Positions 1-64,000 of a stretch of 64,000 nucleotides of DNA are shown here, one piece after another. This stretch comes from Polynucleobacter paludilacus (GTDB taxonomy: Bacteria > Pseudomonadota > Gammaproteobacteria > Burkholderiales > Burkholderiaceae). The notes beneath the pieces are model-generated. The model was not told where the DNA came from, made no database searches, and worked only from the letters and a program-made list of their open reading frames with translations. The translations under genes and the position numbers were made by a program. The stretch is from assembly GCF_018687595.1 (NCBI RefSeq), contig NZ_CP061298.1, positions 620,001 through 684,000 of the forward strand, in the 5' to 3' direction. Every line of letters begins with the position of its first letter. Within the stretch, counting starts at the first letter, position 1.

Positions 1-50
1 GTCTGGGCTGCTTAAACACACAAATCGATTCATTGCTAAACTCTCGCATC

Positions 51-836
51 ATGATGAAATTTAGCCGTTTTCTTCCTCAATGTGTAGTTTGCTTGATGGC
101 TTTGCTGCCATTAGTCAGCTATGCCGTATTACAAGATGAGATTCAGGTCTATGACGATGAGATTAATGCCAAGGGCGAGCAAAGTCTCGAGCTACATGTC
201 AACAATACCCCCAATGGTTTAGTAACGCAGAGTTACCCAGGTGAGGTAATGAATAATCACAATACTCGCATTACTCCTGAATATGCTTATGGCTTAGGCC
301 ATGATTTAGAGGCAGGCTTTTATATCAACTCTGTCGTGAGTGGCGGTACATGGAACTATGCTGGCTCCAAAGTCAGAATGAAATACCTGCCCATCATGGA
401 AGACAAAGGCTATCCCTTTTTTGCTGGCGTTAACGTAGAGCTCTCGAATACTCTGCCGCAGTATGAACAGTCGCGCTATAACGGTGAAGCCCGTTTCATC
501 TTAGGTAAGCATGTCGATAAATGGCTATTTGTGATTAACCCGATATTTGATCAACAGCTCTCACAGCCTTATGTTCATCAAGCGCCCGACTTCAATACAG
601 CGATTCGGGTCTCGCGAGAGGTGGCGCCGGATTGGGCGGTGGGTACCGAGTTTTATTCCAATTACAACCAAATTGGTAGCGGTCCAATTGCTAATCCCAA
701 TACCCAGCAGTTAGTATTTCTCAAAGTCTATTGTGATGCTGGACCTTTACCTTTTCAGGCGGGGGTTGGTAGAGGCTTTACCAACAGTAGCGATACTTGG
801 ACTGTTATGACGATTCTGTCGATTCCACTGCCATAA
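51..836 (+). CDS. exported outer-membrane beta-barrel-like protein
   Basis: A 261-residue protein of unknown function. The N-terminus is a clear signal peptide (basic MMKFSR, a hydrophobic stretch, cleavage probably after SYA near residue 25). The mature part has alternating aromatic/polar strands and ends in a short hydrophobic strand, as expected for a small outer-membrane beta-barrel. The frame opens at a TTG at 33, but the ATG at 51 gives a normal signal peptide and is preferred. The SemiSWEET gene starts 2 nt after its stop, so the two are probably co-transcribed. No specific substrate can be assigned. Confidence 0.6.
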   Translation: MMKFSRFLPQCVVCLMALLPLVSYAVLQDEIQVYDDEINAKGEQSLELHVNNTPNGLVTQSYPGEVMNNHNTRITPEYAYGLGHDLEAGFYINSVVSGGTWNYAGSKVRMKYLPIMEDKGYPFFAGVNVELSNTLPQYEQSRYNGEARFILGKHVDKWLFVINPIFDQQLSQPYVHQAPDFNTAIRVSREVAPDWAVGTEFYSNYNQIGSGPIANPNTQQLVFLKVYCDAGPLPFQAGVGRGFTNSSDTWTVMTILSIPLP

Positions 837-838
837 AC

Positions 839-1111
839 ATGCAATTAGCAGCCTACCAAATAGAATGGATTGGCTACTTAGCTGCTTTTTTAACCACCTG
901 TGCCTTTATTCCACAAGCGGTTCAGTCCTGGAGGACGCGCGACCTTTCTGGGATTTCTTTGGGGATGTATTCCTTATTTACCCTGGGAGTGGGGCTTTGG
1001 CTCGTTTATGGTCTGATTATTGAGAAGTGGCCCTTGATTCTGGCTAATGCGATTACATTAGTCTTGGCGCTCAGTATTTTGGTTTTAAAGCTAGGTTATT
1101 TGCGTAAATGA
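839..1111 (+). CDS. SemiSWEET / PQ-loop family small transporter
   Basis: A 90-residue protein with three predicted membrane helices and a PQ-loop (FIPQAVQSWRTRD, about residues 22-34). This is the size of bacterial SemiSWEETs, which dimerise to form a small sugar or metabolite transporter in the inner membrane. The frame is open from 797 inside the preceding gene, but the ATG at 839 gives the canonical N-terminus. The actual substrate is unknown. Confidence 0.8.
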   Translation: MQLAAYQIEWIGYLAAFLTTCAFIPQAVQSWRTRDLSGISLGMYSLFTLGVGLWLVYGLIIEKWPLILANAITLVLALSILVLKLGYLRK

Positions 1112-1164
1112 GCCCAAAAAGCGCATTTCACAATCCCGTCAATTATCTGCGCTAGAATAATCTC

Positions 1165-1323
1165 ATGTATATGTTTCTGCCATTTCTCACAGCTTTCTTG
1201 GGCCTGCTACTGGCCTGGTTTGAGAAACGTTTTGCTGCTTTGATTTTCCTGGCAATTACCGTCCTCATACTCATGTACTGGTTCCACTATCACGCAACTG
1301 ACGCTCTGAATATTAGCCTGTGA
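1165..1323 (+). CDS. DUF5993-type small membrane protein
   Basis: A 52-residue ORF starting MYMFLPFLTA with two hydrophobic helices split by a short charged turn (FEKRF, about residues 19-23). Its stop TGA overlaps the GTG start of the dsbB-like gene (GTGA), so the two are translationally coupled. A small DUF5993 protein upstream of a DsbB-family protein is an arrangement I recall from betaproteobacteria. A role with the disulfide-forming enzyme is inferred from context only. Confidence 0.65.
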   Translation: MYMFLPFLTAFLGLLLAWFEKRFAALIFLAITVLILMYWFHYHATDALNISL

Positions 1324-1883
1324 GTAAATCGAACTTACCTTCGCTCTCTTTATTAGGCAATCAGCTTTCGCTGCTGGCGATCGTTGGCATTCTGTCTTAT
1401 GCCTTTGTAGACCAGCTCTACTTTGGTGAATTGCCTTGCCCACTCTGTCTGATGCAGCGTATGGGCTTTGTGTTGATGGGATTTGCAATTGTGCTGAATC
1501 TGCGCTTTGGTGCGCATTCCTCTCATTACGGTTGGGCCATCTTTAGCGGCTTAGTTGGCATGATGATTTCATTGCGCCAAATTTTCTTACACATTGCGCC
1601 AGGTGACCCTGGTTATGGCAGTCCTTTCCTGGGCCTGCATTTTTACACCTGGGCTTTCGTTGGTGCCTTAGGCTTATTAGGTGGGCAAGCTATTTTGCTC
1701 ATGTTGCCCAATGGAGAAGTGCGCTCCCGTTCATGGTTTAGCAATCTCCTGGTTGCCCTCTTTATCCTGCTCGTTTTTGCTAATCTCACTTCCACTTTAG
1801 CTGAGTGCGGTTTTGGTCCTTGCGCAGATAATCCAGTCAACTATGACGGTTTGACTTTGCTGCGTTTCCGCTTCGGTTTCTAA
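1320..1883 (+). CDS. dsbB: disulfide bond formation protein B (DsbB family)
   Basis: A 187-residue inner-membrane protein with four to five predicted helices. DsbB re-oxidises periplasmic DsbA and passes electrons to quinones. The first redox pair is visible as CPLC in LPCPLCLMQRMGF (about residue 40). A C-terminal pair in AECGFGPC lies near residue 163, further C-terminal than in E. coli DsbB, so the second pair is arranged differently. The start is a GTG overlapping the stop of the DUF5993 gene. A Bug-type binding protein follows after 7 nt. Confidence 0.8.
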   Translation: MSKSNLPSLSLLGNQLSLLAIVGILSYAFVDQLYFGELPCPLCLMQRMGFVLMGFAIVLNLRFGAHSSHYGWAIFSGLVGMMISLRQIFLHIAPGDPGYGSPFLGLHFYTWAFVGALGLLGGQAILLMLPNGEVRSRSWFSNLLVALFILLVFANLTSTLAECGFGPCADNPVNYDGLTLLRFRFGF

Positions 1884-1890
1884 ATCCCCG

Positions 1891-2874
1891 ATGCATTACC
1901 TGATCAGGGCTTTCAAAAGCCTGTGTATCCTTTTCTGTTTTTCGTTTCTGATTACCAACGCACACGCGGCAAGTTGGCCTAAAAATCCCATCCGCATCAT
2001 AGTGACCTTCACCCCAGGTGGCGCGCCCGATATCTTGGCAAGGGTGCTGGCGCAAAGTTGGCAAAAATCCTTAGATGTCCCAGTGTTGGTTGAGAACAAG
2101 CCGGGCTATGGCGGTAATATCGGCGCAGAGTTGGTCGCTAAAAGCGAGGCTGATGGCTATACCTTGCTGATTGGTACGGTGGGCATTCATGCGATTAATG
2201 GCGCTCTATACGAGAAGATGGCTTTTGATCCCATTAAAGACTTCACGCCGATTAGTTTTCTGGCCAGCACTCCAAATGTGTTGATTGTGAATAAACGGCT
2301 TGGCATCACTAATCTGCACCAACTGATTGAGTACGCCAAAGCCAATCCCAATCAACTCACTTATGGTTCTTCAGGAACCGGTACTTCATTGCATATGTCC
2401 GGAGAGCTCTTGCAAGAGATGGCAGGTATACAGATTCGACATATCCCATACAAGGGTAGAGCGCAATCCTTGCCTGATTTAGTCAGCGGCAGAATATCGC
2501 TGCTCTTTGATAATTTGTCCTCTTCTTTGCCCTTAATCCAATCGGGGGATGTTGTAGCTCTGGGCGTCACTACCTTAAAGCGCTCGCCCGCCGCACCTGA
2601 AATTCCCACGCTAGCTGAACAGGGCTTGCCAGGTTTTGAGGCAACTTCTTGGTTTTGCCTCATGGCCCCAGCCAATCTTCCACCAGCTTTAGTAAAGCGC
2701 CTTAATACTCTGACGCGCAATACCCTAAATCAACCTGAAGTCAGGCAAAAGCTCCTTGCGAGCGCATTAGAGCCTGCGCCGAGCAGCCCCCAAGATTTAA
2801 CAAAATTGATTCAGTCCGAGTCGGCTAAATGGGGAAGGCTGGTGCAAAAGGCGGGCCTTAAATCAGAGCCCTAA
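1891..2874 (+). CDS. Bug-family tripartite tricarboxylate transporter substrate-binding protein
   Basis: A 327-residue periplasmic binding protein with a signal peptide ending near NAHAA. Bug hallmarks are present: the N-terminal WPKNPIRIIVTFTPGGAPDILAR region, ENKPGYGGNIGAE near residue 70, and a central GTSLHMSGEL segment. The family captures carboxylates or other small organic anions for TctAB-type permeases. No tctA or tctB is adjacent, so it is an orphan receptor, as is common in Burkholderiales. It starts 7 nt after dsbB without an obvious ribosome binding site. Confidence 0.85.
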   Translation: MHYLIRAFKSLCILFCFSFLITNAHAASWPKNPIRIIVTFTPGGAPDILARVLAQSWQKSLDVPVLVENKPGYGGNIGAELVAKSEADGYTLLIGTVGIHAINGALYEKMAFDPIKDFTPISFLASTPNVLIVNKRLGITNLHQLIEYAKANPNQLTYGSSGTGTSLHMSGELLQEMAGIQIRHIPYKGRAQSLPDLVSGRISLLFDNLSSSLPLIQSGDVVALGVTTLKRSPAAPEIPTLAEQGLPGFEATSWFCLMAPANLPPALVKRLNTLTRNTLNQPEVRQKLLASALEPAPSSPQDLTKLIQSESAKWGRLVQKAGLKSEP

Positions 2875-3010
2875 GGACCTACAAAATAATTCCAAAAAGA
2901 CCTTTTTTCTTGTCAGCTTGAATGGATTTGAGGCGTTAATAGGGTAAGGGCTTAAAAAGCCCAGGGGTAGTAAGATAATGATACAGAGACCAAAAAATAA
3001 GGGGTCCATC

Positions 3011-3445
3011 ATGAAACAGATTCAACCATTTCTTGCGCTAGGCGCATCCATCGCTTTGCTTGTTATATCTCCGCTATCCCTTGCTCATGGCGGTTCTTAT
3101 GTGGGCTGGAATGTCTCAGTCGGCAGTGGCTATCGTCCGGCAGCCTATGGCCCCGGTTGGGGTGGATGGGGTCCAGGTTGGCGAGGTAATTGGGCATATG
3201 GCGGACCGTATTATGGCTACCCATATGGTGGCTACTATGGGCCACCAGTAGTCTATGCTCCGCCTGCAGTAGCTTATGCTCAGCCTGCTGAACCGATGGT
3301 GCTCGCAGCTCAACCTCAGCCTCCGGTTTGGTATTTCTGCCCAAGTAGTGGCAAGTATTTTCCTTACGCACAAGAGTGTGCAACGGGTTGGCAGACTCAT
3401 CCCGCAATGCCACCCACTGGCAAAGTGACTACACAGCAAAACTAA
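3011..3445 (+). CDS. Gly/Tyr/Pro-rich exported protein
   Basis: A 144-residue exported protein. The frame is open from 2978, but the ATG at 3011 follows AAGGGG at good distance and begins a signal peptide ending near SLAHG. The middle (about residues 35-85) is low-complexity Gly/Trp/Tyr/Pro sequence. The C-terminus holds a compact WYFCPSSGKYFPYAQEC...W domain with two cysteines, a type I recall from many betaproteobacterial exported proteins. A GGGCTT/AAGCCC hairpin (2948-2962) and a GATAAT-like -10 (2974-2979) lie upstream. Function unknown. Confidence 0.6.
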   Translation: MKQIQPFLALGASIALLVISPLSLAHGGSYVGWNVSVGSGYRPAAYGPGWGGWGPGWRGNWAYGGPYYGYPYGGYYGPPVVYAPPAVAYAQPAEPMVLAAQPQPPVWYFCPSSGKYFPYAQECATGWQTHPAMPPTGKVTTQQN

Positions 3446-3484
3446 ATAGCAAACCCATTCAGCATATTGTTAGAAAGATTTAGC

Positions 3485-3913
3485 ATGAAACGCATTATCT
3501 TATCGCTTGCGATGACGAGCATTTTGGCTGCATGTACTTCAGCGCCTACCGGGCCAACCGTAGCAATCATGCCCCGCGAGGGCAAGCCATTTGAAGTATT
3601 TCAGGCTGAAGATCAGCAGTGTCGTCTGTATGCCACCAATTCTGTAAAGGATACTTCAGACGCTGCCCTTAAAGAGGGTGTGACTAGTGCGGCTGTCGGC
3701 GCAGCTTTGGGTGCTGCGGCGGGTCTGGTGATCGGCGGCGGAAGTCATACTAACGTTGGAACTGGTGCTGGTGTCGGCATGCTCGGCGGCGCTGGTCTAG
3801 GTGCGATGAACGCCTCGGGTAAACAGAACCAAGCCCAAGAGCAATACAACATTGCTTATCAACAGTGCATGTACGCTAAGGGCAATCAAGTGCCTAGCTA
3901 TAAATCACACTAA
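3485..3913 (+). CDS. glycine-zipper lipoprotein
   Basis: A 142-residue protein that starts MKRIILSLAMTS and carries a lipobox ILAAC, so it should be lipidated at about Cys17. A glycine/alanine-rich helix pair at about residues 65-105 (AAVGAALGAAAGLVIGGG and GAGVGMLGGAGLGAM) is typical of glycine-zipper membrane-associated proteins. The longer frame starting at 3467 would bury the signal, so the ATG at 3485 is chosen. It probably sits in the outer-membrane inner leaflet. Exact role unknown. Confidence 0.7.
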   Translation: MKRIILSLAMTSILAACTSAPTGPTVAIMPREGKPFEVFQAEDQQCRLYATNSVKDTSDAALKEGVTSAAVGAALGAAAGLVIGGGSHTNVGTGAGVGMLGGAGLGAMNASGKQNQAQEQYNIAYQQCMYAKGNQVPSYKSH

Positions 3914-3933
3914 TTGAGTTTCAAACCTCAGCA

Positions 3934-5325
3934 CTAGACTTCAAGCTGCGGATGCGTTCTTTCATAGCGCGCTGCCGTTTTTCTGAAGAGGTAGAGCAAG
4001 AGACAGGCAGCTAAGCCCAGGCTCATGCTATTAGCGGCCCAAAAGCCATTCGCACCCTGTAAGAAGTAGGGGATGTTGCCGAAGATATTAAAGCCCATCA
4101 TGTAACCGCCACCCAAGCCGACTCCCCATAGTGAGCCTGCATAAATCAGCATGGGCCAGAAAGCAATCCGGTAAGCACGCAGGATAAATGCAGCAGTCAC
4201 CTGCAAAGCATCAAACATTTGATAGAAAGCAATAAATAAAAAGAGTGGGATGGAGAAAACCTTCACTGCTTCAGGAGGGTTATATAAGTCTAGTAACTCA
4301 AGCTGGAAAGCCCATACCGCAATACCAATCGTGATGCATAGGGTGCTGGTAAAAAAGACCGATGACCAACCAATCTCCTCGGCACGTTCTGGTCGATTGG
4401 CGCCGATTGATTGAGATACCAGAGTCATGGTCGCAATCGAGAGCGAGAGGGGAACCATATACATCACGGTACCCATATTGGCGATGATTTGGTGACCTGC
4501 CAATGCGGTGGTTCCAAGACGCGCAATAAACAATGACATAAAAGTAAATGAAGTTACCTCAATGAGGTAGCTAAAACCAATTGGGGCACCTAATTTAAGT
4601 AGGGTCCAGATGCGGTGAAGGTCAGGCTTGCTAAAGCGACTAAAGATTGCAAAGGGGCGATAAAAGCGATTGAACAGAACATAGCTCAAGGTCAGTAGTA
4701 CCCAAAACCAATTGACGATTACAGTCGCAATCGCACAACCTGGGCCACCCATCGCAGCAATGCCTAAGCCACCGTAGATAAAGAGGAGGTTCAGGGGAAG
4801 CTTCAGTCCCAAGCCAATAATCTGAATGACGGTAATCACGGCCGGCCTGGAGATGGCATTATGCAAAGCCATCAAGACTCGCATGCCCATGCTGGCCGGT
4901 AAACCCAGCGCCAGAATACTGAGATAGAGGCGGGCTTTATCTTCAATCTCAGGGTTAATATGCGAAATGCTCAAGAGGGCATCAGCATGAGTCAGAATGA
5001 GGCAGCCCACAATCGATAAGACGATTGCAAGCCAGGTCGCCTGTCTTACTTCCTCACCAATTTCACTGAATCGTTTAGCGCCAAAGAGTTGTCCTGCAAT
5101 AGGGGCCAAGGCAGATACAACCCCAGTCAGACCAACATAGATGCTGATAAAAATGGCTGAGGCCATGGCTAAGGCAGCAAGGTCAGCAGCAGAGTAGCGC
5201 GCTGTCATTGCAGTATCTAAGACACCAAAGGCAATGACTGCCAACTGTCCCAGCAAAATGGGGCCAGCAAGTTTGAGTAGGGCGGGGATATCCTCGCGTA
5301 AACGCGATAACTTAAAGTGAATCAC
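3934..5325 (-). CDS. MATE family efflux transporter (NorM-like)
   Basis: A 463-residue integral membrane protein with about 12 helices in two homologous halves. MATE-type segments include KLAGPILLGQLAVIAFGVLDTAMTA near the N-terminus and GHQIIANMGTVMYMVPLSLSIATMTLVSQSIGA in the second half. MATE pumps export cationic drugs or metabolites by Na+ or H+ antiport. It starts 3 nt downstream of the glycosyltransferase stop and is probably in the same operon. The substrate cannot be read from the sequence. Confidence 0.85.
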   Translation of the reverse strand: MIHFKLSRLREDIPALLKLAGPILLGQLAVIAFGVLDTAMTARYSAADLAALAMASAIFISIYVGLTGVVSALAPIAGQLFGAKRFSEIGEEVRQATWLAIVLSIVGCLILTHADALLSISHINPEIEDKARLYLSILALGLPASMGMRVLMALHNAISRPAVITVIQIIGLGLKLPLNLLFIYGGLGIAAMGGPGCAIATVIVNWFWVLLTLSYVLFNRFYRPFAIFSRFSKPDLHRIWTLLKLGAPIGFSYLIEVTSFTFMSLFIARLGTTALAGHQIIANMGTVMYMVPLSLSIATMTLVSQSIGANRPERAEEIGWSSVFFTSTLCITIGIAVWAFQLELLDLYNPPEAVKVFSIPLFLFIAFYQMFDALQVTAAFILRAYRIAFWPMLIYAGSLWGVGLGGGYMMGFNIFGNIPYFLQGANGFWAANSMSLGLAACLLLYLFRKTAARYERTHPQLEV

Positions 5326-5328
5326 GGA

Positions 5329-7047
5329 TTATTTCGGGCTAACTTCGTAAAGGCGCAGACGCTCGTCGCGGTCAGCAGCACGACGATCTTCCCAAATTAA
5401 GATTAATTTCTTGTCATTCAGGTTAGCAAAAGCCTGGGCCTCGGATTGGCTGTGGGTCAGCATCCAAGGGCAATTGGGATCATCACGTAAATTGAGTTTT
5501 GTGAAGTAATCAAATGAAGCCAGTTGTGAGAGACCGAGGCTACTGGTATTGACGCAACCAGAATGCAATGAAACCACTTGAGAAAGGCGCGCAGCTACAT
5601 AGCGATAGGTTTTAGCGTAATCAATCGTGGGCAACCACAAGGTCATCAACAAAACCCACATCAAAGTCGTGCCAGAAGCCGAGATGATGAGGCAGCGCCA
5701 AATTTCCTTGGGAGCGCGTGAAGTTCTCCAGCGCACAATCGCCAGCCAAAGACCCGTAATCACAACCGCAATCACAAAGGCCAGCCAATTCAATTGAGCC
5801 TGAAAGCCGGGCAATAAGCGCGCGAAATTGGCAGCAGTGCTCTCTGGGTAGCCAGTCACCTTAGCAAACCAAATTACCCAAACCGCAATCGCAATCACTG
5901 TGAAACTCAGCATCGCAAACCAATCAATAAAACTGATTAAGTTGCGCTTGAGAATCGGCAGGCTAAAGGCAGCAATGATTGCAAGACTCGGAGTCAGAAT
6001 CATCAAGTCGTGCTCATTGGCTTCAACTCGAAATAAGACATAAATGAGAGAGCCGATAAACAAACTCAGTGGAATGGCCAGATGGGGTGCACGCCAAGCG
6101 CCTGCTGATTTATTGCTACCCCAATGCGCAAGAGAGATTGCAGCTAGAGGCCACAATGGCCACGCATAGACCCAAAAGTTCACACTCAAAAAACCAATTG
6201 AGTCGAGAGAGACAGTCGAGCGCATCACTGGCATATTGCGCCAACCGACTTCAGCGACATGGCGCAGCTCTGGTGAGAGATCAAACCCATACCAAAGGGC
6301 GGGCCAAATCGCAAACCCAATGAGTCCCATTACAGTACTGGTGAGGGTCCAGCGCAAACGCAACTTGGCATTGCTAGCTGAAACAGCAATGATGGTGGAG
6401 CTGACCATGATGAGGCTGAGGGTTAAATTGCTCGACAAAATCACAATCATTAAGCCTAGGCCAGTCCACAAACCTCCTTGCCATGGTTTATCGAGACCGC
6501 GCACAGTACCGTAGAGGACTAGGCCAATACCCATCAGTTGCGCCATCATCGGCGTGGTTTCATGAGCGTTCTGCGCTAGACCAATACAGGCTAAGAAGAT
6601 AAGTAATGCACCATCAGCCAAGGTCATGCCATAGCTCTTGCGATCGGGTTGACCACCAACTGCTAAAGCCATCGGTTGTACTTCGGGGCGACGACCTAAA
6701 AGATAAGTGGCATACCAAATGGCAACTGCAGTTGCAAAGAAGCAAATCGCTGAATACAGACGGGCGGCATTAGCAGCGCCAATCCAAGGGCCAAAAAGAT
6801 GAATGAGTGTGCCGCCTAACCAATACGGAAAAGGTGCACCCAGTGAAAGCTCACGGCCAGCTAAGTGGGGAACAATCCAGTCGAGCGTATTGCCCCTGAA
6901 TAAGGTCCACATTCCACCAAAGCCAATGGCATCTTCGTTCTTCCAAGGGTCCCGAAAGAATAGACCAGCAAAACCATAGACCAAGGTCAGCGCAAAAATC
7001 ACGATGCGCGGAATGGAGCGGGTGGCGGCGGCGGTAAGTTTAACCAT
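5329..7047 (-). CDS. ArnT/PMT-like membrane glycosyltransferase
   Basis: A 572-residue protein with about 11-13 predicted membrane helices and a soluble C-terminal periplasmic tail of about 90 residues. The first periplasmic loop contains the acidic pair in RDPWKNEDA (about residues 32-40), where GT39/GT83 enzymes keep their catalytic acid. Such enzymes transfer sugars from a polyprenyl carrier to lipid A, protein or cell-wall glycans. It is the first gene of a two-gene unit with the MATE exporter. Acceptor and sugar are unknown. Confidence 0.7.
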   Translation of the reverse strand: MVKLTAAATRSIPRIVIFALTLVYGFAGLFFRDPWKNEDAIGFGGMWTLFRGNTLDWIVPHLAGRELSLGAPFPYWLGGTLIHLFGPWIGAANAARLYSAICFFATAVAIWYATYLLGRRPEVQPMALAVGGQPDRKSYGMTLADGALLIFLACIGLAQNAHETTPMMAQLMGIGLVLYGTVRGLDKPWQGGLWTGLGLMIVILSSNLTLSLIMVSSTIIAVSASNAKLRLRWTLTSTVMGLIGFAIWPALWYGFDLSPELRHVAEVGWRNMPVMRSTVSLDSIGFLSVNFWVYAWPLWPLAAISLAHWGSNKSAGAWRAPHLAIPLSLFIGSLIYVLFRVEANEHDLMILTPSLAIIAAFSLPILKRNLISFIDWFAMLSFTVIAIAVWVIWFAKVTGYPESTAANFARLLPGFQAQLNWLAFVIAVVITGLWLAIVRWRTSRAPKEIWRCLIISASGTTLMWVLLMTLWLPTIDYAKTYRYVAARLSQVVSLHSGCVNTSSLGLSQLASFDYFTKLNLRDDPNCPWMLTHSQSEAQAFANLNDKKLILIWEDRRAADRDERLRLYEVSPK

Positions 7048-7093
7048 GCGTTAGTGGATAGAGGTGCGCTAAATACACAAAAAGCAAATAAAA

Positions 7094-7113
7094 AAGGCAG
7101 CAAACGCTGCCTT
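7094..7113 (-). terminator. rho-independent terminator after the L31 gene
   Basis: Read on the minus strand, AAGGCAGC-loop GTTT-GCTGCCTT forms an 8-bp stem with a 4-nt loop and runs directly into TTTTTTATTT. It lies between the L31 stop and the glycosyltransferase start. Confidence 0.85.
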
Positions 7114-7145
7114 GATTATCTCGCAAGTATTGAGTACTTGAAGAA

Positions 7146-7505
7146 TTAAGCCTTCTTAGCAGCTGGCTTCTTCGCTGGCTTTTCAGCAGCTTTGGCTTCT
7201 GCAGCAGCCGCTTTCTTCTCAGCAGTCTTTGCGGCGCCATCACCAGATGCTTTAGCAACGGCTTTGGTACCAAACTTCTGACGGAATTTCTCAACACGAC
7301 CTGCGGTATCCATGATTTTCTGGGTGCCGGTGTAGAAAGGATGTGATTCAGAGGAAATCTCGATCTTGGCCAAAGGATATTCCTTGCCATCTTCCCACTT
7401 GATTGTCTCTTTAGTAGACATAGTGGAGCGAGTCTTAAAACTGAAATTGTTTGAAACGTCAACGAAGACGATTTCACGATATTCTGGGTGGATGCCTGGT
7501 TTCAT
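7146..7505 (-). CDS. rpmE2: 50S ribosomal protein L31 type B with extended tail
   Basis: A 119-residue protein. The frame is open from 7544, but [20 protein letters not shown] is the standard type B start, and the ATG at 7505 follows AATAGGAATC. It has no cysteines, so this is the zinc-independent type. The L31 core ends near residue 80 ([10 protein letters not shown]). The last 40 or so residues are an Ala/Lys-rich tail ([20 protein letters not shown]) that most type B L31 proteins lack. I see no Zur box upstream. Confidence 0.9.
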
Positions 7506-7637
7506 AATGATTCCTATTAGCGGGTAGCCGTTTGAGTTAAACAACCCAAATACTTGCCCAAGTTAAAAGCGCTTCTGACAGCAGTAAAGGCGAAATTATG
7601 CCATGAAATCAATCAGAAAGCGCTGTTCCTGAGGTGG

Positions 7638-7662
7638 AAAAAGGGTAAAACAAGCCCTTTTT
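7638..7662 (-). terminator. terminator overlapping the rho stop codon
   Basis: AAAAAGGG (7638-7645) pairs with CCCTTTTT (7655-7662) around a 9-nt loop. On the minus strand the stem ends in a T-rich run just after the rho stop at 7661-7663. The structure is symmetric and could stop transcription from either side. Confidence 0.65.
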
Positions 7663-8923
7663 AGCCACCACGACGCATTAAATCAAAGAATTCACCGTTG
7701 TTTTTAGTCGATTTGAGCTTATCTACGATGAAGTTCATCGCCTCAATATCGTCCATATCGGCCAACAATTTACGCAATACCCAGATCTTCTGGAGGTTCT
7801 CGGCCTTCACCAAGAGCTCTTCACGACGGGTGCCAGACTTATTCAGATTGATCGCTGGGTAAACCCGGCGCTCAGCCAAACGACGCTCAAGGTGGACTTC
7901 CATATTGCCAGTACCTTTGAACTCTTCGTAGATCAAGTCATCCATTCGGCTGCCAGTTTCAATCAGGGCAGTAGCGATGATGGTGAGTGAGCCGCCTTCT
8001 TCAATATTGCGAGCCGCACCAAAGAAACGTTTTGGACGTTGCAAAGCATTGGCATCCACACCACCGGAGAGTACCTTACCTGAGGAGGGCACGACGGTGT
8101 TGTAAGCGCGCGCTAAACGGGTAATCGAATCGAGCAAGATGATCACATCTTTGCCCATCTCTACCAGACGCTTGGCTTTTTCAATCACCATCTCGGCAAC
8201 TTGAACGTGGCGCACTGCAGGCTCATCAAAAGTAGAGGCGACAACTTCACCGCGCACGGAGCGCTGCATTTCGGTCACTTCTTCAGGACGCTCATCAACG
8301 AGCAAGACGATCAAGATCGCATCAGGGTTATTAGCAGAGATCGCATGCGCAATGTGCTGCATCATCACGGTCTTACCAGACTTGGGCGAAGCGACCAAGA
8401 GGCCGCGCTGTCCATAACCGATGGGCGAGATCATATCGATGATGCGGCCAGTAAGGTTTTCTTCTGCCTTGATATCGCGCTCTAAAGAGATCACACGGTT
8501 GGGGTGGAGTGGTGTGAGGTTCTCGAACATGATGCGGTTCTTCAGAGCCTCTGGCGCTAAGCCATTGATCTTATCGACCTTCACTAAAGCAAAGTAACGC
8601 TCACCATCTTTGGGGGTGCGCACTTCGCCTTCAACGCTGTCACCAGTGTGCAAGTTAAAGCGGCGGATCTGCGCAGGCGAGATATAGATATCGTCCGGAG
8701 AAGCCATATAGGAGGCTTCTGGAGAGCGCAAGAAACCAAAGCCATCAGGCAATACCTCTAAGGTGCCATCACCAAAGACAGTCTCGCCAGACTTCGCGCG
8801 TTTCTTGAGAATGGCAAACATCAACTCTTGTTTACGCATCCGTTGGGTATTTTCAATCTCCAGGCTAGCTGCCATTTCAAGCAGGGCGGATACGTGGAGG
8901 ACTTTAAGTTCAGTTAATTGCAT
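7661..8923 (-). CDS. rho: transcription termination factor Rho
   Basis: A 420-residue hexameric RNA-dependent ATPase that ends transcription at C-rich unstructured RNA. The order is standard: N-terminal Rho_N helices (about residues 1-45), cold-shock-like RNA-binding domain with [26 protein letters not shown] (about 57-85), Walker A SPKSGKT near residue 178, Walker [17 protein letters not shown] near 260, and the Q-loop [21 protein letters not shown]. Its length matches the family. It lies downstream of trxA on the same strand, separated by a long C-rich leader. Confidence 0.97.
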
Positions 8924-9209
8924 AGCGTTCTTCGGGGGTGATAAATGGGGTATTGATAAAAGGAAAGGATTTGGCTTGGGTTTTGTCTAGATGAGATCTG
9001 ACAAGAGCTTGTTACCAGAAAACCAATTTGGGGGATGTGTACTAGAAAGAGATCAAGAAAAGTGGGGGAGGTGAATCAGAAAATCGAAGCACAGATGAGT
9101 GCTGGATTTGTACTATGGAGGAATACTACACCAAAACAGACCTAAAAACACAAAAAGGGTAAAACACCACCATCACAGGCTCAGTCAGAGAGCCTGTGAC
9201 CCGGGATGA
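8924..9209 (-). promoter_or_regulatory. C-rich rho leader between trxA and rho
   Basis: 286 nt without a convincing ORF. As RNA in the rho direction it is pyrimidine-rich with C-rich, G-poor patches such as CACCTCCCCCAC and CACATCCCCC. That is the composition expected of a rut-like region and is consistent with Rho autoregulation known from other bacteria. A 10-bp hairpin (9173-9199) lies at its trxA-proximal end. Confidence 0.45.
9173..9199 (-). terminator. hairpin downstream of trxA
   Basis: TCACAGGCTC (9173-9182) pairs perfectly with GAGCCTGTGA (9190-9199) across a 7-nt loop, 10 nt after the trxA stop. The downstream minus-strand sequence is TGGTGGTGTTTTACCCTTTTT, so the U-tract is displaced. 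It could be a weak terminator or an mRNA 3' stabiliser. Confidence 0.55.
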
Positions 9210-9536
9210 TTAGATATTGCTGTCAATAAAGGCGGATAACTGGGATTTAGCCAGGGCGCCTACTTTTTGAGCAGCAACTGTACCGTTTTTAAACAAAATG
9301 AGGGTAGGAATGCCGCGGATATTAAATTGGGCTGGAACACCTTGGTTCTCATCCACATTCATCTTGGCGATTTGCAATTTATCGCCGTATTCGGCTGAGA
9401 GCTCCTCAAGGATAGGGCCGATCATTTTGCAAGGACCGCACCATTCAGCCCAGAAGTCGAGCAATACAGGTTTATCGGACTTGAGGACGTCTTGCTCAAA
9501 AGAAGCGTCTGTTACGTATTTAATGCCGGCACTCAT
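9210..9536 (-). CDS. trxA: thioredoxin TrxA
   Basis: A 108-residue cytoplasmic thioredoxin that reduces protein disulfides with electrons from thioredoxin reductase. The active site WCGPCKM is at about residues 32-38 after LLDFWAEWC, and the cis-proline segment [12 protein letters not shown] lies near residue 74. Length and motifs are canonical. The gene precedes rho on the same strand, an arrangement also found in E. coli, and is divergent from addB. Confidence 0.97.
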
Positions 9537-9656
9537 GAAAATTCCTTATCTAGACTTATTTAGTAATCGAGCTACACCGCTTATATTAGCAATAAGCCAC
9601 ACTTTTTGCCCAAAAAAACGATTTAGACCAAAACCTAGCCCCAAAACATCAGCCTA

Positions 9657-12626
9657 ATGCCTCAACCCTTCCCAACCCTCAATGCTGAAAAACAGGTAAA
9701 AACTTGGGCCATCGAACCCAATGCCAAGGCATTGGAACAACTGGCAAACGGTATTTGGGAATACGCTATTAAAACCAAGCAGAGACCCTTGGTCGTCCTC
9801 AGTACCGCAGGACCACTCATCGGATTGAGAAAAGTCCTAGAGCAACAACGACCCAAAAACCTGAGCCCCCAGATTGCACTCTTGCCGCAAGTGATCAGCA
9901 TGAGTGATTGGCTAGAGTCAGCACCAGGCGCATGGAAGTTTCCTAAGAAACCATCTGATCTGGAGCGCTGGCTCAGTGTCTACGCAACACTCAAAGAGCA
10001 TGATGATTTACAAGTGTGGTTTAAAGCAGAAAGTGAAGCAGGGGCGTGGGGATTGGCGCAAGCCATTATTGATGCCTGCGACACTTTATCGAATGCCGTT
10101 GCACCGCAACTACAAAAACAGATTCAGGCACTACAAGATGCAGGGCAAAGTAAGTCAGAGCTTGGAGAGCAATGGATTGATCGGGTTAAGGATTTATTAG
10201 ATAAAACAATCAATCAAGTCTATCCCGCCTTATCTCGTAAGATTATTGATCGTGAAGCAAAAGTGCTCTTAGCATTTTGGCGCTACCTGGCTAGTCCCAG
10301 TGATCCAGTATTCAGAAAACAACTTGCTATAGCAGCTCATCTTGAGGCTGCAAAGCAAAGCCATTTGGCTAGACCGTTGATTTGGGTTGAGACTGCGGAC
10401 CCAACACCAGTCGATCAAGAATTGATTTCATCACTGTTGCAGAGCTACGCGAATTTCGCGCCAGTACTTGAAATTAAGATGGATTGGCGCAAGGTCGGTT
10501 TATGGGCAGAAGCCATTGGAGAAGAGGGTGGCCAAGCGCAAGCACTCGAAAATATTACCAATGCTCAATCAGCCCATTGGCGCTTGATTGCTGCTAAGCG
10601 CTTTGAGGAGCTCGCTTGGGTGGCTGCTAAAGTGATTGAACAACATTTGATTGATGGCAAAACCAAGATTGCACTGGTTGCGCAAGATCGCTTGGCTGCA
10701 AGACGCACTCGAGCACTTTTATCCAGGCTGGGCCCTGCATTAAATATTCGGGATGAGACGGGCTGGAAACTTTCTACTACTAGAGCTGCAGCTTCTTTAA
10801 TGAGCTGGTTAGAGCTCATGAGGGCGCCAAAAGATGGGCCCAGTGCCAAAGTGCTACTTGAGTTTTTACAAAATCCGTTTGTGGATATTGAAAATCCCAA
10901 CTGGTTAAATAAAGAAAAAGATACCTGTATTGGCTTGGTTGCCGAGCTTGAAGATATTTTGATTGCCAGTAAAGCAGAATCTGGATGGCAAACTTTTTAT
11001 TTGGCCATTGAGGGCGCAAAAGAAAATGCGCAAAGATCTGGAAGCAGATTACCGAATCTTGCTTTATTGCAGCTATTGCAATTTTTAAGAGAGAAGCACT
11101 ACGAGTGGTTAATGCTCAAGTTAGACTGTAAAAAAGCCTACGCCTTATTACAGAGCAATTTAGAAGCAACCGGAATGGTCAAGAATCTGGAAGCAGATTC
11201 TGCGGGTAAACAGCTATTAGAGACTCTCAAGTCCTTAGATCTCCAAAACACGCAGTATCAGCGCATCCCGATGTATTTCTCAGAATGGTTGAGTCTTCTC
11301 AAGACCATTTTGGAGGGCGCGAGTTATCAGGAGGAGGGTGGAGAGGCCCTCGCAACCCTGAGTATCTTGCCCTTGAGCTCAACGCGCTTAAGAGAATTTG
11401 ATGCAGTAGTGATGGTTGGATGTGACGAGCAAAAGTTGCCTGCGTATTCAGAGCCGCCTTTGTTCTTCTCTGATGCACTCAATGCTTTACTTAAAACCTC
11501 CACCATTGCATTGCAATTTACACAGCAGGCACGAGATCTATCTGAGCTCTTGATGTCATGTACCCATGTTGACCTTCTGTGGCAAAGCAAGAGCCAGAAG
11601 GGAGAGCCACTGCGACCATCAGCTTGGATTCAGAGACTACAAAGTGCCATGAATTGGGAGCCAGTGGGCGCGCAATTACCAAAACGGGCATTTGATGCTC
11701 AGCCTATGCAGATGGCGGTTGCTCATTTTGAAGAAGATCTTCCAATCCCCCAATCGATGAGTCCCAGCGCATACAAAGCACTGCGAGATTGCCCTTATCG
11801 CTACTACGTCCGCAGCTTATTGGGTTTGCGCAAAGCAAAGGGCTTCGAGGAGGGATTTGACGCTTCATTAGCCGGTCAGACTTTGCATGCGTTACTGAAA
11901 AAGTTTTATCACGCTCTAAAAACCCAAGAACATACCAAGCCAGAATTGAAAATCGATTCTGAACTGCGTAGGGCTTGGATGTTGGAGCAATTAAATATCT
12001 ACTCAGAGCGAGAATTCGCGCCTCTGATTGAGGGCGATGCCAGAATCACTGGCACTTTGAGAGATTGGCAAAAGCAAATCCCCAGTTTTGTTCAGTGGCA
12101 ATTAGAGCGAGAGCAACAGGGCTGGCAATATCTTGATGGGGAAGTAAAGGTGGGCTTTGATTTGCCTTATCAAACCCCTGATGGAGAACTTGCCTCTATT
12201 CGCATTGAAGGTTTCGCTGACCGATTTGATGTTCAGGCTAATCATCAGCAGAGCGCGAGTGTGTTGGACTATAAACATCAGCGTTTTGAAAAGGTCAAAC
12301 TGCGTGCCGAACATGTATTGGATGATCCACAGTTATTGATCTATGCACGTGCTGGTTATGAAAAGCAGGAAACCCATAGGATGGCAGGTCATCAGGTGGT
12401 GCAAGCAGAATGGGTCTCACTCAAAGCAGAGATTGGCAAAAACGATCAATACGCTGAACGTGCCAAAGCAGTCGCAGAGCTACCAGAGATGATGATTCAA
12501 TTTAATACGCAGATTACTCAAGATGTTGAACAACTACGCGCTAAGAAGCCAATGCAGGCATTTGCTCCAGATGGGGTCTGTCAATACTGTGAAGCGCGTG
12601 GTATTTGCCGCAAGGGGATATGGTGA
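9657..12626 (+). CDS. addB: AddB-like PD-(D/E)XK nuclease subunit
   Basis: A 989-residue partner of the following AddA-like helicase. The C-terminal nuclease domain shows GQTLHALLKKF, then EGFADRFDV and LDYKHQ (catalytic D...D-x-K). It also carries the cysteines that bind an Fe-S cluster in AddB/AdnB-type nucleases: an isolated Cys in LRDCPYRYY (about residue 712) and CQYCEARGIC at the extreme C-terminus (C975, C978, C984). No Walker A is visible near the N-terminus, so motor activity probably rests in AddA. The pair would resect double-strand breaks for RecA loading. Confidence 0.85.
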   Translation: MPQPFPTLNAEKQVKTWAIEPNAKALEQLANGIWEYAIKTKQRPLVVLSTAGPLIGLRKVLEQQRPKNLSPQIALLPQVISMSDWLESAPGAWKFPKKPSDLERWLSVYATLKEHDDLQVWFKAESEAGAWGLAQAIIDACDTLSNAVAPQLQKQIQALQDAGQSKSELGEQWIDRVKDLLDKTINQVYPALSRKIIDREAKVLLAFWRYLASPSDPVFRKQLAIAAHLEAAKQSHLARPLIWVETADPTPVDQELISSLLQSYANFAPVLEIKMDWRKVGLWAEAIGEEGGQAQALENITNAQSAHWRLIAAKRFEELAWVAAKVIEQHLIDGKTKIALVAQDRLAARRTRALLSRLGPALNIRDETGWKLSTTRAAASLMSWLELMRAPKDGPSAKVLLEFLQNPFVDIENPNWLNKEKDTCIGLVAELEDILIASKAESGWQTFYLAIEGAKENAQRSGSRLPNLALLQLLQFLREKHYEWLMLKLDCKKAYALLQSNLEATGMVKNLEADSAGKQLLETLKSLDLQNTQYQRIPMYFSEWLSLLKTILEGASYQEEGGEALATLSILPLSSTRLREFDAVVMVGCDEQKLPAYSEPPLFFSDALNALLKTSTIALQFTQQARDLSELLMSCTHVDLLWQSKSQKGEPLRPSAWIQRLQSAMNWEPVGAQLPKRAFDAQPMQMAVAHFEEDLPIPQSMSPSAYKALRDCPYRYYVRSLLGLRKAKGFEEGFDASLAGQTLHALLKKFYHALKTQEHTKPELKIDSELRRAWMLEQLNIYSEREFAPLIEGDARITGTLRDWQKQIPSFVQWQLEREQQGWQYLDGEVKVGFDLPYQTPDGELASIRIEGFADRFDVQANHQQSASVLDYKHQRFEKVKLRAEHVLDDPQLLIYARAGYEKQETHRMAGHQVVQAEWVSLKAEIGKNDQYAERAKAVAELPEMMIQFNTQITQDVEQLRAKKPMQAFAPDGVCQYCEARGICRKGIW

Positions 12627-15600
12627 GTGATTTAGTGAATCAAAATCAAAGCCCCGCGCTGGATGCGGTGCCAAAGCTGCCTTACTCTGAAAAGCTAGCC
12701 TGCGATCCTCAACGTTCGGTCATTGTTTCAGCATGTGCCGGTAGTGGCAAAACCTGGTTATTGGTCGCACGGATGATTCGCTTGTTATTAGATGGCGTTA
12801 AGCCACAAGAAATCCTTGCGCTCACCTTCACACGCAAAGCTGCGCAAGAGATGCGCGATCGTTTATATGGGTTGCTGGAAGAGTTTTCCAAAGCAAGTCC
12901 CGAAGTCTTGCTAGGCGAGTTAAAGGCTCGCGGTATGGATGAGGCTCAAGCGAAAGCTTATTTGCCCAAAGCCAAAGCGCTTTATGCCCAAGTGTTAGCC
13001 AATCCACAGCCGATCGTGATCGATACTTTTCATGGATGGTTCGGCAGACTGCTGGGCGCGGCGCCGGTTTCTCTTGGGATTCAGCCAGGCTTCACACTGC
13101 GTGAAGATGCTAAGCGACTTCAAGAAGAATGCTTGCGAGATTGGTGGGGCGATCTGAAGCCAGAACACAAAGCGCATTACGACGTATTGCTCAAGCAATT
13201 GGGCGCTCATGAAGCCCAAAAACTCTTAATAGGTAAGGCCAGTCTCTTTAAGCAACGTGGTGCATGGACATTTTTTAGCAAGGATTGTGAGAGCAAGGGA
13301 ATTACCCCAAGCAGTCGCTTAAAACAGTTATTGCCTAAACTCAATGTACCTAATCCATTGTTAGCCTTATGGGATGCACCAAATGCATTGGCTGATCTGG
13401 AATTCATGGCCAACTGTTTAAACAATAGCAGTACTAATGATCAAAAATTACTACCTCATCTTTTACCGGCCCTAGCCTGTAAGAAGCGAGGTGGCGGCGT
13501 TATGGAAGTCGTGAATACTTTCCAAAATGCTTTTTTAACCAAAGACCCAGTGAAATATCGTACTGGTAATGACTCTATTCTGGGTGCACTCAAGACCTAT
13601 CTAGAGGATGCAGGGAAGGCCGACCGTATTCCAGACCATATTGCTTACAAGCAGGCTTGGGGTCATGCATTTGAGGATTATTTGCTATGGCAGTCAGAGC
13701 AAGACGTCTTTACGATCAATCAAGCTTGGTTTGCTCTCAATGAATCCATGATGGCTTATGCCGAAGCGCAAAAAGATAATATGCGTGTACGCGATTTTGA
13801 TGATTTAGAAATCGATGTCAGTAAGCTCATGGCGGATTCAGGTAATGCGGCTTATTTACAGGTTCGCTTAGATGCTAAATACAAACAAATCCTAGTAGAT
13901 GAGTTTCAAGATACCAATCCACTGCAGTGGCAGATTTTGCGATCATGGCTAGCAGGCTACAGCGTTGATGATGACAAACCCAAAGTCTTTATCGTGGGTG
14001 ACCCCAAGCAATCCATTTATCGTTTTCGTCGTGCTGATCCAAGATTATTTGTGAGTGCTAAGGTCTTTCTTCATCAAGAATGGCAAGCAGCCTACATGGA
14101 GCAAGACAAGACTCGGCGTAATGCTGATCAAATTAATGAAGCCGTTAATGCCATATTCAAAAGCGATTTGTTACCACCGGCTTATCCTTACTCTCGCCAA
14201 GAGACGCTGTGGACTAGCCCAGAAGCAGATAGACCCTCAGAAGCCTATGCCCTAAAGGGCGAGGCATACCGCTTACCCTTAATACCTTATGCTGAGAAAA
14301 ACGCAGAGCCCCGCGCGGGTAGTGCGTTCGATGATGCGATCATGGATCCAAGCGAGACAGTCGGTGTGATTCAGCGTTATCGTGAAGGCGAGATGGTCGG
14401 TTGTCTCATTCAAGATTTGCTGTCGACTCGCAAGGTCGCCGACAAGGATGGAAGTAGATTGATTTGGCGAGATGCTAGGGCAAGTGATTTCTTATTACTC
14501 GTTAAACGTCGACAATTCTTGCCTCAATATGAGCGGGCTTTGCGCGATGCAGGCCTGGCTTATGACAGTTCGCGTTTAGGCGGACTCTTAAATACCTTAG
14601 AGATCGATGACCTAATTGCTTTATTGACAGTCCTAGTTACACCCCGTCATGACTTGCCCTTAGCGCAAGTGCTACGAAGCCCCATCTTTGGTTTTACTGA
14701 ACACCAAATGCAAAAGTTAGCAATGGCAATGGCGTCGATGCAATATCGCTCTTGGTGGGACGCCTTGCAAGATAGCCCTGATGCGCAATTGCAAAAAGCA
14801 GCGCGTTATCTTCAGCACTGGCATGTTTTGGGTGAGCGTTTGCCAGTTCATGATCTATTAGACCGCATTTATCAAGAGGGCGATTTGCGAATCAAATACG
14901 CTCGGGTCTGTAAAGAACTCAACCGACCTCAAGTACTCGCTAATCTGGATGCCTTCTTAGAAGTGGCTTTACAGCAGGATGGTGGTCAGTACCCCAGTCT
15001 GAGTCATTTCATTAATGAGATTAATACCAAGCGTCGCGGTGATGATGATGAGACCCCCGATGAAGGGGATGTAGACGCTGCCAGCGATGACAATTTGGCT
15101 GAGGTGGACACCGATAGCGAAATGTCAGAAGAAGATAAACACAAGCGTGTTCGTCTAATGACCATTCACGGTGCAAAAGGATTAGAAGCGCCATTTGTGA
15201 TCATGCTGGATTCAAACAATACCGATGCTCACGTTGACTACAGCGGTGTTTTGATGGAGTGGGCACCAGAGGAGCAAAGTCCCTCCCATCTATCCTTGTT
15301 TACCTCTCAAACGCTGACTAGCCCTCGTACAGAAATCAATGATGCCGAAAAGCGCATTGGTGAGAACGAGAACTGGAACTTACTCTATGTCGCTATGACT
15401 CGCGCACGTCAGGGTTTGTGGATGAGCGGTGATGCGCAAAAACCAAGCAAAAATAATCCTTCTGGCCTTGACAACACTTCTTGGTATGGCAAGGCAGAAA
15501 GTGTAGGCCTGCCAATGTACCAATTACCAGAGAACATTCCCGCTCAACCATCCAACAAAGCGCCGAAAGAAGAGGCCAAGACAAGCAGCGTAGAAGATTT

Positions 15601-16183
15601 TGTTATCAACTGGAAACCAGCTATCGCTAGTGAAAAGCAATTACGACAAGATATTGAAGCTGGGCTAACCATTCAAGTATTCGCAGGTGAAAACGATCAA
15701 GTCAGTGGCCCTGACCCCGAGTTACTCGATGAAGGAACCCATTTTCATAAACTCCTCGAGTTCTTAACAGCCCAGACCGGTACAGAAATAAAACTCGAGA
15801 TACCGAGTGATCTAGAGATCATGGCTTGGCTCGACACTGATCAAGCCATGGCGAAAAAACTGCATGCCCATGTCCAAGCCGTGCTCAATGCTAATGAACT
15901 TAAACCTTATCTGACAGAAAGTAAGTGGCTGCAGGCCTGGAATGAGCTCGACATTGTGAGTGAGGAAGGTAAGAGCTATCGTATGGACCGCTTAGTGGAG
16001 TTTGAGGATCACTTTGCCATCTTGGATTACAAGCTGAGCATTCCAGAAGCAGGTAGTGAGAAGTACAACAAATACCAAGCACAGTTGCAGAATTATCAAA
16101 AGGAGCTAGAGCGTATTCGGAAAGATAAGCCCAGCAAAGCCTATCTCATCTCAGCTACTGGCCAGATCACACAAGTGGCGTAA
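12620..16183 (+). CDS. addA: AddA-like UvrD-family helicase-nuclease
   Basis: About 1187 residues. SF1A helicase motifs are in order: Walker A ACAGSGKTWLL, LTFTRKAAQEMRDRL, motif II ILVDEFQDTNPLQW, motif III IVGDPKQSIYRFRRADP, motif V RLMTIHGAKGLEAPF and motif VI LYVAMTRARQGLW. A C-terminal nuclease has GTHFHKLLEFL and YRMDRLVEF...ILDYKLS. An acidic linker (about residues 815-845) precedes motif V. The start overlaps the addB stop: the ATG at 12620 lies close to AAGGGG, and the GTG at 12623 is a better-spaced alternative. Together with addB it replaces RecBCD functionally. Confidence 0.88.
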   Translation: MVSDLVNQNQSPALDAVPKLPYSEKLACDPQRSVIVSACAGSGKTWLLVARMIRLLLDGVKPQEILALTFTRKAAQEMRDRLYGLLEEFSKASPEVLLGELKARGMDEAQAKAYLPKAKALYAQVLANPQPIVIDTFHGWFGRLLGAAPVSLGIQPGFTLREDAKRLQEECLRDWWGDLKPEHKAHYDVLLKQLGAHEAQKLLIGKASLFKQRGAWTFFSKDCESKGITPSSRLKQLLPKLNVPNPLLALWDAPNALADLEFMANCLNNSSTNDQKLLPHLLPALACKKRGGGVMEVVNTFQNAFLTKDPVKYRTGNDSILGALKTYLEDAGKADRIPDHIAYKQAWGHAFEDYLLWQSEQDVFTINQAWFALNESMMAYAEAQKDNMRVRDFDDLEIDVSKLMADSGNAAYLQVRLDAKYKQILVDEFQDTNPLQWQILRSWLAGYSVDDDKPKVFIVGDPKQSIYRFRRADPRLFVSAKVFLHQEWQAAYMEQDKTRRNADQINEAVNAIFKSDLLPPAYPYSRQETLWTSPEADRPSEAYALKGEAYRLPLIPYAEKNAEPRAGSAFDDAIMDPSETVGVIQRYREGEMVGCLIQDLLSTRKVADKDGSRLIWRDARASDFLLLVKRRQFLPQYERALRDAGLAYDSSRLGGLLNTLEIDDLIALLTVLVTPRHDLPLAQVLRSPIFGFTEHQMQKLAMAMASMQYRSWWDALQDSPDAQLQKAARYLQHWHVLGERLPVHDLLDRIYQEGDLRIKYARVCKELNRPQVLANLDAFLEVALQQDGGQYPSLSHFINEINTKRRGDDDETPDEGDVDAASDDNLAEVDTDSEMSEEDKHKRVRLMTIHGAKGLEAPFVIMLDSNNTDAHVDYSGVLMEWAPEEQSPSHLSLFTSQTLTSPRTEINDAEKRIGENENWNLLYVAMTRARQGLWMSGDAQKPSKNNPSGLDNTSWYGKAESVGLPMYQLPENIPAQPSNKAPKEEAKTSSVEDFVINWKPAIASEKQLRQDIEAGLTIQVFAGENDQVSGPDPELLDEGTHFHKLLEFLTAQTGTEIKLEIPSDLEIMAWLDTDQAMAKKLHAHVQAVLNANELKPYLTESKWLQAWNELDIVSEEGKSYRMDRLVEFEDHFAILDYKLSIPEAGSEKYNKYQAQLQNYQKELERIRKDKPSKAYLISATGQITQVA

Positions 16184-16254
16184 TCAAGGCGTAGTCAATT
16201 CGGATTACACTCAAAAATCCAGTATTCATGTAACAACCACCAGGAGTAATACAA

Positions 16255-16758
16255 ATGGCTTTATCAATGTACCAAGCATCAGTCCCTCAATTCAAGAAGA
16301 TGTTGACTAATCTGTCGGCGATTCTCAAAAAAGCAGAAGAGCATGCTACTGCCCACAAGATTGATCCTAAAGTTTTCTTAGAGGCCAGACTCTATCCCAA
16401 TATGTTTCCGCTCACCAAGCAGATCCAAATTGCTTGTGATCAGCCTAAGAATGGCTTTGCCCGTTTAGCCGGAATCGAGCCGCCCAAGTTTGAAGATAAA
16501 GAAGCAAGCTTTGCAGAGCTTTATGAGCGCATCGCCAAGACTATTGCATTCATTGACACCATCAAGCCAGAGCAAATCGATGGCAGCGAAGGTAAAGAGA
16601 TCAAGTTCTCCATTCTCGAGTGGAACTTTGAGTTCGTTGGCGATCAATACCTCTTAACCTGGATCATCCCTAATTTCTACTTCCATATCACCACGGCATA
16701 CAACATCCTGCGCCACAACGGAGTCGATATTGGTAAGAGCGATTACTTGGGGAGATAA
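16255..16758 (+). CDS. DUF1993 domain protein
   Basis: A 167-residue soluble protein beginning MALSMYQASVPQFKKMLTNLSAILKKAE. The helical layout and the conserved ARLYPNMFPLTKQIQIACD and PNFYFHITTAYNILRHNGVDIGKSDYLG segments match the DUF1993 (DinB-like four-helix) family. Its biochemical role is not established. A good ribosome binding site (AGGAG) precedes the ATG. It converges on the Bug gene across a strong hairpin. Confidence 0.8.
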   Translation: MALSMYQASVPQFKKMLTNLSAILKKAEEHATAHKIDPKVFLEARLYPNMFPLTKQIQIACDQPKNGFARLAGIEPPKFEDKEASFAELYERIAKTIAFIDTIKPEQIDGSEGKEIKFSILEWNFEFVGDQYLLTWIIPNFYFHITTAYNILRHNGVDIGKSDYLGR

Positions 16759-16784
16759 GTAAGGCAGTAGTGGCTGCCTTACTT
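16757..16784. terminator. bidirectional hairpin between convergent genes
   Basis: AAGTAAGGCAG (16757-16767) and CTGCCTTACTT (16774-16784) form an 11-bp perfect stem with a 6-nt loop. It overlaps the stop codons of both the DUF1993 gene and the Bug gene. U-tracts are short on either side, so it may act as a shared terminator or a 3'-end barrier. Confidence 0.7.
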
Positions 16785-17735
16785 AATCATTCCCGCGTTT
16801 TTCGCATCATCCATTGCCTGCGCCGTCTTCTCTTTCATGAAGGCGGGCATTTTGCTCAGAGGAATGTCGACTAAAACAAAGCCGGCATCCTCTAGCTTCT
16901 TCTTGATCTCCGGATCTGAGTTCAATAAAGCAAAGTAGTCAGAGAGCTTTTGCTGAATCAGCTTTGGAGTCGATTTAGGAACCCCGACACCACGATAAGC
17001 ACCATCTACCCAGTTGATACCTAATTCTTTAAAGGTGGGCACATCGGGTAGTGCAGGGTGGCGTTTCTCAGCAGCAATCGCTAAGGTGCGTACTTTCCCT
17101 TTTTGCTGAATGGCTAAAGGTAGATAACCCATCGCGCCATCGACGTGCATGCCAATTAAAGAAGTGATGAGATCACCAGTTCCTTTAAAAGCGATGTATT
17201 CAGTTTTAATGCCAACGGCTTTATTCAAGCGCTCAACTGCCATGTGGTTCGCTGAGTAGAGGGCTGAGCCCGCCAGACTGACCTTACCTGGATCTTTCTT
17301 GGCTGCAGCAACCAAATCTTGAAAGGTCTTGTAGGGACTATCGGCTGAGACCATCAAAGCATCTGGAGTGAAGTGATAGAAATAGATCGAATTAATATCT
17401 TCCGTCTTGAACTGAATTCCTTCTTGTAACGGCTGCAAGATGATGTGCGGAATATTCACACCCACTACCGTAAGCCCATCAGCAGGATAGCTATTGAGCT
17501 GGCTCCAAGCTAAAGCACCGCCCGCACCAGCACGATTAATCACGACCATCTGCTGGTTGTATTTCTTGGCAGAGAGTTCAGCCTGATAACGTGCAACCAA
17601 GTCAGACTCACCTGCAGCCGGAAAAGGGATGATGTACTGAATGGTTTTACCAGGGAAGGGCTGGGCATGAACCAGGCCAACCGCCAACAAACCCAAGCTC
17701 AAGAAGATCAAGCGTAAGCCAGAGATGATTCTCAT
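16779..17735 (-). CDS. Bug-family substrate-binding protein linked to tartrate dehydrogenase
   Basis: A 318-residue exported binding protein (signal peptide ending near LVHAQPFPGK). It shows Bug signatures QYIIPFPAAGESDLVARYQ and NRAGAGGALAWSQL and a C-terminal segment ending FMKEKTAQAMDDAKNAGMIK. Its start overlaps the stop of the dehydrogenase gene by 4 nt, so the two form one operon. That pairing suggests the ligand is a dicarboxylate such as tartrate or malate. No TctA/TctB permease genes are adjacent. Confidence 0.85.
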   Translation of the reverse strand: MRIISGLRLIFLSLGLLAVGLVHAQPFPGKTIQYIIPFPAAGESDLVARYQAELSAKKYNQQMVVINRAGAGGALAWSQLNSYPADGLTVVGVNIPHIILQPLQEGIQFKTEDINSIYFYHFTPDALMVSADSPYKTFQDLVAAAKKDPGKVSLAGSALYSANHMAVERLNKAVGIKTEYIAFKGTGDLITSLIGMHVDGAMGYLPLAIQQKGKVRTLAIAAEKRHPALPDVPTFKELGINWVDGAYRGVGVPKSTPKLIQQKLSDYFALLNSDPEIKKKLEDAGFVLVDIPLSKMPAFMKEKTAQAMDDAKNAGMIK

Positions 17736-18799
17736 TTGGAAACCTCCTCAATGACAGCATTAGTCACATCAGCCATCTTGGCAGTACCGCCGAGATCGCC
17801 AGTATGGAGTTTAGGATTAGCGGTAACTTTCTCAATCGCTTGCATGAGCTTGCCGGCTAAGACTTTCTCACCCAAGAAGTCGAGCATCATCACCGCCGAC
17901 CAGAAAGTACCAATTGGATTGGCTAAGCCTTTACCCATGATGTCAAAAGCCGAACCATGAATGGGTTCAAACATCGAAGGGTAACGACGCTCCGGATCTA
18001 AGTTAGCTGTGGGTGCAATGCCCAAGCTACCAGCAAGCGCTGCAGCTAAATCACTTAAGACGTCGGCATGCAGATTGGTTGCCACGATGGTATCTAAAGA
18101 CTCAGGACGATTGACCATGCGTGCAGTAGCAGCATCGACCAATTCTTTATCCCAAGTAACATCTGGAAAGTCTTTCGCAACATGGCGAGCAATTTCATCC
18201 CACATCACCATGCCATGACGCTGAGCATTCGATTTAGTAATCACGGTGAGATGTTTACGAGGACGCGATTGCGCTAACTTAAAGGCAAAGCGCTGAATGC
18301 GCTCAACACCCACCCGCGTCAGAATACTCATATCGGAAGCGACTTCAATGGGGTGGCCTTGATGAGCTCTGCCGCCTAAGCCAGCGTATTCACCTTCGGA
18401 GTTCTCGCGCACGATCACCCAATCGAGTTGCTCAGGCTTGCAATTACGCAGCGGTGTCTGAATACCCGGCAAGATCCGAGTAGGGCGTACGTTCGCATAT
18501 TGATCAAAGCCTTGGCAGATCTTGAGGCGTAGACCCCACAAGGTAATGTGATCTGGAATATCGGGATCACCAGCAGAACCAAACAAGATGGCATCTTTAG
18601 AGCGCAATGGATCAAGACCATTGTCGGGCATCATCACGCCATGCTTGCGGTAGTAATCACCGCCCCAATCAAAGTGCTCAAACTCAAAAGCCACTTCAGG
18701 ATGTTTCTTGCTCAGGGCGTTGAGCACCTTCTCGCATTCGGGAATAACTTCTTTACCAATTCCGTCACCTGGAACGGAAGCAATCTTGTACGTCTTCAT
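17732..18799 (-). CDS. tartrate dehydrogenase-like NAD-dependent beta-decarboxylating dehydrogenase
   Basis: A 355-residue member of the isocitrate/isopropylmalate dehydrogenase family. It has the N-terminal PGDGIGKEVIPE, the substrate-arginine region ANVRPTRILPG, RENSEGEYAGLGG, ITKSNAQRHGMVMWDE, the metal-binding TNLHADVLSDLAAAL and the coenzyme loop EPIHGSAFDIMGKGLANPIG. The VRENSEGEYAG form and the neighbouring Bug gene favour tartrate/D-malate dehydrogenase over LeuB. The reaction would oxidise tartrate or D-malate with NAD+ and Mn2+. Which substrate is used cannot be settled from the sequence. Confidence 0.8.
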   Translation of the reverse strand: MKTYKIASVPGDGIGKEVIPECEKVLNALSKKHPEVAFEFEHFDWGGDYYRKHGVMMPDNGLDPLRSKDAILFGSAGDPDIPDHITLWGLRLKICQGFDQYANVRPTRILPGIQTPLRNCKPEQLDWVIVRENSEGEYAGLGGRAHQGHPIEVASDMSILTRVGVERIQRFAFKLAQSRPRKHLTVITKSNAQRHGMVMWDEIARHVAKDFPDVTWDKELVDAATARMVNRPESLDTIVATNLHADVLSDLAAALAGSLGIAPTANLDPERRYPSMFEPIHGSAFDIMGKGLANPIGTFWSAVMMLDFLGEKVLAGKLMQAIEKVTANPKLHTGDLGGTAKMADVTNAVIEEVSK

Positions 18800-18894
18800 T
18801 GGTCTCCTACTGTTCTATTTGTATAAGGCAATCTGCATTATGCGGATCCTAGAAGACAAAAGAACTTAGGGTTTATGGCTAGAAACCCTTAAGC

Positions 18895-19176
18895 CTATAA
18901 GCTTAATTCGCTATGTGATCCTAGTCGAACCAATTGAAGGATGCGCTGATCCGGTTTTCTGTAGATGAGGACTAAATCGGGTTTGATATGACAGTCTCTA
19001 TGGTCCACCCAGTCCCCCGCTAAGGGGTGGTCGTGGTATCGATAGGGAAGATCCCAGTCATTAATTAAGTAATCTAAAGTTTCTTGAAAATCTCTAGCTA
19101 GCGTAAGTCGGTACCTACCTTTTAATTCTCTTTTGTAATCTTTTCTAAATTTTTTGGTGTATTCAGTCGTCCGCAT
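18895..19176 (-). CDS. yafQ: YafQ-family mRNA interferase toxin
   Basis: A 93-residue RelE-fold toxin. The C-terminus ILQLVRLGSHSELSL matches the YafQ LVRLGSHSELF hallmark, including the catalytic-type histidine. HPLAGDWVDHRDCHIKPDLVLIYR forms the central sheet. YafQ toxins cleave mRNA at the ribosome. The start overlaps the antitoxin gene by 14 nt, so translation is coupled. It opens an accessory cluster that runs to the SRP RNA. Confidence 0.85.
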   Translation of the reverse strand: MRTTEYTKKFRKDYKRELKGRYRLTLARDFQETLDYLINDWDLPYRYHDHPLAGDWVDHRDCHIKPDLVLIYRKPDQRILQLVRLGSHSELSL

Positions 19177-19426
19177 TCAGGTCAGCCATTAAGTCATTAA
19201 CAGAAGTAAAGGATTTGAGATTTCCTTTTCTAGCTTCTTTCATCGCAGCAATCGTTTCTGCGTTGGGACTTAATGGTTCAAAGGGCAGAGTCTTTTCTCT
19301 GGCTATGCGGGTCATCAGAATTCGAAAGGCATCAGACGGCGTTAGACCCATGGCAGCCAATATGGCGCTAGCTTCCTCTTTGATATCGCCGTTAATTCTG
19401 GCGCGAACTACTGCGTTTGCGGTCAT
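19163..19426 (-). CDS. dinJ: RelB/DinJ-family antitoxin
   Basis: An 87-residue ribbon-helix-helix antitoxin. MTANAVVRARINGDIKEEASAILAAMGLTPSDAFRILMTRIA is typical RelB/DinJ DNA-binding sequence, and the acidic C-terminus (about residues 60-87) should wrap the toxin. A strong AAGGAGG lies just before the ATG. A perfect 19-bp palindrome directly upstream is the likely autoregulatory operator. Confidence 0.88.
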   Translation of the reverse strand: MTANAVVRARINGDIKEEASAILAAMGLTPSDAFRILMTRIAREKTLPFEPLSPNAETIAAMKEARKGNLKSFTSVNDLMADLNADD

Positions 19427-19440
19427 AAACCCCTCCTTAA

Positions 19441-19459
19441 TGAGCTACATTGTAGCTCA
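19441..19459. promoter_or_regulatory. palindromic operator upstream of dinJ-yafQ
   Basis: TGAGCTACATTGTAGCTCA is a perfect inverted repeat of two 9-nt arms around one central base. It starts 15 bp upstream of the dinJ start codon. Ribbon-helix-helix antitoxins usually bind such palindromes to repress their own operon; this function is inferred. Confidence 0.6.
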
Positions 19460-19509
19460 AAATAAGCAGATTAAGCCAATTTGGGTGCTTAAAAACCACT
19501 GTATTTGCA

Positions 19510-19529
19510 TACTGTATAAACATACAGTA
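19510..19529. promoter_or_regulatory. LexA (SOS) box upstream of umuD
   Basis: TACTGTATAAACATACAGTA contains CTGT-N8-ACAG with A/T-rich flanks, essentially the E. coli SOS consensus. It ends 11 bp before the umuD ATG and overlaps the probable promoter (TTGCAT at 19505-19510). LexA bound here would block transcription until DNA damage. Confidence 0.85.
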
Positions 19530-19540
19530 TATTGGCACTT

Positions 19541-20026
19541 ATGGAACTTCAGTCACCCACCACAAAAAGCACTCTAAGCCAAGCCCCACAGGGCTTAGCA
19601 GTCCATTTTGACGACTATGAGCTCAAGCTCCTGAGCCATCGGATTTCAGCAGGATTCCCTAGTCCAGCGGCCGATTACGCTGAAGATGGCCTGGATTTGA
19701 ACCGCTATCTGGTCCAAAACAAACCAGCCACCTTCATGTTCACCGTGAAGGGGGATTCGATGATGGGGGCTGGCATTTGTGACGGCGATAAGGTCGTCGT
19801 CGATAAGGCCCTCAAACCGAAACATAAAGACATCGTGGTCGCTGTAGTCGATGGGGAGTACACCATCAAACGCCTCTACCAACTCAGAGGTCGAATTGAG
19901 CTCCAACCAGAAAACCCCCAATACGAAGCGATTACCTTCAACGAAGGCAGTGAGTTACAGATCTGGGGTGTAGTGGTAGGCGTAGTACGCAAGTACAGCC
20001 ACGCTAGTAGCAGAGGCAAGCTATGA
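19541..20026 (+). CDS. umuD: UmuD-like S24 autoprotease, polymerase V accessory subunit
   Basis: A 161-residue LexA/UmuD-family serine-lysine autoprotease. The self-cleavage site is Ala37-Gly38 in ISAGFPSPA. The catalytic serine is Ser73 in [10 protein letters not shown] and the lysine is Lys110 in YTIKRL. RecA-stimulated cleavage yields UmuD', which joins UmuC in polymerase V. The ATG at 19541 has no recognisable Shine-Dalgarno sequence; a TTG at 19532 is an alternative. The stop overlaps the umuC start by 4 nt (ATGA). Confidence 0.93.
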
Positions 20027-21312
20027 GCAGCAAACAACTCTTTGCTCTTGTCGACGTGAATAACTTCTATGTTTCATGCGAGAGGGTCTTTCAGCCCAAG
20101 TTAGAAGATGTACCCATGGTGGTGCTCTCGAACAATGATGGTTGCGCTGTAGCGAGAAGTGCCGAAGTCAAAGCGCTTGGCGTCAAGATGGGAACCCCTT
20201 GGTTCAAGATGAAAGATCTTGCAAAGGAGCACGGCATCCAAGCCTTCTCCTCAAACTACACCCTCTATGGCGATATGAGCGAGCGGGTAGTACAAACACT
20301 CAAACGCTATACGCCTAATTTTGAGGTCTACAGCATTGATGAGAGCTTTCTGAGAATTGAATCCGTACTGCAGAGTTATCCAGATGCAACACACCTAGGT
20401 CAAACGATTAAACAAGATGTGAAAGACACCACCGGCTTACCAGTCTGTGTTGGGATTGGTGCTAGCAAGACCTTGGCCAAGTTTGCGAATCACTTGGCCA
20501 AGAAGCAATCCCAGTTTGCCGGTGTATGTGATGTCGACAGCATGCCCAAAGAAAGCCTCTATCAATGGATGAGTGAGACCCCTGCAGCAGAAGTGTGGGG
20601 CATTGGCAGACAGCTGGCTAAAAAACTCCAGGTCATGAAGATCAATACCGTCTTTGATCTCTTGCAAGTCTCGCCGCAAACCATGCGCCAACAGTTTGGC
20701 GTAGTGATGGAAAGACTGTGCTATGAGCTGCGCGGTGTATCTTGCCTTAAGCTTGAAGAAGTCGCACCTGCCAAACAACAAATCATTGCCTCACGTAGCT
20801 TTGGTAAGTTAGTCACCAGCTTAGAAGAGCTTGCTGAATCCGTTGCTACCCATACCGCCAGAGCAGCCGAGAAACTCCGCAGCCAACAATCGGTCACAGG
20901 CGCGATCAGTGTCTTCATTAGAACCAACCCACACAAGCAGAACGAGCCCCAATACGCACAGAGCATCACCATCGCTCTAGAGAACCCTAGCGATAACACG
21001 CTCAAGCTCACCGAAGCCGCAATCGATGGACTCAAGCAAATCTATCAAAAAGGATTTCGGTATAAGAAAGCAGGCATCGTACTCAATCTGCTCTCAGACA
21101 AACCCACTACCCAACAATCTCTATTTGAAGATATGGAAACCAGAGGCAAGTCTGCTGATCTCATGAAAGCGATGGACGCAATTAACAGCCGATTTGGGAG
21201 CGGTGTGATTCGCAGCGCAACCACCGGCACGAAACAACAGTGGCAAATGAAGTCTGGCAATAAATCACCTAACTACACCACCCAGTGGGATGAATTACCT
21301 GTAGCACGATAA
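20023..21312 (+). CDS. umuC: UmuC-like Y-family translesion DNA polymerase
   Basis: A 429-residue catalytic subunit of polymerase V. Metal-binding acids are in [16 protein letters not shown] at the N-terminus and [11 protein letters not shown] near residue 105. A helix-hairpin-helix region ([23 protein letters not shown]) follows, then the little-finger domain ([24 protein letters not shown]). The C-terminus has a QQSLFED motif typical of beta-clamp binding. It is co-transcribed with umuD under the SOS box. Confidence 0.95.
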
Positions 21313-21338
21313 ATCAACGACATAAAAAGGAGTATCAA

Positions 21339-21473
21339 ATGGAACTACTCAATAACATTAACGGCCTATCACTAGTCATTGTGATGATCCTGTCCTACTT
21401 TGCTGTAGCAAAGAACACAAAGCACGATGCCTATGAAAAGAAACAAGTCGCAATGAATCGTCACTACCAGTAA
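21339..21473 (+). CDS. small membrane protein behind umuDC
   Basis: A 44-residue ORF (MELLNNINGL start) with one hydrophobic helix (LSLVIVMILSYFAV, about residues 10-24) and a basic C-terminal tail. AAAAAGGAG precedes the ATG at good spacing and it starts 26 nt after the umuC stop, so it is probably the third gene of the SOS operon. I do not recognise the family. A hairpin follows at 21488. Confidence 0.55.
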   Translation: MELLNNINGLSLVIVMILSYFAVAKNTKHDAYEKKQVAMNRHYQ

Positions 21474-21487
21474 GAGTCAGCAGGAAG

Positions 21488-21519
21488 GGAAATCAGGAAA
21501 TCACGGATTCCTGATTTCC
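21488..21519 (+). terminator. 12-bp hairpin ending the umuDC operon
   Basis: GGAAATCAGGAA (21488-21499) and TTCCTGATTTCC (21508-21519) pair perfectly across an 8-nt loop, 15 nt after the small ORF. The following sequence (TCAATTAATAG) lacks a proper U-run, so it may be a weak terminator or a 3' stabilising structure. Confidence 0.55.
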
Positions 21520-21607
21520 TCAATTAATAGAGTGCAAGTCAATACTTGATGTAGGTCTACTTCTTAAATCCTTTGTATGATGAAGGGAAGAGCTTAAGAA
21601 AAAAGTA

Positions 21608-22060
21608 ATGCCCAAAGAAAAAACCTATCTGTGCTTGTGTCTTGATTGCGGGGGGCAACGCCAATTAATTGGTAACTGTCGTCTATGCGACAGCGCGCAA
21701 ACTCCAGAGGCAATAACCGAAACCCTGATTTTCAATATGGAGCTTGGTTATCCAACCATAGAAGAGGCCATTGATAAGTTCGAGAGCTATCTCGATGCAG
21801 CATATGACGCAGGCTTTAAATCCATGGTCGTGATTCACGGATATGGATCTAGTGGATCAGGCGGTGGCATTAAGCAAACCATGCGACGCCATCTGGAAGG
21901 AAATTACTACCTACCTAAGGTAGGTAGCTATTACTTTGGCGAAGACCTCAAAGTAGGTAATGAAGCCTTTGAAGAATTACTCAAGGCCAGAAGCAGCATC
22001 AAAAAACACCAGTCTCACTTTTTAGGAAACGCCGGAACGAGTGTTTTGCTCTTGGGTTAA
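21608..22060 (+). CDS. zinc-ribbon plus Smr-domain protein
   Basis: A 150-residue protein. Residues 11-27 hold CLDC...CRLC (C11, C14, C24, C27), a zinc-ribbon pattern. Residues about 42-98 look like an Smr domain: NMELGYPTIEEAIDKFESYLDAAYDAGF followed by VVIHGYGSSGSGGGIKQTMRRHL with the HGxG signature at His77. Smr domains are nucleases or nucleic-acid binders, often acting on ribosome-associated RNA. The pairing with an N-terminal ribbon in a short protein is unusual. The C-terminal 50 residues are not recognisable. Confidence 0.65.
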   Translation: MPKEKTYLCLCLDCGGQRQLIGNCRLCDSAQTPEAITETLIFNMELGYPTIEEAIDKFESYLDAAYDAGFKSMVVIHGYGSSGSGGGIKQTMRRHLEGNYYLPKVGSYYFGEDLKVGNEAFEELLKARSSIKKHQSHFLGNAGTSVLLLG

Positions 22061-22188
22061 AAAACCAGAAATAAAGAATGAGGCCTGCAAGAACACCTTA
22101 AGTAACAGAGAAGAGTGGAGGGGAGAGAACTTTCCTACATTCTTTTCATCCATTCACTCTACCAATACCTAATCCAAGCTAATACGCT

Positions 22189-22214
22189 GAACCCTTCTTA
22201 ATAGAGGAGGGTTC
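22189..22214 (+). promoter_or_regulatory. hairpin masking a Shine-Dalgarno sequence
   Basis: GAACCCT (22189-22195) pairs with AGGGTTC (22208-22214), with an extra TCT/AGA step inside. The 3' arm includes the AGGAGGG that should serve the ATG at 22215. If it folds in the mRNA, it would hide the ribosome binding site. Confidence 0.5.
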
Positions 22215-22346
22215 ATGCAAGTTGCATTGGAATGTACTCACAAGCAAGCGCGGTACTTTAGGGTTGTTCTCGACGGTCGAACCGTCCTGGTCTTAGTTCT
22301 CATCTGGATGGTCTGGCAAATCTTAGCCATTCTGCACATCATTTAA
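22215..22346 (+). CDS. possible small membrane protein (43 residues)
   Basis: MQVALECTHK start, then a single hydrophobic helix (TVLVLVLIWMVWQILAILHII, to the C-terminus) after a basic segment. GAGGAGGG lies 4 nt upstream of the ATG, which supports translation, but the site lies in a hairpin. It sits alone between the Smr gene and the BrnT operon. I do not recognise the family, and it could be a chance ORF. Confidence 0.4.
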   Translation: MQVALECTHKQARYFRVVLDGRTVLVLVLIWMVWQILAILHII

Positions 22347-22349
22347 TTG

Positions 22350-22405
22350 TTTGTTACTACAAATAAATACTTGATTGCTGAATAATTTGTTACTACAATT
22401 AAATA
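22350..22405 (+). repeat. two direct repeats overlapping the brnT promoter
   Basis: TTTGTTACTACAA occurs at 22350-22362 and again at 22386-22398, exactly 36 bp apart, each followed by an A/T-rich AAATA. Each unit is a partial palindrome (TTGT...ACAA). Copy 2 overlaps the likely -10 element of brnT, so the repeats are probable BrnA operators. Confidence 0.55.
22371..22399 (+). promoter_or_regulatory. sigma70-type promoter for brnTA
   Basis: TTGATT (22371-22376), a 17-nt spacer, and TACAAT (22394-22399) fit a good sigma70 promoter. Transcription would begin near 22406, very close to the first recognisable BrnT codons. Confidence 0.5.
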
Positions 22406-22677
22406 GATTAATTGAGTTTGACCCTATAAAGAGGGCTCAAACATTGGAGTTGCGTGGCTTGGACTTTGCTCGAGCATGGGAAGTCTTAAGTCACACCACT
22501 CATACTATTGAAGATCTGCGAAAGAGTTATGGCGAGAGAAGATTTATTGCTATTGGATTTTTGGATGATCGATTAACGGTAGTGGTTTGGACTCCGAGAG
22601 GTCGAAAGAGAAGAATCATTTCAATGAGGTATGCAAATGAACGTGAAATTAAAGAATACGCAAAAGGAGTGGATTGA
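22387..22677 (+). CDS. brnT: BrnT-family ribonuclease toxin
   Basis: BrnT hallmarks: IEFDPIKRAQTLELRGLDFARAWEVL at the N-terminus, then RKSYGERRFIAIGFLDDRLTVVVWTPRGRKRRIISMRYANEREIKEY. BrnT toxins are RelE-like ribonucleases that block translation. The frame has no ATG or GTG before the conserved LIEFDP. In-frame TTG codons lie at 22375 and 22387, and ATT at 22411 is also possible, so the start is uncertain. The C-terminus overlaps brnA, as usual in this system. Confidence 0.8.
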   Translation: MLLQLNRLIEFDPIKRAQTLELRGLDFARAWEVLSHTTHTIEDLRKSYGERRFIAIGFLDDRLTVVVWTPRGRKRRIISMRYANEREIKEYAKGVD

Positions 22678-22948
22678 TTCTGATGATGCTCCAGAAATTA
22701 GTGCTGCAGATTTACAGCGTGGTGTGTGGAGTGTTGAGGGAAGGGTCGTTTCAGAAAAAGAGGGTCGCAAAGCCTTTGCTAAAAGATTGCGTGGAAGACC
22801 GGTTGGTAGTGTGAGTAAGTCACCCAAAACACTGACAACCATTCGATTGTCTGCTGAAGTCATTGAACAATTTAAAGCTGCTGGTGCAGGATGGCAGACA
22901 AAAATTGATTTAGCACTTAAAGACTGGCTGCTAACCCATCGGCCATAA
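22637..22948 (+). CDS. brnA: BrnA-family antitoxin
   Basis: A 103-residue antitoxin and autorepressor. The C-terminal BrnA ribbon-helix-helix is clear: TLTTIRLSAEVIEQFKAAGAGWQTKIDLALKDWL (about residues 64-97). The frame is also open from the ATG at 22631, but GAGG at 22626-22629 is 7 nt from the ATG at 22637, which is therefore chosen. It overlaps the brnT end by about 40 nt. The gene ends 18 nt from the 3' end of the convergent SRP RNA. Confidence 0.85.
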   Translation: MNVKLKNTQKEWIDSDDAPEISAADLQRGVWSVEGRVVSEKEGRKAFAKRLRGRPVGSVSKSPKTLTTIRLSAEVIEQFKAAGAGWQTKIDLALKDWLLTHRP

Positions 22949-22966
22949 GTTCTTGAAAAGAAGGGT

Positions 22967-23064
22967 GGATGAGCCAAACCCCCGGCACTGACAGAAATTG
23001 GGTTTGGCTGCTTCGTTCCCGACCTGACCAGGTTATCCAACCCACCATGCGGGGAGGCCCATCC
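22967..23064 (-). ncRNA. ffs: signal recognition particle RNA (4.5S type)
   Basis: On the minus strand the conserved apical core reads GGTCAGGTCGGGAACGAAGCAG, broken here as GGTCAGGTC and GGGAACGAAGCAG. The 5' end GGATGGGCC pairs with the 3' end GGCTCATCC, closing one long hairpin of about 98 nt. It binds Ffh and guides membrane-protein targeting. CTTCTTTT follows the 3' end as a short T-rich stretch. It is divergent from dnaX. Confidence 0.95.
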
Positions 23065-23095
23065 AATTCCATTTTAGCTTGTTAGAATGTAAAGC

Positions 23096-24727
23096 ATGAC
23101 TGCATTGGCACTAGCCCGTTCGTGGCGCCCTAAAACTTTTTCCCAATTGGTAGGACAAGACCATGTGGTCAAGGCTTTGACCCATGCTTTGGATCAGGGG
23201 CGCCTACATCACGCTTGGCTCTTTACCGGTACCCGCGGCGTGGGTAAAACCACGATTGCCCGCATTATGGCCAAAGCCCTCAATTGCATCGGCGAAGATG
23301 GTCAAGGAAAAATGACCTCAACACCATGCGGCAAATGCTCTGCCTGTACCGCAATCGATCAAGGTCGCTTTGTTGACTATATTGAGATGGACGCCGCCAG
23401 TAATCGTGGTGTGGATGAGATGGCTGCTCTATTAGAGAAAGCCGCCTACGCACCCAGCAATGCGAGATACAAGGTCTACATGATTGACGAGGTGCACATG
23501 CTCACCAATCATGCCTTTAATGCCATGCTCAAGACTCTGGAAGAACCTCCTGAGCACGTCAAGTTCATTCTGGCCACAACCGATCCCCAAAAGATCCCCG
23601 TCACCATTCTGTCGCGCTGCTTGCAGTTCAATCTCAAGCAAATGCCAGTACCTCTCATCGTTGAGCATTTGGAAAAAGTGCTTGCTGCAGAAAAAGTCGA
23701 TTACGAAACCAATGCACTGCGCGTGATCGCTAAAGCAGGCCAAGGCTCAATGCGCGATGCTTTATCGCTGACCGATCAAGCGATTGCGTATGCCGCTGGC
23801 AAAGTCACTGAAGAATCTGTCCGCGGCATGCTTGGCACATTAGACGATGCGTACCTCATTCGTATTCTGGATGCACTAGCCAGTAAAGATGGCGCAACTT
23901 TACTCAATATCAGTAATGAGATGGGTGAGCGCAGCATGTCTTTCTCATTAGCCTTACAAGATCTATCGAGTTTGATTCAGAAGATTGCTGCTGCGCAAAT
24001 TGTTCCAGAATCAGTTCTAGAAGATTGGCCGGAAGCAGCAGAAGTGCGACGCCTAGCAACAGTCTTTACCAAAGAAGAGATTCAGCTCTTTTATCAAATC
24101 AGCATCACTAGCCGTTCTGACTTATCGCTCGCACCAGATGAGCAAACGGGCTTTGCCATGACCTTGCTGCGCATGCTCGCATTTAGACCTGCCGGCTCAG
24201 AGCCTCAAGCTCTTAAAGCCAATGTAGCTAATACCACGCCTTCACGGCCTGCAGCGCCACCAGCCAGAACAGCGATGCCAAGTAATCGCTCTGAACCCAG
24301 AGCTGCCGCCCCAGCTAGCCCAAAGTCTCCAGCCGCATCTAGCGAGCGCCCTGATTGGCATACCCTGATGCGCGCTTTACCGATTAAAGGATTAGTGCAG
24401 CAGTTGGCTTTCCAGACTGAGTTGCAAGACTGGGCCGATTCCGCAACAGGGATTAAAGCCACGATTGTCACTCCCACACCATCATTGGCATCCGACGCTT
24501 CTGTAGCCCGCTTAACGGAAGTGTTGACTGCGCACTTTGGTAAACCCATCAAGCTCACGATTGAGAAGGGTGAAGTCGAAGGCAAGAGCGTTGCCAAAAT
24601 TGATGCAGCGATACATCAAGAGAAAAGACAAACTGCCGAACAAATGATTGCAGCCGATCCGTTTATCCAAGCGCTTGAAAAAGAGTTTGGCGCGAAGGTG
24701 GTTGGTGGTTCTGTGAAGCCGCTATAA
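23096..24727 (+). CDS. dnaX: DNA polymerase III subunits gamma/tau
   Basis: A 543-residue clamp-loader ATPase. It has Walker A GTRGVGKTTIAR near residue 45, the zinc-binding cysteines CGKCSAC with an upstream Cys, the Walker B-like YMIDEVHMLTNHAFNAMLKTLEEPPEHVKF and the SRC motif ILSRCLQF. A Pro/Ala-rich linker (about residues 375-420) leads to a tau-type C-terminus. I see no obvious A-rich slippery site in the linker, so a frameshifted gamma form is not evident. ybaB and recR follow in the usual order. Confidence 0.96.
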   Translation: MTALALARSWRPKTFSQLVGQDHVVKALTHALDQGRLHHAWLFTGTRGVGKTTIARIMAKALNCIGEDGQGKMTSTPCGKCSACTAIDQGRFVDYIEMDAASNRGVDEMAALLEKAAYAPSNARYKVYMIDEVHMLTNHAFNAMLKTLEEPPEHVKFILATTDPQKIPVTILSRCLQFNLKQMPVPLIVEHLEKVLAAEKVDYETNALRVIAKAGQGSMRDALSLTDQAIAYAAGKVTEESVRGMLGTLDDAYLIRILDALASKDGATLLNISNEMGERSMSFSLALQDLSSLIQKIAAAQIVPESVLEDWPEAAEVRRLATVFTKEEIQLFYQISITSRSDLSLAPDEQTGFAMTLLRMLAFRPAGSEPQALKANVANTTPSRPAAPPARTAMPSNRSEPRAAAPASPKSPAASSERPDWHTLMRALPIKGLVQQLAFQTELQDWADSATGIKATIVTPTPSLASDASVARLTEVLTAHFGKPIKLTIEKGEVEGKSVAKIDAAIHQEKRQTAEQMIAADPFIQALEKEFGAKVVGGSVKPL

Positions 24728-24763
24728 ATCAATTACTACTGATACGTACTAAGGAAATACAAG

Positions 24764-25084
24764 ATGATGAAGGGTGGAATTGCCGGCTTGATGAAACAAG
24801 CCCAGCAGATGCAAGAGAAGATGAAAAAAGCGCAAGATCAACTTGCTGCTTTAGAAGTAACAGGTCAAGCTGCTGGTTTAGTCAAAGTGACGGTCTCGGG
24901 TAAGAATGAGCTTAAGCGGGTGCAGATCGAACCCGGCGCAATGGATGATCGCGAGATGCTTGAAGATCTCATCGTGACTGCCTATGCCGATGCCTTCAAA
25001 CAAGTAGAAGCAGCCAGTAGTCAATTGATGTCCGGTGCAACGGCAGGGATGCCAATGCCACCAGGCTTTAAGTTGCCGTTTTAA
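24764..25084 (+). CDS. ybaB: YbaB/EbfC nucleoid-associated protein
   Basis: A 106-residue DNA-binding protein. [33 protein letters not shown] is the family's N-terminal helix, followed by [18 protein letters not shown] and the C-terminal [12 protein letters not shown]. It binds DNA as a tweezer-like dimer. The gene lies between dnaX and recR, its normal place. Two adjacent ATG codons (24764 and 24767) could both start it. Confidence 0.93.
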
Positions 25085-25104
25085 TTGCTCATTCATCAAC
25101 ACTG

Positions 25105-25728
25105 ATGGCTCGCCCCGAAGTTCCTCAAGACGCATTGCATCGATTAATCGAGGCACTGCGCGTTTTGCCTGGAGTAGGACCCAAGTCTGCGCAGCGCATG
25201 GCCTTCTATCTATTGCAGCATGATCGCAATGGTGCAGCAGTACTGGCTCAATCTTTGGGTGAAGCAGTCGAGACCGTTGGTCACTGCGCCCGCTGCAACA
25301 CCTTTTCTGAAGATCAGATCTGCTCTACCTGCTCGGATGGACGGCGTGATCCCTCTTTGCTCTGCATTGTGGAGACACCCGCCGATCAGATCATGGTCGA
25401 GCAAACCTTGAGCTTTAAAGGCAATTATTTTGTGCTGATGGGCCGCATCTCACCTTTGGATGGCATGGGTCCTAATGAAATTCATTTTGATCGCTTGATG
25501 ATCCGAATTGAAAACCCGGATACCGGAGTGCCTGTCAGAGAAGTGGTGCTGGCCACCAATTTCACGAGCGAAGGGGAGGCCACTGCCCATTACATCGGCG
25601 AGGTTCTCAAGGCTAAAGGCATTAAGGTCACCCGCATTGCCAGAGGTATACCAGTGGGCGGTGAACTCGAGTACGTAGATGCTGGAACGCTCGCCCGTGC
25701 CATGATGGATCGCAGGACTGTAGGTTAA
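25105..25728 (+). CDS. recR: recombination mediator protein RecR
   Basis: A 207-residue protein of the RecFOR pathway, which loads RecA on gapped DNA. It has an N-terminal helix-hairpin-helix ([20 protein letters not shown]), a four-cysteine zinc finger ([16 protein letters not shown], about residues 58-73) and a Toprim domain beginning [16 protein letters not shown]. Length and domain order are canonical. It is the last gene of dnaX-ybaB-recR. Confidence 0.96.
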
Positions 25729-25746
25729 TGCGGGGCGGCCTACTGC

Positions 25747-25760
25747 GTCACTAAAGTGAC
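25747..25760. promoter_or_regulatory. palindrome between recR and the porin gene
   Basis: GTCACTAAAGTGAC is a 14-bp inverted repeat with 6-bp arms and AA in the centre, 19 bp after recR and about 140 bp before the porin ATG. No U-run follows, so an operator is more likely than a terminator. The regulator is unknown. Confidence 0.35.
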
Positions 25761-25901
25761 ATAAATCACCGTTAGATTGTCTGATTAGCGATAATACGGG
25801 CTATTTTTGGGGTTTTGGCCCCGTCCCCATTGAATGAATTGCTTGTTGCATTGCGGAGCAGGAAAAGGTCTTTGACCTGTAATGACCTTTAGTAACAGAC
25901 C

Positions 25902-27305
25902 ATGACCCGCAAATTCCTCCTTTATCTGCTGCTGAGTTTGATGAGCATATCGGCTTTTGCCCAAAAAGCAGGGACTGGCGCCGATCAAATATCGAGTATC
26001 GAACAGCCAATCAGTTGGTTTCCGACCGAGTATTCCATCGGCAGCATGCCGGTGAATGTTCACGGTCAAACAACCTATATCAACCAGCGCTATAACAATT
26101 TCACGGCATCCTATTCCGGACTGAACAGTATGTCAGCCCAAAAGTCGATGAGCTATACCTGGTCTGGCACATTGTTCTTTGGCGCTCGAATCTTGCCTGA
26201 TACCGATGTCTATTTCAACCCAGAGGTCTTTTCAGGGGTGCCATTTTCAGGATTGGTTGGTTTAGCTGGCTTCACAAACGGTGAAGCCAATAAAGCGGCT
26301 GGCTCTCAAGCGAAGTTTTACTCAGCGCGCGCCTTTGTGCGACACACTATTAATCAAGAGGGTGACAAAGTCGAGCTGGCAGATGAGGCTAACCAAATCT
26401 CTCAAATTGTCAGTAGCAATCGCGTAGTGCTGACGGGCGGACAGTTTTCTGTTCTCGATATTTTTGATGACAGCACTTATGCCAAGGATCCCCGCGTTCA
26501 ATTCATGAACTGGGGTAATTTGACTTACCTAGCTTATGACTATGCCGCGGATGCCCGAGGCTATAGCTGGGGCTTAGCGGGTGAATGGTATCGAGAGAAC
26601 TGGGTATTTCGTGCGGCACGCATGTTGGCGCCTAAAGATCCGAATGGACGCGATTTGAACTGGCAAATCTTCCAATCGTATGGAGATCAGGTGGAGGTCG
26701 AGCGTCAGCACAATATTGGCGGTTTGCCCGGCAAGGTGAGTGTGCTGGCCTATCGCAACAAAATGGTCTTAGCCCGCTTTCAGGATGCAACGAATTACGT
26801 CCTGCAAAACAACGCCCAAGGTACCCAAGCGATCAACAATGTCCGCACCAATGAGCAATTCAAAACCGGTATCGGTATAAATGGTGAGCAGGCTTTAAGC
26901 AATACCGTTGGTATCTTTGGGCGCGCCTTTACCTCGGATGGCCATACGGAAACCATGTCGTTTACAGAAGCTGACAATTCTCTATCAGTTGGGGTCAGTA
27001 TCAACGGTCTCAATTGGAATCGAGAGAAAGATACGATTGGTATCTCAATGATGCAAAACGGCTTATCAAGCTACCGACGTCAATATCTGCAAGCAGGCGG
27101 GGTCTCTTATTTCATTGGCGATTACGCCAGCCCAAGCCAGACCATTACTTATAAGCCTGAGCAAATTGCCGAGCTGTATTACAACGCCTTATTGGTTAAG
27201 AACGTCCTGCTTGGGGTGAACTACCAACACGTGAATAACCCTGCCTACAACTCGGCTCGAGGCCCAGTGCAGATCTATTCCTTTCGGGTCCACGCAGAGT
27301 TTTAA
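25902..27305 (+). CDS. OprB-like carbohydrate porin
   Basis: A 467-residue outer-membrane protein with a signal peptide ending ISAFAQ (about residue 20). The mature sequence shows repeated amphipathic strands and OprB-like segments TWSGTLFFGARILPDTDVYFNPEVFSGVPFSG, VVLTGGQFSVLDIFDDSTYAKDPRVQFMNW and an aromatic C-terminal strand ending HAEF. Such porins admit sugars or related small solutes. It is monocistronic, with its own upstream region. The substrate is not readable. Confidence 0.75.
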   Translation: MTRKFLLYLLLSLMSISAFAQKAGTGADQISSIEQPISWFPTEYSIGSMPVNVHGQTTYINQRYNNFTASYSGLNSMSAQKSMSYTWSGTLFFGARILPDTDVYFNPEVFSGVPFSGLVGLAGFTNGEANKAAGSQAKFYSARAFVRHTINQEGDKVELADEANQISQIVSSNRVVLTGGQFSVLDIFDDSTYAKDPRVQFMNWGNLTYLAYDYAADARGYSWGLAGEWYRENWVFRAARMLAPKDPNGRDLNWQIFQSYGDQVEVERQHNIGGLPGKVSVLAYRNKMVLARFQDATNYVLQNNAQGTQAINNVRTNEQFKTGIGINGEQALSNTVGIFGRAFTSDGHTETMSFTEADNSLSVGVSINGLNWNREKDTIGISMMQNGLSSYRRQYLQAGGVSYFIGDYASPSQTITYKPEQIAELYYNALLVKNVLLGVNYQHVNNPAYNSARGPVQIYSFRVHAEF

Positions 27306-27368
27306 TTATTGTGTTTAGAATCAATAAGTTAAGAATTTACTATTAATCGGAAATACATATTTCTACCT

Positions 27369-27374
27369 TATAAT
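27369..27374 (+). promoter_or_regulatory. probable -10 element of the RND efflux operon
   Basis: A perfect TATAAT about 60 bp upstream of the TolC-family start codon, in an A/T-rich gap. No good -35 lies at 17 bp, so an activator may be needed. Confidence 0.4.
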
Positions 27375-27433
27375 CCGTGCACTATAGGCCTTAATTGCTG
27401 GATTTGATCACTATTACGCAGCTAGAGAGACCA

Positions 27434-28912
27434 TTGAGCTATTTATTAAATAAACAAAACTTGCAAAGTTCGCTAACACTGCGCGCTGGCTTTGTCCTTG
27501 CTCTCACCTTTATCTCACTTACTGCTTTTGCTCAAACCGATCCCTTCGCTATCACCACGCCGAGTCCATCGACCAATAATGTCGGCAAGGCATCTGTAGA
27601 GGTTCGCTCTGGTACAAATCTTGCTGCCCCAGCGCAAGAACCTGAGCGCAGAGTATTGGCTGATTCGAAATCGCTCGATGCCAATCGCAAGCCATACGAA
27701 ATGGATTTGCGTCAACTGTGGAATGAGTTGCGAGCCAACAATCCGCAATTAATCGCTGCGCGTGAATCCTACTTTGCTGCCAAAGCGACCGTACCTCAAA
27801 TTGCTGCGCCAGCAAATCCGCAAGTGGGTTTGATCTGGTCAGGCATGCCAGCCGGTTCCCCTTTAGCATTAGGAACCGCAGGTACCAACCCGAACGGACA
27901 GAACGGATACTCCTTTGCACAGCCCTTTCAGTTTCCAGGCAAGAAGAGCTTAGCGTCTGAGATTGCCGACAAAGGTGCTGAATCGATTCAGGCACAAAAC
28001 GATAATTTGTATTTACAACTCGGCTCACAGTTAGCCACGATGTATTACAGCACCTTAGCTGCTCAACAACAACTCAAAGTCTTAAGTGATACCGTCATTC
28101 GGACTGAATTGATTAAGAATATTGCTAAGGCGCGTTATAGCAATCATGCCGCTGCTTACGTGGAGTATCTCAATGCGCAAGTAGCGCAGAGCTCTGCCGA
28201 GTCTGACAAGTTCAATCTTGAGCGTCAATTGAGCGTAGCTTATAAGAGTATCAACGTCATGATCGGGCGTGATCCTCGTCAAAAGATTGCTTTACGAGGT
28301 GATGCCGGTGCAGCAATGGGCAAGATTCCTTCGCTGCTGGAGCTAGAGTCTTACGCAGAAGGCTTTCATCCCATATTGAAAAGTACCAATTTACAGCTCG
28401 AGGCAGCAAAGAAGGGCGTTACCCTAGCTAAAGCAGCCTACTTGCCCGACTTTCAGGTTGTTGCTTCTCAGTACACCCCGAATCGCGGTCCGTTTACTTC
28501 CAATAATGGTCAAATGTATTACCAGATGGAATTTGATATTGTGATTCCACTCTATTTCTTTACTAAAGAGAAGTATGGAGTTGAGCAAGCCTTACGTAAT
28601 CAAGGCGCTGCAGAAGCGAATGATGTAGCCGCCAAACAGCAAGTGGTCTTGGGTGTCGATTCTGCATTTGCTACCTATGAGCAAGCTAAAAAATACATGG
28701 AGTTCTTGAGAGATCGTCAAGTGCCCCAAGCGGATGCTGCATATCGCGTTGCCATTACTCAGTACGCCAATAATGGTCAAGGATTCAGTGATTTGCTCAC
28801 AGCCCAAACTCAGTTAAGAACCTTAGAAATTCAATTAGCCCTTGCAAAAAGCAATTTACTGCAAGCTCAGGCAGCTTTATTGGCCTCAGCTGGTAAAGAC
28901 CCCATCGAATAG
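27434..28912 (+). CDS. TolC-family outer-membrane channel of RND efflux pump
   Basis: About 492 residues. The frame opens at TTG 27395, but the TTG at 27434 follows AGAGAG at good spacing and gives a signal peptide ending TAFAQ. Two OEP-type repeats show periplasmic coiled-coil helices, e.g. LAAQQQLKVLSDTVIRTELIKNIAKARYSNHAAAYVEYLNAQVAQ. A Pro-rich linker (about residues 40-75) precedes the channel. It would form the exit duct for the adaptor and pump encoded next. No lipobox is visible, unlike CusC. Confidence 0.85.
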   Translation: MSYLLNKQNLQSSLTLRAGFVLALTFISLTAFAQTDPFAITTPSPSTNNVGKASVEVRSGTNLAAPAQEPERRVLADSKSLDANRKPYEMDLRQLWNELRANNPQLIAARESYFAAKATVPQIAAPANPQVGLIWSGMPAGSPLALGTAGTNPNGQNGYSFAQPFQFPGKKSLASEIADKGAESIQAQNDNLYLQLGSQLATMYYSTLAAQQQLKVLSDTVIRTELIKNIAKARYSNHAAAYVEYLNAQVAQSSAESDKFNLERQLSVAYKSINVMIGRDPRQKIALRGDAGAAMGKIPSLLELESYAEGFHPILKSTNLQLEAAKKGVTLAKAAYLPDFQVVASQYTPNRGPFTSNNGQMYYQMEFDIVIPLYFFTKEKYGVEQALRNQGAAEANDVAAKQQVVLGVDSAFATYEQAKKYMEFLRDRQVPQADAAYRVAITQYANNGQGFSDLLTAQTQLRTLEIQLALAKSNLLQAQAALLASAGKDPIE

Positions 28913-28922
28913 GTGAACGCCC

Positions 28923-30191
28923 ATGTTGAAAAAATACCTAGAGAAATTACAACCCTATCTCGATAAGCTCAAGCCTTATTGGGAAAAGCTTCGCCCTCAA
29001 GCTCAAGTTGCAATAGCCAAAGGCAAACACTTTTATAAACATGCCGAAGTAATCGCTCAACAAAAATGGGCGCAACCCCGTTTCAGATTAATCAGCTCTT
29101 TGCTTGGTGCTTTGGTTCTGGGCGTCGTCATCGGCATGATCTTTGCTCCTAGCAAAAACGATACAGAAAATACTCATAAAACCATTTCGGTAGATAAGAC
29201 CGGCATCATTAATCTTTCATTGCCAGGTGTAACGCTCTCACCGGATGTATTTGAGTTTTATCAGACCGGCGAGTCGACTGCCCCCATCATGCTGTCTGTA
29301 CCAGGACGTTTGGCCTATAACGCCGAGCGGGTTAAAGTCATCTCAGCCCGTGCTCCAGGAAGAGTAGAGCGCATTTACGCCTTTGATGGTGCCGTTGTAA
29401 AAGAGGGCGATGCTGTAGCGGACTTCTACAGCCCAGATTACGTATCTGCCCAAACGGAATACATTCTGTCGTCCAAGATGGTGGCAGCACTCAATAAAGC
29501 AGATGTGGGCACTTTGTATCAGGATGCTAAAGATACCCAAGAGGCCGCTGCTAATCATCTCCGGATTCTGGGAGGCAGCAATCAAGATATTCAAAGACTA
29601 AGAACAACTGGCCTTGCTAGTCCTACATTCCCGATTCGGGCACCTATTCAAGGTGTAGTGATTAAGCGTGCTGTCGATCCTGGTGCTTATCTTAATACAG
29701 GCGATGTTCTGGCAACGATTGCTGATCCTAAAAACCTATGGTTTGTTGGTAATGTTTATGAGCAGGACATCAGCAAGATCCATGTGGGCGATATTTTCCA
29801 TCTGAAAGTTGAAGCATTTCCTGAGCGGGACTTTGTTGCTAAAGCCAATTATGTGGGCGCATCGATTGACCCAACAACCCATGCCCTAGTGATCCGTTGC
29901 GAAATCGAAAATGCGGATGGCTTACTCAAGCCTGAGATGTTCGCAACCGGCACTTTGGAGGTGGGCACAACGTCTGCCGTTGTCATTCCGACTTCTGCTT
30001 TGATTCAAGCTCGTAATGCCCGCTATGTGATCATCCAGACTGGCCCTGAGTCATATAGTCGTCTGCCGGTATATGGCTTTGAATTAAATGATCATGAGTT
30101 TGCAGTGACCGATGGCTTAACAGCGCACCAAACGCTCTTGATCAAAGGCGCCACTTTGCTTAACCAACGCTTTGCTCGAGAAGAAGATTAA
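28923..30191 (+). CDS. heavy-metal RND periplasmic adaptor (CusB/CzcB-like) with N-terminal extension
   Basis: A 422-residue membrane-fusion protein. The core has a lipoyl/barrel-sandwich half (VISARAPGRVERIYAFDGAVVKEGDAVADFYSPDYVSAQTEY), an alpha-hairpin with RILGGSNQDIQRLRTTG, the second half (IRAPIQGVVIKRAVDPGAYLNTGDVLATIADPKNLWFVGNVYEQDI) and beta-barrel segments. Before the single helix (about residues 57-77) lies a cytosolic segment of about 55 residues. It begins with three near-identical 7-residue units (EKLQPYL, DKLKPYW, EKLRPQA), which I do not know from CusB. It starts 10 nt after the TolC gene. Confidence 0.85.
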   Translation: MLKKYLEKLQPYLDKLKPYWEKLRPQAQVAIAKGKHFYKHAEVIAQQKWAQPRFRLISSLLGALVLGVVIGMIFAPSKNDTENTHKTISVDKTGIINLSLPGVTLSPDVFEFYQTGESTAPIMLSVPGRLAYNAERVKVISARAPGRVERIYAFDGAVVKEGDAVADFYSPDYVSAQTEYILSSKMVAALNKADVGTLYQDAKDTQEAAANHLRILGGSNQDIQRLRTTGLASPTFPIRAPIQGVVIKRAVDPGAYLNTGDVLATIADPKNLWFVGNVYEQDISKIHVGDIFHLKVEAFPERDFVAKANYVGASIDPTTHALVIRCEIENADGLLKPEMFATGTLEVGTTSAVVIPTSALIQARNARYVIIQTGPESYSRLPVYGFELNDHEFAVTDGLTAHQTLLIKGATLLNQRFAREED

Positions 30192-30200
30192 GGCTGAGTC

Positions 30201-33200
30201 ATGAACATCAATAACGTCCTCAAGCGACGCTTACTGATTCTGCTTCTTGCCGTAGGTTTGCTTGCGGCAGGTATCTCGAGCTTTCTGAAGCTCCCGCTGC
30301 AGGCTTACCCTGGCGTTGCGCCGTTAACGGTGCAATCGATTGCCCAATGGCCTGGTGCCAGTACTGCGCAAATCGAGCAACAAATTACGATCCCGGTTGA
30401 GAACAGCCTTGCTGGTATTGCTGGCGTCCAAGTCTTCCGCTCAGTTTCTTTATTTGGCTTATCGGTAGTGACTGTCAAATTTAAAGACGGCGAAGATAGC
30501 TTTAAAGCCCGTCAACTGGTCAATAGTGCCATCAATAATTTGACTCTGCCGGCGGGAGCATCGATTGCGATTAGTCCGGATTCTGATGCCACTGGTGAAA
30601 TCATGCGTTATGTGGTCGAGAGCACCTATGCCTCACCAATGGCACTCAAGACCTTTCAGGATTACGAGATTTACAAAGAGCTCAAGCACGTGCAGGGCGT
30701 GCCTGATATTTCCTCGTTTGGTGGCAAGACTCGTCAGTATCAAATTATCATTACCCCCGGAGCATTGCTAGCGAAAAATGTGACGCTACAACAGTTGGTG
30801 ACTGCAGTGACTAACTCCAACGTGAACGTTGGCGGTGGCTTATTGCCAGTAGGTGAGCAGCAGCTCGTGGTGCGTGGGGTTGGTTTGCTGCAATCGATTG
30901 ATGATATGAAGCGTATTGTGATTGCGGTGAATAACGGAGTAGCAGTGCGGGTTGGTGATGTGGCTGATGTGGTGGTCGGTAACGCATTGCGCCAAGGCAT
31001 GTTCCAGTACCAAGATAATCCGGATGCCGTAGAGGGTGTGGTGTTGCTCAAGCGCGGTGAAAATGCCTCCGAAGTCCTCAAGCGGGTGAAGGAAAAAATT
31101 CAGGAGCTCAATACCTCCTTATTGCCACCTGGTATCGATATTTTCCCATTCTATGATCGCCAAGTTCTGTTAGACATTACTTTGAACACGGTAAAACACA
31201 CCTTGTTCTTTGGTATCTCATTGGTTTTGATCATTCTGTATATCTTCTTAGGTAACTTCAAGGCAGCTGGAGTAGTTGCTGCAGTGATTCCGCTAGCGTT
31301 ATGCGTTTCTTTCTTCAATATGGATCAATTCCATGTGCCTGCCAACTTAATTTCATTAGGCGCGATTGACTTCGGCGTGATTGTGGATGCGGCAGTGATC
31401 GTGATGGAAAACGTCATGCGTCACTTGGAGGAGCGCCACACCAAGCTCAATCAAAGTATTGTGCTGGGTACCAGCGAAGTGCAGCGCGCGATGGTCTTCT
31501 CTACCGGCATCATTATTACCGCGTATTCACCATTGTTCCTCATGGGTGGAGTAGAAGGCATCATCTTCCGTCCAATGGCATTCACGATGGGCTTCGCACT
31601 CTTGGCCTCGATCATCTTGAGCTTGACCTTCGTGCCAGCGATGATCTCTTACATCTTTAAGGAAGGCGAAGAGCATCATCCACCTCAGTTTGTGGAAAAG
31701 ATGTTGGGCGTTTATAAACCCTTGCTGCGCCATCTAGTAGATCGCCCTAAGCAGGTTTTAATGGCTGCAGTCGGCTTGCTCCTGTTTACGATCATCAGCG
31801 CTACCCAATTAGGTACCGAGTTTTTACCTACTTTGGAAGAGAATAATCTCTGGGTACGTGTCACCTTACCCAACACGGTTGATCTGAAATACTCAGTTGA
31901 GCTAGCCAATCAAATTCGTGAAGAGTTTAAGAATCAGCCTGAAGTGAAGTATGTTTCAGTGCAGATTGGTCGTCCAGACGACGGTACAGATCCAACGGGT
32001 GTGTTTAACCAAGAATTCGGCGTTTACTTTAAGGCTCCTCAAGATATGCCAGCAGGCGCCGGTAAGAAACAGTTGGTCAAGAGATTGGAAAAATATCTCA
32101 ATGGTTTACCTGGCGTGGACTACACCTTCTCGCAATACATTCAAGATAACGTCAACGAGGCTCTCTCAGGCGTGAAGGGGGAGAACTCCGTCAAGATTTT
32201 CGGTAATGATCTCGAAGTCTTGGATCAACAAGCTCGCGATGTGATTAAGCAATTGCGCAGGGTGAACGGCATTGTTGATGAAGGCATCTTCTCAGAACTG
32301 GGTCAACCCACACTGAACGTTGAGATCGATCGTGCTAAATGCGCTCGCTTTGGTATTAATGTCAGTGATATTCAAAATCTCGTTGCCTATTCCATCGGTG
32401 GTACACCCATCACCAATGTTCTGGAAAACGAGAAAACCTTTGGTTTGGCGGTTCGTCTCAATGTCGATAGTCGCAATACTGTTGACTCAATTCGTTCTCT
32501 ATTAATTGATACTGCTGATGGTAGTCGGGTTCCTTTAACGATGGTGGCTAATGTTGCTGTCTCAGATGGCCCCTTCTATATCTATCGTGAATCTGGCCGT
32601 CGTTATATTGCGATTAAGTTCAGTGTGCGCGGTCGCGACTTGGGTAGTGCTGTAAAAGAAGCCCAACGTCTTGTTGATGAAAATGTCAGCGTACCGAATG
32701 GCTATAGAATTACTTGGGATGGCCAATTTAATCAGATGAAGATTGCTCAGAAAAAGTTAATGATGATTGTTCCATTAACACTGCTTGCGATTGCCTTATT
32801 GCTCTATAGCGCCTTCGGTAATTTCCGTGATGCACTCGTTGTGCTCTTGAACGTGCCATTTGCAGCGATTGGCGGTATTTTGATTCTCTTGATTACGGGT
32901 GAGACTTTCAGTATTTCAGCGGGCATTGGCTTCTTATCACTCTTCGGGATTGCGATTCAGGATGGTGTGATCTTGATTTCTTACATTAATAAGCTGTCGC
33001 GTTCAGACAGCCATGACATCAAAGATACGATCGTGGAGGGTGCCTCTTTGCGGATGCGCCCCGTCGTCATGACGGCCTTACTTGCTGGCTTGGGTCTCTT
33101 GCCTGCAGCGATTTCTCATGCGATTGGTTCAGAGGCGCAGCGCCCACTGGCCTTGGTGATTGTGGGTGGTATGGTGACTACCACCTTGCTGACTTTGCTG

Positions 33201-33263
33201 GTTCTGCCGGTTCTGTATGCCTGGATCCGTTCCCGCGAGCTCGATAAGCGCCGCCTTGCCTAA
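30201..33263 (+). CDS. heavy-metal efflux RND permease (CzcA/CusA family)
   Basis: A 1020-residue proton-driven inner-membrane pump. It shows the RND start (RRLLILLLAVGLLAAGISSFLKLPLQAYPGVAPLTVQ) and two six-helix halves with large periplasmic loops. Helix 4 carries DFGVIVDAAVIVMEN, with D, D and E at relative positions 0, 6 and 13. That matches the proton-relay triad of CzcA-type divalent-cation pumps better than the DFG-less CusA motif, though the VDAA part recalls CusA. It ends the three-gene operon. The metal is undetermined. Confidence 0.88.
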   Translation: MNINNVLKRRLLILLLAVGLLAAGISSFLKLPLQAYPGVAPLTVQSIAQWPGASTAQIEQQITIPVENSLAGIAGVQVFRSVSLFGLSVVTVKFKDGEDSFKARQLVNSAINNLTLPAGASIAISPDSDATGEIMRYVVESTYASPMALKTFQDYEIYKELKHVQGVPDISSFGGKTRQYQIIITPGALLAKNVTLQQLVTAVTNSNVNVGGGLLPVGEQQLVVRGVGLLQSIDDMKRIVIAVNNGVAVRVGDVADVVVGNALRQGMFQYQDNPDAVEGVVLLKRGENASEVLKRVKEKIQELNTSLLPPGIDIFPFYDRQVLLDITLNTVKHTLFFGISLVLIILYIFLGNFKAAGVVAAVIPLALCVSFFNMDQFHVPANLISLGAIDFGVIVDAAVIVMENVMRHLEERHTKLNQSIVLGTSEVQRAMVFSTGIIITAYSPLFLMGGVEGIIFRPMAFTMGFALLASIILSLTFVPAMISYIFKEGEEHHPPQFVEKMLGVYKPLLRHLVDRPKQVLMAAVGLLLFTIISATQLGTEFLPTLEENNLWVRVTLPNTVDLKYSVELANQIREEFKNQPEVKYVSVQIGRPDDGTDPTGVFNQEFGVYFKAPQDMPAGAGKKQLVKRLEKYLNGLPGVDYTFSQYIQDNVNEALSGVKGENSVKIFGNDLEVLDQQARDVIKQLRRVNGIVDEGIFSELGQPTLNVEIDRAKCARFGINVSDIQNLVAYSIGGTPITNVLENEKTFGLAVRLNVDSRNTVDSIRSLLIDTADGSRVPLTMVANVAVSDGPFYIYRESGRRYIAIKFSVRGRDLGSAVKEAQRLVDENVSVPNGYRITWDGQFNQMKIAQKKLMMIVPLTLLAIALLLYSAFGNFRDALVVLLNVPFAAIGGILILLITGETFSISAGIGFLSLFGIAIQDGVILISYINKLSRSDSHDIKDTIVEGASLRMRPVVMTALLAGLGLLPAAISHAIGSEAQRPLALVIVGGMVTTTLLTLLVLPVLYAWIRSRELDKRRLA

Positions 33264-33268
33264 GCTTG

Positions 33269-33294
33269 GCTGGGCTCTTCCCCTAGAGCCCAGC
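33269..33294 (+). terminator. hairpin after the RND operon
   Basis: GCTGGGCTC (33269-33277) pairs with GAGCCCAGC (33286-33294) across an 8-nt loop just after the pump stop. The downstream U-run is missing, so it may be Rho-assisted or only a stabilising structure. Confidence 0.55.
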
Positions 33295-33317
33295 TAAATA
33301 CTTGGCATAATTGACCG

Positions 33318-34091
33318 ATGCATATCTTGATCTCCAACGATGATGGCTATTTGGCCCCAGGCCTATTAGCCCTCGTCAACGCTATTCGCCCTTTGGGCAA
33401 AGTTACCGTGATTGCTCCTGAGCAAAATCATAGCGGTGCCTCCAACTCCTTAACCCTGTCTAGACCACTCTCGATTCATCGGGTAGCCGGTGGTGAGCGT
33501 GATGGCTTTATCTTCATCAACGGCACTCCAACCGATTGCGTGCATATTGCGATGACCGGTTTCTTAGATGAAAAGCCTGACCTCGTTGTTTCCGGAATTA
33601 ATCAGGGCGAGAACATGGGTGAAGACGTTTTATATTCTGGAACGGTTGCCGCTGCAGTGGAAGGTGTGATGTTTGGTGTGCCTGGCATTGCCTTCTCGCA
33701 AATTGATCGTGGCTGGGCTCGGATTGATGATGCTGCCAAAGCGGCGCATGATATCGTGGCGCAAATGATTGCCAATCCCTTGAGCAAAGAAGAGGGCAAT
33801 GCCACTTTACTTAACGTCAACATTCCCAATCGTTCCTATGCTGATCTCAATCGCTGGCGCGTGACCCGTTTGGGTAATCGTCACCATTCTCAACCGGTGG
33901 TGGTGCAACAAAACCCCCGTGGTGAACCGATCTATTGGATTGGCGCAGCTGGTGATGCCAAAGACAGCTCGAGTGGGACAGACTTTCATGCGATTGACGA
34001 GGGCTGTATTTCGATCACTCCAATGCAGCTCGACTTAACCCATCATGCCCGTTTGGCAGCAATGCGATCCAATGGCTGGGATCGCGGTTGA
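33318..34091 (+). CDS. surE: 5'/3'-nucleotidase SurE
   Basis: A 257-residue survival-protein phosphatase acting on nucleoside monophosphates. Metal ligands are in the N-terminal [11 protein letters not shown] (Asp8, Asp9), then GASNSLTL near residue 43 and [19 protein letters not shown] near residue 92. Length is normal. It heads the block surE-pcm-nlpD, and its stop overlaps the TTG start of pcm. Confidence 0.95.
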
Positions 34092-34744
34092 AATCAGCGG
34101 CTGAACGTTTTGCCGGGCATCGCCAAGCCCTAGCGGCTAAGGTACACGCAGCAGGTGTCAAGCACGGCAAAACCCTTGAAGCCATTGCCACTGTGCCACG
34201 CCATGCTTTTATGGATGCCGGCTTGCATCCCCAGGCCTATGAAGACTCTGCATTACCGATTGGCCATCAGCAAACGATTTCAAAGCCATCGGTCGTCGCC
34301 CGCATGATTGAGATTCTGCATAAGCCTAAACACCCGCTAGGTAAAGTGCTTGAGATTGGTACCGGCTGTGGCTACCAAGCTGCGGTCTTAAGTCTGCTTG
34401 CACAAGAGGTCTATTCCATTGAGCGCATTCGGCCTTTGCATGATATGGCCCGAGAAAAACTGCGTCCCTTTCGGATTAAAAACTTGCGACTCATCTATGG
34501 TGACGGCATTTTGGGCTTGCCCCAAGCGGCACCATTTGACGGAATTATTCTGGCTGCTGCCGGCTTGGGTATCCCGGATGCCTTACTGGATCAACTCGCA
34601 ATCGGAGGCCGTTTAGTTGCCCCCGTAGCCAGGAATGAGAAAGAGCAGCAATTGGTGATGGTGGAGAGAATGAGTTCCCACCGCTATCAAAGGACTGTGC
34701 TGGACGAGGTCTTTTTTGTCCCCTTACAATCAGGGGTAGTATGA
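34088..34744 (+). CDS. pcm: protein-L-isoaspartate O-methyltransferase
   Basis: A 218-residue SAM-dependent repair enzyme that methylates isoaspartyl residues in aged proteins. The sequence shows [31 protein letters not shown] and SAM motif [20 protein letters not shown]. The start is TTG at 34088 in the TTGA overlap with surE. The stop overlaps the nlpD start (ATGA), so the three genes are translationally linked. Confidence 0.93.
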
Positions 34745-35535
34745 AAATATTCCTATTAAGGCCTTCTTTCATGTCCAAATCAGTCCTAGCGCTATTGCTC
34801 TCATCTGCCATGGTTTTGATGGTTGGTTGTTCTGTGCCTCGGACTAAGCCTGCTAATGTGGTCGATCGTTCTGGTGGGGCGAGTGAGCCTGCGCCTCCGG
34901 GCTATTACCGCGTGAAAAAAGGCGACACCCTAGCGCGTATTGCATTGGATAACGGCCAAGCGCCTCGTGATGTAGCGCAGTGGAATATTGCAGAAAATCC
35001 CAAGTTCAATCCCAATCTGATTGAGGTGGGTGATTTGGTGCGGGTAAAAGCGCCTACAGGATCAAAAATGGCTGCTAAGCCAGTGGAGAAGAAAGCCCCA
35101 GTCGATAGCTCGAAAGCGGATGCCAGCAAAACCGATACTAAGGCTGAAGACAGTAAAACCGAAATGGTTGCTGAGCCTGGCATTCGTTTAGCTTGGCCAG
35201 CCAAGGGCAAGGTGACACAGGACTTTAGCGAAAGTAATAAAGGGATCAATATCGCTGGTAAGCTCGGTGAGCCAGTGACAGCCGCTGCCGATGGCAAAGT
35301 AGTCTACGCTGGGAATAGTTTGCGTGGTTACGGCAACCTCGTGATTGTGAAGCACGACAACACCTATTTAACTGCCTATGCTTACAACAAAACCCTCTTA
35401 GTTAAAGAAGGGGATATTGTTAAAAAAGGACAAAAGATTGCCGAGATGGGTGATACCGATACCAATGCAGTGCAGCTGCACTTTGAGCTGCGCGTCAATG
35501 GCAAGCCAGTAAACCCCACTCCTTATTTGCAATAA
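34741..35535 (+). CDS. nlpD: NlpD-like LysM/M23 lipoprotein
   Basis: A 264-residue outer-membrane lipoprotein with lipobox LMVGC (about residue 30). A LysM domain ([18 protein letters not shown], about 56-100), an Ala/Lys/Asp-rich linker, and a C-terminal M23 domain follow. The metallopeptidase ligands are replaced (NKGINIAG where active enzymes have H-x3-D), as in E. coli NlpD, which activates amidases rather than cutting peptidoglycan. AGGGG at 34732-34736 supports the ATG at 34741; 34771 is an alternative. rpoS does not follow. Confidence 0.88.
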
Positions 35536-35548
35536 GTCTTGCTGATTC

Positions 35549-36370
35549 ATGGCAACCGTTCTCGTCTTTGATATTGAAACCATTCCGGATGTAGCAGGCT
35601 TACGTCGCCTAGATGATTTACCAGCCTCACTATCGGATGCTGAAGTGGCTCAAAAAGCCATGGCGGATCGCTTGGCAAAGACGGGTAGTGATTTTCTACC
35701 CTTGTACTTGCAGAAAATCATCGCCATTTCTTGTGTGATTCGTCGCACAACTAAAGAGGGTCTGCCACAAATGAAGGTTGGCACCCTAGGTACACCCCAA
35801 GATGATGAGAAGGTATTGGTGCAGGCCTTCTTTGATCTGATTGAAAAGTACACCCCACAACTCGTGTCTTGGAATGGTAGCGGTTTTGATTTGCCAGTAC
35901 TTCACTATCGTGCTTTAGTAAATCATATTCAAGCGTCTCGTTATTGGGAGATGGGTGAGAGCCAAGAAAACGATAGCCGCGACTTTAAGTGGAATAACTA
36001 CATCAGTCGTTATCACATGCGCCATCTCGACATGATGGATCTCTTGGCTAAATTTAATGGTAGAGCCAATGCACCGCTCGATGGTCTAGCCAAGCTGTGC
36101 GGCTTTCCTGGCAAGATGGGGATGGATGGCAGCCAAGTCTGGCCTGCTTATCAAGATGGTAAGATTGATGAGATCCGCGCCTATTGCGAAACTGATGTGG
36201 TCAATACCTATTTGATGTACTGCCGCTTTCAACTGATGCGCGGTGGTTTCTCATTGGCTGAGTATCAAGAGGAGATCGCGTTTGTGAAGGCCTATCTCGA
36301 AACCCAGTCCAAAGAGCCTCATGGTTCGCAATGGCAAGAATATCTCCAAGGTTTTGCTGGGGATGCCTGA
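35549..36370 (+). CDS. predicted 3'-5' exonuclease (PolB-exonuclease-like, DEDDy)
   Basis: A 273-residue RNase H-fold exonuclease. Exo I is VFDIETIPD (Asp7, Glu9), Exo II is VSWNGSGFDLPVLHYRAL near residue 110, and Exo III includes YCETDVVNTYLMYCRFQLMRGG near residue 212. It resembles the stand-alone PolB-related exonuclease family (PF10108). Its C-terminus overlaps the rlmD start by 8 nt. It occupies the place where rpoS stands in many relatives. The substrate is unknown. Confidence 0.85.
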   Translation: MATVLVFDIETIPDVAGLRRLDDLPASLSDAEVAQKAMADRLAKTGSDFLPLYLQKIIAISCVIRRTTKEGLPQMKVGTLGTPQDDEKVLVQAFFDLIEKYTPQLVSWNGSGFDLPVLHYRALVNHIQASRYWEMGESQENDSRDFKWNNYISRYHMRHLDMMDLLAKFNGRANAPLDGLAKLCGFPGKMGMDGSQVWPAYQDGKIDEIRAYCETDVVNTYLMYCRFQLMRGGFSLAEYQEEIAFVKAYLETQSKEPHGSQWQEYLQGFAGDA

Positions 36371-37730
36371 TCCAGTTTGGGTTGAGTCGCTCGATCTCGA
36401 AGCTCAAGGCATTGCTCGCCTTGCTCCCACTGAGGAGCAGCTAGCCGAAGGGCAGAGTGGCAAAGTGCTATTTATTCAAGGGGCACTCCCTACCGAGCGA
36501 GTCACCTACACCGTCACTCGAGAAAAGGCCCGCTTTAGCAAAGCCAAGGTCGACCAAATACTCAAGCCAGCTGTATTTAGAGCCCAGCCTCAATGTAAAG
36601 CTTTTGGGGTTTGTGGCGGTTGCACGATGCAACACCTAGACATTCAAGCACAGATCGCCATAAAGCAACGGGTGCTTGAAGATGATCTGAAGCACATTGC
36701 CAAAACCCAGCCTGAAGAAATTCTGCGACCTCTAGGTGGTCCGACTTGGGAGTATCGCCATCGCGCCCGATTCAGTGTCGTGAACCGCTCCATCAAAAAA
36801 GGCACAGTGCTGGTAGGCTTTCATGAGAACAAGAGTGGCTATGTTGCTGACATGACTGCGTGCGAGATTCTGCCCAAGCGAGTCTCTGATTTACTCATCC
36901 CACTGCGCAAGCTCGTGATGGAACTATCGATCGTTGATGATGTGCCACAAATTGAGTTAGCAGTTGGGGAGGACGACATGGTGGCCTTGGTCTTCCGCAT
37001 TCTTAAGCCACTTACCAAGGCGGACGAACAGGTTTTGAAAATCTTCGCAGATGAAAAAAAAGTTTGGATCTGGCTGCAACCCAAAGGCATTGACACCGTA
37101 GCCCCGTTCTATCCCGAAACGGGCAAGCTGTGCTACCGATTGCCGGAGTTTGAGATCGAGATGCCATTTAAGCCAGCAGATTTCACCCAAGTCAATCACT
37201 TAATGAATCGTGCATTGGTCAGTAAAGCCATCAAACTGCTGGAGCCACAACAGGATGAGCGGATTTTGGATCTCTTCTGTGGCATTGGCAATTTCACACT
37301 CGCATTGGCTAGAAGAGCCAAGAGTGTGATGGGTATTGAAGGACTAGCGAGCTTGACTGAAAGAGCTAAAGCGAATGCCATCCACAACGGCCTAGAGCAT
37401 CAAGTCAGCTTCATGCAAAGCAATTTATTTGAAGTCACGCCAGAGATAATCCAATCTTGGGGCAAAGCAGATCGCTGGTTAATCGATCCACCCCGAGAGG
37501 GCGCCATGGAGATCTGCCAAGCATTAGCGAGTATTCATGAGCAGCAGGGCGAAGATATCAAGCTCTTGCCACGGCGGATTGTCTATGTCTCCTGCAATCC
37601 CAAAACCTTAGCAAGAGACATCGATATTTTGTGCAATCAAGCTGGCTACACACTCAAAAGTGCGGGCATCGTCAATATGTTCCCCCATACATCTCACGTG
37701 GAATCGATTGCTGTATTTGATAGGAAATAA
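36363..37730 (+). CDS. rlmD: 23S rRNA (uracil-1939-C5)-methyltransferase RlmD
   Basis: A 455-residue RumA-type enzyme with an N-terminal TRAM domain. Fe-S cysteines are visible at Cys78, Cys84 and Cys87 (QCKAFGVCGGC) and Cys167 (TACEIL). The Rossmann core has LDLFCGIGNFTLALA, then LIDPPREGAMEIC, and the catalytic cysteine is in VYVSCNPKTLARD. The frame is open from 36321, but the ATG at 36363 overlapping the exonuclease stop gives the normal N-terminus. A strong terminator follows. Confidence 0.94.
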   Translation: MPDPVWVESLDLEAQGIARLAPTEEQLAEGQSGKVLFIQGALPTERVTYTVTREKARFSKAKVDQILKPAVFRAQPQCKAFGVCGGCTMQHLDIQAQIAIKQRVLEDDLKHIAKTQPEEILRPLGGPTWEYRHRARFSVVNRSIKKGTVLVGFHENKSGYVADMTACEILPKRVSDLLIPLRKLVMELSIVDDVPQIELAVGEDDMVALVFRILKPLTKADEQVLKIFADEKKVWIWLQPKGIDTVAPFYPETGKLCYRLPEFEIEMPFKPADFTQVNHLMNRALVSKAIKLLEPQQDERILDLFCGIGNFTLALARRAKSVMGIEGLASLTERAKANAIHNGLEHQVSFMQSNLFEVTPEIIQSWGKADRWLIDPPREGAMEICQALASIHEQQGEDIKLLPRRIVYVSCNPKTLARDIDILCNQAGYTLKSAGIVNMFPHTSHVESIAVFDRK

Positions 37731-37752
37731 AAGCAAGAGAAAAGATAGTAAA

Positions 37753-37774
37753 AAAGGCACCGCAAGGTGCCTTT
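37753..37774. terminator. bidirectional terminator between rlmD and the BI-1 gene
   Basis: AAAGGCACC-GCAA-GGTGCCTTT is a 9-bp stem with a 4-nt loop. TCTGTT follows on the plus strand, and on the minus strand TTTTTTAC follows, so it serves both convergent genes. Confidence 0.85.
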
Positions 37775-37809
37775 CTGTTAAATCACTCAATCAAGAGCAA
37801 TCTCAAAGA

Positions 37810-38511
37810 TTACTTTCGATCACCACCAAAGATACCAAGCAAAGCAAGCAAGTTAGTAAAGACGTTGTAGACGTCTAGGTAGATCGCTAAAGTCGCCATG
37901 ATGTAATTGGTCTCACCACCATTAATCACCCGCTGGACATCCACCAAGATGAAAGCAGAGAAGATGGCAATAGCCAGAACCATGACGGTCAACATCAGAG
38001 CAGGCAATTGCAACCAGATATTTGCTAGGGAGGCCACAATCAAGAGCAGTACGCCAACCATCAACCATTTACCCATACCAGCAAAATCACTCTTGCTGAC
38101 AGTAGCAATCGTTGCCATCGTGGCAAAAATAGCAGCAGTGCCGCCAAAGGCCAACATGATCAGTGCAGCGCCATTGCTATAGCTGTTGAGCGTAAAGCCC
38201 ACTAAGCGGGACAGCATGACACCCATGAAGAAGGTAAAGCCCAAGAGCAATAGAACGCCTAAGCCAGTGTCTTTATTTTTCTCAATCGCCCAGAAGAAAC
38301 CAAAGGCAATCGCCATAAAGATGATGAAGCCCATAAATGGACTACCAGCAAAGAGACTGAGGTTGAGGGTAATACCGAGCCATGCGCCAATCACTGTTGG
38401 GATCATGGACAGCGCCAAGAGGGCATAGGTATTGCGCAGGACGCGGTTGCGAACTGCGGGGGTGCTAATCGAGCTGGATTGCCCAAAGCCGTAAGAGTTC
38501 AGATCACTCAT
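37810..38511 (-). CDS. Bax inhibitor-1/YccA family membrane protein
   Basis: A 233-residue protein with seven predicted membrane helices and a short basic C-terminus. Family segments include RNTYALLALSMIPTVIGAWLG near the N-terminus and AIFSAFILVDVQRVINGGETNYIMATLAIYLDVYNVFTNLLALLGIF near the end, with the conserved aspartates of the pH-gated calcium-leak fold. The frame is open from 38550, but the ATG at 38511 follows GAAGGAGTCAAT. In E. coli, YccA modulates FtsH; here the FtsH partner HflKC looks damaged in this window. Confidence 0.88.
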   Translation of the reverse strand: MSDLNSYGFGQSSSISTPAVRNRVLRNTYALLALSMIPTVIGAWLGITLNLSLFAGSPFMGFIIFMAIAFGFFWAIEKNKDTGLGVLLLLGFTFFMGVMLSRLVGFTLNSYSNGAALIMLAFGGTAAIFATMATIATVSKSDFAGMGKWLMVGVLLLIVASLANIWLQLPALMLTVMVLAIAIFSAFILVDVQRVINGGETNYIMATLAIYLDVYNVFTNLLALLGIFGGDRK

Positions 38512-38699
38512 ATTGACTCCTTCTTTGTAATAAACACACAAGTTCATCAAGAACTATTGACATTAAGTATAGACAAAGGAGATGAATTTCAAGCCCTAGA
38601 GTAGGAGTACCCCACTAGCCAGTGAGGAATAGGCCCTGATACCCAGTAAATTCAATGGCTTAGCCCTACTAGACTAAGGGTAAATACCCCTTTGGGATG

Positions 38700-38705
38700 T
38701 ATAAT
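38700..38705 (+). promoter_or_regulatory. -10 element of the ndk promoter
   Basis: A perfect TATAAT preceded directly by TG, about 75 bp upstream of the ndk start. The -35 region is poor, so it may act as an extended -10 promoter. Transcription would begin near 38712, at the base of the leader hairpin. Confidence 0.5.
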
Positions 38706-38752
38706 TTGGGGGTCGTTGAAGCGTCCCTAGCGGAATCTCGCTTCAACCCCAA
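38706..38752 (+). promoter_or_regulatory. long hairpin in the ndk leader
   Basis: TTGGGG (38706-38711) pairs with CCCCAA (38747-38752), and inside it TTGAAGCG (38716-38723) pairs with CGCTTCAA (38739-38746), with a small bulge on one side. The apical loop is 15 nt. No U-run follows, so it is not a terminator. It could be a leader RNA structure or an extended operator. Confidence 0.5.
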
Positions 38753-38779
38753 TTTATAAAATTACAAATGGAGTTTTGC

Positions 38780-39205
38780 ATGGCAATTGAGCGCACCCTT
38801 TCTATTATCAAACCGGATGCAGTAGCAAAAAACGTGATCGGTAAGATCTATGACCGTTTTGAGCAAGCGGGTTTGAAAATCATCGCTTCCAAAATGGCGC
38901 ATCTTTCACAGTCTGAAGCTGAGCAGTTTTACTCAGTTCACAAAGAGCGTCCTTTCTTCAAAGATCTCGTGAGCTTCATGATTTCAGGTCCTGTGATGAT
39001 TCAAGTGTTGCAAGGTGAAGGCGCGATTGCGAAGAACCGTGACTTGATGGGTGCTACCGATCCTAAGAAAGCAGACAAAGGGACTATTCGTGCTGACTTT
39101 GCAGACAGTATTGATGCCAATGCCGTACACGGATCAGACGCTCCTGAAACAGCTGCTGTGGAAGTAGCATTTTTCTTCCCTGGTATGCAAGTGTTCAATC
39201 GTTAA
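38780..39205 (+). CDS. ndk: nucleoside diphosphate kinase
   Basis: A 141-residue enzyme that transfers phosphate between nucleoside tri- and diphosphates. [18 protein letters not shown] is the normal start, so the ATG at 38780 is preferred over the one at 38768. The active-site histidine is in [14 protein letters not shown] near residue 117. KERPFF and [12 protein letters not shown] are also conserved. It opens the ndk-rlmN-ispG-hisS block. Confidence 0.96.
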
Positions 39206-39237
39206 TCCGATTGCATTATTGATATAAAGTTTTTGCA

Positions 39238-40428
39238 TTGACCTCCCCGCGCGTAAATCTCTTGGATTTTGACGCCGACCAAATGGCGGCGTATGTCGCG
39301 GGGTTGAATGAAAAGCCCTTTCGGGCGAAACAACTGATGCAGTGGATACACCAGCGCGGTATATCCGACATCAATGAGATGAGTGATCTGGCTAAAAGCT
39401 TCAGAGCGACACTCCTAGACAAGGCCGAAGTCCTTTCATTACCCGTTATTAAAGACGAGCACGCGCATGACGGCACCCGTAAGTGGTTGCTGGATGTGGG
39501 CGCTGGGAATGCCGTGGAATCTGTTTTCATTCCGGAAGATGACCGCGGAACGCTTTGCATCTCTTCACAAGCAGGTTGTGCAGTCAATTGCCGTTTTTGC
39601 TCCACTGGTCATCAAGGCTTCTCTCGTAACCTTACTTCAGGCGAGATCATTGGCCAACTCTGGTTTGCAGAGCACTTACTGCGTAATGACCCTGAAGCGA
39701 TTCGTCGCATTGAACTCTACCCAACCCCAGGCTATGAGCATACGGGTAGGGTGATCTCGAATGTCGTCATGATGGGTATGGGCGAGCCTTTACTCAATTA
39801 CGACAACGTCGTGAGTGCCTTGCACCTGATGCTCGATGATCGTGCTTATGGTTTATCTCGTCGCCGTGTCACCGTATCAACTTCTGGCGTAGTACCGATG
39901 ATTGATCGACTGGCGCAAGATTGCCCAGTAGCCTTGGCAGTTTCCTTGCACGCACCCAACGATGCCTTGCGTGATCAGCTCGTACCCTTGAACCAAAAGT
40001 ATCCGCTCAAAGAGCTGCTTGATGCCTGTGAGCGTTATCTGCCTTTTGCTCCCAGAGACTTCTTGACCTTTGAGTACTGCATGCTCGATGGTATTAACGA
40101 TTCGGATATTCAGGCAAAAGAACTCGTACGCTTGCTGAAAAATATTAAGTGCAAAGTGAACCTCATTCCATTTAATCCTTTTCCGGAATCTGGACTAAAG
40201 CGTTCCACTAATCAACGTATTCATGCCTTTGCCAATATCTTGCTAGAGGCTGGGATGGTCGCTACTGTGCGTAAGACCCGTGGTGATGATATTGCTGCGG
40301 CTTGCGGTCAATTGGCTGGTGATGTAGTCGACCGCACCAGAGTGCGTGAACGCGGTGTGCACGATAGTGAAATTGTTCCGTCCAAGGAGCACAAAATTGA
40401 ATGGCTTGATCGTTTGGATTCTGAGTAA
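39238..40428 (+). CDS. rlmN: 23S rRNA (adenine-2503-C2)-methyltransferase RlmN
   Basis: A 396-residue radical-SAM enzyme. The Fe-S motif is in [14 protein letters not shown] (CX3CX2C, about residues 115-122), and the mechanism-linked second cysteine lies in the C-terminal region near [22 protein letters not shown]. It methylates A2503 of 23S rRNA and A37 of some tRNAs. The start appears to be a TTG at 39238 ([12 protein letters not shown]). ispG follows after 2 nt. Confidence 0.95.
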
Positions 40429-40430
40429 TC

Positions 40431-41702
40431 ATGACTGATCCCAATATGCATTGCCTACCCCCATTACCGCTTGGACCTAGCCCCAAGAGGGCGACCCGCC
40501 AAGCAACAGTAGCTTGGAAAACCAACCTCATCACCGTCGGTGGCGATGCTCCCGTGCGCGTGCAGTCAATGACCAATACGGATACTGCAGATGCAGTAGG
40601 TACGGCCATCCAAGTGAAGGAATTGGCGCGCGCTGGCTCTGAGATGGTACGGATTACTGTCAATACTCCTGAAGCAGCAGCAGCAGTACCCTATATTCGG
40701 GAGCAGTTAGACAAGATGGATGTCTTGGTCCCATTAATTGGCGACTTTCATTACAACGGTCACACCCTATTAAAAGATTTTCCGGAGTGCGCCAAAGCCT
40801 TATCGAAGTACCGCATTAATCCCGGTAACGTTGGTAAGGGCGCTAAGCGCGATCCGCAATTTGCCCAAATGATTGAAGCGGCTTGCCAATATGACAAGCC
40901 GATTCGGATTGGTGTGAACTGGGGCAGCTTAGATCAAGAACTCTTGGCCAGCATTATGGATAGCAATGCCGCACTAGCCAATCCGAAGTCGGCGCAAGAG
41001 GTGATGATTGAAGCATTGATTCAGTCCGCATTGCAATCGGCTGAAAAAGCAGTTGAGCTTGGCATGAACCCCAATCAAATTATGCTGTCTTGCAAAGTCA
41101 GTAATGTGCAAGACCTCGTTGCCGTCTATCGTGATCTCTCACGCCGTTCTGACTATCCTTTGCATCTCGGTTTAACTGAGGCTGGCATGGGTAGCAAGGG
41201 GATTGTGTCTTCTACTGCGGCCATGGCCATTCTCTTGCAAGAGGGCATTGGCGATACGATTCGTGTTTCCTTAACTCCGGACCCAGGCGCGCCGCGTGAG
41301 AATGAAGTCATCGTAGCTCAAGAGATCTTGCAAACCATGGGATTGCGCAATTTCACACCCATGGTGATTGCTTGCCCCGGTTGTGGCCGCACTACCAGTA
41401 CCACTTTCCAAGAGCTGGCTGCCGATATTCAGTCCTACTTGCGTCAACAAATGCCGGTGTGGAAAAAGACCCACCCTGGCGTTGAGAATATGAACGTAGC
41501 GGTAATGGGTTGCATCGTGAATGGTCCTGGCGAGAGTAAGCACGCCAATATCGGTATCTCATTGCCGGGTACTGGCGAAACCCCTGCAGCCCCTGTATTT
41601 GTGGATGGCGTTAAAGTGAAGACGCTCAGGGGCGACAATATCGCTCAGGACTTCCAAGTGATCGTAGAAGAATATGTGGCGCAAAACTACGCTACTAAAT
41701 AG
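40431..41702 (+). CDS. ispG: 4-hydroxy-3-methylbut-2-enyl-diphosphate synthase IspG
   Basis: A 423-residue enzyme of the MEP isoprenoid pathway that converts MEcPP to HMBPP with a 4Fe-4S cluster. It has [21 protein letters not shown] near residue 45, RINPGNVG near residue 125, and the cluster ligands in [10 protein letters not shown] and [15 protein letters not shown]. Length agrees with proteobacterial IspG. It lies between rlmN and hisS; the pilF and rodZ genes often found before ispG are missing here. Confidence 0.96.
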
Positions 41703-41716
41703 AACATCCACAGAAC

Positions 41717-43033
41717 ATGACAGAACAAAAGACCAACAAGCTGACTAAGATCAATGCCGTACGCGGTATGAATGATTTATTGCCTGCAGATGCTCAGGCT
41801 TGGCAACATCTTGACCATGTCTTGCAAGATCTGACCCGTGCCTACGGTTATGAATACCTACGCACTCCTATTGTAGAAATGACGGCCGTCTTTCAACGAG
41901 GCGTAGGCGCGGCAACCGATATTGTTGAAAAAGAAATGTATTCCTTTGAGGATCGCCTCAATGGTGAGCAATTGACATTGCGTCCCGAAGGTACTGCCGC
42001 AATTGTGCGCGCCGTGATTGAGAACAATCTCATTTACGAAGGCCCTAAACGGCTTTGGTATACCGGCCCCATGTTCCGTCATGAGCGCCCACAACGAGGC
42101 CGCTATCGTCAGTTCCATCAATTCGGGATTGAAGCGCTGGGTTTTGCCGGACCCGATATCGACGCCGAAATCATTCTCATGGGTCAACGCCTCTGGGATG
42201 AGTTGGGTCTCAAAGGCGTCCGCTTGGAAATCAACTCACTTGGTCAGGCTGACGAGAGAGCGCAACATCGGGCTGCACTGGTCACGTATTTTGAGCAGCA
42301 CAAAGACACATTAGATGAAGATTCACAGCGTCGTCTATCGACTAATCCCTTACGCATTTTGGATTCGAAGAATCCAGAGATGCAGAGTTTGGTTGAGGGC
42401 GCTCCTAGATTATTGGATTTCTTAGGTGAGCAATCCTTAAAACATTTTTCATCAGTACAAGACTTGCTTAAAGCAAACAACATCCCTTGCAAAATTAATC
42501 CTCGCTTAGTGCGCGGCTTGGATTATTACAACCTGACCGTATTTGAGTGGGTGACCGATGAGTTGGGTGCGCAGGGCACGATCGCTGGTGGTGGGCGTTA
42601 TGATCCCCTCATCGAGCGCATGGGTGGTAAAGCGGCTCCCGCTTGTGGTTGGGCAATGGGTATGGAACGGGTCTTGGAATTAATGAAGGTCTCAGGCTCA
42701 TTACCAGAATCCACCCCTCAATGTGATGTCTATCTATTGCATCAAGGTGGAGAAACCCTGAAAGCAGCGTTGGTGATTGCCGAGCGTCTGCGCAATGCAG
42801 GCATTGATACGATTTTATTCTGCCCCCCAGATGGTGAATCGGCCAGCTTTAAATCGCAGATGAAGAAGGCAGATACCAGCGGAGCAGCCTATGCCCTGAT
42901 TATTGGTCCTGATGAGCTCGAGAAAAATGAAGCCCAGTTGAAGGATTTACGCGGTAGTGGTGAGCAACAAGCCGTAGGGCTTGAGCAGGCCGTTGAGGCC
43001 GTGATTGATGCCTTAGTAGGCTCCACAGAATAG
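41717..43033 (+). CDS. hisS: histidine-tRNA ligase
   Basis: A 438-residue class II synthetase. It has [16 protein letters not shown] at the start, motif 2 [23 protein letters not shown] near residue 115, the histidine-specific [15 protein letters not shown] and motif 3 [31 protein letters not shown]-terminal anticodon-binding domain follows ([23 protein letters not shown]). It lies in the conserved ispG-hisS-yfgM order. Confidence 0.97.
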
Positions 43034-43092
43034 AATAGCTCTTGTACAGAGTATCTTTCTCTTTATTAATGAAATAAATAGTCCGGATTGTT

Positions 43093-43752
43093 ATGCCTTT
43101 AGACCTAGAAGAACAAGAACAAGTTGACCAGCTCAAAGCATTCTGGGCCAAATACCGCAATATCATTACGAGCGTATTGACTGCCGTCTTAGTGATCTAC
43201 GCAGGCTATACCGCTTATGAATGGTGGCGCAATAATCAAGCTGCAGAGGCTTCAATGCTCTACAACACCCTCGTGACTTCGATTGGCAAGGGTGATAAGG
43301 AGCAGATCCTGCGTGCAGCTGATGATCTCGAGAAGCAATATTCTAGAACGACCTATGCCTCGATGGCCAGTTTGGTTGCGGCCAAGGTATCTGCAGATAA
43401 CGGCAATACGGATAAAGCCATCGACTATTTGCGCTGGACGGCAGACCATGCTTCGAGTGATGCTTATGAAGCGCTCGGTAAATTGCGTCTCGTTACCCAG
43501 TTGATTGAGCGCGGTACTGAAAAAGATTTTGCAGAAGCAGATAGCCTCTTGAAAGATAAGCCTGTCAAAGGGTTTGAAGCGCTTTGGTTGGAGCGTCGCG
43601 GTGATTGGTATTTAGCTCAGCAGAAAATGACCGATGCAAAACAATCCTATGAAGCCGCGTGGAAACAGTTGGATCAAACGAAAGAGTTTCCGGAAGAGGG
43701 GCGTCGCCTCCTCAAGGTCAAATTAGATGCTGTTGGAGGAGTAACTCAGTGA
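43093..43752 (+). CDS. yfgM: YfgM-like tetratricopeptide membrane protein
   Basis: A 219-residue protein: a short cytosolic N-terminus (MPLDLEEQEQVDQLKAFWAKYRN), one membrane helix (about residues 24-40) and a periplasmic TPR-like domain. YfgM works with PpiD at the SecYEG translocon to help newly exported proteins. It stands between hisS and bamB, as usual, and its stop overlaps the GTG start of bamB. Confidence 0.88.
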   Translation: MPLDLEEQEQVDQLKAFWAKYRNIITSVLTAVLVIYAGYTAYEWWRNNQAAEASMLYNTLVTSIGKGDKEQILRAADDLEKQYSRTTYASMASLVAAKVSADNGNTDKAIDYLRWTADHASSDAYEALGKLRLVTQLIERGTEKDFAEADSLLKDKPVKGFEALWLERRGDWYLAQQKMTDAKQSYEAAWKQLDQTKEFPEEGRRLLKVKLDAVGGVTQ

Positions 43753-44903
43753 GTGCCTTAATGAGATCCACTACGAAGTGCCTTGCCAGTGCATTGATGC
43801 TGGCATTGGCTGTCAGTCTAGTAGCCTGTTCGGGAAATAATCGGGTTCGTAAGCCGGCCGAATTAACTGAAGTCAAGAATCAATTTGAGCTCACTCCAGT
43901 GTGGACCGCTAAGGTCAGCTCTTCAGACCCGTTTAACTTTCATTTAGCAGTAGCGGGTGATGGTGTTTATGCAGCATCGCACAATGGGGATCTGACCAAA
44001 CTGGATGTGATGACCGGTAAGAAGGTCTGGTCTGCCGATGTTCCTGAAAAACTCTCCATCGGCCCTGGTTCGGATGGCAACACGACTGTGGTGGTTAGCG
44101 GTAAAGGCACGGTTTACGCATTTGATGAGACTGGTAAGCGGATCTGGGATGTCAATATCGGCAGCGAAGTCCTCACTGAGCCAGTGGTTGCAGCAGGTGT
44201 CGTTGTTATTCGGGCTTTGGATAATCGCTTCATCGGTTTGGATGCAAAGACTGGTAAACAGAGATGGATTTATCAACGTCAACAATCTTCATTGTCATTG
44301 CGCGTTGGCTATGGCATGTTGGTGATTAGCGACCAAGTGATCGTGACTGGCTTTGCAGGTGGACGTTTTGGCATGATTGCTTTGGCGAACGGCGGTCTGA
44401 TTTGGGAAACCCCGATTTCCTTTCCGAAGGGATTCTCAGAGATCGAGCGCCTAAATGATGTGACTGCGAAGCCCAGCATGGAAGGTGATGTGCTCTGTGC
44501 AGTCTCTTATCAAGGCCGCATTGGCTGTGGCCAAGCACGCGGCGGAAATTTACTGTGGTTTAAAGATTTCTCGAGCTTTACTGGTACCGCCCAAAGCCCT
44601 GATATGGTTTTCTCTGCCAATGAAAAATCGATCGTGACTGCATTTGCATCTAAGGATGGCAGTCAAATTTGGGAAAACACCAAACTACAAAACCGCGATG
44701 TGGGTGAACCACTAGCAATTGGTAGGGTGTTATTAATGGGTGATGCACAAGGCTACTTACACGCTTTTGACCAAAGCAATGGCGAGGTGGTCTCGCGTAT
44801 TCGTCATGACAGTAGCCCCATTACCGCTGCGCCAATTGCAGTGGGTGGTTTGATTCTGGTGCAATCCCAGAGCGGAAAAATCGCAGCGTATAGCCCTAAA
44901 TGA
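43749..44903 (+). CDS. bamB: outer-membrane assembly lipoprotein BamB
   Basis: A 384-residue beta-propeller lipoprotein of the BAM complex. The lipobox SLVAC lies near residue 28. Repeated PQQ-like blades are visible ([48 protein letters not shown]). The frame is open much further upstream, but GTG 43749 has GGAGGAG at 43734-43740 and overlaps the yfgM stop. The stop overlaps the der start by 4 nt. Confidence 0.94.
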
Positions 44904-46264
44904 ACCCAGTCATCACGATCGTCGGTCGCCCTAATGTGGGAAAGTCCACTCTTTTTAATCGCCTCACTCGCTCGCGCGATGCGCTCGTTGCGGATTTTTC
45001 GGGTTTAACCCGTGACCGCCACTACGGCAAAGGTCGAATTGGTGAGCGCGCATTTATCTGCGTCGACACTGGTGGTTTTGAGCCTGTTGCTAAGACCGGC
45101 ATTGTGGCCGAAATGGCCAAGCAGACCAAACAAGCCGTTGCAGAATCGGACATCGTGATCTTCCTAGTCGATGGTCGCTTGGGTATGGCGCCACAAGATC
45201 GGGTGATTGCTGATTTCTTGCGCAAGACAGGTCGCCCCATCATTCTGGCAGTGAACAAAACAGAGGGAATGCAGGCTGGTGTCGTTACCGCCGACTTTCA
45301 TGAGCTTGGATTGGGTGAGCCGTTTCCAATTTCATCGGCACATGGCGACGGCGTCAAGGGCTTGATTGATGATGCACTGGACTCTCTCGGCATTGCAGAG
45401 CCTGAGCCAGAAGCAGAGGGTGATGCAGCTAATCGCCCAGTGAAGATTGCGGTTGTAGGTCGTCCTAACGTTGGCAAGTCAACCCTCATCAATAAACTGA
45501 TTGGTGAAGAGCGCGTGATCGCGTTTGATATGCCGGGCACTACGCGTGATGCGATTGAAGTGCCGTTTGAGCGCAATGGTAAGCCCTTCATCTTGGTCGA
45601 TACCGCAGGTCTGCGTCGTCGCGGCAAAGTGTTCGAAGCGATTGAAAAGTTCTCTGTGGTGAAAACTTTGCAAGCCATTGCGGATTGCAACGTCGTGATT
45701 TTGATGCTCGATGCACAACAAGATATTTCTGAGCAAGATGCCCATATCGCCGGCTTTATTGTGGAAGCGGGCAGAGCTTTAGTGGTGGCAGTAAACAAGT
45801 GGGATGGGATTGACAGCTATGTCAAAGAACGTGCCCGACTTGAAATTGCCCAAAAATTACGTTTTTTGGATTTCGCAAATGTCCATCCAATTTCCGCCAA
45901 AAAAGGGACTGGACTCAAGGAGCTATTCAAAGATATCGATGCCGCTTATGCAGCAGCGATGGCCAAATTACCAACCCCGCGTTTGACCCGCATCTTGCAA
46001 GAAGCGGTCGAACACCAACAGCCCAAACGGGTAGGCATGGGCCGTCCTAAGTTGCGTTATGCACACCAAGGGGGCATGAATCCTCCGATTGTGGTGATTC
46101 ATGGCAGCTCATTGAGCGGTGTGACCGATAGCTATAAGCGCTATCTCGAGGGTCGCTTTAGGGACGTCTTCAAATTGCGGGGCACTCCACTCCGAATTCA
46201 GATGAATACAGCCAAAAACCCCTACGTTGATGAGGATAAAGGCAAAAAGGGTAAAAAACGGTGA
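44900..46264 (+). CDS. der: ribosome-assembly GTPase Der (EngA)
   Basis: A 454-residue protein with two tandem GTPase domains, each with GRPNVGKST (residues about 8-16 and 188-196). DTGGFEP and [10 protein letters not shown] are the switch II regions and NKTE/NKWD the G4 motifs. A KH-like C-terminal domain ends in a lysine-rich tail. It is needed for 50S maturation. It is coupled to bamB by a 4-nt overlap. Confidence 0.97.
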
Positions 46265-46309
46265 TGTGAAAAATGCCCAGATAGGCGTAAGATAGATACT
46301 CCCGCCGTA

Positions 46310-46395
46310 GGAAGCTAGCAGGAAAACAGCAGGAAAAAGCAGTCAATAAAAAAGCAAGACTCCCAAACTAAAAGCAAATCAATAATCGGTAAGGA
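46310..46395 (+). promoter_or_regulatory. hfq leader with repeated GGA motifs
   Basis: In the 136-nt gap before hfq, AGGA/GGA occurs at 46310-46312, 46321-46323 and 46332-46334, and again in the Shine-Dalgarno sequence at 46393-46395. CAGGAAAA is present twice, 11 nt apart. Such spaced GGA elements resemble CsrA/RsmA sites; CsrA is known to repress hfq translation in E. coli. Binding here is inferred. Confidence 0.4.
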
Positions 46396-46400
46396 GCAGT

Positions 46401-46643
46401 ATGAGCACTAAACCCATTCAGTTATTACAAGACCCATTCTTAAATACCTTGCGTAAAGAGCATGTACCGGTCTCGATTTATCTCGTGAACGGCATCAAAC
46501 TCCAGGGCAATATCGAATCATTTGATCAGTATGTTGTCCTATTGCGTAATACTGTGACTCAGATGGTTTACAAGCATGCCATCTCAACCATTGTTCCTGC
46601 CCGTGCCGTGGAATTTCGTTTAGAAGAAGGTGGCTCTGTATAA
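46401..46643 (+). CDS. hfq: RNA chaperone Hfq
   Basis: An 80-residue Sm-like hexameric chaperone that pairs small RNAs with mRNAs. The Sm core is intact: [41 protein letters not shown] and the Sm2 motif [12 protein letters not shown]. The C-terminal tail is short. TAAGGAG precedes the ATG. The stop overlaps the hflX start by 14 nt. Confidence 0.97.
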
Positions 46644-47877
46644 CACCGGAGTCGATGCGGCACGCGCCGTTCTGGTTGGAGTCGATACCGGACGCGAAGA
46701 TTTTGCAGACAGCATGGCCGAGCTCAGTCTTCTGGCTGATAGTGCGGGCTCCATTCCGACCGCAAGTGTCATCGCTCGTAAAGGCAAAACCGATCCTGCT
46801 TTATTTATTGGTTCGGGTAAAGTCAATGAGCTCAAGCGAGTCATGGAAGAGCATGATGCCGAGCTGGCCATCTTCAATCATCCTTTATCACCCACTCAGC
46901 AACGCAATCTTGAGCGTCACTTAGGTCGCCATGTAATGGACCGCACGGGTCTCATTCTGGATATCTTTAGTCAACGTGCGCAAAGTCATATTGGTAAGAC
47001 CCAAGTTGAGTTAGCGCAAGTGCGTTATCGCATGTCACGCCTTGTGCGCGCTTGGAGTCACCTAGAGCGACAGCGTGGTGGTATTGGTGTGCGAGGTGGT
47101 CCTGGTGAGACCCAGATGGAGTTGGACCGCCGGATGCTGGCAACCAAAGCCAAGCGACTGGAGAACGAGCTCGAAAAGCTCCAGCGTCAGCAAAGAACCC
47201 AAAGACGCGCGCGTAATCGCCAAGCGGTCTTTTCAGTCTCCTTAGTGGGATATACCAATGCGGGTAAATCCACTCTATTTAACGCACTCACGAAGGCAGG
47301 GACATACGCTGCCGACCAACTTTTTGCGACTTTGGATACCACCTCCCGTCGAGTTCACCTCGATGGGGTTGGATCGATTGTGGTCTCCGATACTGTTGGA
47401 TTTATCCGTGAACTACCGCACCAACTGGTGGAGGCCTTTCGGGCCACTTTGGACGAGACCATTCATGCAGATCTGATTCTGCATGTCATAGATGCCTGCA
47501 GCCCAGTGATGAAAGAGCAAATTGCCGAAGTGGAGGCCGTTTTAGCTGAAATTGGGGCTGATGAGACCCCCCGCATTGAGATCATGAACAAAATCGATTT
47601 AATGCCTCAAACCTTCACGAAAGGCCCTGTTTTGGTGAGAGATGGGCAGGGTATCCCAAGACAGATTTTCCTGTCTGCCCAGTCAGGCTTGGGCCTCGAT
47701 TTGCTGAGGTCTGCGCTGGCGGAGTGCTCAGAAATGACTGATAAAATGAGGGCAGAACAGAACCGTGCCAAGCAGCAGATGGCTTCGGACGAGTTTTTAG
47801 CCCCTTTGCCAGAACGACCAGAAACTGCTGAATTTAATCCTATTCCGAGCATTATTTATTCACCGAATGACGCGTAA
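46630..47877 (+). CDS. hflX: ribosome-splitting GTPase HflX
   Basis: A 415-residue GTPase. The N-terminal HflX domain includes [47 protein letters not shown], followed by a coiled linker and the G domain: [31 protein letters not shown] and NKID. It rescues or splits stalled 70S ribosomes. The start is GTG 46630 inside the hfq end; the stop overlaps the truncated hflK by 11 nt. Confidence 0.95.
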
Positions 47878-48451
47878 ATTTCTTAACCTCTTTGCAGTAA
47901 ACGATTCGGGCGATAGCCAAGGATCAAAAGAAGCTAAAGATGAGCAGGGGAATGAACAAGCTCTAAAAACTAATCTGCCACCCAGTTCGCCCAATCGGCA
48001 ACCAGAAAAACCAGATGGCCCTCCAGATTTAGACGAGCTATGGCGTGATTTTAATAACCGCCTCAGTAGTTATTTTGGCGCTAAAGACAATGCCAACCCA
48101 TTAAGTCGTTATGCAGGCTATGTTGTGATCCTGCTAGCTGTGATCATGCTGTGGCTTGGTAGTGGTTTCTATGTCGTCCCAGAGGGACGAACTGGCGTTA
48201 TCAAAACTTTCGGCAAGGATGCATCTCCAGCGAGTGTCGGATTTCATTGGCATCAGCCATGGCCGATTCAGAGCATGGAGCTAGATCCCTTGCCTGCAAG
48301 TGCTAGCCAGGCTGAGTCGGCTGAGCAAGCAGTGACTGAGGCTACTCCAAACGAGAATGTACCCAAAGTAATGACACCAAACAGCACAACAACAGCAAGT
48401 CCTGATGTGAAGCGTGATCTTCTCAGAAGTCGAGATCGTGATTCCCGTTAA
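47867..48451 (+). CDS. hflK: truncated HflK, SPFH domain deleted
   Basis: A 194-residue remnant of HflK. The N-terminus is normal: a polar segment, GPPDLDELWRDFNNRLSSYFG (about 51-71), one membrane helix (about 83-103) and the SPFH entry VVPEGRTGVIKTFGKDASPASVGFHWHQPWPIQSMEL. After about residue 140 it passes into low-complexity Ala/Glu/Thr/Pro sequence and ends DVKRDLLRSRDRDSR, which resembles HflK C-terminal tails. Full HflK is roughly 400 residues or more, so some 250 residues are missing. hflC does not follow. The frame is intact, suggesting an in-frame internal deletion. Confidence 0.8.
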   Translation: MTRKFLNLFAVNDSGDSQGSKEAKDEQGNEQALKTNLPPSSPNRQPEKPDGPPDLDELWRDFNNRLSSYFGAKDNANPLSRYAGYVVILLAVIMLWLGSGFYVVPEGRTGVIKTFGKDASPASVGFHWHQPWPIQSMELDPLPASASQAESAEQAVTEATPNENVPKVMTPNSTTTASPDVKRDLLRSRDRDSR

Positions 48452-48490
48452 GCGCTCGATACAAAATAGTAAAAGAACAGAATACACATT

Positions 48491-49654
48491 ATGAATCGTT
48501 GGTTACTTCCTGAAGATATTGCTGATGTATTGCCAGCTGAGGCTCGCAAGGTCGAGACTTTGCGCCGAAATATTTTGGATCTATACCAATCCTATGGTTA
48601 TGAATTGGTTGCGCCACCAATTTTAGAGTTTCTAGATTCCTTATTGACCGGCACAGGCTCTGATCTCAATCTGCAGACCTTCAAATTGGTTGATCAGTTA
48701 TCTGGCCGAACGCTTGGCCTGCGTGCCGACATCACTCCACAAGTCGCACGCATTGACGCCCACTTACTCAATCGCGATGGCGTAACGCGGCTTTGCTATG
48801 CAGGCTCAGTTGCGCACGCGCGCACCCCGGTGGGGAGCACTGCTAGAGAAGAGTTGCAGCTCGGTGCGGAGATCTATGGCTGCGCAACCTGGCAGGCTGA
48901 CTTAGAGGCGATTACCTTATTGCTCAAGACCTTGAGTTTGGCGGGCTTGGATAAGGTTCATTTAGACCTCTCACACGCCGGCATTCTGAATGGCATTCTC
49001 GCTAAAGAGAATCTCCCAATTGCTGAGATGGAAACTCTGTATGGCTTTCTCCAGAGTAAAGATCGTCCTCGCTTAAGTGTTTGGGCCAAATCGCTGCCAG
49101 AGCAGACAGCTAAAGCGCTACTTGCTTTAACTGAGCTCAATGGACCCTGTACAGAAGTCCTCAACAAAGCGAAGAATGCCTTGCCCCAAACCCCAGAGGT
49201 TAAAGATGCGCTTGCCGAGTTAGCCCATTTAATTGACTCTGCGAGTGATTTATCGAAAGGGCTAGATCTCAGTATTGATCTCGCGGATTTACGCGGTTAC
49301 CAATATCACAGTGGTGTAATGTTCGCCGCCTATGTCGAGAAACTTCCTCAGCCCATCGCCAGAGGCGGGCGCTATGATCAGGTCGGCAAAGCCTTTGGTC
49401 GCGCACGTCCAGCAACGGGTTTCTCATTAGATCTATTAACACTTGCTAGTCTTTCGCCCAATCACAAGCCCAAGAATGCGATTCTGGCGCCTTGGGATAA
49501 CGATGCCCAACTGAAACAAAGCATCGATGCTTTACGTCAGGCAGGTGAGGTAGTCATTCAGTTGAATGCTAGTGAGCCAATGCAGTCTGCTGAATATGTC
49601 TGTGACCGCGAGTTAGTGAAGCAAGGCGGCAAGTGGACAGTGAATCAAAAGTAA
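48491..49654 (+). CDS. hisZ: ATP phosphoribosyltransferase regulatory subunit HisZ
   Basis: A 387-residue histidyl-tRNA-synthetase-like protein without synthetase activity that activates short-form HisG, the first enzyme of histidine synthesis. It has MNRWLLPEDIADVLPAEARKVETLRR, a degenerate motif 2 (TRLCYAGSVAHARTPVGSTAREELQLGAEIYG), and PIARGGRYDQVGKAFGRARPATGFSLDL. It normally follows hflC; here it starts 39 nt after the hflK remnant. hisG is not in the window. Confidence 0.93.
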   Translation: MNRWLLPEDIADVLPAEARKVETLRRNILDLYQSYGYELVAPPILEFLDSLLTGTGSDLNLQTFKLVDQLSGRTLGLRADITPQVARIDAHLLNRDGVTRLCYAGSVAHARTPVGSTAREELQLGAEIYGCATWQADLEAITLLLKTLSLAGLDKVHLDLSHAGILNGILAKENLPIAEMETLYGFLQSKDRPRLSVWAKSLPEQTAKALLALTELNGPCTEVLNKAKNALPQTPEVKDALAELAHLIDSASDLSKGLDLSIDLADLRGYQYHSGVMFAAYVEKLPQPIARGGRYDQVGKAFGRARPATGFSLDLLTLASLSPNHKPKNAILAPWDNDAQLKQSIDALRQAGEVVIQLNASEPMQSAEYVCDRELVKQGGKWTVNQK

Positions 49655-49669
49655 ACCCTATTTTATTAA

Positions 49670-51028
<1,359 letters not shown>

Positions 51029-51088
51029 TAGAGATTCCTAAAACCATTTTTTTCAATTTCACATTTACTTAGATACATAGGTTTAATC

Positions 51089-53302
51089 ATGACAGCACGT
51101 ACCACCTGCAATAGCTTACAAGTTGCTACCCCTTTATATCGTTTCATTGAAGATCAGGTGTTGCCTGAAACTGGCATTCAGAGCGCCGATTTCTGGAAGG
51201 GCTTTGATGAGATCGTGAAAGACCTCACCCCCAAAAATGCAGCCTTACTGGCTAAGCGTGATCGCATTCAGGTGGATTTAGATAAATGGCACCAAGCCAA
51301 TCGCGGCCCGATTAAAGATATGCCAGCCTATCGCAAGTTTCTCAAAGAGATTGGTTACCTTGACGATGTACCTGGCAAAGTGGCTGGCACAACCCAAAAC
51401 GTGGATGATGAGTTAGCCCTTCAAGCTGGCCCCCAACTCGTAGTGCCTGTCCTGAACGCCCGTTATGCCTTAAATGCAGCTAATGCCCGTTGGGGTTCTT
51501 TATATGACGCCCTCTATGGCACTGATGTCATCTCCGAGGAAGATGGCGCGACCAAAGCGGGTGGATACAACCCGATTCGTGGTGCTAAGGTCGTGGCTTA
51601 TGCTCGTAATTTTCTGGATCAAGCCGCACCTTTAGCTAAAGGCTCGCATCGGGATGTGACAGCCTATACAGTCAACGGTAATCAGCTTGCAATTAAGCTC
51701 AAAGACGGTAGCACTACTGCGCTTGCAGATCAAAAGCAGTTTGTCGGCTATCAAGGTGATGCTGCAAGTCCATCTTCAATCCTCTTGCGCAATAACGGTA
51801 TTCACATTGATATCGAAATTGATAAGAGCAAAACGATTGGTTCTGGCGATCCTGCCGGTGTCAATGATGTGGTTCTCGAAGCCGCGTTATCCACCATTTT
51901 GGACCTGGAAGATTCCATTGCAGCAGTGGATGCAGACGATAAAGTGCTTGCCTATGAAAACTGGTTAGGTATTCTCAAAGGTACCTTGGTTGAGGAAGTC
52001 AGCAAGGGCGGCAAGACCTTTACTCGTGCGCTCAATCCAGACCGTCAATATAAAGCAGGCATTGGGGCAACGAATGCCAAAGATGGCATTGTGACTTTGC
52101 ACGGTCGTTCACTTTTATTCCTGCGTAACGTGGGCCATTTGATGACCAATCCAGCGATTTTGACTGCTGATGGCAGAGAGATTTATGAAGGTATCTTGGA
52201 TGCGGTAGTGACTGTCTTGATTGCTTTATATGACATCAAACGTCCTGCCTCCCAAAAAATCGGTAATACCCGTAAGGGCTCGGTCTACATCGTTAAACCC
52301 AAAATGCATAGCCCTGAAGAAGTTGCTTTTGCTGGCGAACTCTTTGCACGAGTAGAAAAACTTCTCGGCTTGCCAGAAAATACTGTGAAGCTGGGAATCA
52401 TGGATGAAGAGCGCCGCATGAGTGCCAATATCAAAGCAGCGATTGCTGCTGCCGGTGCCCGCGTTGCCTTTATTAATACTGGTTTCTTAGACCGTACAGG
52501 CGATGAAATGCACACCTCTATGCATGCTGGTCCAATGATGCGTAAGGGCGATATGAAAACCAGTAAATGGTTATCTGCCTATGAGCGACGCAATGTCTTT
52601 GCTGGCTTGGATTGCGGTCTACGCGGCCGTGCTCAAATTGGTAAAGGGATGTGGGCGATGCCCGATCTCATGAAAGCCATGGTGGAACAAAAGATTGTGC
52701 ATCCTAAGGCCGGTGCCAATACGGCTTGGGTGCCATCACCTACAGCAGCAACCTTGCACGCCTTGCATTATCACCAAGTTAATGTGGCGCAGATTCAGCA
52801 AGAGATGGAAAAACTTGATACTGCCGCTGAAGCCGAAGCACTTCTAGATGATTTATTAGCGATTCCAGTAGACCCTAAGGCGAATTGGTCTAAGGAAGAA
52901 ATTCAGCAAGAGTTGGATAACAACTGCCAAGGCATTCTGGGCTATGTCGTGCGTTGGATCGATCAAGGCGTAGGTTGTTCCAAAGTGCCTGATATTCACA
53001 ACGTGGGCTTGATGGAAGACCGCGCCACCTTGCGTATTTCGAGTCAGCATATTGCCAACTGGTTATTGCATGGCATCGTGACCGAAGCGCAGGTTAATGA
53101 AACTCTACAAAGAATGGCCAAGGTGGTAGATGGTCAAAATGCTGGCGATCCACTCTACAAACCGATGATGCCGAACTATCAAGACTCCTATGCTTACAAA
53201 GCGGCGAGTGATTTGATCTTCAAAGGTCTCGAGCAACCTAACGGCTATACTGAGCCATTGCTGCATGCTTGGCGTTTGGTTGTGAAGAAAGCGCAGGCTT
53301 AA
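51089..53302 (+). CDS. glcB: malate synthase G
   Basis: A 737-residue single-chain enzyme that condenses acetyl-CoA and glyoxylate to malate. Its length, about 720-740, marks the G form rather than AceB. It shows [64 protein letters not shown] with the active-site arginine, and [22 protein letters not shown]. It may serve the glyoxylate or glycolate route. Isocitrate lyase is not in the window. Confidence 0.96.
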
Positions 53303-53326
53303 GTTACTCCTGAGCCCCAGCATTCT

Positions 53327-53818
53327 TTGTTTGGATTCTTAAAACAGTTTCTGTCGCCACTCCATTCCACTCGCTTTGAGTGGAATGATGGCGGTAGGCT
53401 AGCTGCAGGATTTCAGGGAGGGGCAGGGGATTGTGTTGTTAGGGCAATTGCGATAGCGGCCAATAAAACTTACCTAGAAGTATATGAAGATCTGCGTGAG
53501 GCTAATGCATCTTATGCAGCCAATAAAAAGAATCGTCTAGCCAGAAGTCTTCATGCTAGAGGTTCATCACCGCGCAATGGTAATCATCGTGATGTATTTC
53601 ATGATTACATCCTCAAGCAGGGATTTACTTGGGTACCTACTATGCAGGTTGGTGGTGGTTGTCAGATGCATTTGAGGGCAGATGAATTGCCACATGGCAA
53701 ACTGATTGTGAGATTATCAAAGCACCTCACGGCAGTGATTGATGGTGTGATTCACGATACGCATGATCCTTCAAGGGGTGGCAAGCGTTGCGTTTATGGT
53801 TACTACATCAAGCAATAA
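53327..53818 (+). CDS. possible papain-like cysteine protease, uncharacterised
   Basis: A 163-residue protein without a signal peptide. GGAGDCVVRAIAIAANKTYLEVYEDL (about residues 31-56) places a cysteine at the start of a helix, and HLTAVIDGVIHDTHDPSRGGKR (about 133-154) supplies histidine and aspartate on strands. That order fits the papain-like fold. No ATG precedes the conserved region; the first codon is TTG 53327, only 25 nt after glcB, without a clear ribosome binding site. I do not recognise a named family. Confidence 0.5.
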   Translation: MFGFLKQFLSPLHSTRFEWNDGGRLAAGFQGGAGDCVVRAIAIAANKTYLEVYEDLREANASYAANKKNRLARSLHARGSSPRNGNHRDVFHDYILKQGFTWVPTMQVGGGCQMHLRADELPHGKLIVRLSKHLTAVIDGVIHDTHDPSRGGKRCVYGYYIKQ

Positions 53819-53822
53819 AAAA

Positions 53823-54329
53823 TTACAGCAAGAAGAACTTCTTGCCTTCATATTTCTTGCGCCATGCTGCTTTATAGGTTTGAGTCATATCAATCATGGC
53901 GGAGGTGGTCCAAGCTAAGCAAAAGAAGCCCGATAGAGCGATATAAAACGCGAGACTCTTTCTGCCATAGGGCAAAACATCCTCAACAAATCCGATCGTG
54001 GTGTAGCAGCTGCCAGCAAATAAAACCGCTTTGACTAAATTGGGTAAAAATCCCAAGATAGCAAGATAAACCCCCCAAACATAAATTTCAAACACATGAA
54101 CTAGGGCGATACGGATAAAGGAAAGATAAAACTGGACAAAGACCCAGTTATATTTTTTGTCTTCTATGTGCGCAATAGAATAGTGATCAAAACGCATCAA
54201 TAAGCGATTGACAACAGTGCCATGGATCATCAGAGTGCCAATTACGCCCAGTACGCCAATCAATAGGTCGGTGAATATATAACCCGGCGAGAAGTCGCTA
54301 ATATCAATAGGCAGATTGAAAAAGGGCAT
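53823..54329 (-). CDS. ion-channel-like membrane protein
   Basis: A 168-residue protein with three to four predicted helices: about residues 17-40, 65-95 and 128-148, with a re-entrant-like stretch VLFAGSCYTTIGFVEDVLPYG between the last two. The TTIGF sequence recalls the K+ channel filter (T-x-G-Y/F-G), but the second glycine is absent. Channels with two helices and a pore loop have this layout. The gene is convergent with the protease-like gene. Ion and role are unknown. Confidence 0.5.
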   Translation of the reverse strand: MPFFNLPIDISDFSPGYIFTDLLIGVLGVIGTLMIHGTVVNRLLMRFDHYSIAHIEDKKYNWVFVQFYLSFIRIALVHVFEIYVWGVYLAILGFLPNLVKAVLFAGSCYTTIGFVEDVLPYGRKSLAFYIALSGFFCLAWTTSAMIDMTQTYKAAWRKKYEGKKFFLL

Positions 54330-54416
54330 TTTGTTTGTCTCAGTAAATGAATGGCTTACAGCATTTTTAGCGCTAAAGCCTGATAATAGGGTATTCCATT
54401 AGTAGAGTAGCTTATT

Positions 54417-55661
54417 GTGACCAATCATTCGCATCCTGGCGCTGCCAATAATAAAGAACGCTTCTTCCTTCTGGCCCTAGCTGGAATCCAGTTCACCCAT
54501 ATTCTGGATTTTATGATCATGATGCCCCTCGGGCCGATTTTCATCAAAGTCCTCAATATCAATACCCATCAATTTGGCTTATTGCTCTCTTCCTATACCT
54601 TTGCTGCAGCCGCCTCCGGGATTTTTGCCACTTACTATATTGACCGTTTTGAGCGGCGCCAGTTGCTACTCAGTCTCTATGCCTGCTTCATTGTGGCTAC
54701 GGTCATTTGTGGCCTAGCCCCGAGCTATCCCATCCTATTTATTGCCCGAGCATTTGCTGGTGCCTTTGGCGGCATTTTGGGGTCTTTAGTGCAAACCATC
54801 ATTGCGGATGCCATTCCATTTGAGCGCAGAGGTAAGGCCTTGGGCACAGTGATGGCCTCATTCTCTGTATCGACTGTTGCAGGGGTGCCGCTCAGCTTGT
54901 TCTTGGCTAACCATATTCCTTCATTGGGCTGGCGCGCACCATTCTTTTTTATCGCCATCGTCTCCTGCATCATTCTATATTTGGCTTATCGTAATATTCC
55001 GAAGATCGAAGGGCATCTAGCTCATGTTCACGTCGGTAGCCGCTTCCAGCAGATCTATCAAATTGCCTTTGCTCCCAAGCACCTCAAGGCCTTTGGCTTC
55101 ATGTTCCTCATCATGATGACGGGCTTTACAGTCATTCCTTACATTGCGCTCTATCTCACCACGAATGTGGGAATCGCTAATGACTATATTTCTCTGGTGT
55201 ATCTGTGCGGGGGAGTGGCAACGCTCATTACCTCACGTTATATTGGCCATCTGGCTGACAAATATGGCAAGGTATCCGTATTCAAAGTTTTGGCAATTGT
55301 GAGTTTGGTGCCCCTACTGGTGACAACGAATTTAGTCCCAGTTCCACTGTGGTTAGTGCTCATTAATTCCACTTCATTCTTTATTCTGATTTCTGGCCGC
55401 ATGATTCCAGCGATGGCCATTATTAGCCAAGTAGTGGATGCCAAGATTAGAGGAACTTTCATGAGTCTGATTGGTTCAGTTCAAATGTTTGCATCCGGAG
55501 TTGCGTCAGTTGTTGCCGGAGCGGTTGTAACGATAGGAGCGGACGGGAATATGCAACATTACAATTTGGTTGGATTCGGGGCAGCGGCCTGTGGTTTGTT
55601 AACCTATTACTTAGTCGGTCGTATTCACTCAGATCAAAAACCTGCTCCATCCAGTCATTAA
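54417..55661 (+). CDS. MFS transporter
   Basis: A 414-residue protein with 12 predicted helices. It has YYIDRFERRQLLLSLYACF in the helix 2-3 loop and a VAGVPLSLFLANH antiporter-like motif in helix 5, pointing to a drug:H+ antiporter or AraJ-like exporter. The start is GTG 54417 without a strong ribosome binding site. The dienelactone-hydrolase gene follows after 28 nt and may share its transcript. The substrate is unknown. Confidence 0.82.
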   Translation: MTNHSHPGAANNKERFFLLALAGIQFTHILDFMIMMPLGPIFIKVLNINTHQFGLLLSSYTFAAAASGIFATYYIDRFERRQLLLSLYACFIVATVICGLAPSYPILFIARAFAGAFGGILGSLVQTIIADAIPFERRGKALGTVMASFSVSTVAGVPLSLFLANHIPSLGWRAPFFFIAIVSCIILYLAYRNIPKIEGHLAHVHVGSRFQQIYQIAFAPKHLKAFGFMFLIMMTGFTVIPYIALYLTTNVGIANDYISLVYLCGGVATLITSRYIGHLADKYGKVSVFKVLAIVSLVPLLVTTNLVPVPLWLVLINSTSFFILISGRMIPAMAIISQVVDAKIRGTFMSLIGSVQMFASGVASVVAGAVVTIGADGNMQHYNLVGFGAAACGLLTYYLVGRIHSDQKPAPSSH

Positions 55662-55689
55662 GATTATTTTTTTATAGAAAAGTGAAGTC

Positions 55690-56376
55690 ATGATTCAATA
55701 TTCAAGACCCGATGGTCAAATCGTTAATGCTTACTTAGCTGAGCCAGCCAATCCAAGCAATGCGCCTGGAATCGTGGTGATTCAAGAATGGTGGGGCTTA
55801 AATGAGCAGATTAAAGGAGTGGCGGATCGGCTAGCTCAGGCAGGCTATCGAGCCTTAGTTCCCGATCTTTACCGTGGACAACTCGCGCTAGAGGCCAATG
55901 AGGCAGAGCACTTGATGCAAGGGCTCAATTTCGGTGATGCGGCGGGGCAGGATATTCGTGGGGCGGTGCAATACCTAAAATCTACTGCTAGCCCCAAAGT
56001 GGCTGTCACCGGTTTTTGTATGGGTGGAGCGCTAACTGTATTATCTGCATGCAATGTTCCTGAGCTAGACGCAACAGTAGTTTGGTACGGCTATCCACCG
56101 CTCGAGTTTGTCAACCCCATCGCCATTACAAAACCGATGCTTGCCCACTGGGCTCTGCACGATGATGCTTTTGCGATTAGCGGAGTGGATCAACTCGAAA
56201 ATATGCTCAATGATGCAGGATCACCCATTGAGTTTTATCGCTACGATGCCAAACATGCATTTGCTAATGAAGAAGCAGACGCTCGTAACTTGCCGTATCT
56301 GAAATATCAAGGCGAAGCAGCTACGCTCGCTTGGGAAAGAACCATGTCTTTTCTCAAGGCTCAATTAAGCGTTTAA
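55690..56376 (+). CDS. dienelactone hydrolase family protein
   Basis: A 228-residue alpha/beta hydrolase. The triad is visible as Cys110 in VTGFCMGGALT, Asp158/159 in WALHDDAFA and His189 in YDAKHAFANEE. Glu33 in QEWWGLNEQIKG is the conserved partner of the cysteine. The family hydrolyses dienelactone in aromatic degradation, but many members act on other lactones or esters. No aromatic-degradation genes surround it, so the substrate is open. Confidence 0.88.
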   Translation: MIQYSRPDGQIVNAYLAEPANPSNAPGIVVIQEWWGLNEQIKGVADRLAQAGYRALVPDLYRGQLALEANEAEHLMQGLNFGDAAGQDIRGAVQYLKSTASPKVAVTGFCMGGALTVLSACNVPELDATVVWYGYPPLEFVNPIAITKPMLAHWALHDDAFAISGVDQLENMLNDAGSPIEFYRYDAKHAFANEEADARNLPYLKYQGEAATLAWERTMSFLKAQLSV

Positions 56377-56391
56377 AACACCCAATACCTT

Positions 56392-56889
56392 ATGCATCTC
56401 TATTCTGAAAACCTCGCCATTGAAATCGCGGACTATTACCGTAACCTGAGTTTAGGTCATGGCGTCATTCCCAAGGTATTTACATTAGTAAACGGCGAGG
56501 GTGATCAATACCTCTTTTTCATTGATGATCTGCGGATGGAAAAGCAGGAAGAGACCCAATTCTTATCCTATATTGTTCAGGCGCATGATGCAGTCTCTTA
56601 TGCACGCGGTACATTAATTATTCTAGATAAAAAACAAGAGCTGATTGAGTTTGCTGTGATCGACCGAGATAGCCCAGAAGCAATTGTCTGTTCAGCAGAA
56701 CTCACCCGCGATATGGACGAAAAGCCCATTGGCCTGACTGAGTTTGAGAAAACTCTGGCGCCTAAAGAGAGCATTGTTTTCAATGGGCTCTTTGATCCCC
56801 TCAAACTGCCCGATCAGACAATTGAAGACTTTGAAAGCCTTTGGGGTGAGATGCAGTCCAAGATCTTGCACCGCTCAATGGCAATTTAA
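56392..56889 (+). CDS. uncharacterised 165-residue cytoplasmic protein
   Basis: I do not recognise this protein. It is soluble, acidic, with no signal peptide or membrane helix. It begins MHLYSENLAIEIADYYRNLSLGHGVIPKVF and alternates predicted strands and helices (GTLIILDKKQELIEFAVIDRDSPEAIV). It starts 15 nt after the dienelactone-hydrolase stop and probably belongs to the same transcript. Confidence 0.65.
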   Translation: MHLYSENLAIEIADYYRNLSLGHGVIPKVFTLVNGEGDQYLFFIDDLRMEKQEETQFLSYIVQAHDAVSYARGTLIILDKKQELIEFAVIDRDSPEAIVCSAELTRDMDEKPIGLTEFEKTLAPKESIVFNGLFDPLKLPDQTIEDFESLWGEMQSKILHRSMAI

Positions 56890-56972
56890 GAGCATCCATT
56901 TTGCTCTTGTATCATGGGGTCATTAATAGACTCAAACCACAAACCGAATCCAAACACCGAAACGACAGCCCA

Positions 56973-57791
56973 ATGAAACATATCAATACAATCCTGCTCC
57001 TTATTCTTTTGAGCTTTGCTGCGAACTTTGCAAATGCACAAACTGGCAGCAATACTGTTCTGGTGGTTGTGAATGGTGCCAAAATTACCTCAGGTCAGCT
57101 CAATGACTGGGTCAACGTGGCCGTTTCTGAAGGGGCAAAAGATAGTCCTGAACTGCGCCAATCGATTATGAACGATTTGATCTTGCGTGAGGCTGTTTCA
57201 CAGGACGCTAAAAAAACTGGTCTACTCACTTCTGGGAACAATGCCTTCAAGCTTAAGCTAGCTGAACAAAACGCTGTCTTAGAGCTCTGGTTTGCACAAT
57301 ACTTCAAAGCACATCCTCTATCAGAGGCTGATGTCAAAGCAGACTATGACAAACAAGTGGCCTTAAGCAAAGAGCCGCAGAACGCCAAAGAATACAAACT
57401 CTCTCAGATCGTAGTCAGTAGCGAGTCAGAGGCGAATCAGATTATTGCTCAGCTTAATAAAGGCACTTCCTTTGCCACTTTGGCTCAAGAAAAGTCCTTA
57501 GATAAAAATTCAGGATCACGAGGCGGGGTAATGGGCTGGGTGTTGCCAAGCCAGCTAGTGCCGCCCATTAATGATGTCGTACTCAATATGACTAAGGGTC
57601 AGTTCACACTCAAGCCGATTCAAACCAGCAATGGTTGGCATATTGTGATGGTCGATGATGTGAAGCCATTTGTTCTGCCGAGCTTTGATGAGTCTAAAGC
57701 CGGCATTGCTCAAGCCTTGGTGCAACAAAGACGTCAAGAGGCAGTGGGTGCGCTGATGAAAACCATTAAAATTAGCCAACCCGGCAAGTAA
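56973..57791 (+). CDS. periplasmic parvulin-type peptidyl-prolyl isomerase
   Basis: A 272-residue exported foldase. The frame is open from 56901, but the ATG at 56973 begins a clear signal peptide ending NFANAQ. A SurA/PrsA-like helical N-domain (about residues 25-125) is followed by one parvulin domain: YKLSQIVVSSESEANQIIAQLNKGTSFATLAQEKSLDKNSGSRGGVMGWVLPSQLVPPINDVVLNMTKGQF, ending GWHIVMVDDVK. It should help fold outer-membrane or secreted proteins. Confidence 0.88.
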   Translation: MKHINTILLLILLSFAANFANAQTGSNTVLVVVNGAKITSGQLNDWVNVAVSEGAKDSPELRQSIMNDLILREAVSQDAKKTGLLTSGNNAFKLKLAEQNAVLELWFAQYFKAHPLSEADVKADYDKQVALSKEPQNAKEYKLSQIVVSSESEANQIIAQLNKGTSFATLAQEKSLDKNSGSRGGVMGWVLPSQLVPPINDVVLNMTKGQFTLKPIQTSNGWHIVMVDDVKPFVLPSFDESKAGIAQALVQQRRQEAVGALMKTIKISQPGK

Positions 57792-57829
57792 CTCTATAAG
57801 ACAAGGCGAGATAAGGCGGGGCAAGAACT

Positions 57830-58189
57830 ATGTTGGAGACTACCTTAGGTTTAGCGCAAATTATTCGCTATGTCAGCGATGTGATGGATGCTTTAGGTGT
57901 TGCCGTTGTTTCCCTGGGTGTTCTATGGGGCTTATTGGGCTTCATTAGAAACATCGCTCAACGACCCACCGATGATTCCTATAAAGCCTTCCGGGAACAG
58001 ATCATTCGTGCCTTATTGCTTGGCTTAGAAATTCTGGTAGCCAGCGATATTATTCGTACCGTTGCGATTAACCCGACCTTGATGAGCGTTGCCATCCTGG
58101 GCGCCATTATTACTCTGCGGTGTTTCTTGAGCTGGTCTCTGACTCTCGAAATGACTGGCAGGTGGCCCTGGCAGACTACTGATAAATAG
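57830..58189 (+). CDS. DUF1622 membrane protein
   Basis: A 119-residue protein with three predicted helices (about residues 18-42, 65-80 and 88-108). The central YKAFREQIIRALLLGLEILVASDIIRTV is the DUF1622 signature. Function is unknown. Its stop codon directly abuts the left copy of the 24-bp att repeat, so the mini-element begins exactly at the end of this gene. Confidence 0.82.
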   Translation: MLETTLGLAQIIRYVSDVMDALGVAVVSLGVLWGLLGFIRNIAQRPTDDSYKAFREQIIRALLLGLEILVASDIIRTVAINPTLMSVAILGAIITLRCFLSWSLTLEMTGRWPWQTTDK

Positions 58190-58213
58190 AAGTTTGGTGC
58201 CCAGAAAGGGACT
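58190..58213. other. att repeat, distal copy
   Basis: Begins AAGTTTGGTGCCCAGAAAGG and continues GACT. It is identical over 24 bp to 61882-61905; the copies differ at the next base on each side. It reproduces the last 19 nt of tRNA-Leu plus 5 nt beyond. Confidence 0.85.
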
Positions 58214-58601
58214 TCTTACACCTGATTTTATATGGCTTGTAGGGTAGAGTGTGCGATTATTGTGTCGCGCAAAATAGTGATTTGATATAAAACAGAATCA
58301 TTTAGGCTTTTTTAAGAATATTAAGCCTACGCTTACTTTTCTTCAAATCTGTAGTTTGATGCTTTAGCTCGATTGCAATGTATTAAAACTAAGTTCCCCG
58401 AGGTTGACTCTACTACTAACTGTGTGGAAAAACAGTTTTTAAAGCTCTTATCTACTTATTCTCCAGAGTGACTCCTTGACTCAAAGCGTCTAATTAGCCT
58501 TTAGACTCTAATTTTCAACTAATTAAGCTATTTAATTAAATATTAGCCATTTTGATGTAAATTATATATAACTTTCATAGACAATATTAAGGAGAGCAGA
58601 G
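58214..58601. other. A/T-rich non-coding left end of the element
   Basis: About 390 nt with no supported ORF. It holds a TAGGCTT/AAGCCTA inverted repeat (58303-58309 and 58323-58329) and AACTGTGTGGAAAAACAGTT (58418-58437). The latter contains CTGT-N8-ACAG, like a LexA box, but is also a 6-bp hairpin followed by TTT. The promoter of the next gene should lie in its last 100 nt. Confidence 0.5.
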
Positions 58602-59438
58602 ATGAAATTAACCAAAATCGCAGTGGTGGCAATGGGCTTGTTATCAAGTGCTGCATTTGCACAATCATCCGCAGTAAATTTAAAGACACAAACTGGAAAT
58701 GAGATTGGGGCAACCTTATCCTCTTACTCTTACAGCGAGCCAAGTTTGAGCGTCTCTATGAAAGCCACCAATTGGGGTATTGACTACACTGGCACTTATG
58801 CTTTTGGAAATGACTGGTTCGTTCTTGGTAATGCTAACTACAACAATGGACCCGTAACCTACAGTGGTACTGGCACCCAAAGCGGTATTCCGCAGTATTA
58901 CTACGACTTTAAGGGTGTCGTTGGTTACGATTTTGCATTCGATGGATATAACCTATCCCCATACGCTGGATTTGGTTATCGTTTCTTGAGTCAGCAATGG
59001 GGCGGCACATCAACCTCCACTGGTGCATTGGGGTATGACAGACAGAGCACTTACAACTATTTGCCCATTGGCTTAATTCACAGATTTGCAGTGAATAATA
59101 ATCAGGCGAAGATTGAAACTACGCTTGAATATGACTACCTTTTATCAGGAAATCAATACAGTGGCCTCGCCTCGCTAAATGGGACGCATAGTGGCACTAC
59201 TTACTCCGGCATTCCGAACGTTAATAATTCTCAAAACTCAGGATATGGATTAAATCTTACCGTCATGTACAAAGAGGAGAGCTGGGGCGTTGGACCATAC
59301 TTCAAGTATTGGAATATTCAGCAATCTAATACTAATTACGCCACAATCACGAAGAATGGCTCAGCCGTTAATTACTACGAATACGAGCCAGCAAACAATA
59401 CCAAAGAATATGGTATCAAAGCAATTTATCGCTTTTAA
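58602..59438 (+). CDS. outer-membrane beta-barrel protein carried by the element
   Basis: A 278-residue protein with a clear signal peptide (MKLTKIAVVAMGLLSSAAFAQ). The mature part is rich in Tyr, Gly, Ser and Asn and in alternating strands (WGIDYTGTYAFGNDWFVLGNANY, LSPYAGFGYRFLSQQWGG, WGVGPYFKYWNIQQ), and ends in a Phe strand (YGIKAIYRF), as outer-membrane barrels do. AAGGAG lies 7 nt before the ATG. A good terminator follows. I do not recognise a specific family; an adhesin, receptor or small porin are possible. Confidence 0.75.
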   Translation: MKLTKIAVVAMGLLSSAAFAQSSAVNLKTQTGNEIGATLSSYSYSEPSLSVSMKATNWGIDYTGTYAFGNDWFVLGNANYNNGPVTYSGTGTQSGIPQYYYDFKGVVGYDFAFDGYNLSPYAGFGYRFLSQQWGGTSTSTGALGYDRQSTYNYLPIGLIHRFAVNNNQAKIETTLEYDYLLSGNQYSGLASLNGTHSGTTYSGIPNVNNSQNSGYGLNLTVMYKEESWGVGPYFKYWNIQQSNTNYATITKNGSAVNYYEYEPANNTKEYGIKAIYRF

Positions 59439-59455
59439 TCAGTCGATTAAGATAC

Positions 59456-59480
59456 AAACCACCTTCGGGTGGTTTTTTAT
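59456..59480 (+). terminator. terminator after the element's barrel gene
   Basis: AAACCACC-TTCG-GGTGGTTT is an 8-bp stem with a stable UUCG tetraloop running into TTT, starting 18 nt after the stop codon. Confidence 0.9.
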
Positions 59481-59584
59481 TACTCCTAGTCAGATTTGTT
59501 CTTGTAGTTGATATTTATAGTGGTTATTTTTTGTTTTGCTTACACGATTTGGAATAATGACAAGAGAAGGGCTATTGCTTTAAT

Positions 59585-60049
59585 ATGAAGGTGAAGAATA
59601 TTCTATTGAGTGCTTTTTCGTTAGTGCTGTGTGCAAATATAAGTGCACAAACTTCTAAAGAAGAGTCCAATAATCCTGAGAAAGAAACCCAAGCAAAAGG
59701 CTCAGGCAATGTCACTCTGGTCTTCCAGCGCGAATCAAGCATCGTCCTTAAGGATGCAAAGATATTTGTTGATGGCACTCAGTATTGCGCCTTAGGAAGT
59801 GGCGATGAATGCACCGTTAAAACAAGTGCTGGAAGACACATCCTTAAAGTTGATGCAAGTATGACCACTGGAGAATTTTCCAAACCCTTTACCTTCGAAG
59901 ACTCTAAAACTTACACATTTATCATTACTCGAAAAATGTCTTACACGGTGGGTGCAGTCTTTGGAATGCTCGGAACCATAGTTAATAAAGCAGCCAATCA
60001 AGACGAGAATGGAAGTGATGATGGAACCTTCACCATGGAATTAAAGTGA
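59585..60049 (+). CDS. small exported protein, PEGA/DUF2846-like
   Basis: A 154-residue protein with a signal peptide ending ANISAQ (about residue 22). The mature region has a beta-rich core: GNVTLVFQRESSIVLKDAKIFVDGTQYCALGSGDECTVKTSAGRHILKVDASMTTGEFSKPFTFEDSKTYTFIITRK. This 'decoration plus anchoring of a ligand-like strand' layout recalls PEGA or DUF2846 proteins. A Gly-rich hydrophobic stretch (about residues 121-135) follows. Its stop overlaps a GTG upstream of the next gene. Function unknown. Confidence 0.6.
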   Translation: MKVKNILLSAFSLVLCANISAQTSKEESNNPEKETQAKGSGNVTLVFQRESSIVLKDAKIFVDGTQYCALGSGDECTVKTSAGRHILKVDASMTTGEFSKPFTFEDSKTYTFIITRKMSYTVGAVFGMLGTIVNKAANQDENGSDDGTFTMELK

Positions 60050-60057
60050 GACTGAAG

Positions 60058-60639
60058 ATGAAACATCTACTAACCTTTTATTGGTTGGTAGTTTCTCTTT
60101 TTATTCTTGGGGGCTGCTCTGCAATGGTTGGCTCTAAGAATAAGGATTTTGTCCCCGGTCGCAGCGGTGCCACTGATCAGAAATCTACTTTGGTTATTTG
60201 TAGGCCACCTAATTTAAATCAGGTTTTTAATAGCGCCGGCATTACGATTAACAGTAGTCCAGTCACTGAGATTGGCTCAGGAGAGGCCTACTCGATAGAT
60301 TTTATTAGACCAACTTATTTTTTAGTAACAATTTCTTTGCCAGTAACGGATGTAATTAAAAATTTATGGGAAAAGCAAAAAGAATTTAATCTAAGGCTGA
60401 ATCCTAGCGTACCAACTCACTATGTAATTTTGTATGTAAGTAATGGTGATATTGATGCATCCCCCAATATGGCTGGCAATCCAGCAAAAGAAACTGTTTG
60501 GACAGTCACTACACATTGGTCAGCTAAAGAGGTTGATGCTATCACCTTCAGTAATAGCTGCCAAAAGACAAGGATGAATTATCTTGTCGTAAAGACATTG
60601 CCTCTTATCAACGATGTAGGCGAATCAAGCCGTAAATAA
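60058..60639 (+). CDS. lipoprotein carried by the element
   Basis: A 193-residue protein. MKHLLTFYWLVVSLFILGGCSAM gives a lipobox ILGGC with Cys20 lipidated. An in-frame GTG at 60046 (overlapping the previous stop) is an alternative start. The central part STLVICRPPNLNQVFNSAGITINSSPVTEIGSGEAYSIDFIRPTYFLVTI resembles DUF2846-type lipoproteins. With the preceding gene it forms a two-gene unit, probably a pair of interacting envelope proteins. Role unknown. Confidence 0.6.
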   Translation: MKHLLTFYWLVVSLFILGGCSAMVGSKNKDFVPGRSGATDQKSTLVICRPPNLNQVFNSAGITINSSPVTEIGSGEAYSIDFIRPTYFLVTISLPVTDVIKNLWEKQKEFNLRLNPSVPTHYVILYVSNGDIDASPNMAGNPAKETVWTVTTHWSAKEVDAITFSNSCQKTRMNYLVVKTLPLINDVGESSRK

Positions 60640-60660
60640 TAGGTAGGACCTAAATATTTT
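60640..60660 (+). terminator. weak terminator after the lipoprotein gene
   Basis: TAGGT-AGG-ACCTA (60640-60652) is a short 5-bp hairpin right after the stop codon, followed by AATATTTTTTA. Confidence 0.4.
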
Positions 60661-60731
60661 TTATCGTGCTAGCCAATACTTTTTGGCTCCGTTTTGCACA
60701 TTTCCGTCTTAATGACCCAGAAAACGGGCTG

Positions 60732-61715
60732 TTAATTCAATCGCTCGGCAATCTCTTGAGCTGTATCGCGGTAATAAACCTGAAGCTGATTGATATTTTT
60801 ATGACCAATGATCTTGGCTAAAGAAAGAATGTCGACTTGTTTGGCTAGTTTTGTGCAAGCATTGGCTCTGGAATCATGAAAGTGCAGATCAGTAATGCCA
60901 GTCTTATTCATAGCTTTTCTAAACAAAGCATCTCTTTGTTTGTTGGTGATATCAAAACAAGTCTCAGTATCCTTGCTTAGCAGCTCCAAGATCCTTATGG
61001 CCTCTAATGTCAATGGTACTTCGCGCTTAGCTGATGCGGTCTTGCCTTCTCTTACGGCTGCGGTTCTGCCCTTAATGTCATCCCATCTCAAACCAAGAAT
61101 TTCGCCAGCTCTCATGCCGGTTTCCATAGCAAAGAGCATGGCATAACCCACTCTGGAGGAGATCGTAGTAGGGGGTTTATCAGCTCCCAAAATATAAGTT
61201 AAGGATTCAATTTCTTTACTACTAAATAGGCGATCTCTGGACGGGCCATCTTTAGGACGTTTAAGATCTTTTAAAGGGTTCACTGTAAGCCATTGCCACT
61301 CCTTTATAGCCACGTTGATAGCGGATGATAGAAGAATCCATTCTCTTCTAACAGTGCCCTCTGAGACTGTTTTTAGCCTACTGTTGCGCCACTTACCAAA
61401 GTCATTGGCTGATAGGTCTCCTAACTTACTAGAATATAGGGGCTGCTCTTTAAAGCGCCGAATTAAATTGCGCTCCCAGATTACACCTTTATGTTTAGGA
61501 GACTCTTCTTCCGCGTATCGCTCCAGTAGTTTTCCAAAGGTGACAGATTTCACCTGCCCACGTTTACCAGATTCAATCTCATTCTCAACCATGGCTGCCC
61601 ATGCTTGTGCTTCTGTTTTAGTGGGGAATACTTCGCTTGGTCTATGAGCTTTACCATCTACCCGCTTATTGATAATAGCCCGCCATTTATTTCCGAACCT
61701 TTTAATGCTTGCCAT
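60732..61715 (-). CDS. tyrosine recombinase / integrase
   Basis: A 327-residue phage-type integrase. The catalytic set is complete: Arg202 (METGMRAGEILGLRW), a lysine near 225-230, His280 and Arg283 (HFHDSRA), His305 (IIGHKN) and Tyr314 or Tyr315 (LQVYYRDT). The N-terminus (MASIKRFGNKWRAIINKRVDG) looks like an arm-type DNA-binding domain, followed by a SAM-like core-binding domain. It lies next to tRNA-Leu and should have catalysed integration there. Length and residues suggest it is intact. Confidence 0.93.
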   Translation of the reverse strand: MASIKRFGNKWRAIINKRVDGKAHRPSEVFPTKTEAQAWAAMVENEIESGKRGQVKSVTFGKLLERYAEEESPKHKGVIWERNLIRRFKEQPLYSSKLGDLSANDFGKWRNSRLKTVSEGTVRREWILLSSAINVAIKEWQWLTVNPLKDLKRPKDGPSRDRLFSSKEIESLTYILGADKPPTTISSRVGYAMLFAMETGMRAGEILGLRWDDIKGRTAAVREGKTASAKREVPLTLEAIRILELLSKDTETCFDITNKQRDALFRKAMNKTGITDLHFHDSRANACTKLAKQVDILSLAKIIGHKNINQLQVYYRDTAQEIAERLN

Positions 61716-61729
61716 GATTGGCCTCTTAA

Positions 61730-61762
61730 ATGTGTGTCACATGTGTGTCGGATGTGTGTCAT
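61730..61762. repeat. three 11-bp tandem repeats upstream of the integrase
   Basis: ATGTGTGTCAC, ATGTGTGTCGG and ATGTGTGTCAT follow each other without gap (61730-61740, 61741-61751, 61752-61762), 15 bp upstream of the integrase start. Nine bases are identical in each. The period is about one helical turn, so a protein would contact one DNA face. Arm-type integrase sites or an autoregulatory operator are both plausible. Confidence 0.75.
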
Positions 61763-61816
61763 GGTAGCGAGTAAATAAGAATAAAACAAGATAAATAAAG
61801 GGTTTGTGGGAATATT

Positions 61817-61862
61817 AAAAAACCCCGTGAAGTCTGGCTTGGAGGCCTATTCTACGGGGTTT
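61817..61862 (-). terminator. terminator between tRNA-Leu and the integrase
   Basis: On the minus strand, AAACCCCGT (from 61862-61854) pairs with ACGGGGTTT (61828-61820), and three more T residues plus AATATT follow. The loop of 25 nt contains a smaller GGC/GCC pairing. It should end the tRNA-Leu transcript before the integrase gene. Confidence 0.75.
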
Positions 61863-61881
61863 AGAGGGTTAAAACGGGGGA

Positions 61882-61905
61882 AAGTTTGGTGCCCAGAAAG
61901 GGACT
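61882..61905. other. att repeat, tRNA-proximal copy
   Basis: Identical over 24 bp to 58190-58213. Positions 61887-61905 are the last 19 nt of tRNA-Leu, including the encoded CCA and the acceptor stem; 61882-61886 lie just outside. Confidence 0.85.
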
Positions 61906-61973
61906 CGAACCCCCACAATCTTTCGATCGCCAGCACCTGAAGCTGGTGCGTCTACCAATTTCGCCATCTGGGC
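61887..61973 (-). tRNA. tRNA-Leu (anticodon CAG)
   Basis: An 87-nt class II tRNA. GCCCAGA at the 5' end pairs with TCTGGGC before the encoded ACCA. The anticodon loop is TTCAGGT within CCAGC/GCTGG, giving anticodon CAG for CUG codons. A variable arm (CGATCGAAAGATTG region) and the T arm GGGGGTTCGAGTCCC follow. Its 3' end serves as the attachment site of the mini-element. Confidence 0.96.
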
Positions 61974-61981
61974 GTTCCTCT

Positions 61982-61987
61982 ATTATA
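61982..61987 (-). promoter_or_regulatory. -10 element of the tRNA-Leu promoter
   Basis: TATAAT on the minus strand, 9 bp before the mature tRNA 5' end. The -35 region (around 62005-62010) matches the consensus poorly. Confidence 0.5.
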
Positions 61988-62127
61988 GGGGAAGCTTACT
62001 ATCAGGTGTTTTGAGCTCCTTTTAGGCTTTTCCAAATAGGACACGCTGATTTGATACAGTTGGTCTAGTAAATAACAAAAATGGCTTTAAATCAGCTGTA
62101 TTCGGCAAGTAATGCCAAAGGAAATCA

Positions 62128-64000
62128 ATGCGTAAAGCAGATCATGTGGTACCTCGCGATGAGAATCGTTTAGGTACCGTTCAAGGCCACAGAGATGGTT
62201 TTGGTTTTGTAATCCCCGATGATGGCGGTGAGGATATCTTCCTCTCTGAAAAAGAGATGTCCCGCGTTATGCACGGTGACCGGGTCAATGTCAAAGTATT
62301 GGGCACCGATCGCAGAGGTCGACCAGAAGGTCAAATTGTTGAAGTCGTAGTGCATGCCAATAAGCTCGTCATTGGTCGTCTATTGAATGAAAACGGAGTG
62401 CTCATTGTTGCCCCGGAAGATAAGCGAATTGGCCATGACATTCTGATACCGCCGAAGGGTCAGGGTATTGCCAAACTCGGTCAGGTTGTTAGTGTTGAAA
62501 TCATCGACTATCCAGATAGCTATCGCCAAGCGGTAGGGAGGGTGGTTGAGGTATTGGGTGAGATTGACGACCCTGGTATGGAAATTGAGATCGCCGTCCG
62601 CAAGTATGGCGTTCCTCATGAATTCTCTGCTGCGGCCATGAAAGAAGCAGCAGCATTGCCCGATACGGTTCAGCAAGCTGACCTAGAGGGTCGAGTCGAT
62701 CTGCGTGACGTACCCTTAGTCACGATTGACGGTGCCGATGCCCGTGACTTTGACGATGCGGTCTATGCCGAGCCAGTGATGTACGGCAAGAGCAAGGCCT
62801 GGCGACTGATTGTGGCAATTGCAGACGTATCGCACTACGTTAAACCTGGCCACCCATTGGATGATGATGGGCTGCTACGAGCAACCTCGGTGTATTTTCC
62901 AAGACGCGTCATTCCGATGTTGCCAGAGAAGATCTCTAACGGTCTTTGCTCTCTAAATCCCGGCGTAGACCGACTCTGTATGGTCTGTGATTCCGTAGTG
63001 GATAACAACGGCATCGTATTGGCTTACCAGTTCTACCCAGCAGTGATGCATTCTGCGCAACGCTTTACCTATGACATCGTTTGGGAGGTTCTCTCAAACA
63101 GCAAAGGCCCAGAGGCAGCGCGTTTTGCTGAGTTCCGTCCTTTGCTCATGAATTTGTATTCTCTATATAAGATCTTGTTATCCGCTAGAGAAAAGCGTGG
63201 CGCGATTGAATTTGAGACTACCGAAACCCAGATCATTAGCAATGAGCTCGGCAAGATTATGCGCATTGAGCCCCGCACGCGGAACGATGCCCATCGCTTG
63301 ATCGAAGAATGTATGTTGACGGCTAACGTCTGTGCTGCCGACTTTATCGAGAAGAATAAGCACCTTGGTCTATATCGGGTGCATGGTGAGCCATCTGAAG
63401 AGAAGCTCGTGACCTTGCGCCAAGTTCTCCGTACTTCAGGCCTATCATTGGGTGGCGGTGAAAAACCCAAGCCACGCGACTTTGCGAAGTTAATTAAAGA
63501 AGTTAAAGAGCGTCCTGATGCCAATATGTTGCAATCAGTGGTTTTGCGCTCGATGCAGCAGGCGATGTATCAACCCGATAACGAGGGCCACTTTGGCCTA
63601 GCTTATCCTGCGTATTCTCATTTCACGAGCCCGATTCGTCGTTACCCCGATCTATTAACCCATCGGGTGATCAAAGCGATTCTACAAAAGAAGCCCTACG
63701 TTCCAGTCCTACCGCCTAAAGTGCCTTTGAACTTGACCTTGCCCCGCAAAGGGAAGGCACGTCAGAATGCGGTAGATGCTAAAAAATCCCATACGGATGC
63801 AAAGACCGCAGCTGAGAAGGGTACCAAGTTACCCAAAGGCGCTAATGCGGCATTGCCGATTTGGGGTCAGCTGGGTGTGCACTGCTCATCGAATGAGCGC
63901 CGAGCTGATGAGGCATCCCGAGACGTAGAAGCATGGCTCAAGTGCTATTACATGCGCGATCACCTAGGTCAAGAATATGCTGGCACCGTTACTAGTGTGG
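62128..64000 (+). CDS. rnr: ribonuclease R, 3' part outside the window
   Basis: The first about 624 residues of a processive 3'-5' exoribonuclease; no stop before the window end. It starts MRKADHVVPRDENRLGTVQGHRDGFGFVIPDDGGEDIFLSEKEM with a cold-shock domain and shows no N-terminal helix-turn-helix. The RNB catalytic core is LVTIDGADARDFDDAVYAE. HFTSPIRRYPDLLTHRVIKAIL follows near residue 500. A Lys/Ala-rich insertion (about residues 530-575) precedes the next conserved part, and an S1 domain begins at the end (GQEYAGTVTSV). RNase R degrades structured RNA. Confidence 0.95.
   Translation, partial: MRKADHVVPRDENRLGTVQGHRDGFGFVIPDDGGEDIFLSEKEMSRVMHGDRVNVKVLGTDRRGRPEGQIVEVVVHANKLVIGRLLNENGVLIVAPEDKRIGHDILIPPKGQGIAKLGQVVSVEIIDYPDSYRQAVGRVVEVLGEIDDPGMEIEIAVRKYGVPHEFSAAAMKEAAALPDTVQQADLEGRVDLRDVPLVTIDGADARDFDDAVYAEPVMYGKSKAWRLIVAIADVSHYVKPGHPLDDDGLLRATSVYFPRRVIPMLPEKISNGLCSLNPGVDRLCMVCDSVVDNNGIVLAYQFYPAVMHSAQRFTYDIVWEVLSNSKGPEAARFAEFRPLLMNLYSLYKILLSAREKRGAIEFETTETQIISNELGKIMRIEPRTRNDAHRLIEECMLTANVCAADFIEKNKHLGLYRVHGEPSEEKLVTLRQVLRTSGLSLGGGEKPKPRDFAKLIKEVKERPDANMLQSVVLRSMQQAMYQPDNEGHFGLAYPAYSHFTSPIRRYPDLLTHRVIKAILQKKPYVPVLPPKVPLNLTLPRKGKARQNAVDAKKSHTDAKTAAEKGTKLPKGANAALPIWGQLGVHCSSNERRADEASRDVEAWLKCYYMRDHLGQEYAGTVTSV

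What the first reader, a model, noticed from the sequence alone, without database searches (positions are those of the whole stretch)
58190..61905. Complete 3.7-kb mini integrative element in the 3' end of tRNA-Leu(CAG)
Seen: a 24-bp identical direct repeat at 58190-58213 and 61882-61905; the right copy is the end of tRNA-Leu, the left one abuts the DUF1622 stop codon; an apparently intact tyrosine recombinase lies next to the tRNA. Known: many integrases use tRNA 3' ends as attB. Inferred: this is a tiny mobile unit with only three cargo genes and no transfer or replication genes, perhaps a satellite using another element's machinery.
Basis: partly seen in the sequence, partly recalled or inferred. 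Interest (0 to 1): 0.75.

Follow-up and report, generated by a model that had tools for sequence, protein, structure and literature searches.

The report
Mini island with phage-type attachment ends
A 3.7-kb piece of DNA has inserted itself precisely into the end of a leucine tRNA gene of a freshwater Polynucleobacter bacterium, using an integrase and attachment ends related to those of temperate phages, but apart from that integrase it carries three cell-envelope genes and no recognisable phage genes.

Summary
Confirmed: an identical 24-bp repeat (58190-58213, 61882-61905) brackets one intact tyrosine recombinase and three other genes; the right copy is the 3' end of tRNA-Leu(CAG). It is the only exact direct repeat of 18 bp or more in the window. 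Relatives G016 and G127 have the empty site: the tRNA lies 5 bp after the DUF1622 stop, one repeat copy. Against G016 the flanks overlap by exactly 24 bp.

New: the closest integrases whose surroundings I saw are at the same tRNA in another Polynucleobacter (G152, 69%) and on three viral contigs (70-72%). All three viral contigs carry the tRNA-Leu 3' end uninterrupted before int, so they look like phages with a free attP. The element also keeps a terminator-like hairpin, three arm-type repeats before int, and a left end resembling the arms of two of the three phages.

Cargo: one outer-membrane-type protein and two exported proteins, one known from no other genome searched. No excisionase, replication, packaging or transfer gene was found. 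It is a tRNA island built on a phage attachment module. Whether it arrived small or is a collapsed prophage is unresolved; I lean slightly to the first. New member of a known kind.

The parts
58190..58213 (.). left attachment site: displaced copy of the tRNA-Leu 3' end plus 5 bp
   Evidence: exact 24-bp repeat; single copy in the empty sites of G016 and G127
58214..58280 (-). P-arm-like stretch with two arm-type sites (58249-58254 and 58261-58266, read on the minus strand)
   Evidence: 70 bases next to the core (three of them part of the repeat) align with L103, L104 and the G112 unit: summed score reached by 0 of 2000 dinucleotide shuffles; singly 2, 7 and 2 of 2000; no signal against L105 (517 of 2000)
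58602..59438 (+). cargo 1: 278-aa outer-membrane beta-barrel-like protein (signal peptide and C-terminal Phe, recalled criteria)
   Evidence: ORF; 14 of 186 genus genomes including its own; no Pfam, PHROG, PADLOC or NCBIfam hit; alignment A2
59456..59475 (+). terminator-like hairpin after cargo 1
   Evidence: weak, since 4 such sites were found in the region against a mean of 3.4 in shuffles
59585..60049 (+). cargo 2: 154-aa exported protein, distantly DUF2846-like
   Evidence: 18 of 186 genus genomes including its own; PHROG 890 lipoprotein E 6e-6; one homologue (L177) matches DUF2846 at E 2.8e-5, below Pfam's cut-off, while P0003, P0004 and cargo 2 itself do not
60064..60639 (+). cargo 3: 191-aa putative lipoprotein (ILGGC, recalled criterion); start codon chosen by me
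   Evidence: only its own record with E up to 0.001 in a search of 5.77 billion proteins; 1 of 186 genomes, its own
60732..61715 (-). tyrosine recombinase (integrase), reads away from the tRNA
   Evidence: PF00589 E 2.1e-23; expected catalytic residues present; groups with three viral-contig integrases and G152
61730..61760 (-). P' arm: three direct repeats ATGTGTGTC (plus-strand letters) at 61730-61738, 61741-61749, 61752-61760
   Evidence: sequence; three similar sites at the same place in L103, L104, L105, G152 and G112, judged by eye
61815..61862 (-). terminator-like hairpin between tRNA and int (CCCCGT...ACGGGG, then T run)
   Evidence: seen in window, L103, L104, G152; in L105 the stem reads CCCCAT...ATGGGG; not listed by the terminator scan, whose loops are limited to 3-8 bases
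61882..61905 (.). right attachment site: restored 3' end of tRNA-Leu plus 5 bp
   Evidence: exact 24-bp repeat
61887..61973 (-). tRNA-Leu(CAG), the integration target
   Evidence: ARAGORN, Rfam tRNA

Best explanation
The segment is a small genomic island that entered the 3' end of tRNA-Leu(CAG) by recombination between a phage-type attP and the tRNA, catalysed by its own tyrosine recombinase, which restores the tRNA and leaves a 24-bp copy at the far end. Its ends form a bipartite attachment site (core, two left-arm sites, three right-arm sites next to int, terminator) of the same build as in temperate phages that use the same tRNA end. Between them lie three envelope genes instead of a phage genome. 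Shown: precise insertion, empty sites, relationship of int and of the right-hand att region to phages, resemblance of the left arm. Inferred: that int works; that it moved as a unit of about this size, which I favour only slightly; that excision would need a directionality factor from elsewhere, for instance a co-infecting tRNA-Leu phage; and that the benefit to the host, if any, is a change of the outer surface.
For: Empty sites in G016 and G127; the G016 flank alignments overlap by exactly the 24 bp. Two copies of the core pattern on one contig in 1 of 186 genomes. Int groups with L103, L104, L105 and G152 at SH-aLRT 100, inside a larger set made mostly of viral-contig integrases (quick tree). 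The core CCCTTCCTGGG[C/T]ACCA begins 171, 181 and 178 bases before the int match in L103, L104 and L105, with no tRNA in the fetched loci. Arms compared. Outside int and the att region nothing in the element matched the fetched parts of these three contigs at E 0.001. Int is uninterrupted; dN 0.19-0.24 against L103, L104 and L105 with dS too high to compute, which speaks of selection along the whole path, not of the window branch alone.
Against: No excisionase: three phage xis-like proteins gave nothing better than E 5 in the element, with the phages as positive control, and one of them (L104) gave nothing in 186 genomes, an answer that the tool calls weak without a control genome. The same 3.7-kb unit is known from one genome only, so transfer at this size has not been seen. 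Of the four close integrases whose surroundings I saw, three are on viral contigs and the fourth (G152) is on a contig that ends about 0.5 kb beyond int. The left arm is not like that of L105.
Confidence: 0.55

Rival explanations
1. Collapsed prophage. A full-length tRNA-Leu phage integrated here and lost everything between int and the left arm; the three envelope genes are its lysogenic-conversion genes or later arrivals. The remnant keeps both ends but is a fossil.
For: The three viral contigs with close integrases are 35.8, 47.2 and 7.9 kb long, and in L103 the left arm lies just beyond the xis-like gene. G112 has a 1,093-bp unit at the same tRNA with core copies at both ends and arm-type sites (by eye) but no integrase, which looks like such a deletion. 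A related tRNA-Leu(TAA) element in G093 has core copies about 37 kb apart, one with a mismatch, the size of a prophage.
Against: No phage gene other than int was recognised and nothing else matched the fetched phage parts. Cargo 1 had no relative in GenBank phages or IMG/VR, nor had P0003, the closest cargo-2 relative, in IMG/VR; the IMG/VR scans reach close relatives only. The cargo frames are open and closely packed.
Confidence: 0.35
2. Phage satellite that is excised and packaged by a helper phage.
For: Its core matches the attP of viral contigs; a helper could supply the missing directionality factor.
Against: No AlpA/xis, primase, capsid or terminase gene recognised; no sequence shared with the fetched parts of the candidate helpers except int and the att region. 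Packaging sites were not looked for.
Confidence: 0.08
3. No mobile element: chance repeat beside a resident integrase gene.
For: None found.
Against: Empty sites and unique 24-bp repeat.
Confidence: 0.01

Closest known systems
tRNA/tmRNA genomic islands with tyrosine integrases (Islander database, PMC4383910, passages read)
   Same: tRNA target, displaced 3'-end copy, integrase gene inside; 3.7 kb passes the database's 2-200 kb length filter
   Different: Small compared with the size peaks at 13.6 and 39.9 kbp reported there
Viral contigs of the L103/L104/L105 type (IMG/VR)
   Same: Integrase 70-72% identical, same core (one base differs in L105), terminator-like hairpin and three right-arm sites; similar left arm in L103 and L104
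   Different: They have a xis-like gene and many further genes, in L104 a phage repressor; the element has none of these and carries envelope genes
tmRNA islands moved by jumbo phages (PMC12595487, abstract and two result sections read)
   Same: Integrase and direct repeats, no recognised transfer genes
   Different: Those sit at tmRNA, carry alpA, and range from under 20 to over 70 kb
PICMI satellites (PMC10803314, passages read)
   Same: Very few genes, one tyrosine integrase
   Different: The PICMI model requires int, alpA and prim, typically beside fis; alpA and prim not found here
Tycheposons (as described in PMC10872708, passages read; the original paper was not read)
   Same: tRNA site plus tyrosine recombinase plus cargo
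   Different: Given there as 4-200 kbp; relationship of the recombinase not tested

Membership tests
tRNA genomic island (Islander criteria) | intact tRNA plus displaced end fragment in the right orientation | tested here: met
tRNA genomic island (Islander criteria) | integrase gene within the interval | tested here: met
tRNA genomic island (Islander criteria) | length 2-200 kb | tested here: met
   3.7 kb (filter as given in PMC4383910)
Intact prophage | structural, packaging, replication and lysis genes | tested here: not met
   the four ORFs scanned against Pfam and PHROGs
PICMI satellite | int, alpA and prim together (model in PMC10803314) | tested here: not met
   only int recognised
tmRNA intY/alpA island | tmRNA site and alpA | tested here: not met
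   tRNA-Leu site; no alpA recognised
Integrative mobilizable or conjugative element | relaxase or conjugation genes | tested here: not met
   none among the four ORFs
Integrative mobilizable or conjugative element | oriT | not tested
   no oriT search was made
Bipartite phage-type attP | core flanked by arm-type sites on both sides | tested here: met
   by sequence comparison only: left arm against shuffles, right arm by eye; binding not tested, and no similarity to the left arm of L105
Functional integrase | recombination activity | not testable with these tools
   only open frame and expected residues
Tycheposon | membership of that recombinase clade | not tested
   no tycheposon recombinase was fetched

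The most novel reading that the evidence does not exclude
Polynucleobacter phages that use tRNA-Leu give rise to a recurring class of non-autonomous mini-islands: bare attP arms with (window) or without (G112) an integrase, loaded with fast-changing genes, here of the envelope, and moved with a phage's integration factors. A further hint: the nearest cargo-2 relative (P0003, 78%) and an integrase (P0125, 47%) are both listed from JGI with the same longest-contig length, 5,097 bp, and so may be neighbours on one small contig, which could not be opened here.
Probability: 0.2. Interest if true: 0.65.

Novelty: new member of a known kind. Interest (0 to 1): 0.4.

Why it matters
It is a cleanly bounded example of a phage attachment system separated from its phage and carrying only envelope genes, with empty sites and free-phage counterparts of the same attP at hand. 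That makes one open question directly testable: whether such tiny islands move as units with help from phages, or are what remains of prophages in small, streamlined genomes.

Tried and rejected
Chance repeat: rejected. PICMI, intact prophage, relaxase-bearing element: defining genes not recognised (see membership test). Site as a frequent hotspot: not supported. Among 186 genomes I saw an insert or integrase at tRNA-Leu(CAG) only in G000, G152 and G112, though flanks were read in only part of them. A second tRNA allele, GTCCTCTTCTGGGCACCA, occurs in 22 of 186 genomes; of eight loci with it (L018, L025, L027, L032, L034, L035, L037, L043) none had a relative of this integrase within the fetched flank of at most 1.5 kb, and L037 ends at the tRNA. 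The allele CCCTTNCTGGGTACCA occurs in 1 of 186, G112. Anti-phage defence cargo: one weak PADLOC hit of cargo 2 to Cas5, E 0.005, discounted. Integrase near other copies of the cargo genes: none in the fetched loci tested (L080-L092, L157-L178, L180) with four integrase queries and a profile. Homology of cargo 3 with cargo 2: suggestive only, hhalign probability 54%, partly signal peptide. Solved structures for cargo 1: none by sequence. A second core copy beside the tRNA-Leu(TAA) integrase of G184 was not found in the fetched stretch, which runs to the contig end. Rfam found only the tRNA. Integrase in GenBank phages and PLSDB plasmids: only relatives under 60% identity. Paper searches (listings) showed no title describing this element; that is no proof of absence. 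PMC12884075 was searched for passages on island size and not used.
Full report
Observation. The two 24-bp copies are exact and in place. No other direct repeat of 18 bp or more exists in the 64-kb window. The right copy is the 3' end of tRNA-Leu(CAG), 61887-61973 minus, plus five further bases. The left copy follows the DUF1622 stop codon. Between them lie cargo 1 (58602-59438 +), cargo 2 (59585-60049 +), cargo 3 (60064-60639 +) and an integrase (60732-61715 -). GC of the 500-base windows lying inside the element is about 34-45%, against about 41-53% in the flanks.

Who it is. The window's genome G000 is a single 1.67-Mb contig. Genome G152 is of the same genus; its contig C27 of 68,599 bases corresponds in length and content to a contig of a named Polynucleobacter MAG, isolate AQU-01. 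So the genus is Polynucleobacter.

Empty sites. In G016 the tRNA starts 5 bp after the DUF1622 stop codon, as the displaced tRNA end does at the window's left junction. BLAST of the G016 locus gives two matches to the window, 86.7% over 1,893 positions to the left and 92.8% over 1,496 to the right, which overlap on G016 by exactly the 24 repeated bases. G127 has the same arrangement. Of 186 genus genomes, 117 contain the pattern TCCCTTNCTGGGCACCA; only G000 has two copies on one contig, while G144, G022, G180 and G187 have two on separate contigs of fragmented assemblies. G112 is a special case: its pattern copy lies 1,093 bases beyond a tRNA whose own end reads CCCTTCCTGGGTACCA, the core seen in L105; the stretch between has arm-type sites near both ends (by eye) but no integrase.

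The integrase. It is a PF00589 tyrosine recombinase. In the genus, 72 of 186 genomes, its own included, have some match at E 0.001 or better, but only G152 has a close one (69%), again next to tRNA-Leu(CAG) and rnr, on a contig that ends about 0.5 kb beyond int. In IMG/VR, 41 contigs encode relatives; the best three are 72, 70 and 70% identical. A protein search found 1,752 relatives, the best other than its own at 72-73%; their surroundings are not shown by that tool. On a quick tree of 77 rows the window, L103, L104, L105 and G152 form a set with SH-aLRT 100. GenBank phages and PLSDB plasmids held only relatives under 60%.

The attachment site. L103, L104 and L105 carry CCCTTCCTGGG[C/T]ACCA beginning 171, 181 and 178 bases before the int match, with no tRNA in the fetched locus, which reads as a free attP. 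Of L103 and L104 only 12.5 of 35.8 and 21.0 of 47.2 kb were fetched. Between core and int, the window, the three contigs and G152 share a terminator-like hairpin and three arm-type repeats, judged by eye on the alignment. On the other side, the 70 bases next to the left core align with those of L103, L104 and G112 better than shuffled sequence: 2, 7 and 2 of 2000 shuffles reach the score, and 0 of 2000 the sum of the three; L105 gives no signal (517 of 2000). The 70 bases include three bases of the repeat itself. Two arm-type sites lie there, at 58249-58254 and 58261-58266. Upstream of attP the three contigs have a small related gene (60-93% identical among them). The L104 copy has a best PHROG match of unknown function and a weaker one to excisionases (E 1.2e-4), so 'xis-like' is an inference. 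No counterpart was found in the element, with the phages as positive control. Searches of G000 and of all 186 genomes with the L104 copy were also empty, but the tool warns that such an answer shows little.

Cargo. Cargo 1 has a signal peptide and a C-terminal phenylalanine as in outer-membrane barrels (recalled criteria). It occurs in 14 of 186 genus genomes, its own included; in four of the six wider loci that I read it lies beside genes that I read by eye as secretion or pilus type. Cargo 2 occurs in 18 of 186, its own included, and is distantly DUF2846-like through one homologue. Cargo 3 is known from this genome only. Cargo 1 gave no match in GenBank phages or IMG/VR, and P0003, the closest relative of cargo 2, none in IMG/VR. 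No integrase was found in the fetched stretches around other cargo homologues. A possible exception is P0003 (78% to cargo 2) and P0125 (integrase, 47%): both list a JGI contig of 5,097 bases as their longest, which suggests but does not prove a shared contig.

How it most likely works. Integrase binds core and arms, recombines a circular attP with the tRNA end and restores the tRNA. The hairpin between tRNA and int would keep tRNA transcription out of int. Excision would be expected to need a directionality factor, which the element does not appear to encode. Insertion is shown by the empty sites; everything about present activity is inference. The main rival, internal collapse of a prophage, explains the phage-type ends equally well and is backed by the G112 unit and by the tRNA-Leu(TAA) element of G093, whose core copies lie about 37 kb apart. 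It is disfavoured, not excluded, by the lack of any recognised phage gene but int and by cargo without known phage relatives.

Compared with what is known. By the Islander criteria (PMC4383910, passages) this is an ordinary tRNA island near the small end of the accepted size range. It fails the gene requirements of PICMIs (PMC10803314, passages) and of the tmRNA intY/alpA islands (PMC12595487, abstract and two sections). The review PMC11389934 (passages) sets out reductive and de novo origins of helper-dependent elements, which is the question left open here.

Noticed in passing
L078 (G000:C1:962000-981000), int at 972719-973714, primase at 974073-976385: The same genome carries a second tyrosine recombinase (30% identical) followed by a P4-family phage/plasmid primase (TIGR01613, E 7e-85) and a large ORF read by eye as a helicase: a possible separate satellite or island.
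   Followed up: partly
L144 (G112:C1:685500-690500), unit of 1,093 bp at tRNA-Leu(CAG): An integrase-less unit with core copies at both ends, arm-type sites by eye, and small ORFs (122 and 66 aa the longest on the minus side).
   Followed up: partly
L179 and L182 (G093:C1, about 671561 and 708852): Core copies about 37 kb apart, the second with one mismatch, beside a tRNA-Leu(TAA) integrase: probable full-size prophage; its genes were not annotated.
   Followed up: partly
P0003 and P0125: A cargo-2 relative and an integrase are both listed with a longest contig of exactly 5,097 bases from JGI.
   Followed up: no
L171, L173, L174, L176: Homologues of cargo 1 sit in a similar gene neighbourhood in four other Polynucleobacter genomes, beside genes read by eye as GspF-like and other pilus/secretion type.
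   Followed up: partly
L177 and L178 (G052, G007): Two neighbouring genes related to cargo 2 in each of these genomes.
   Followed up: no
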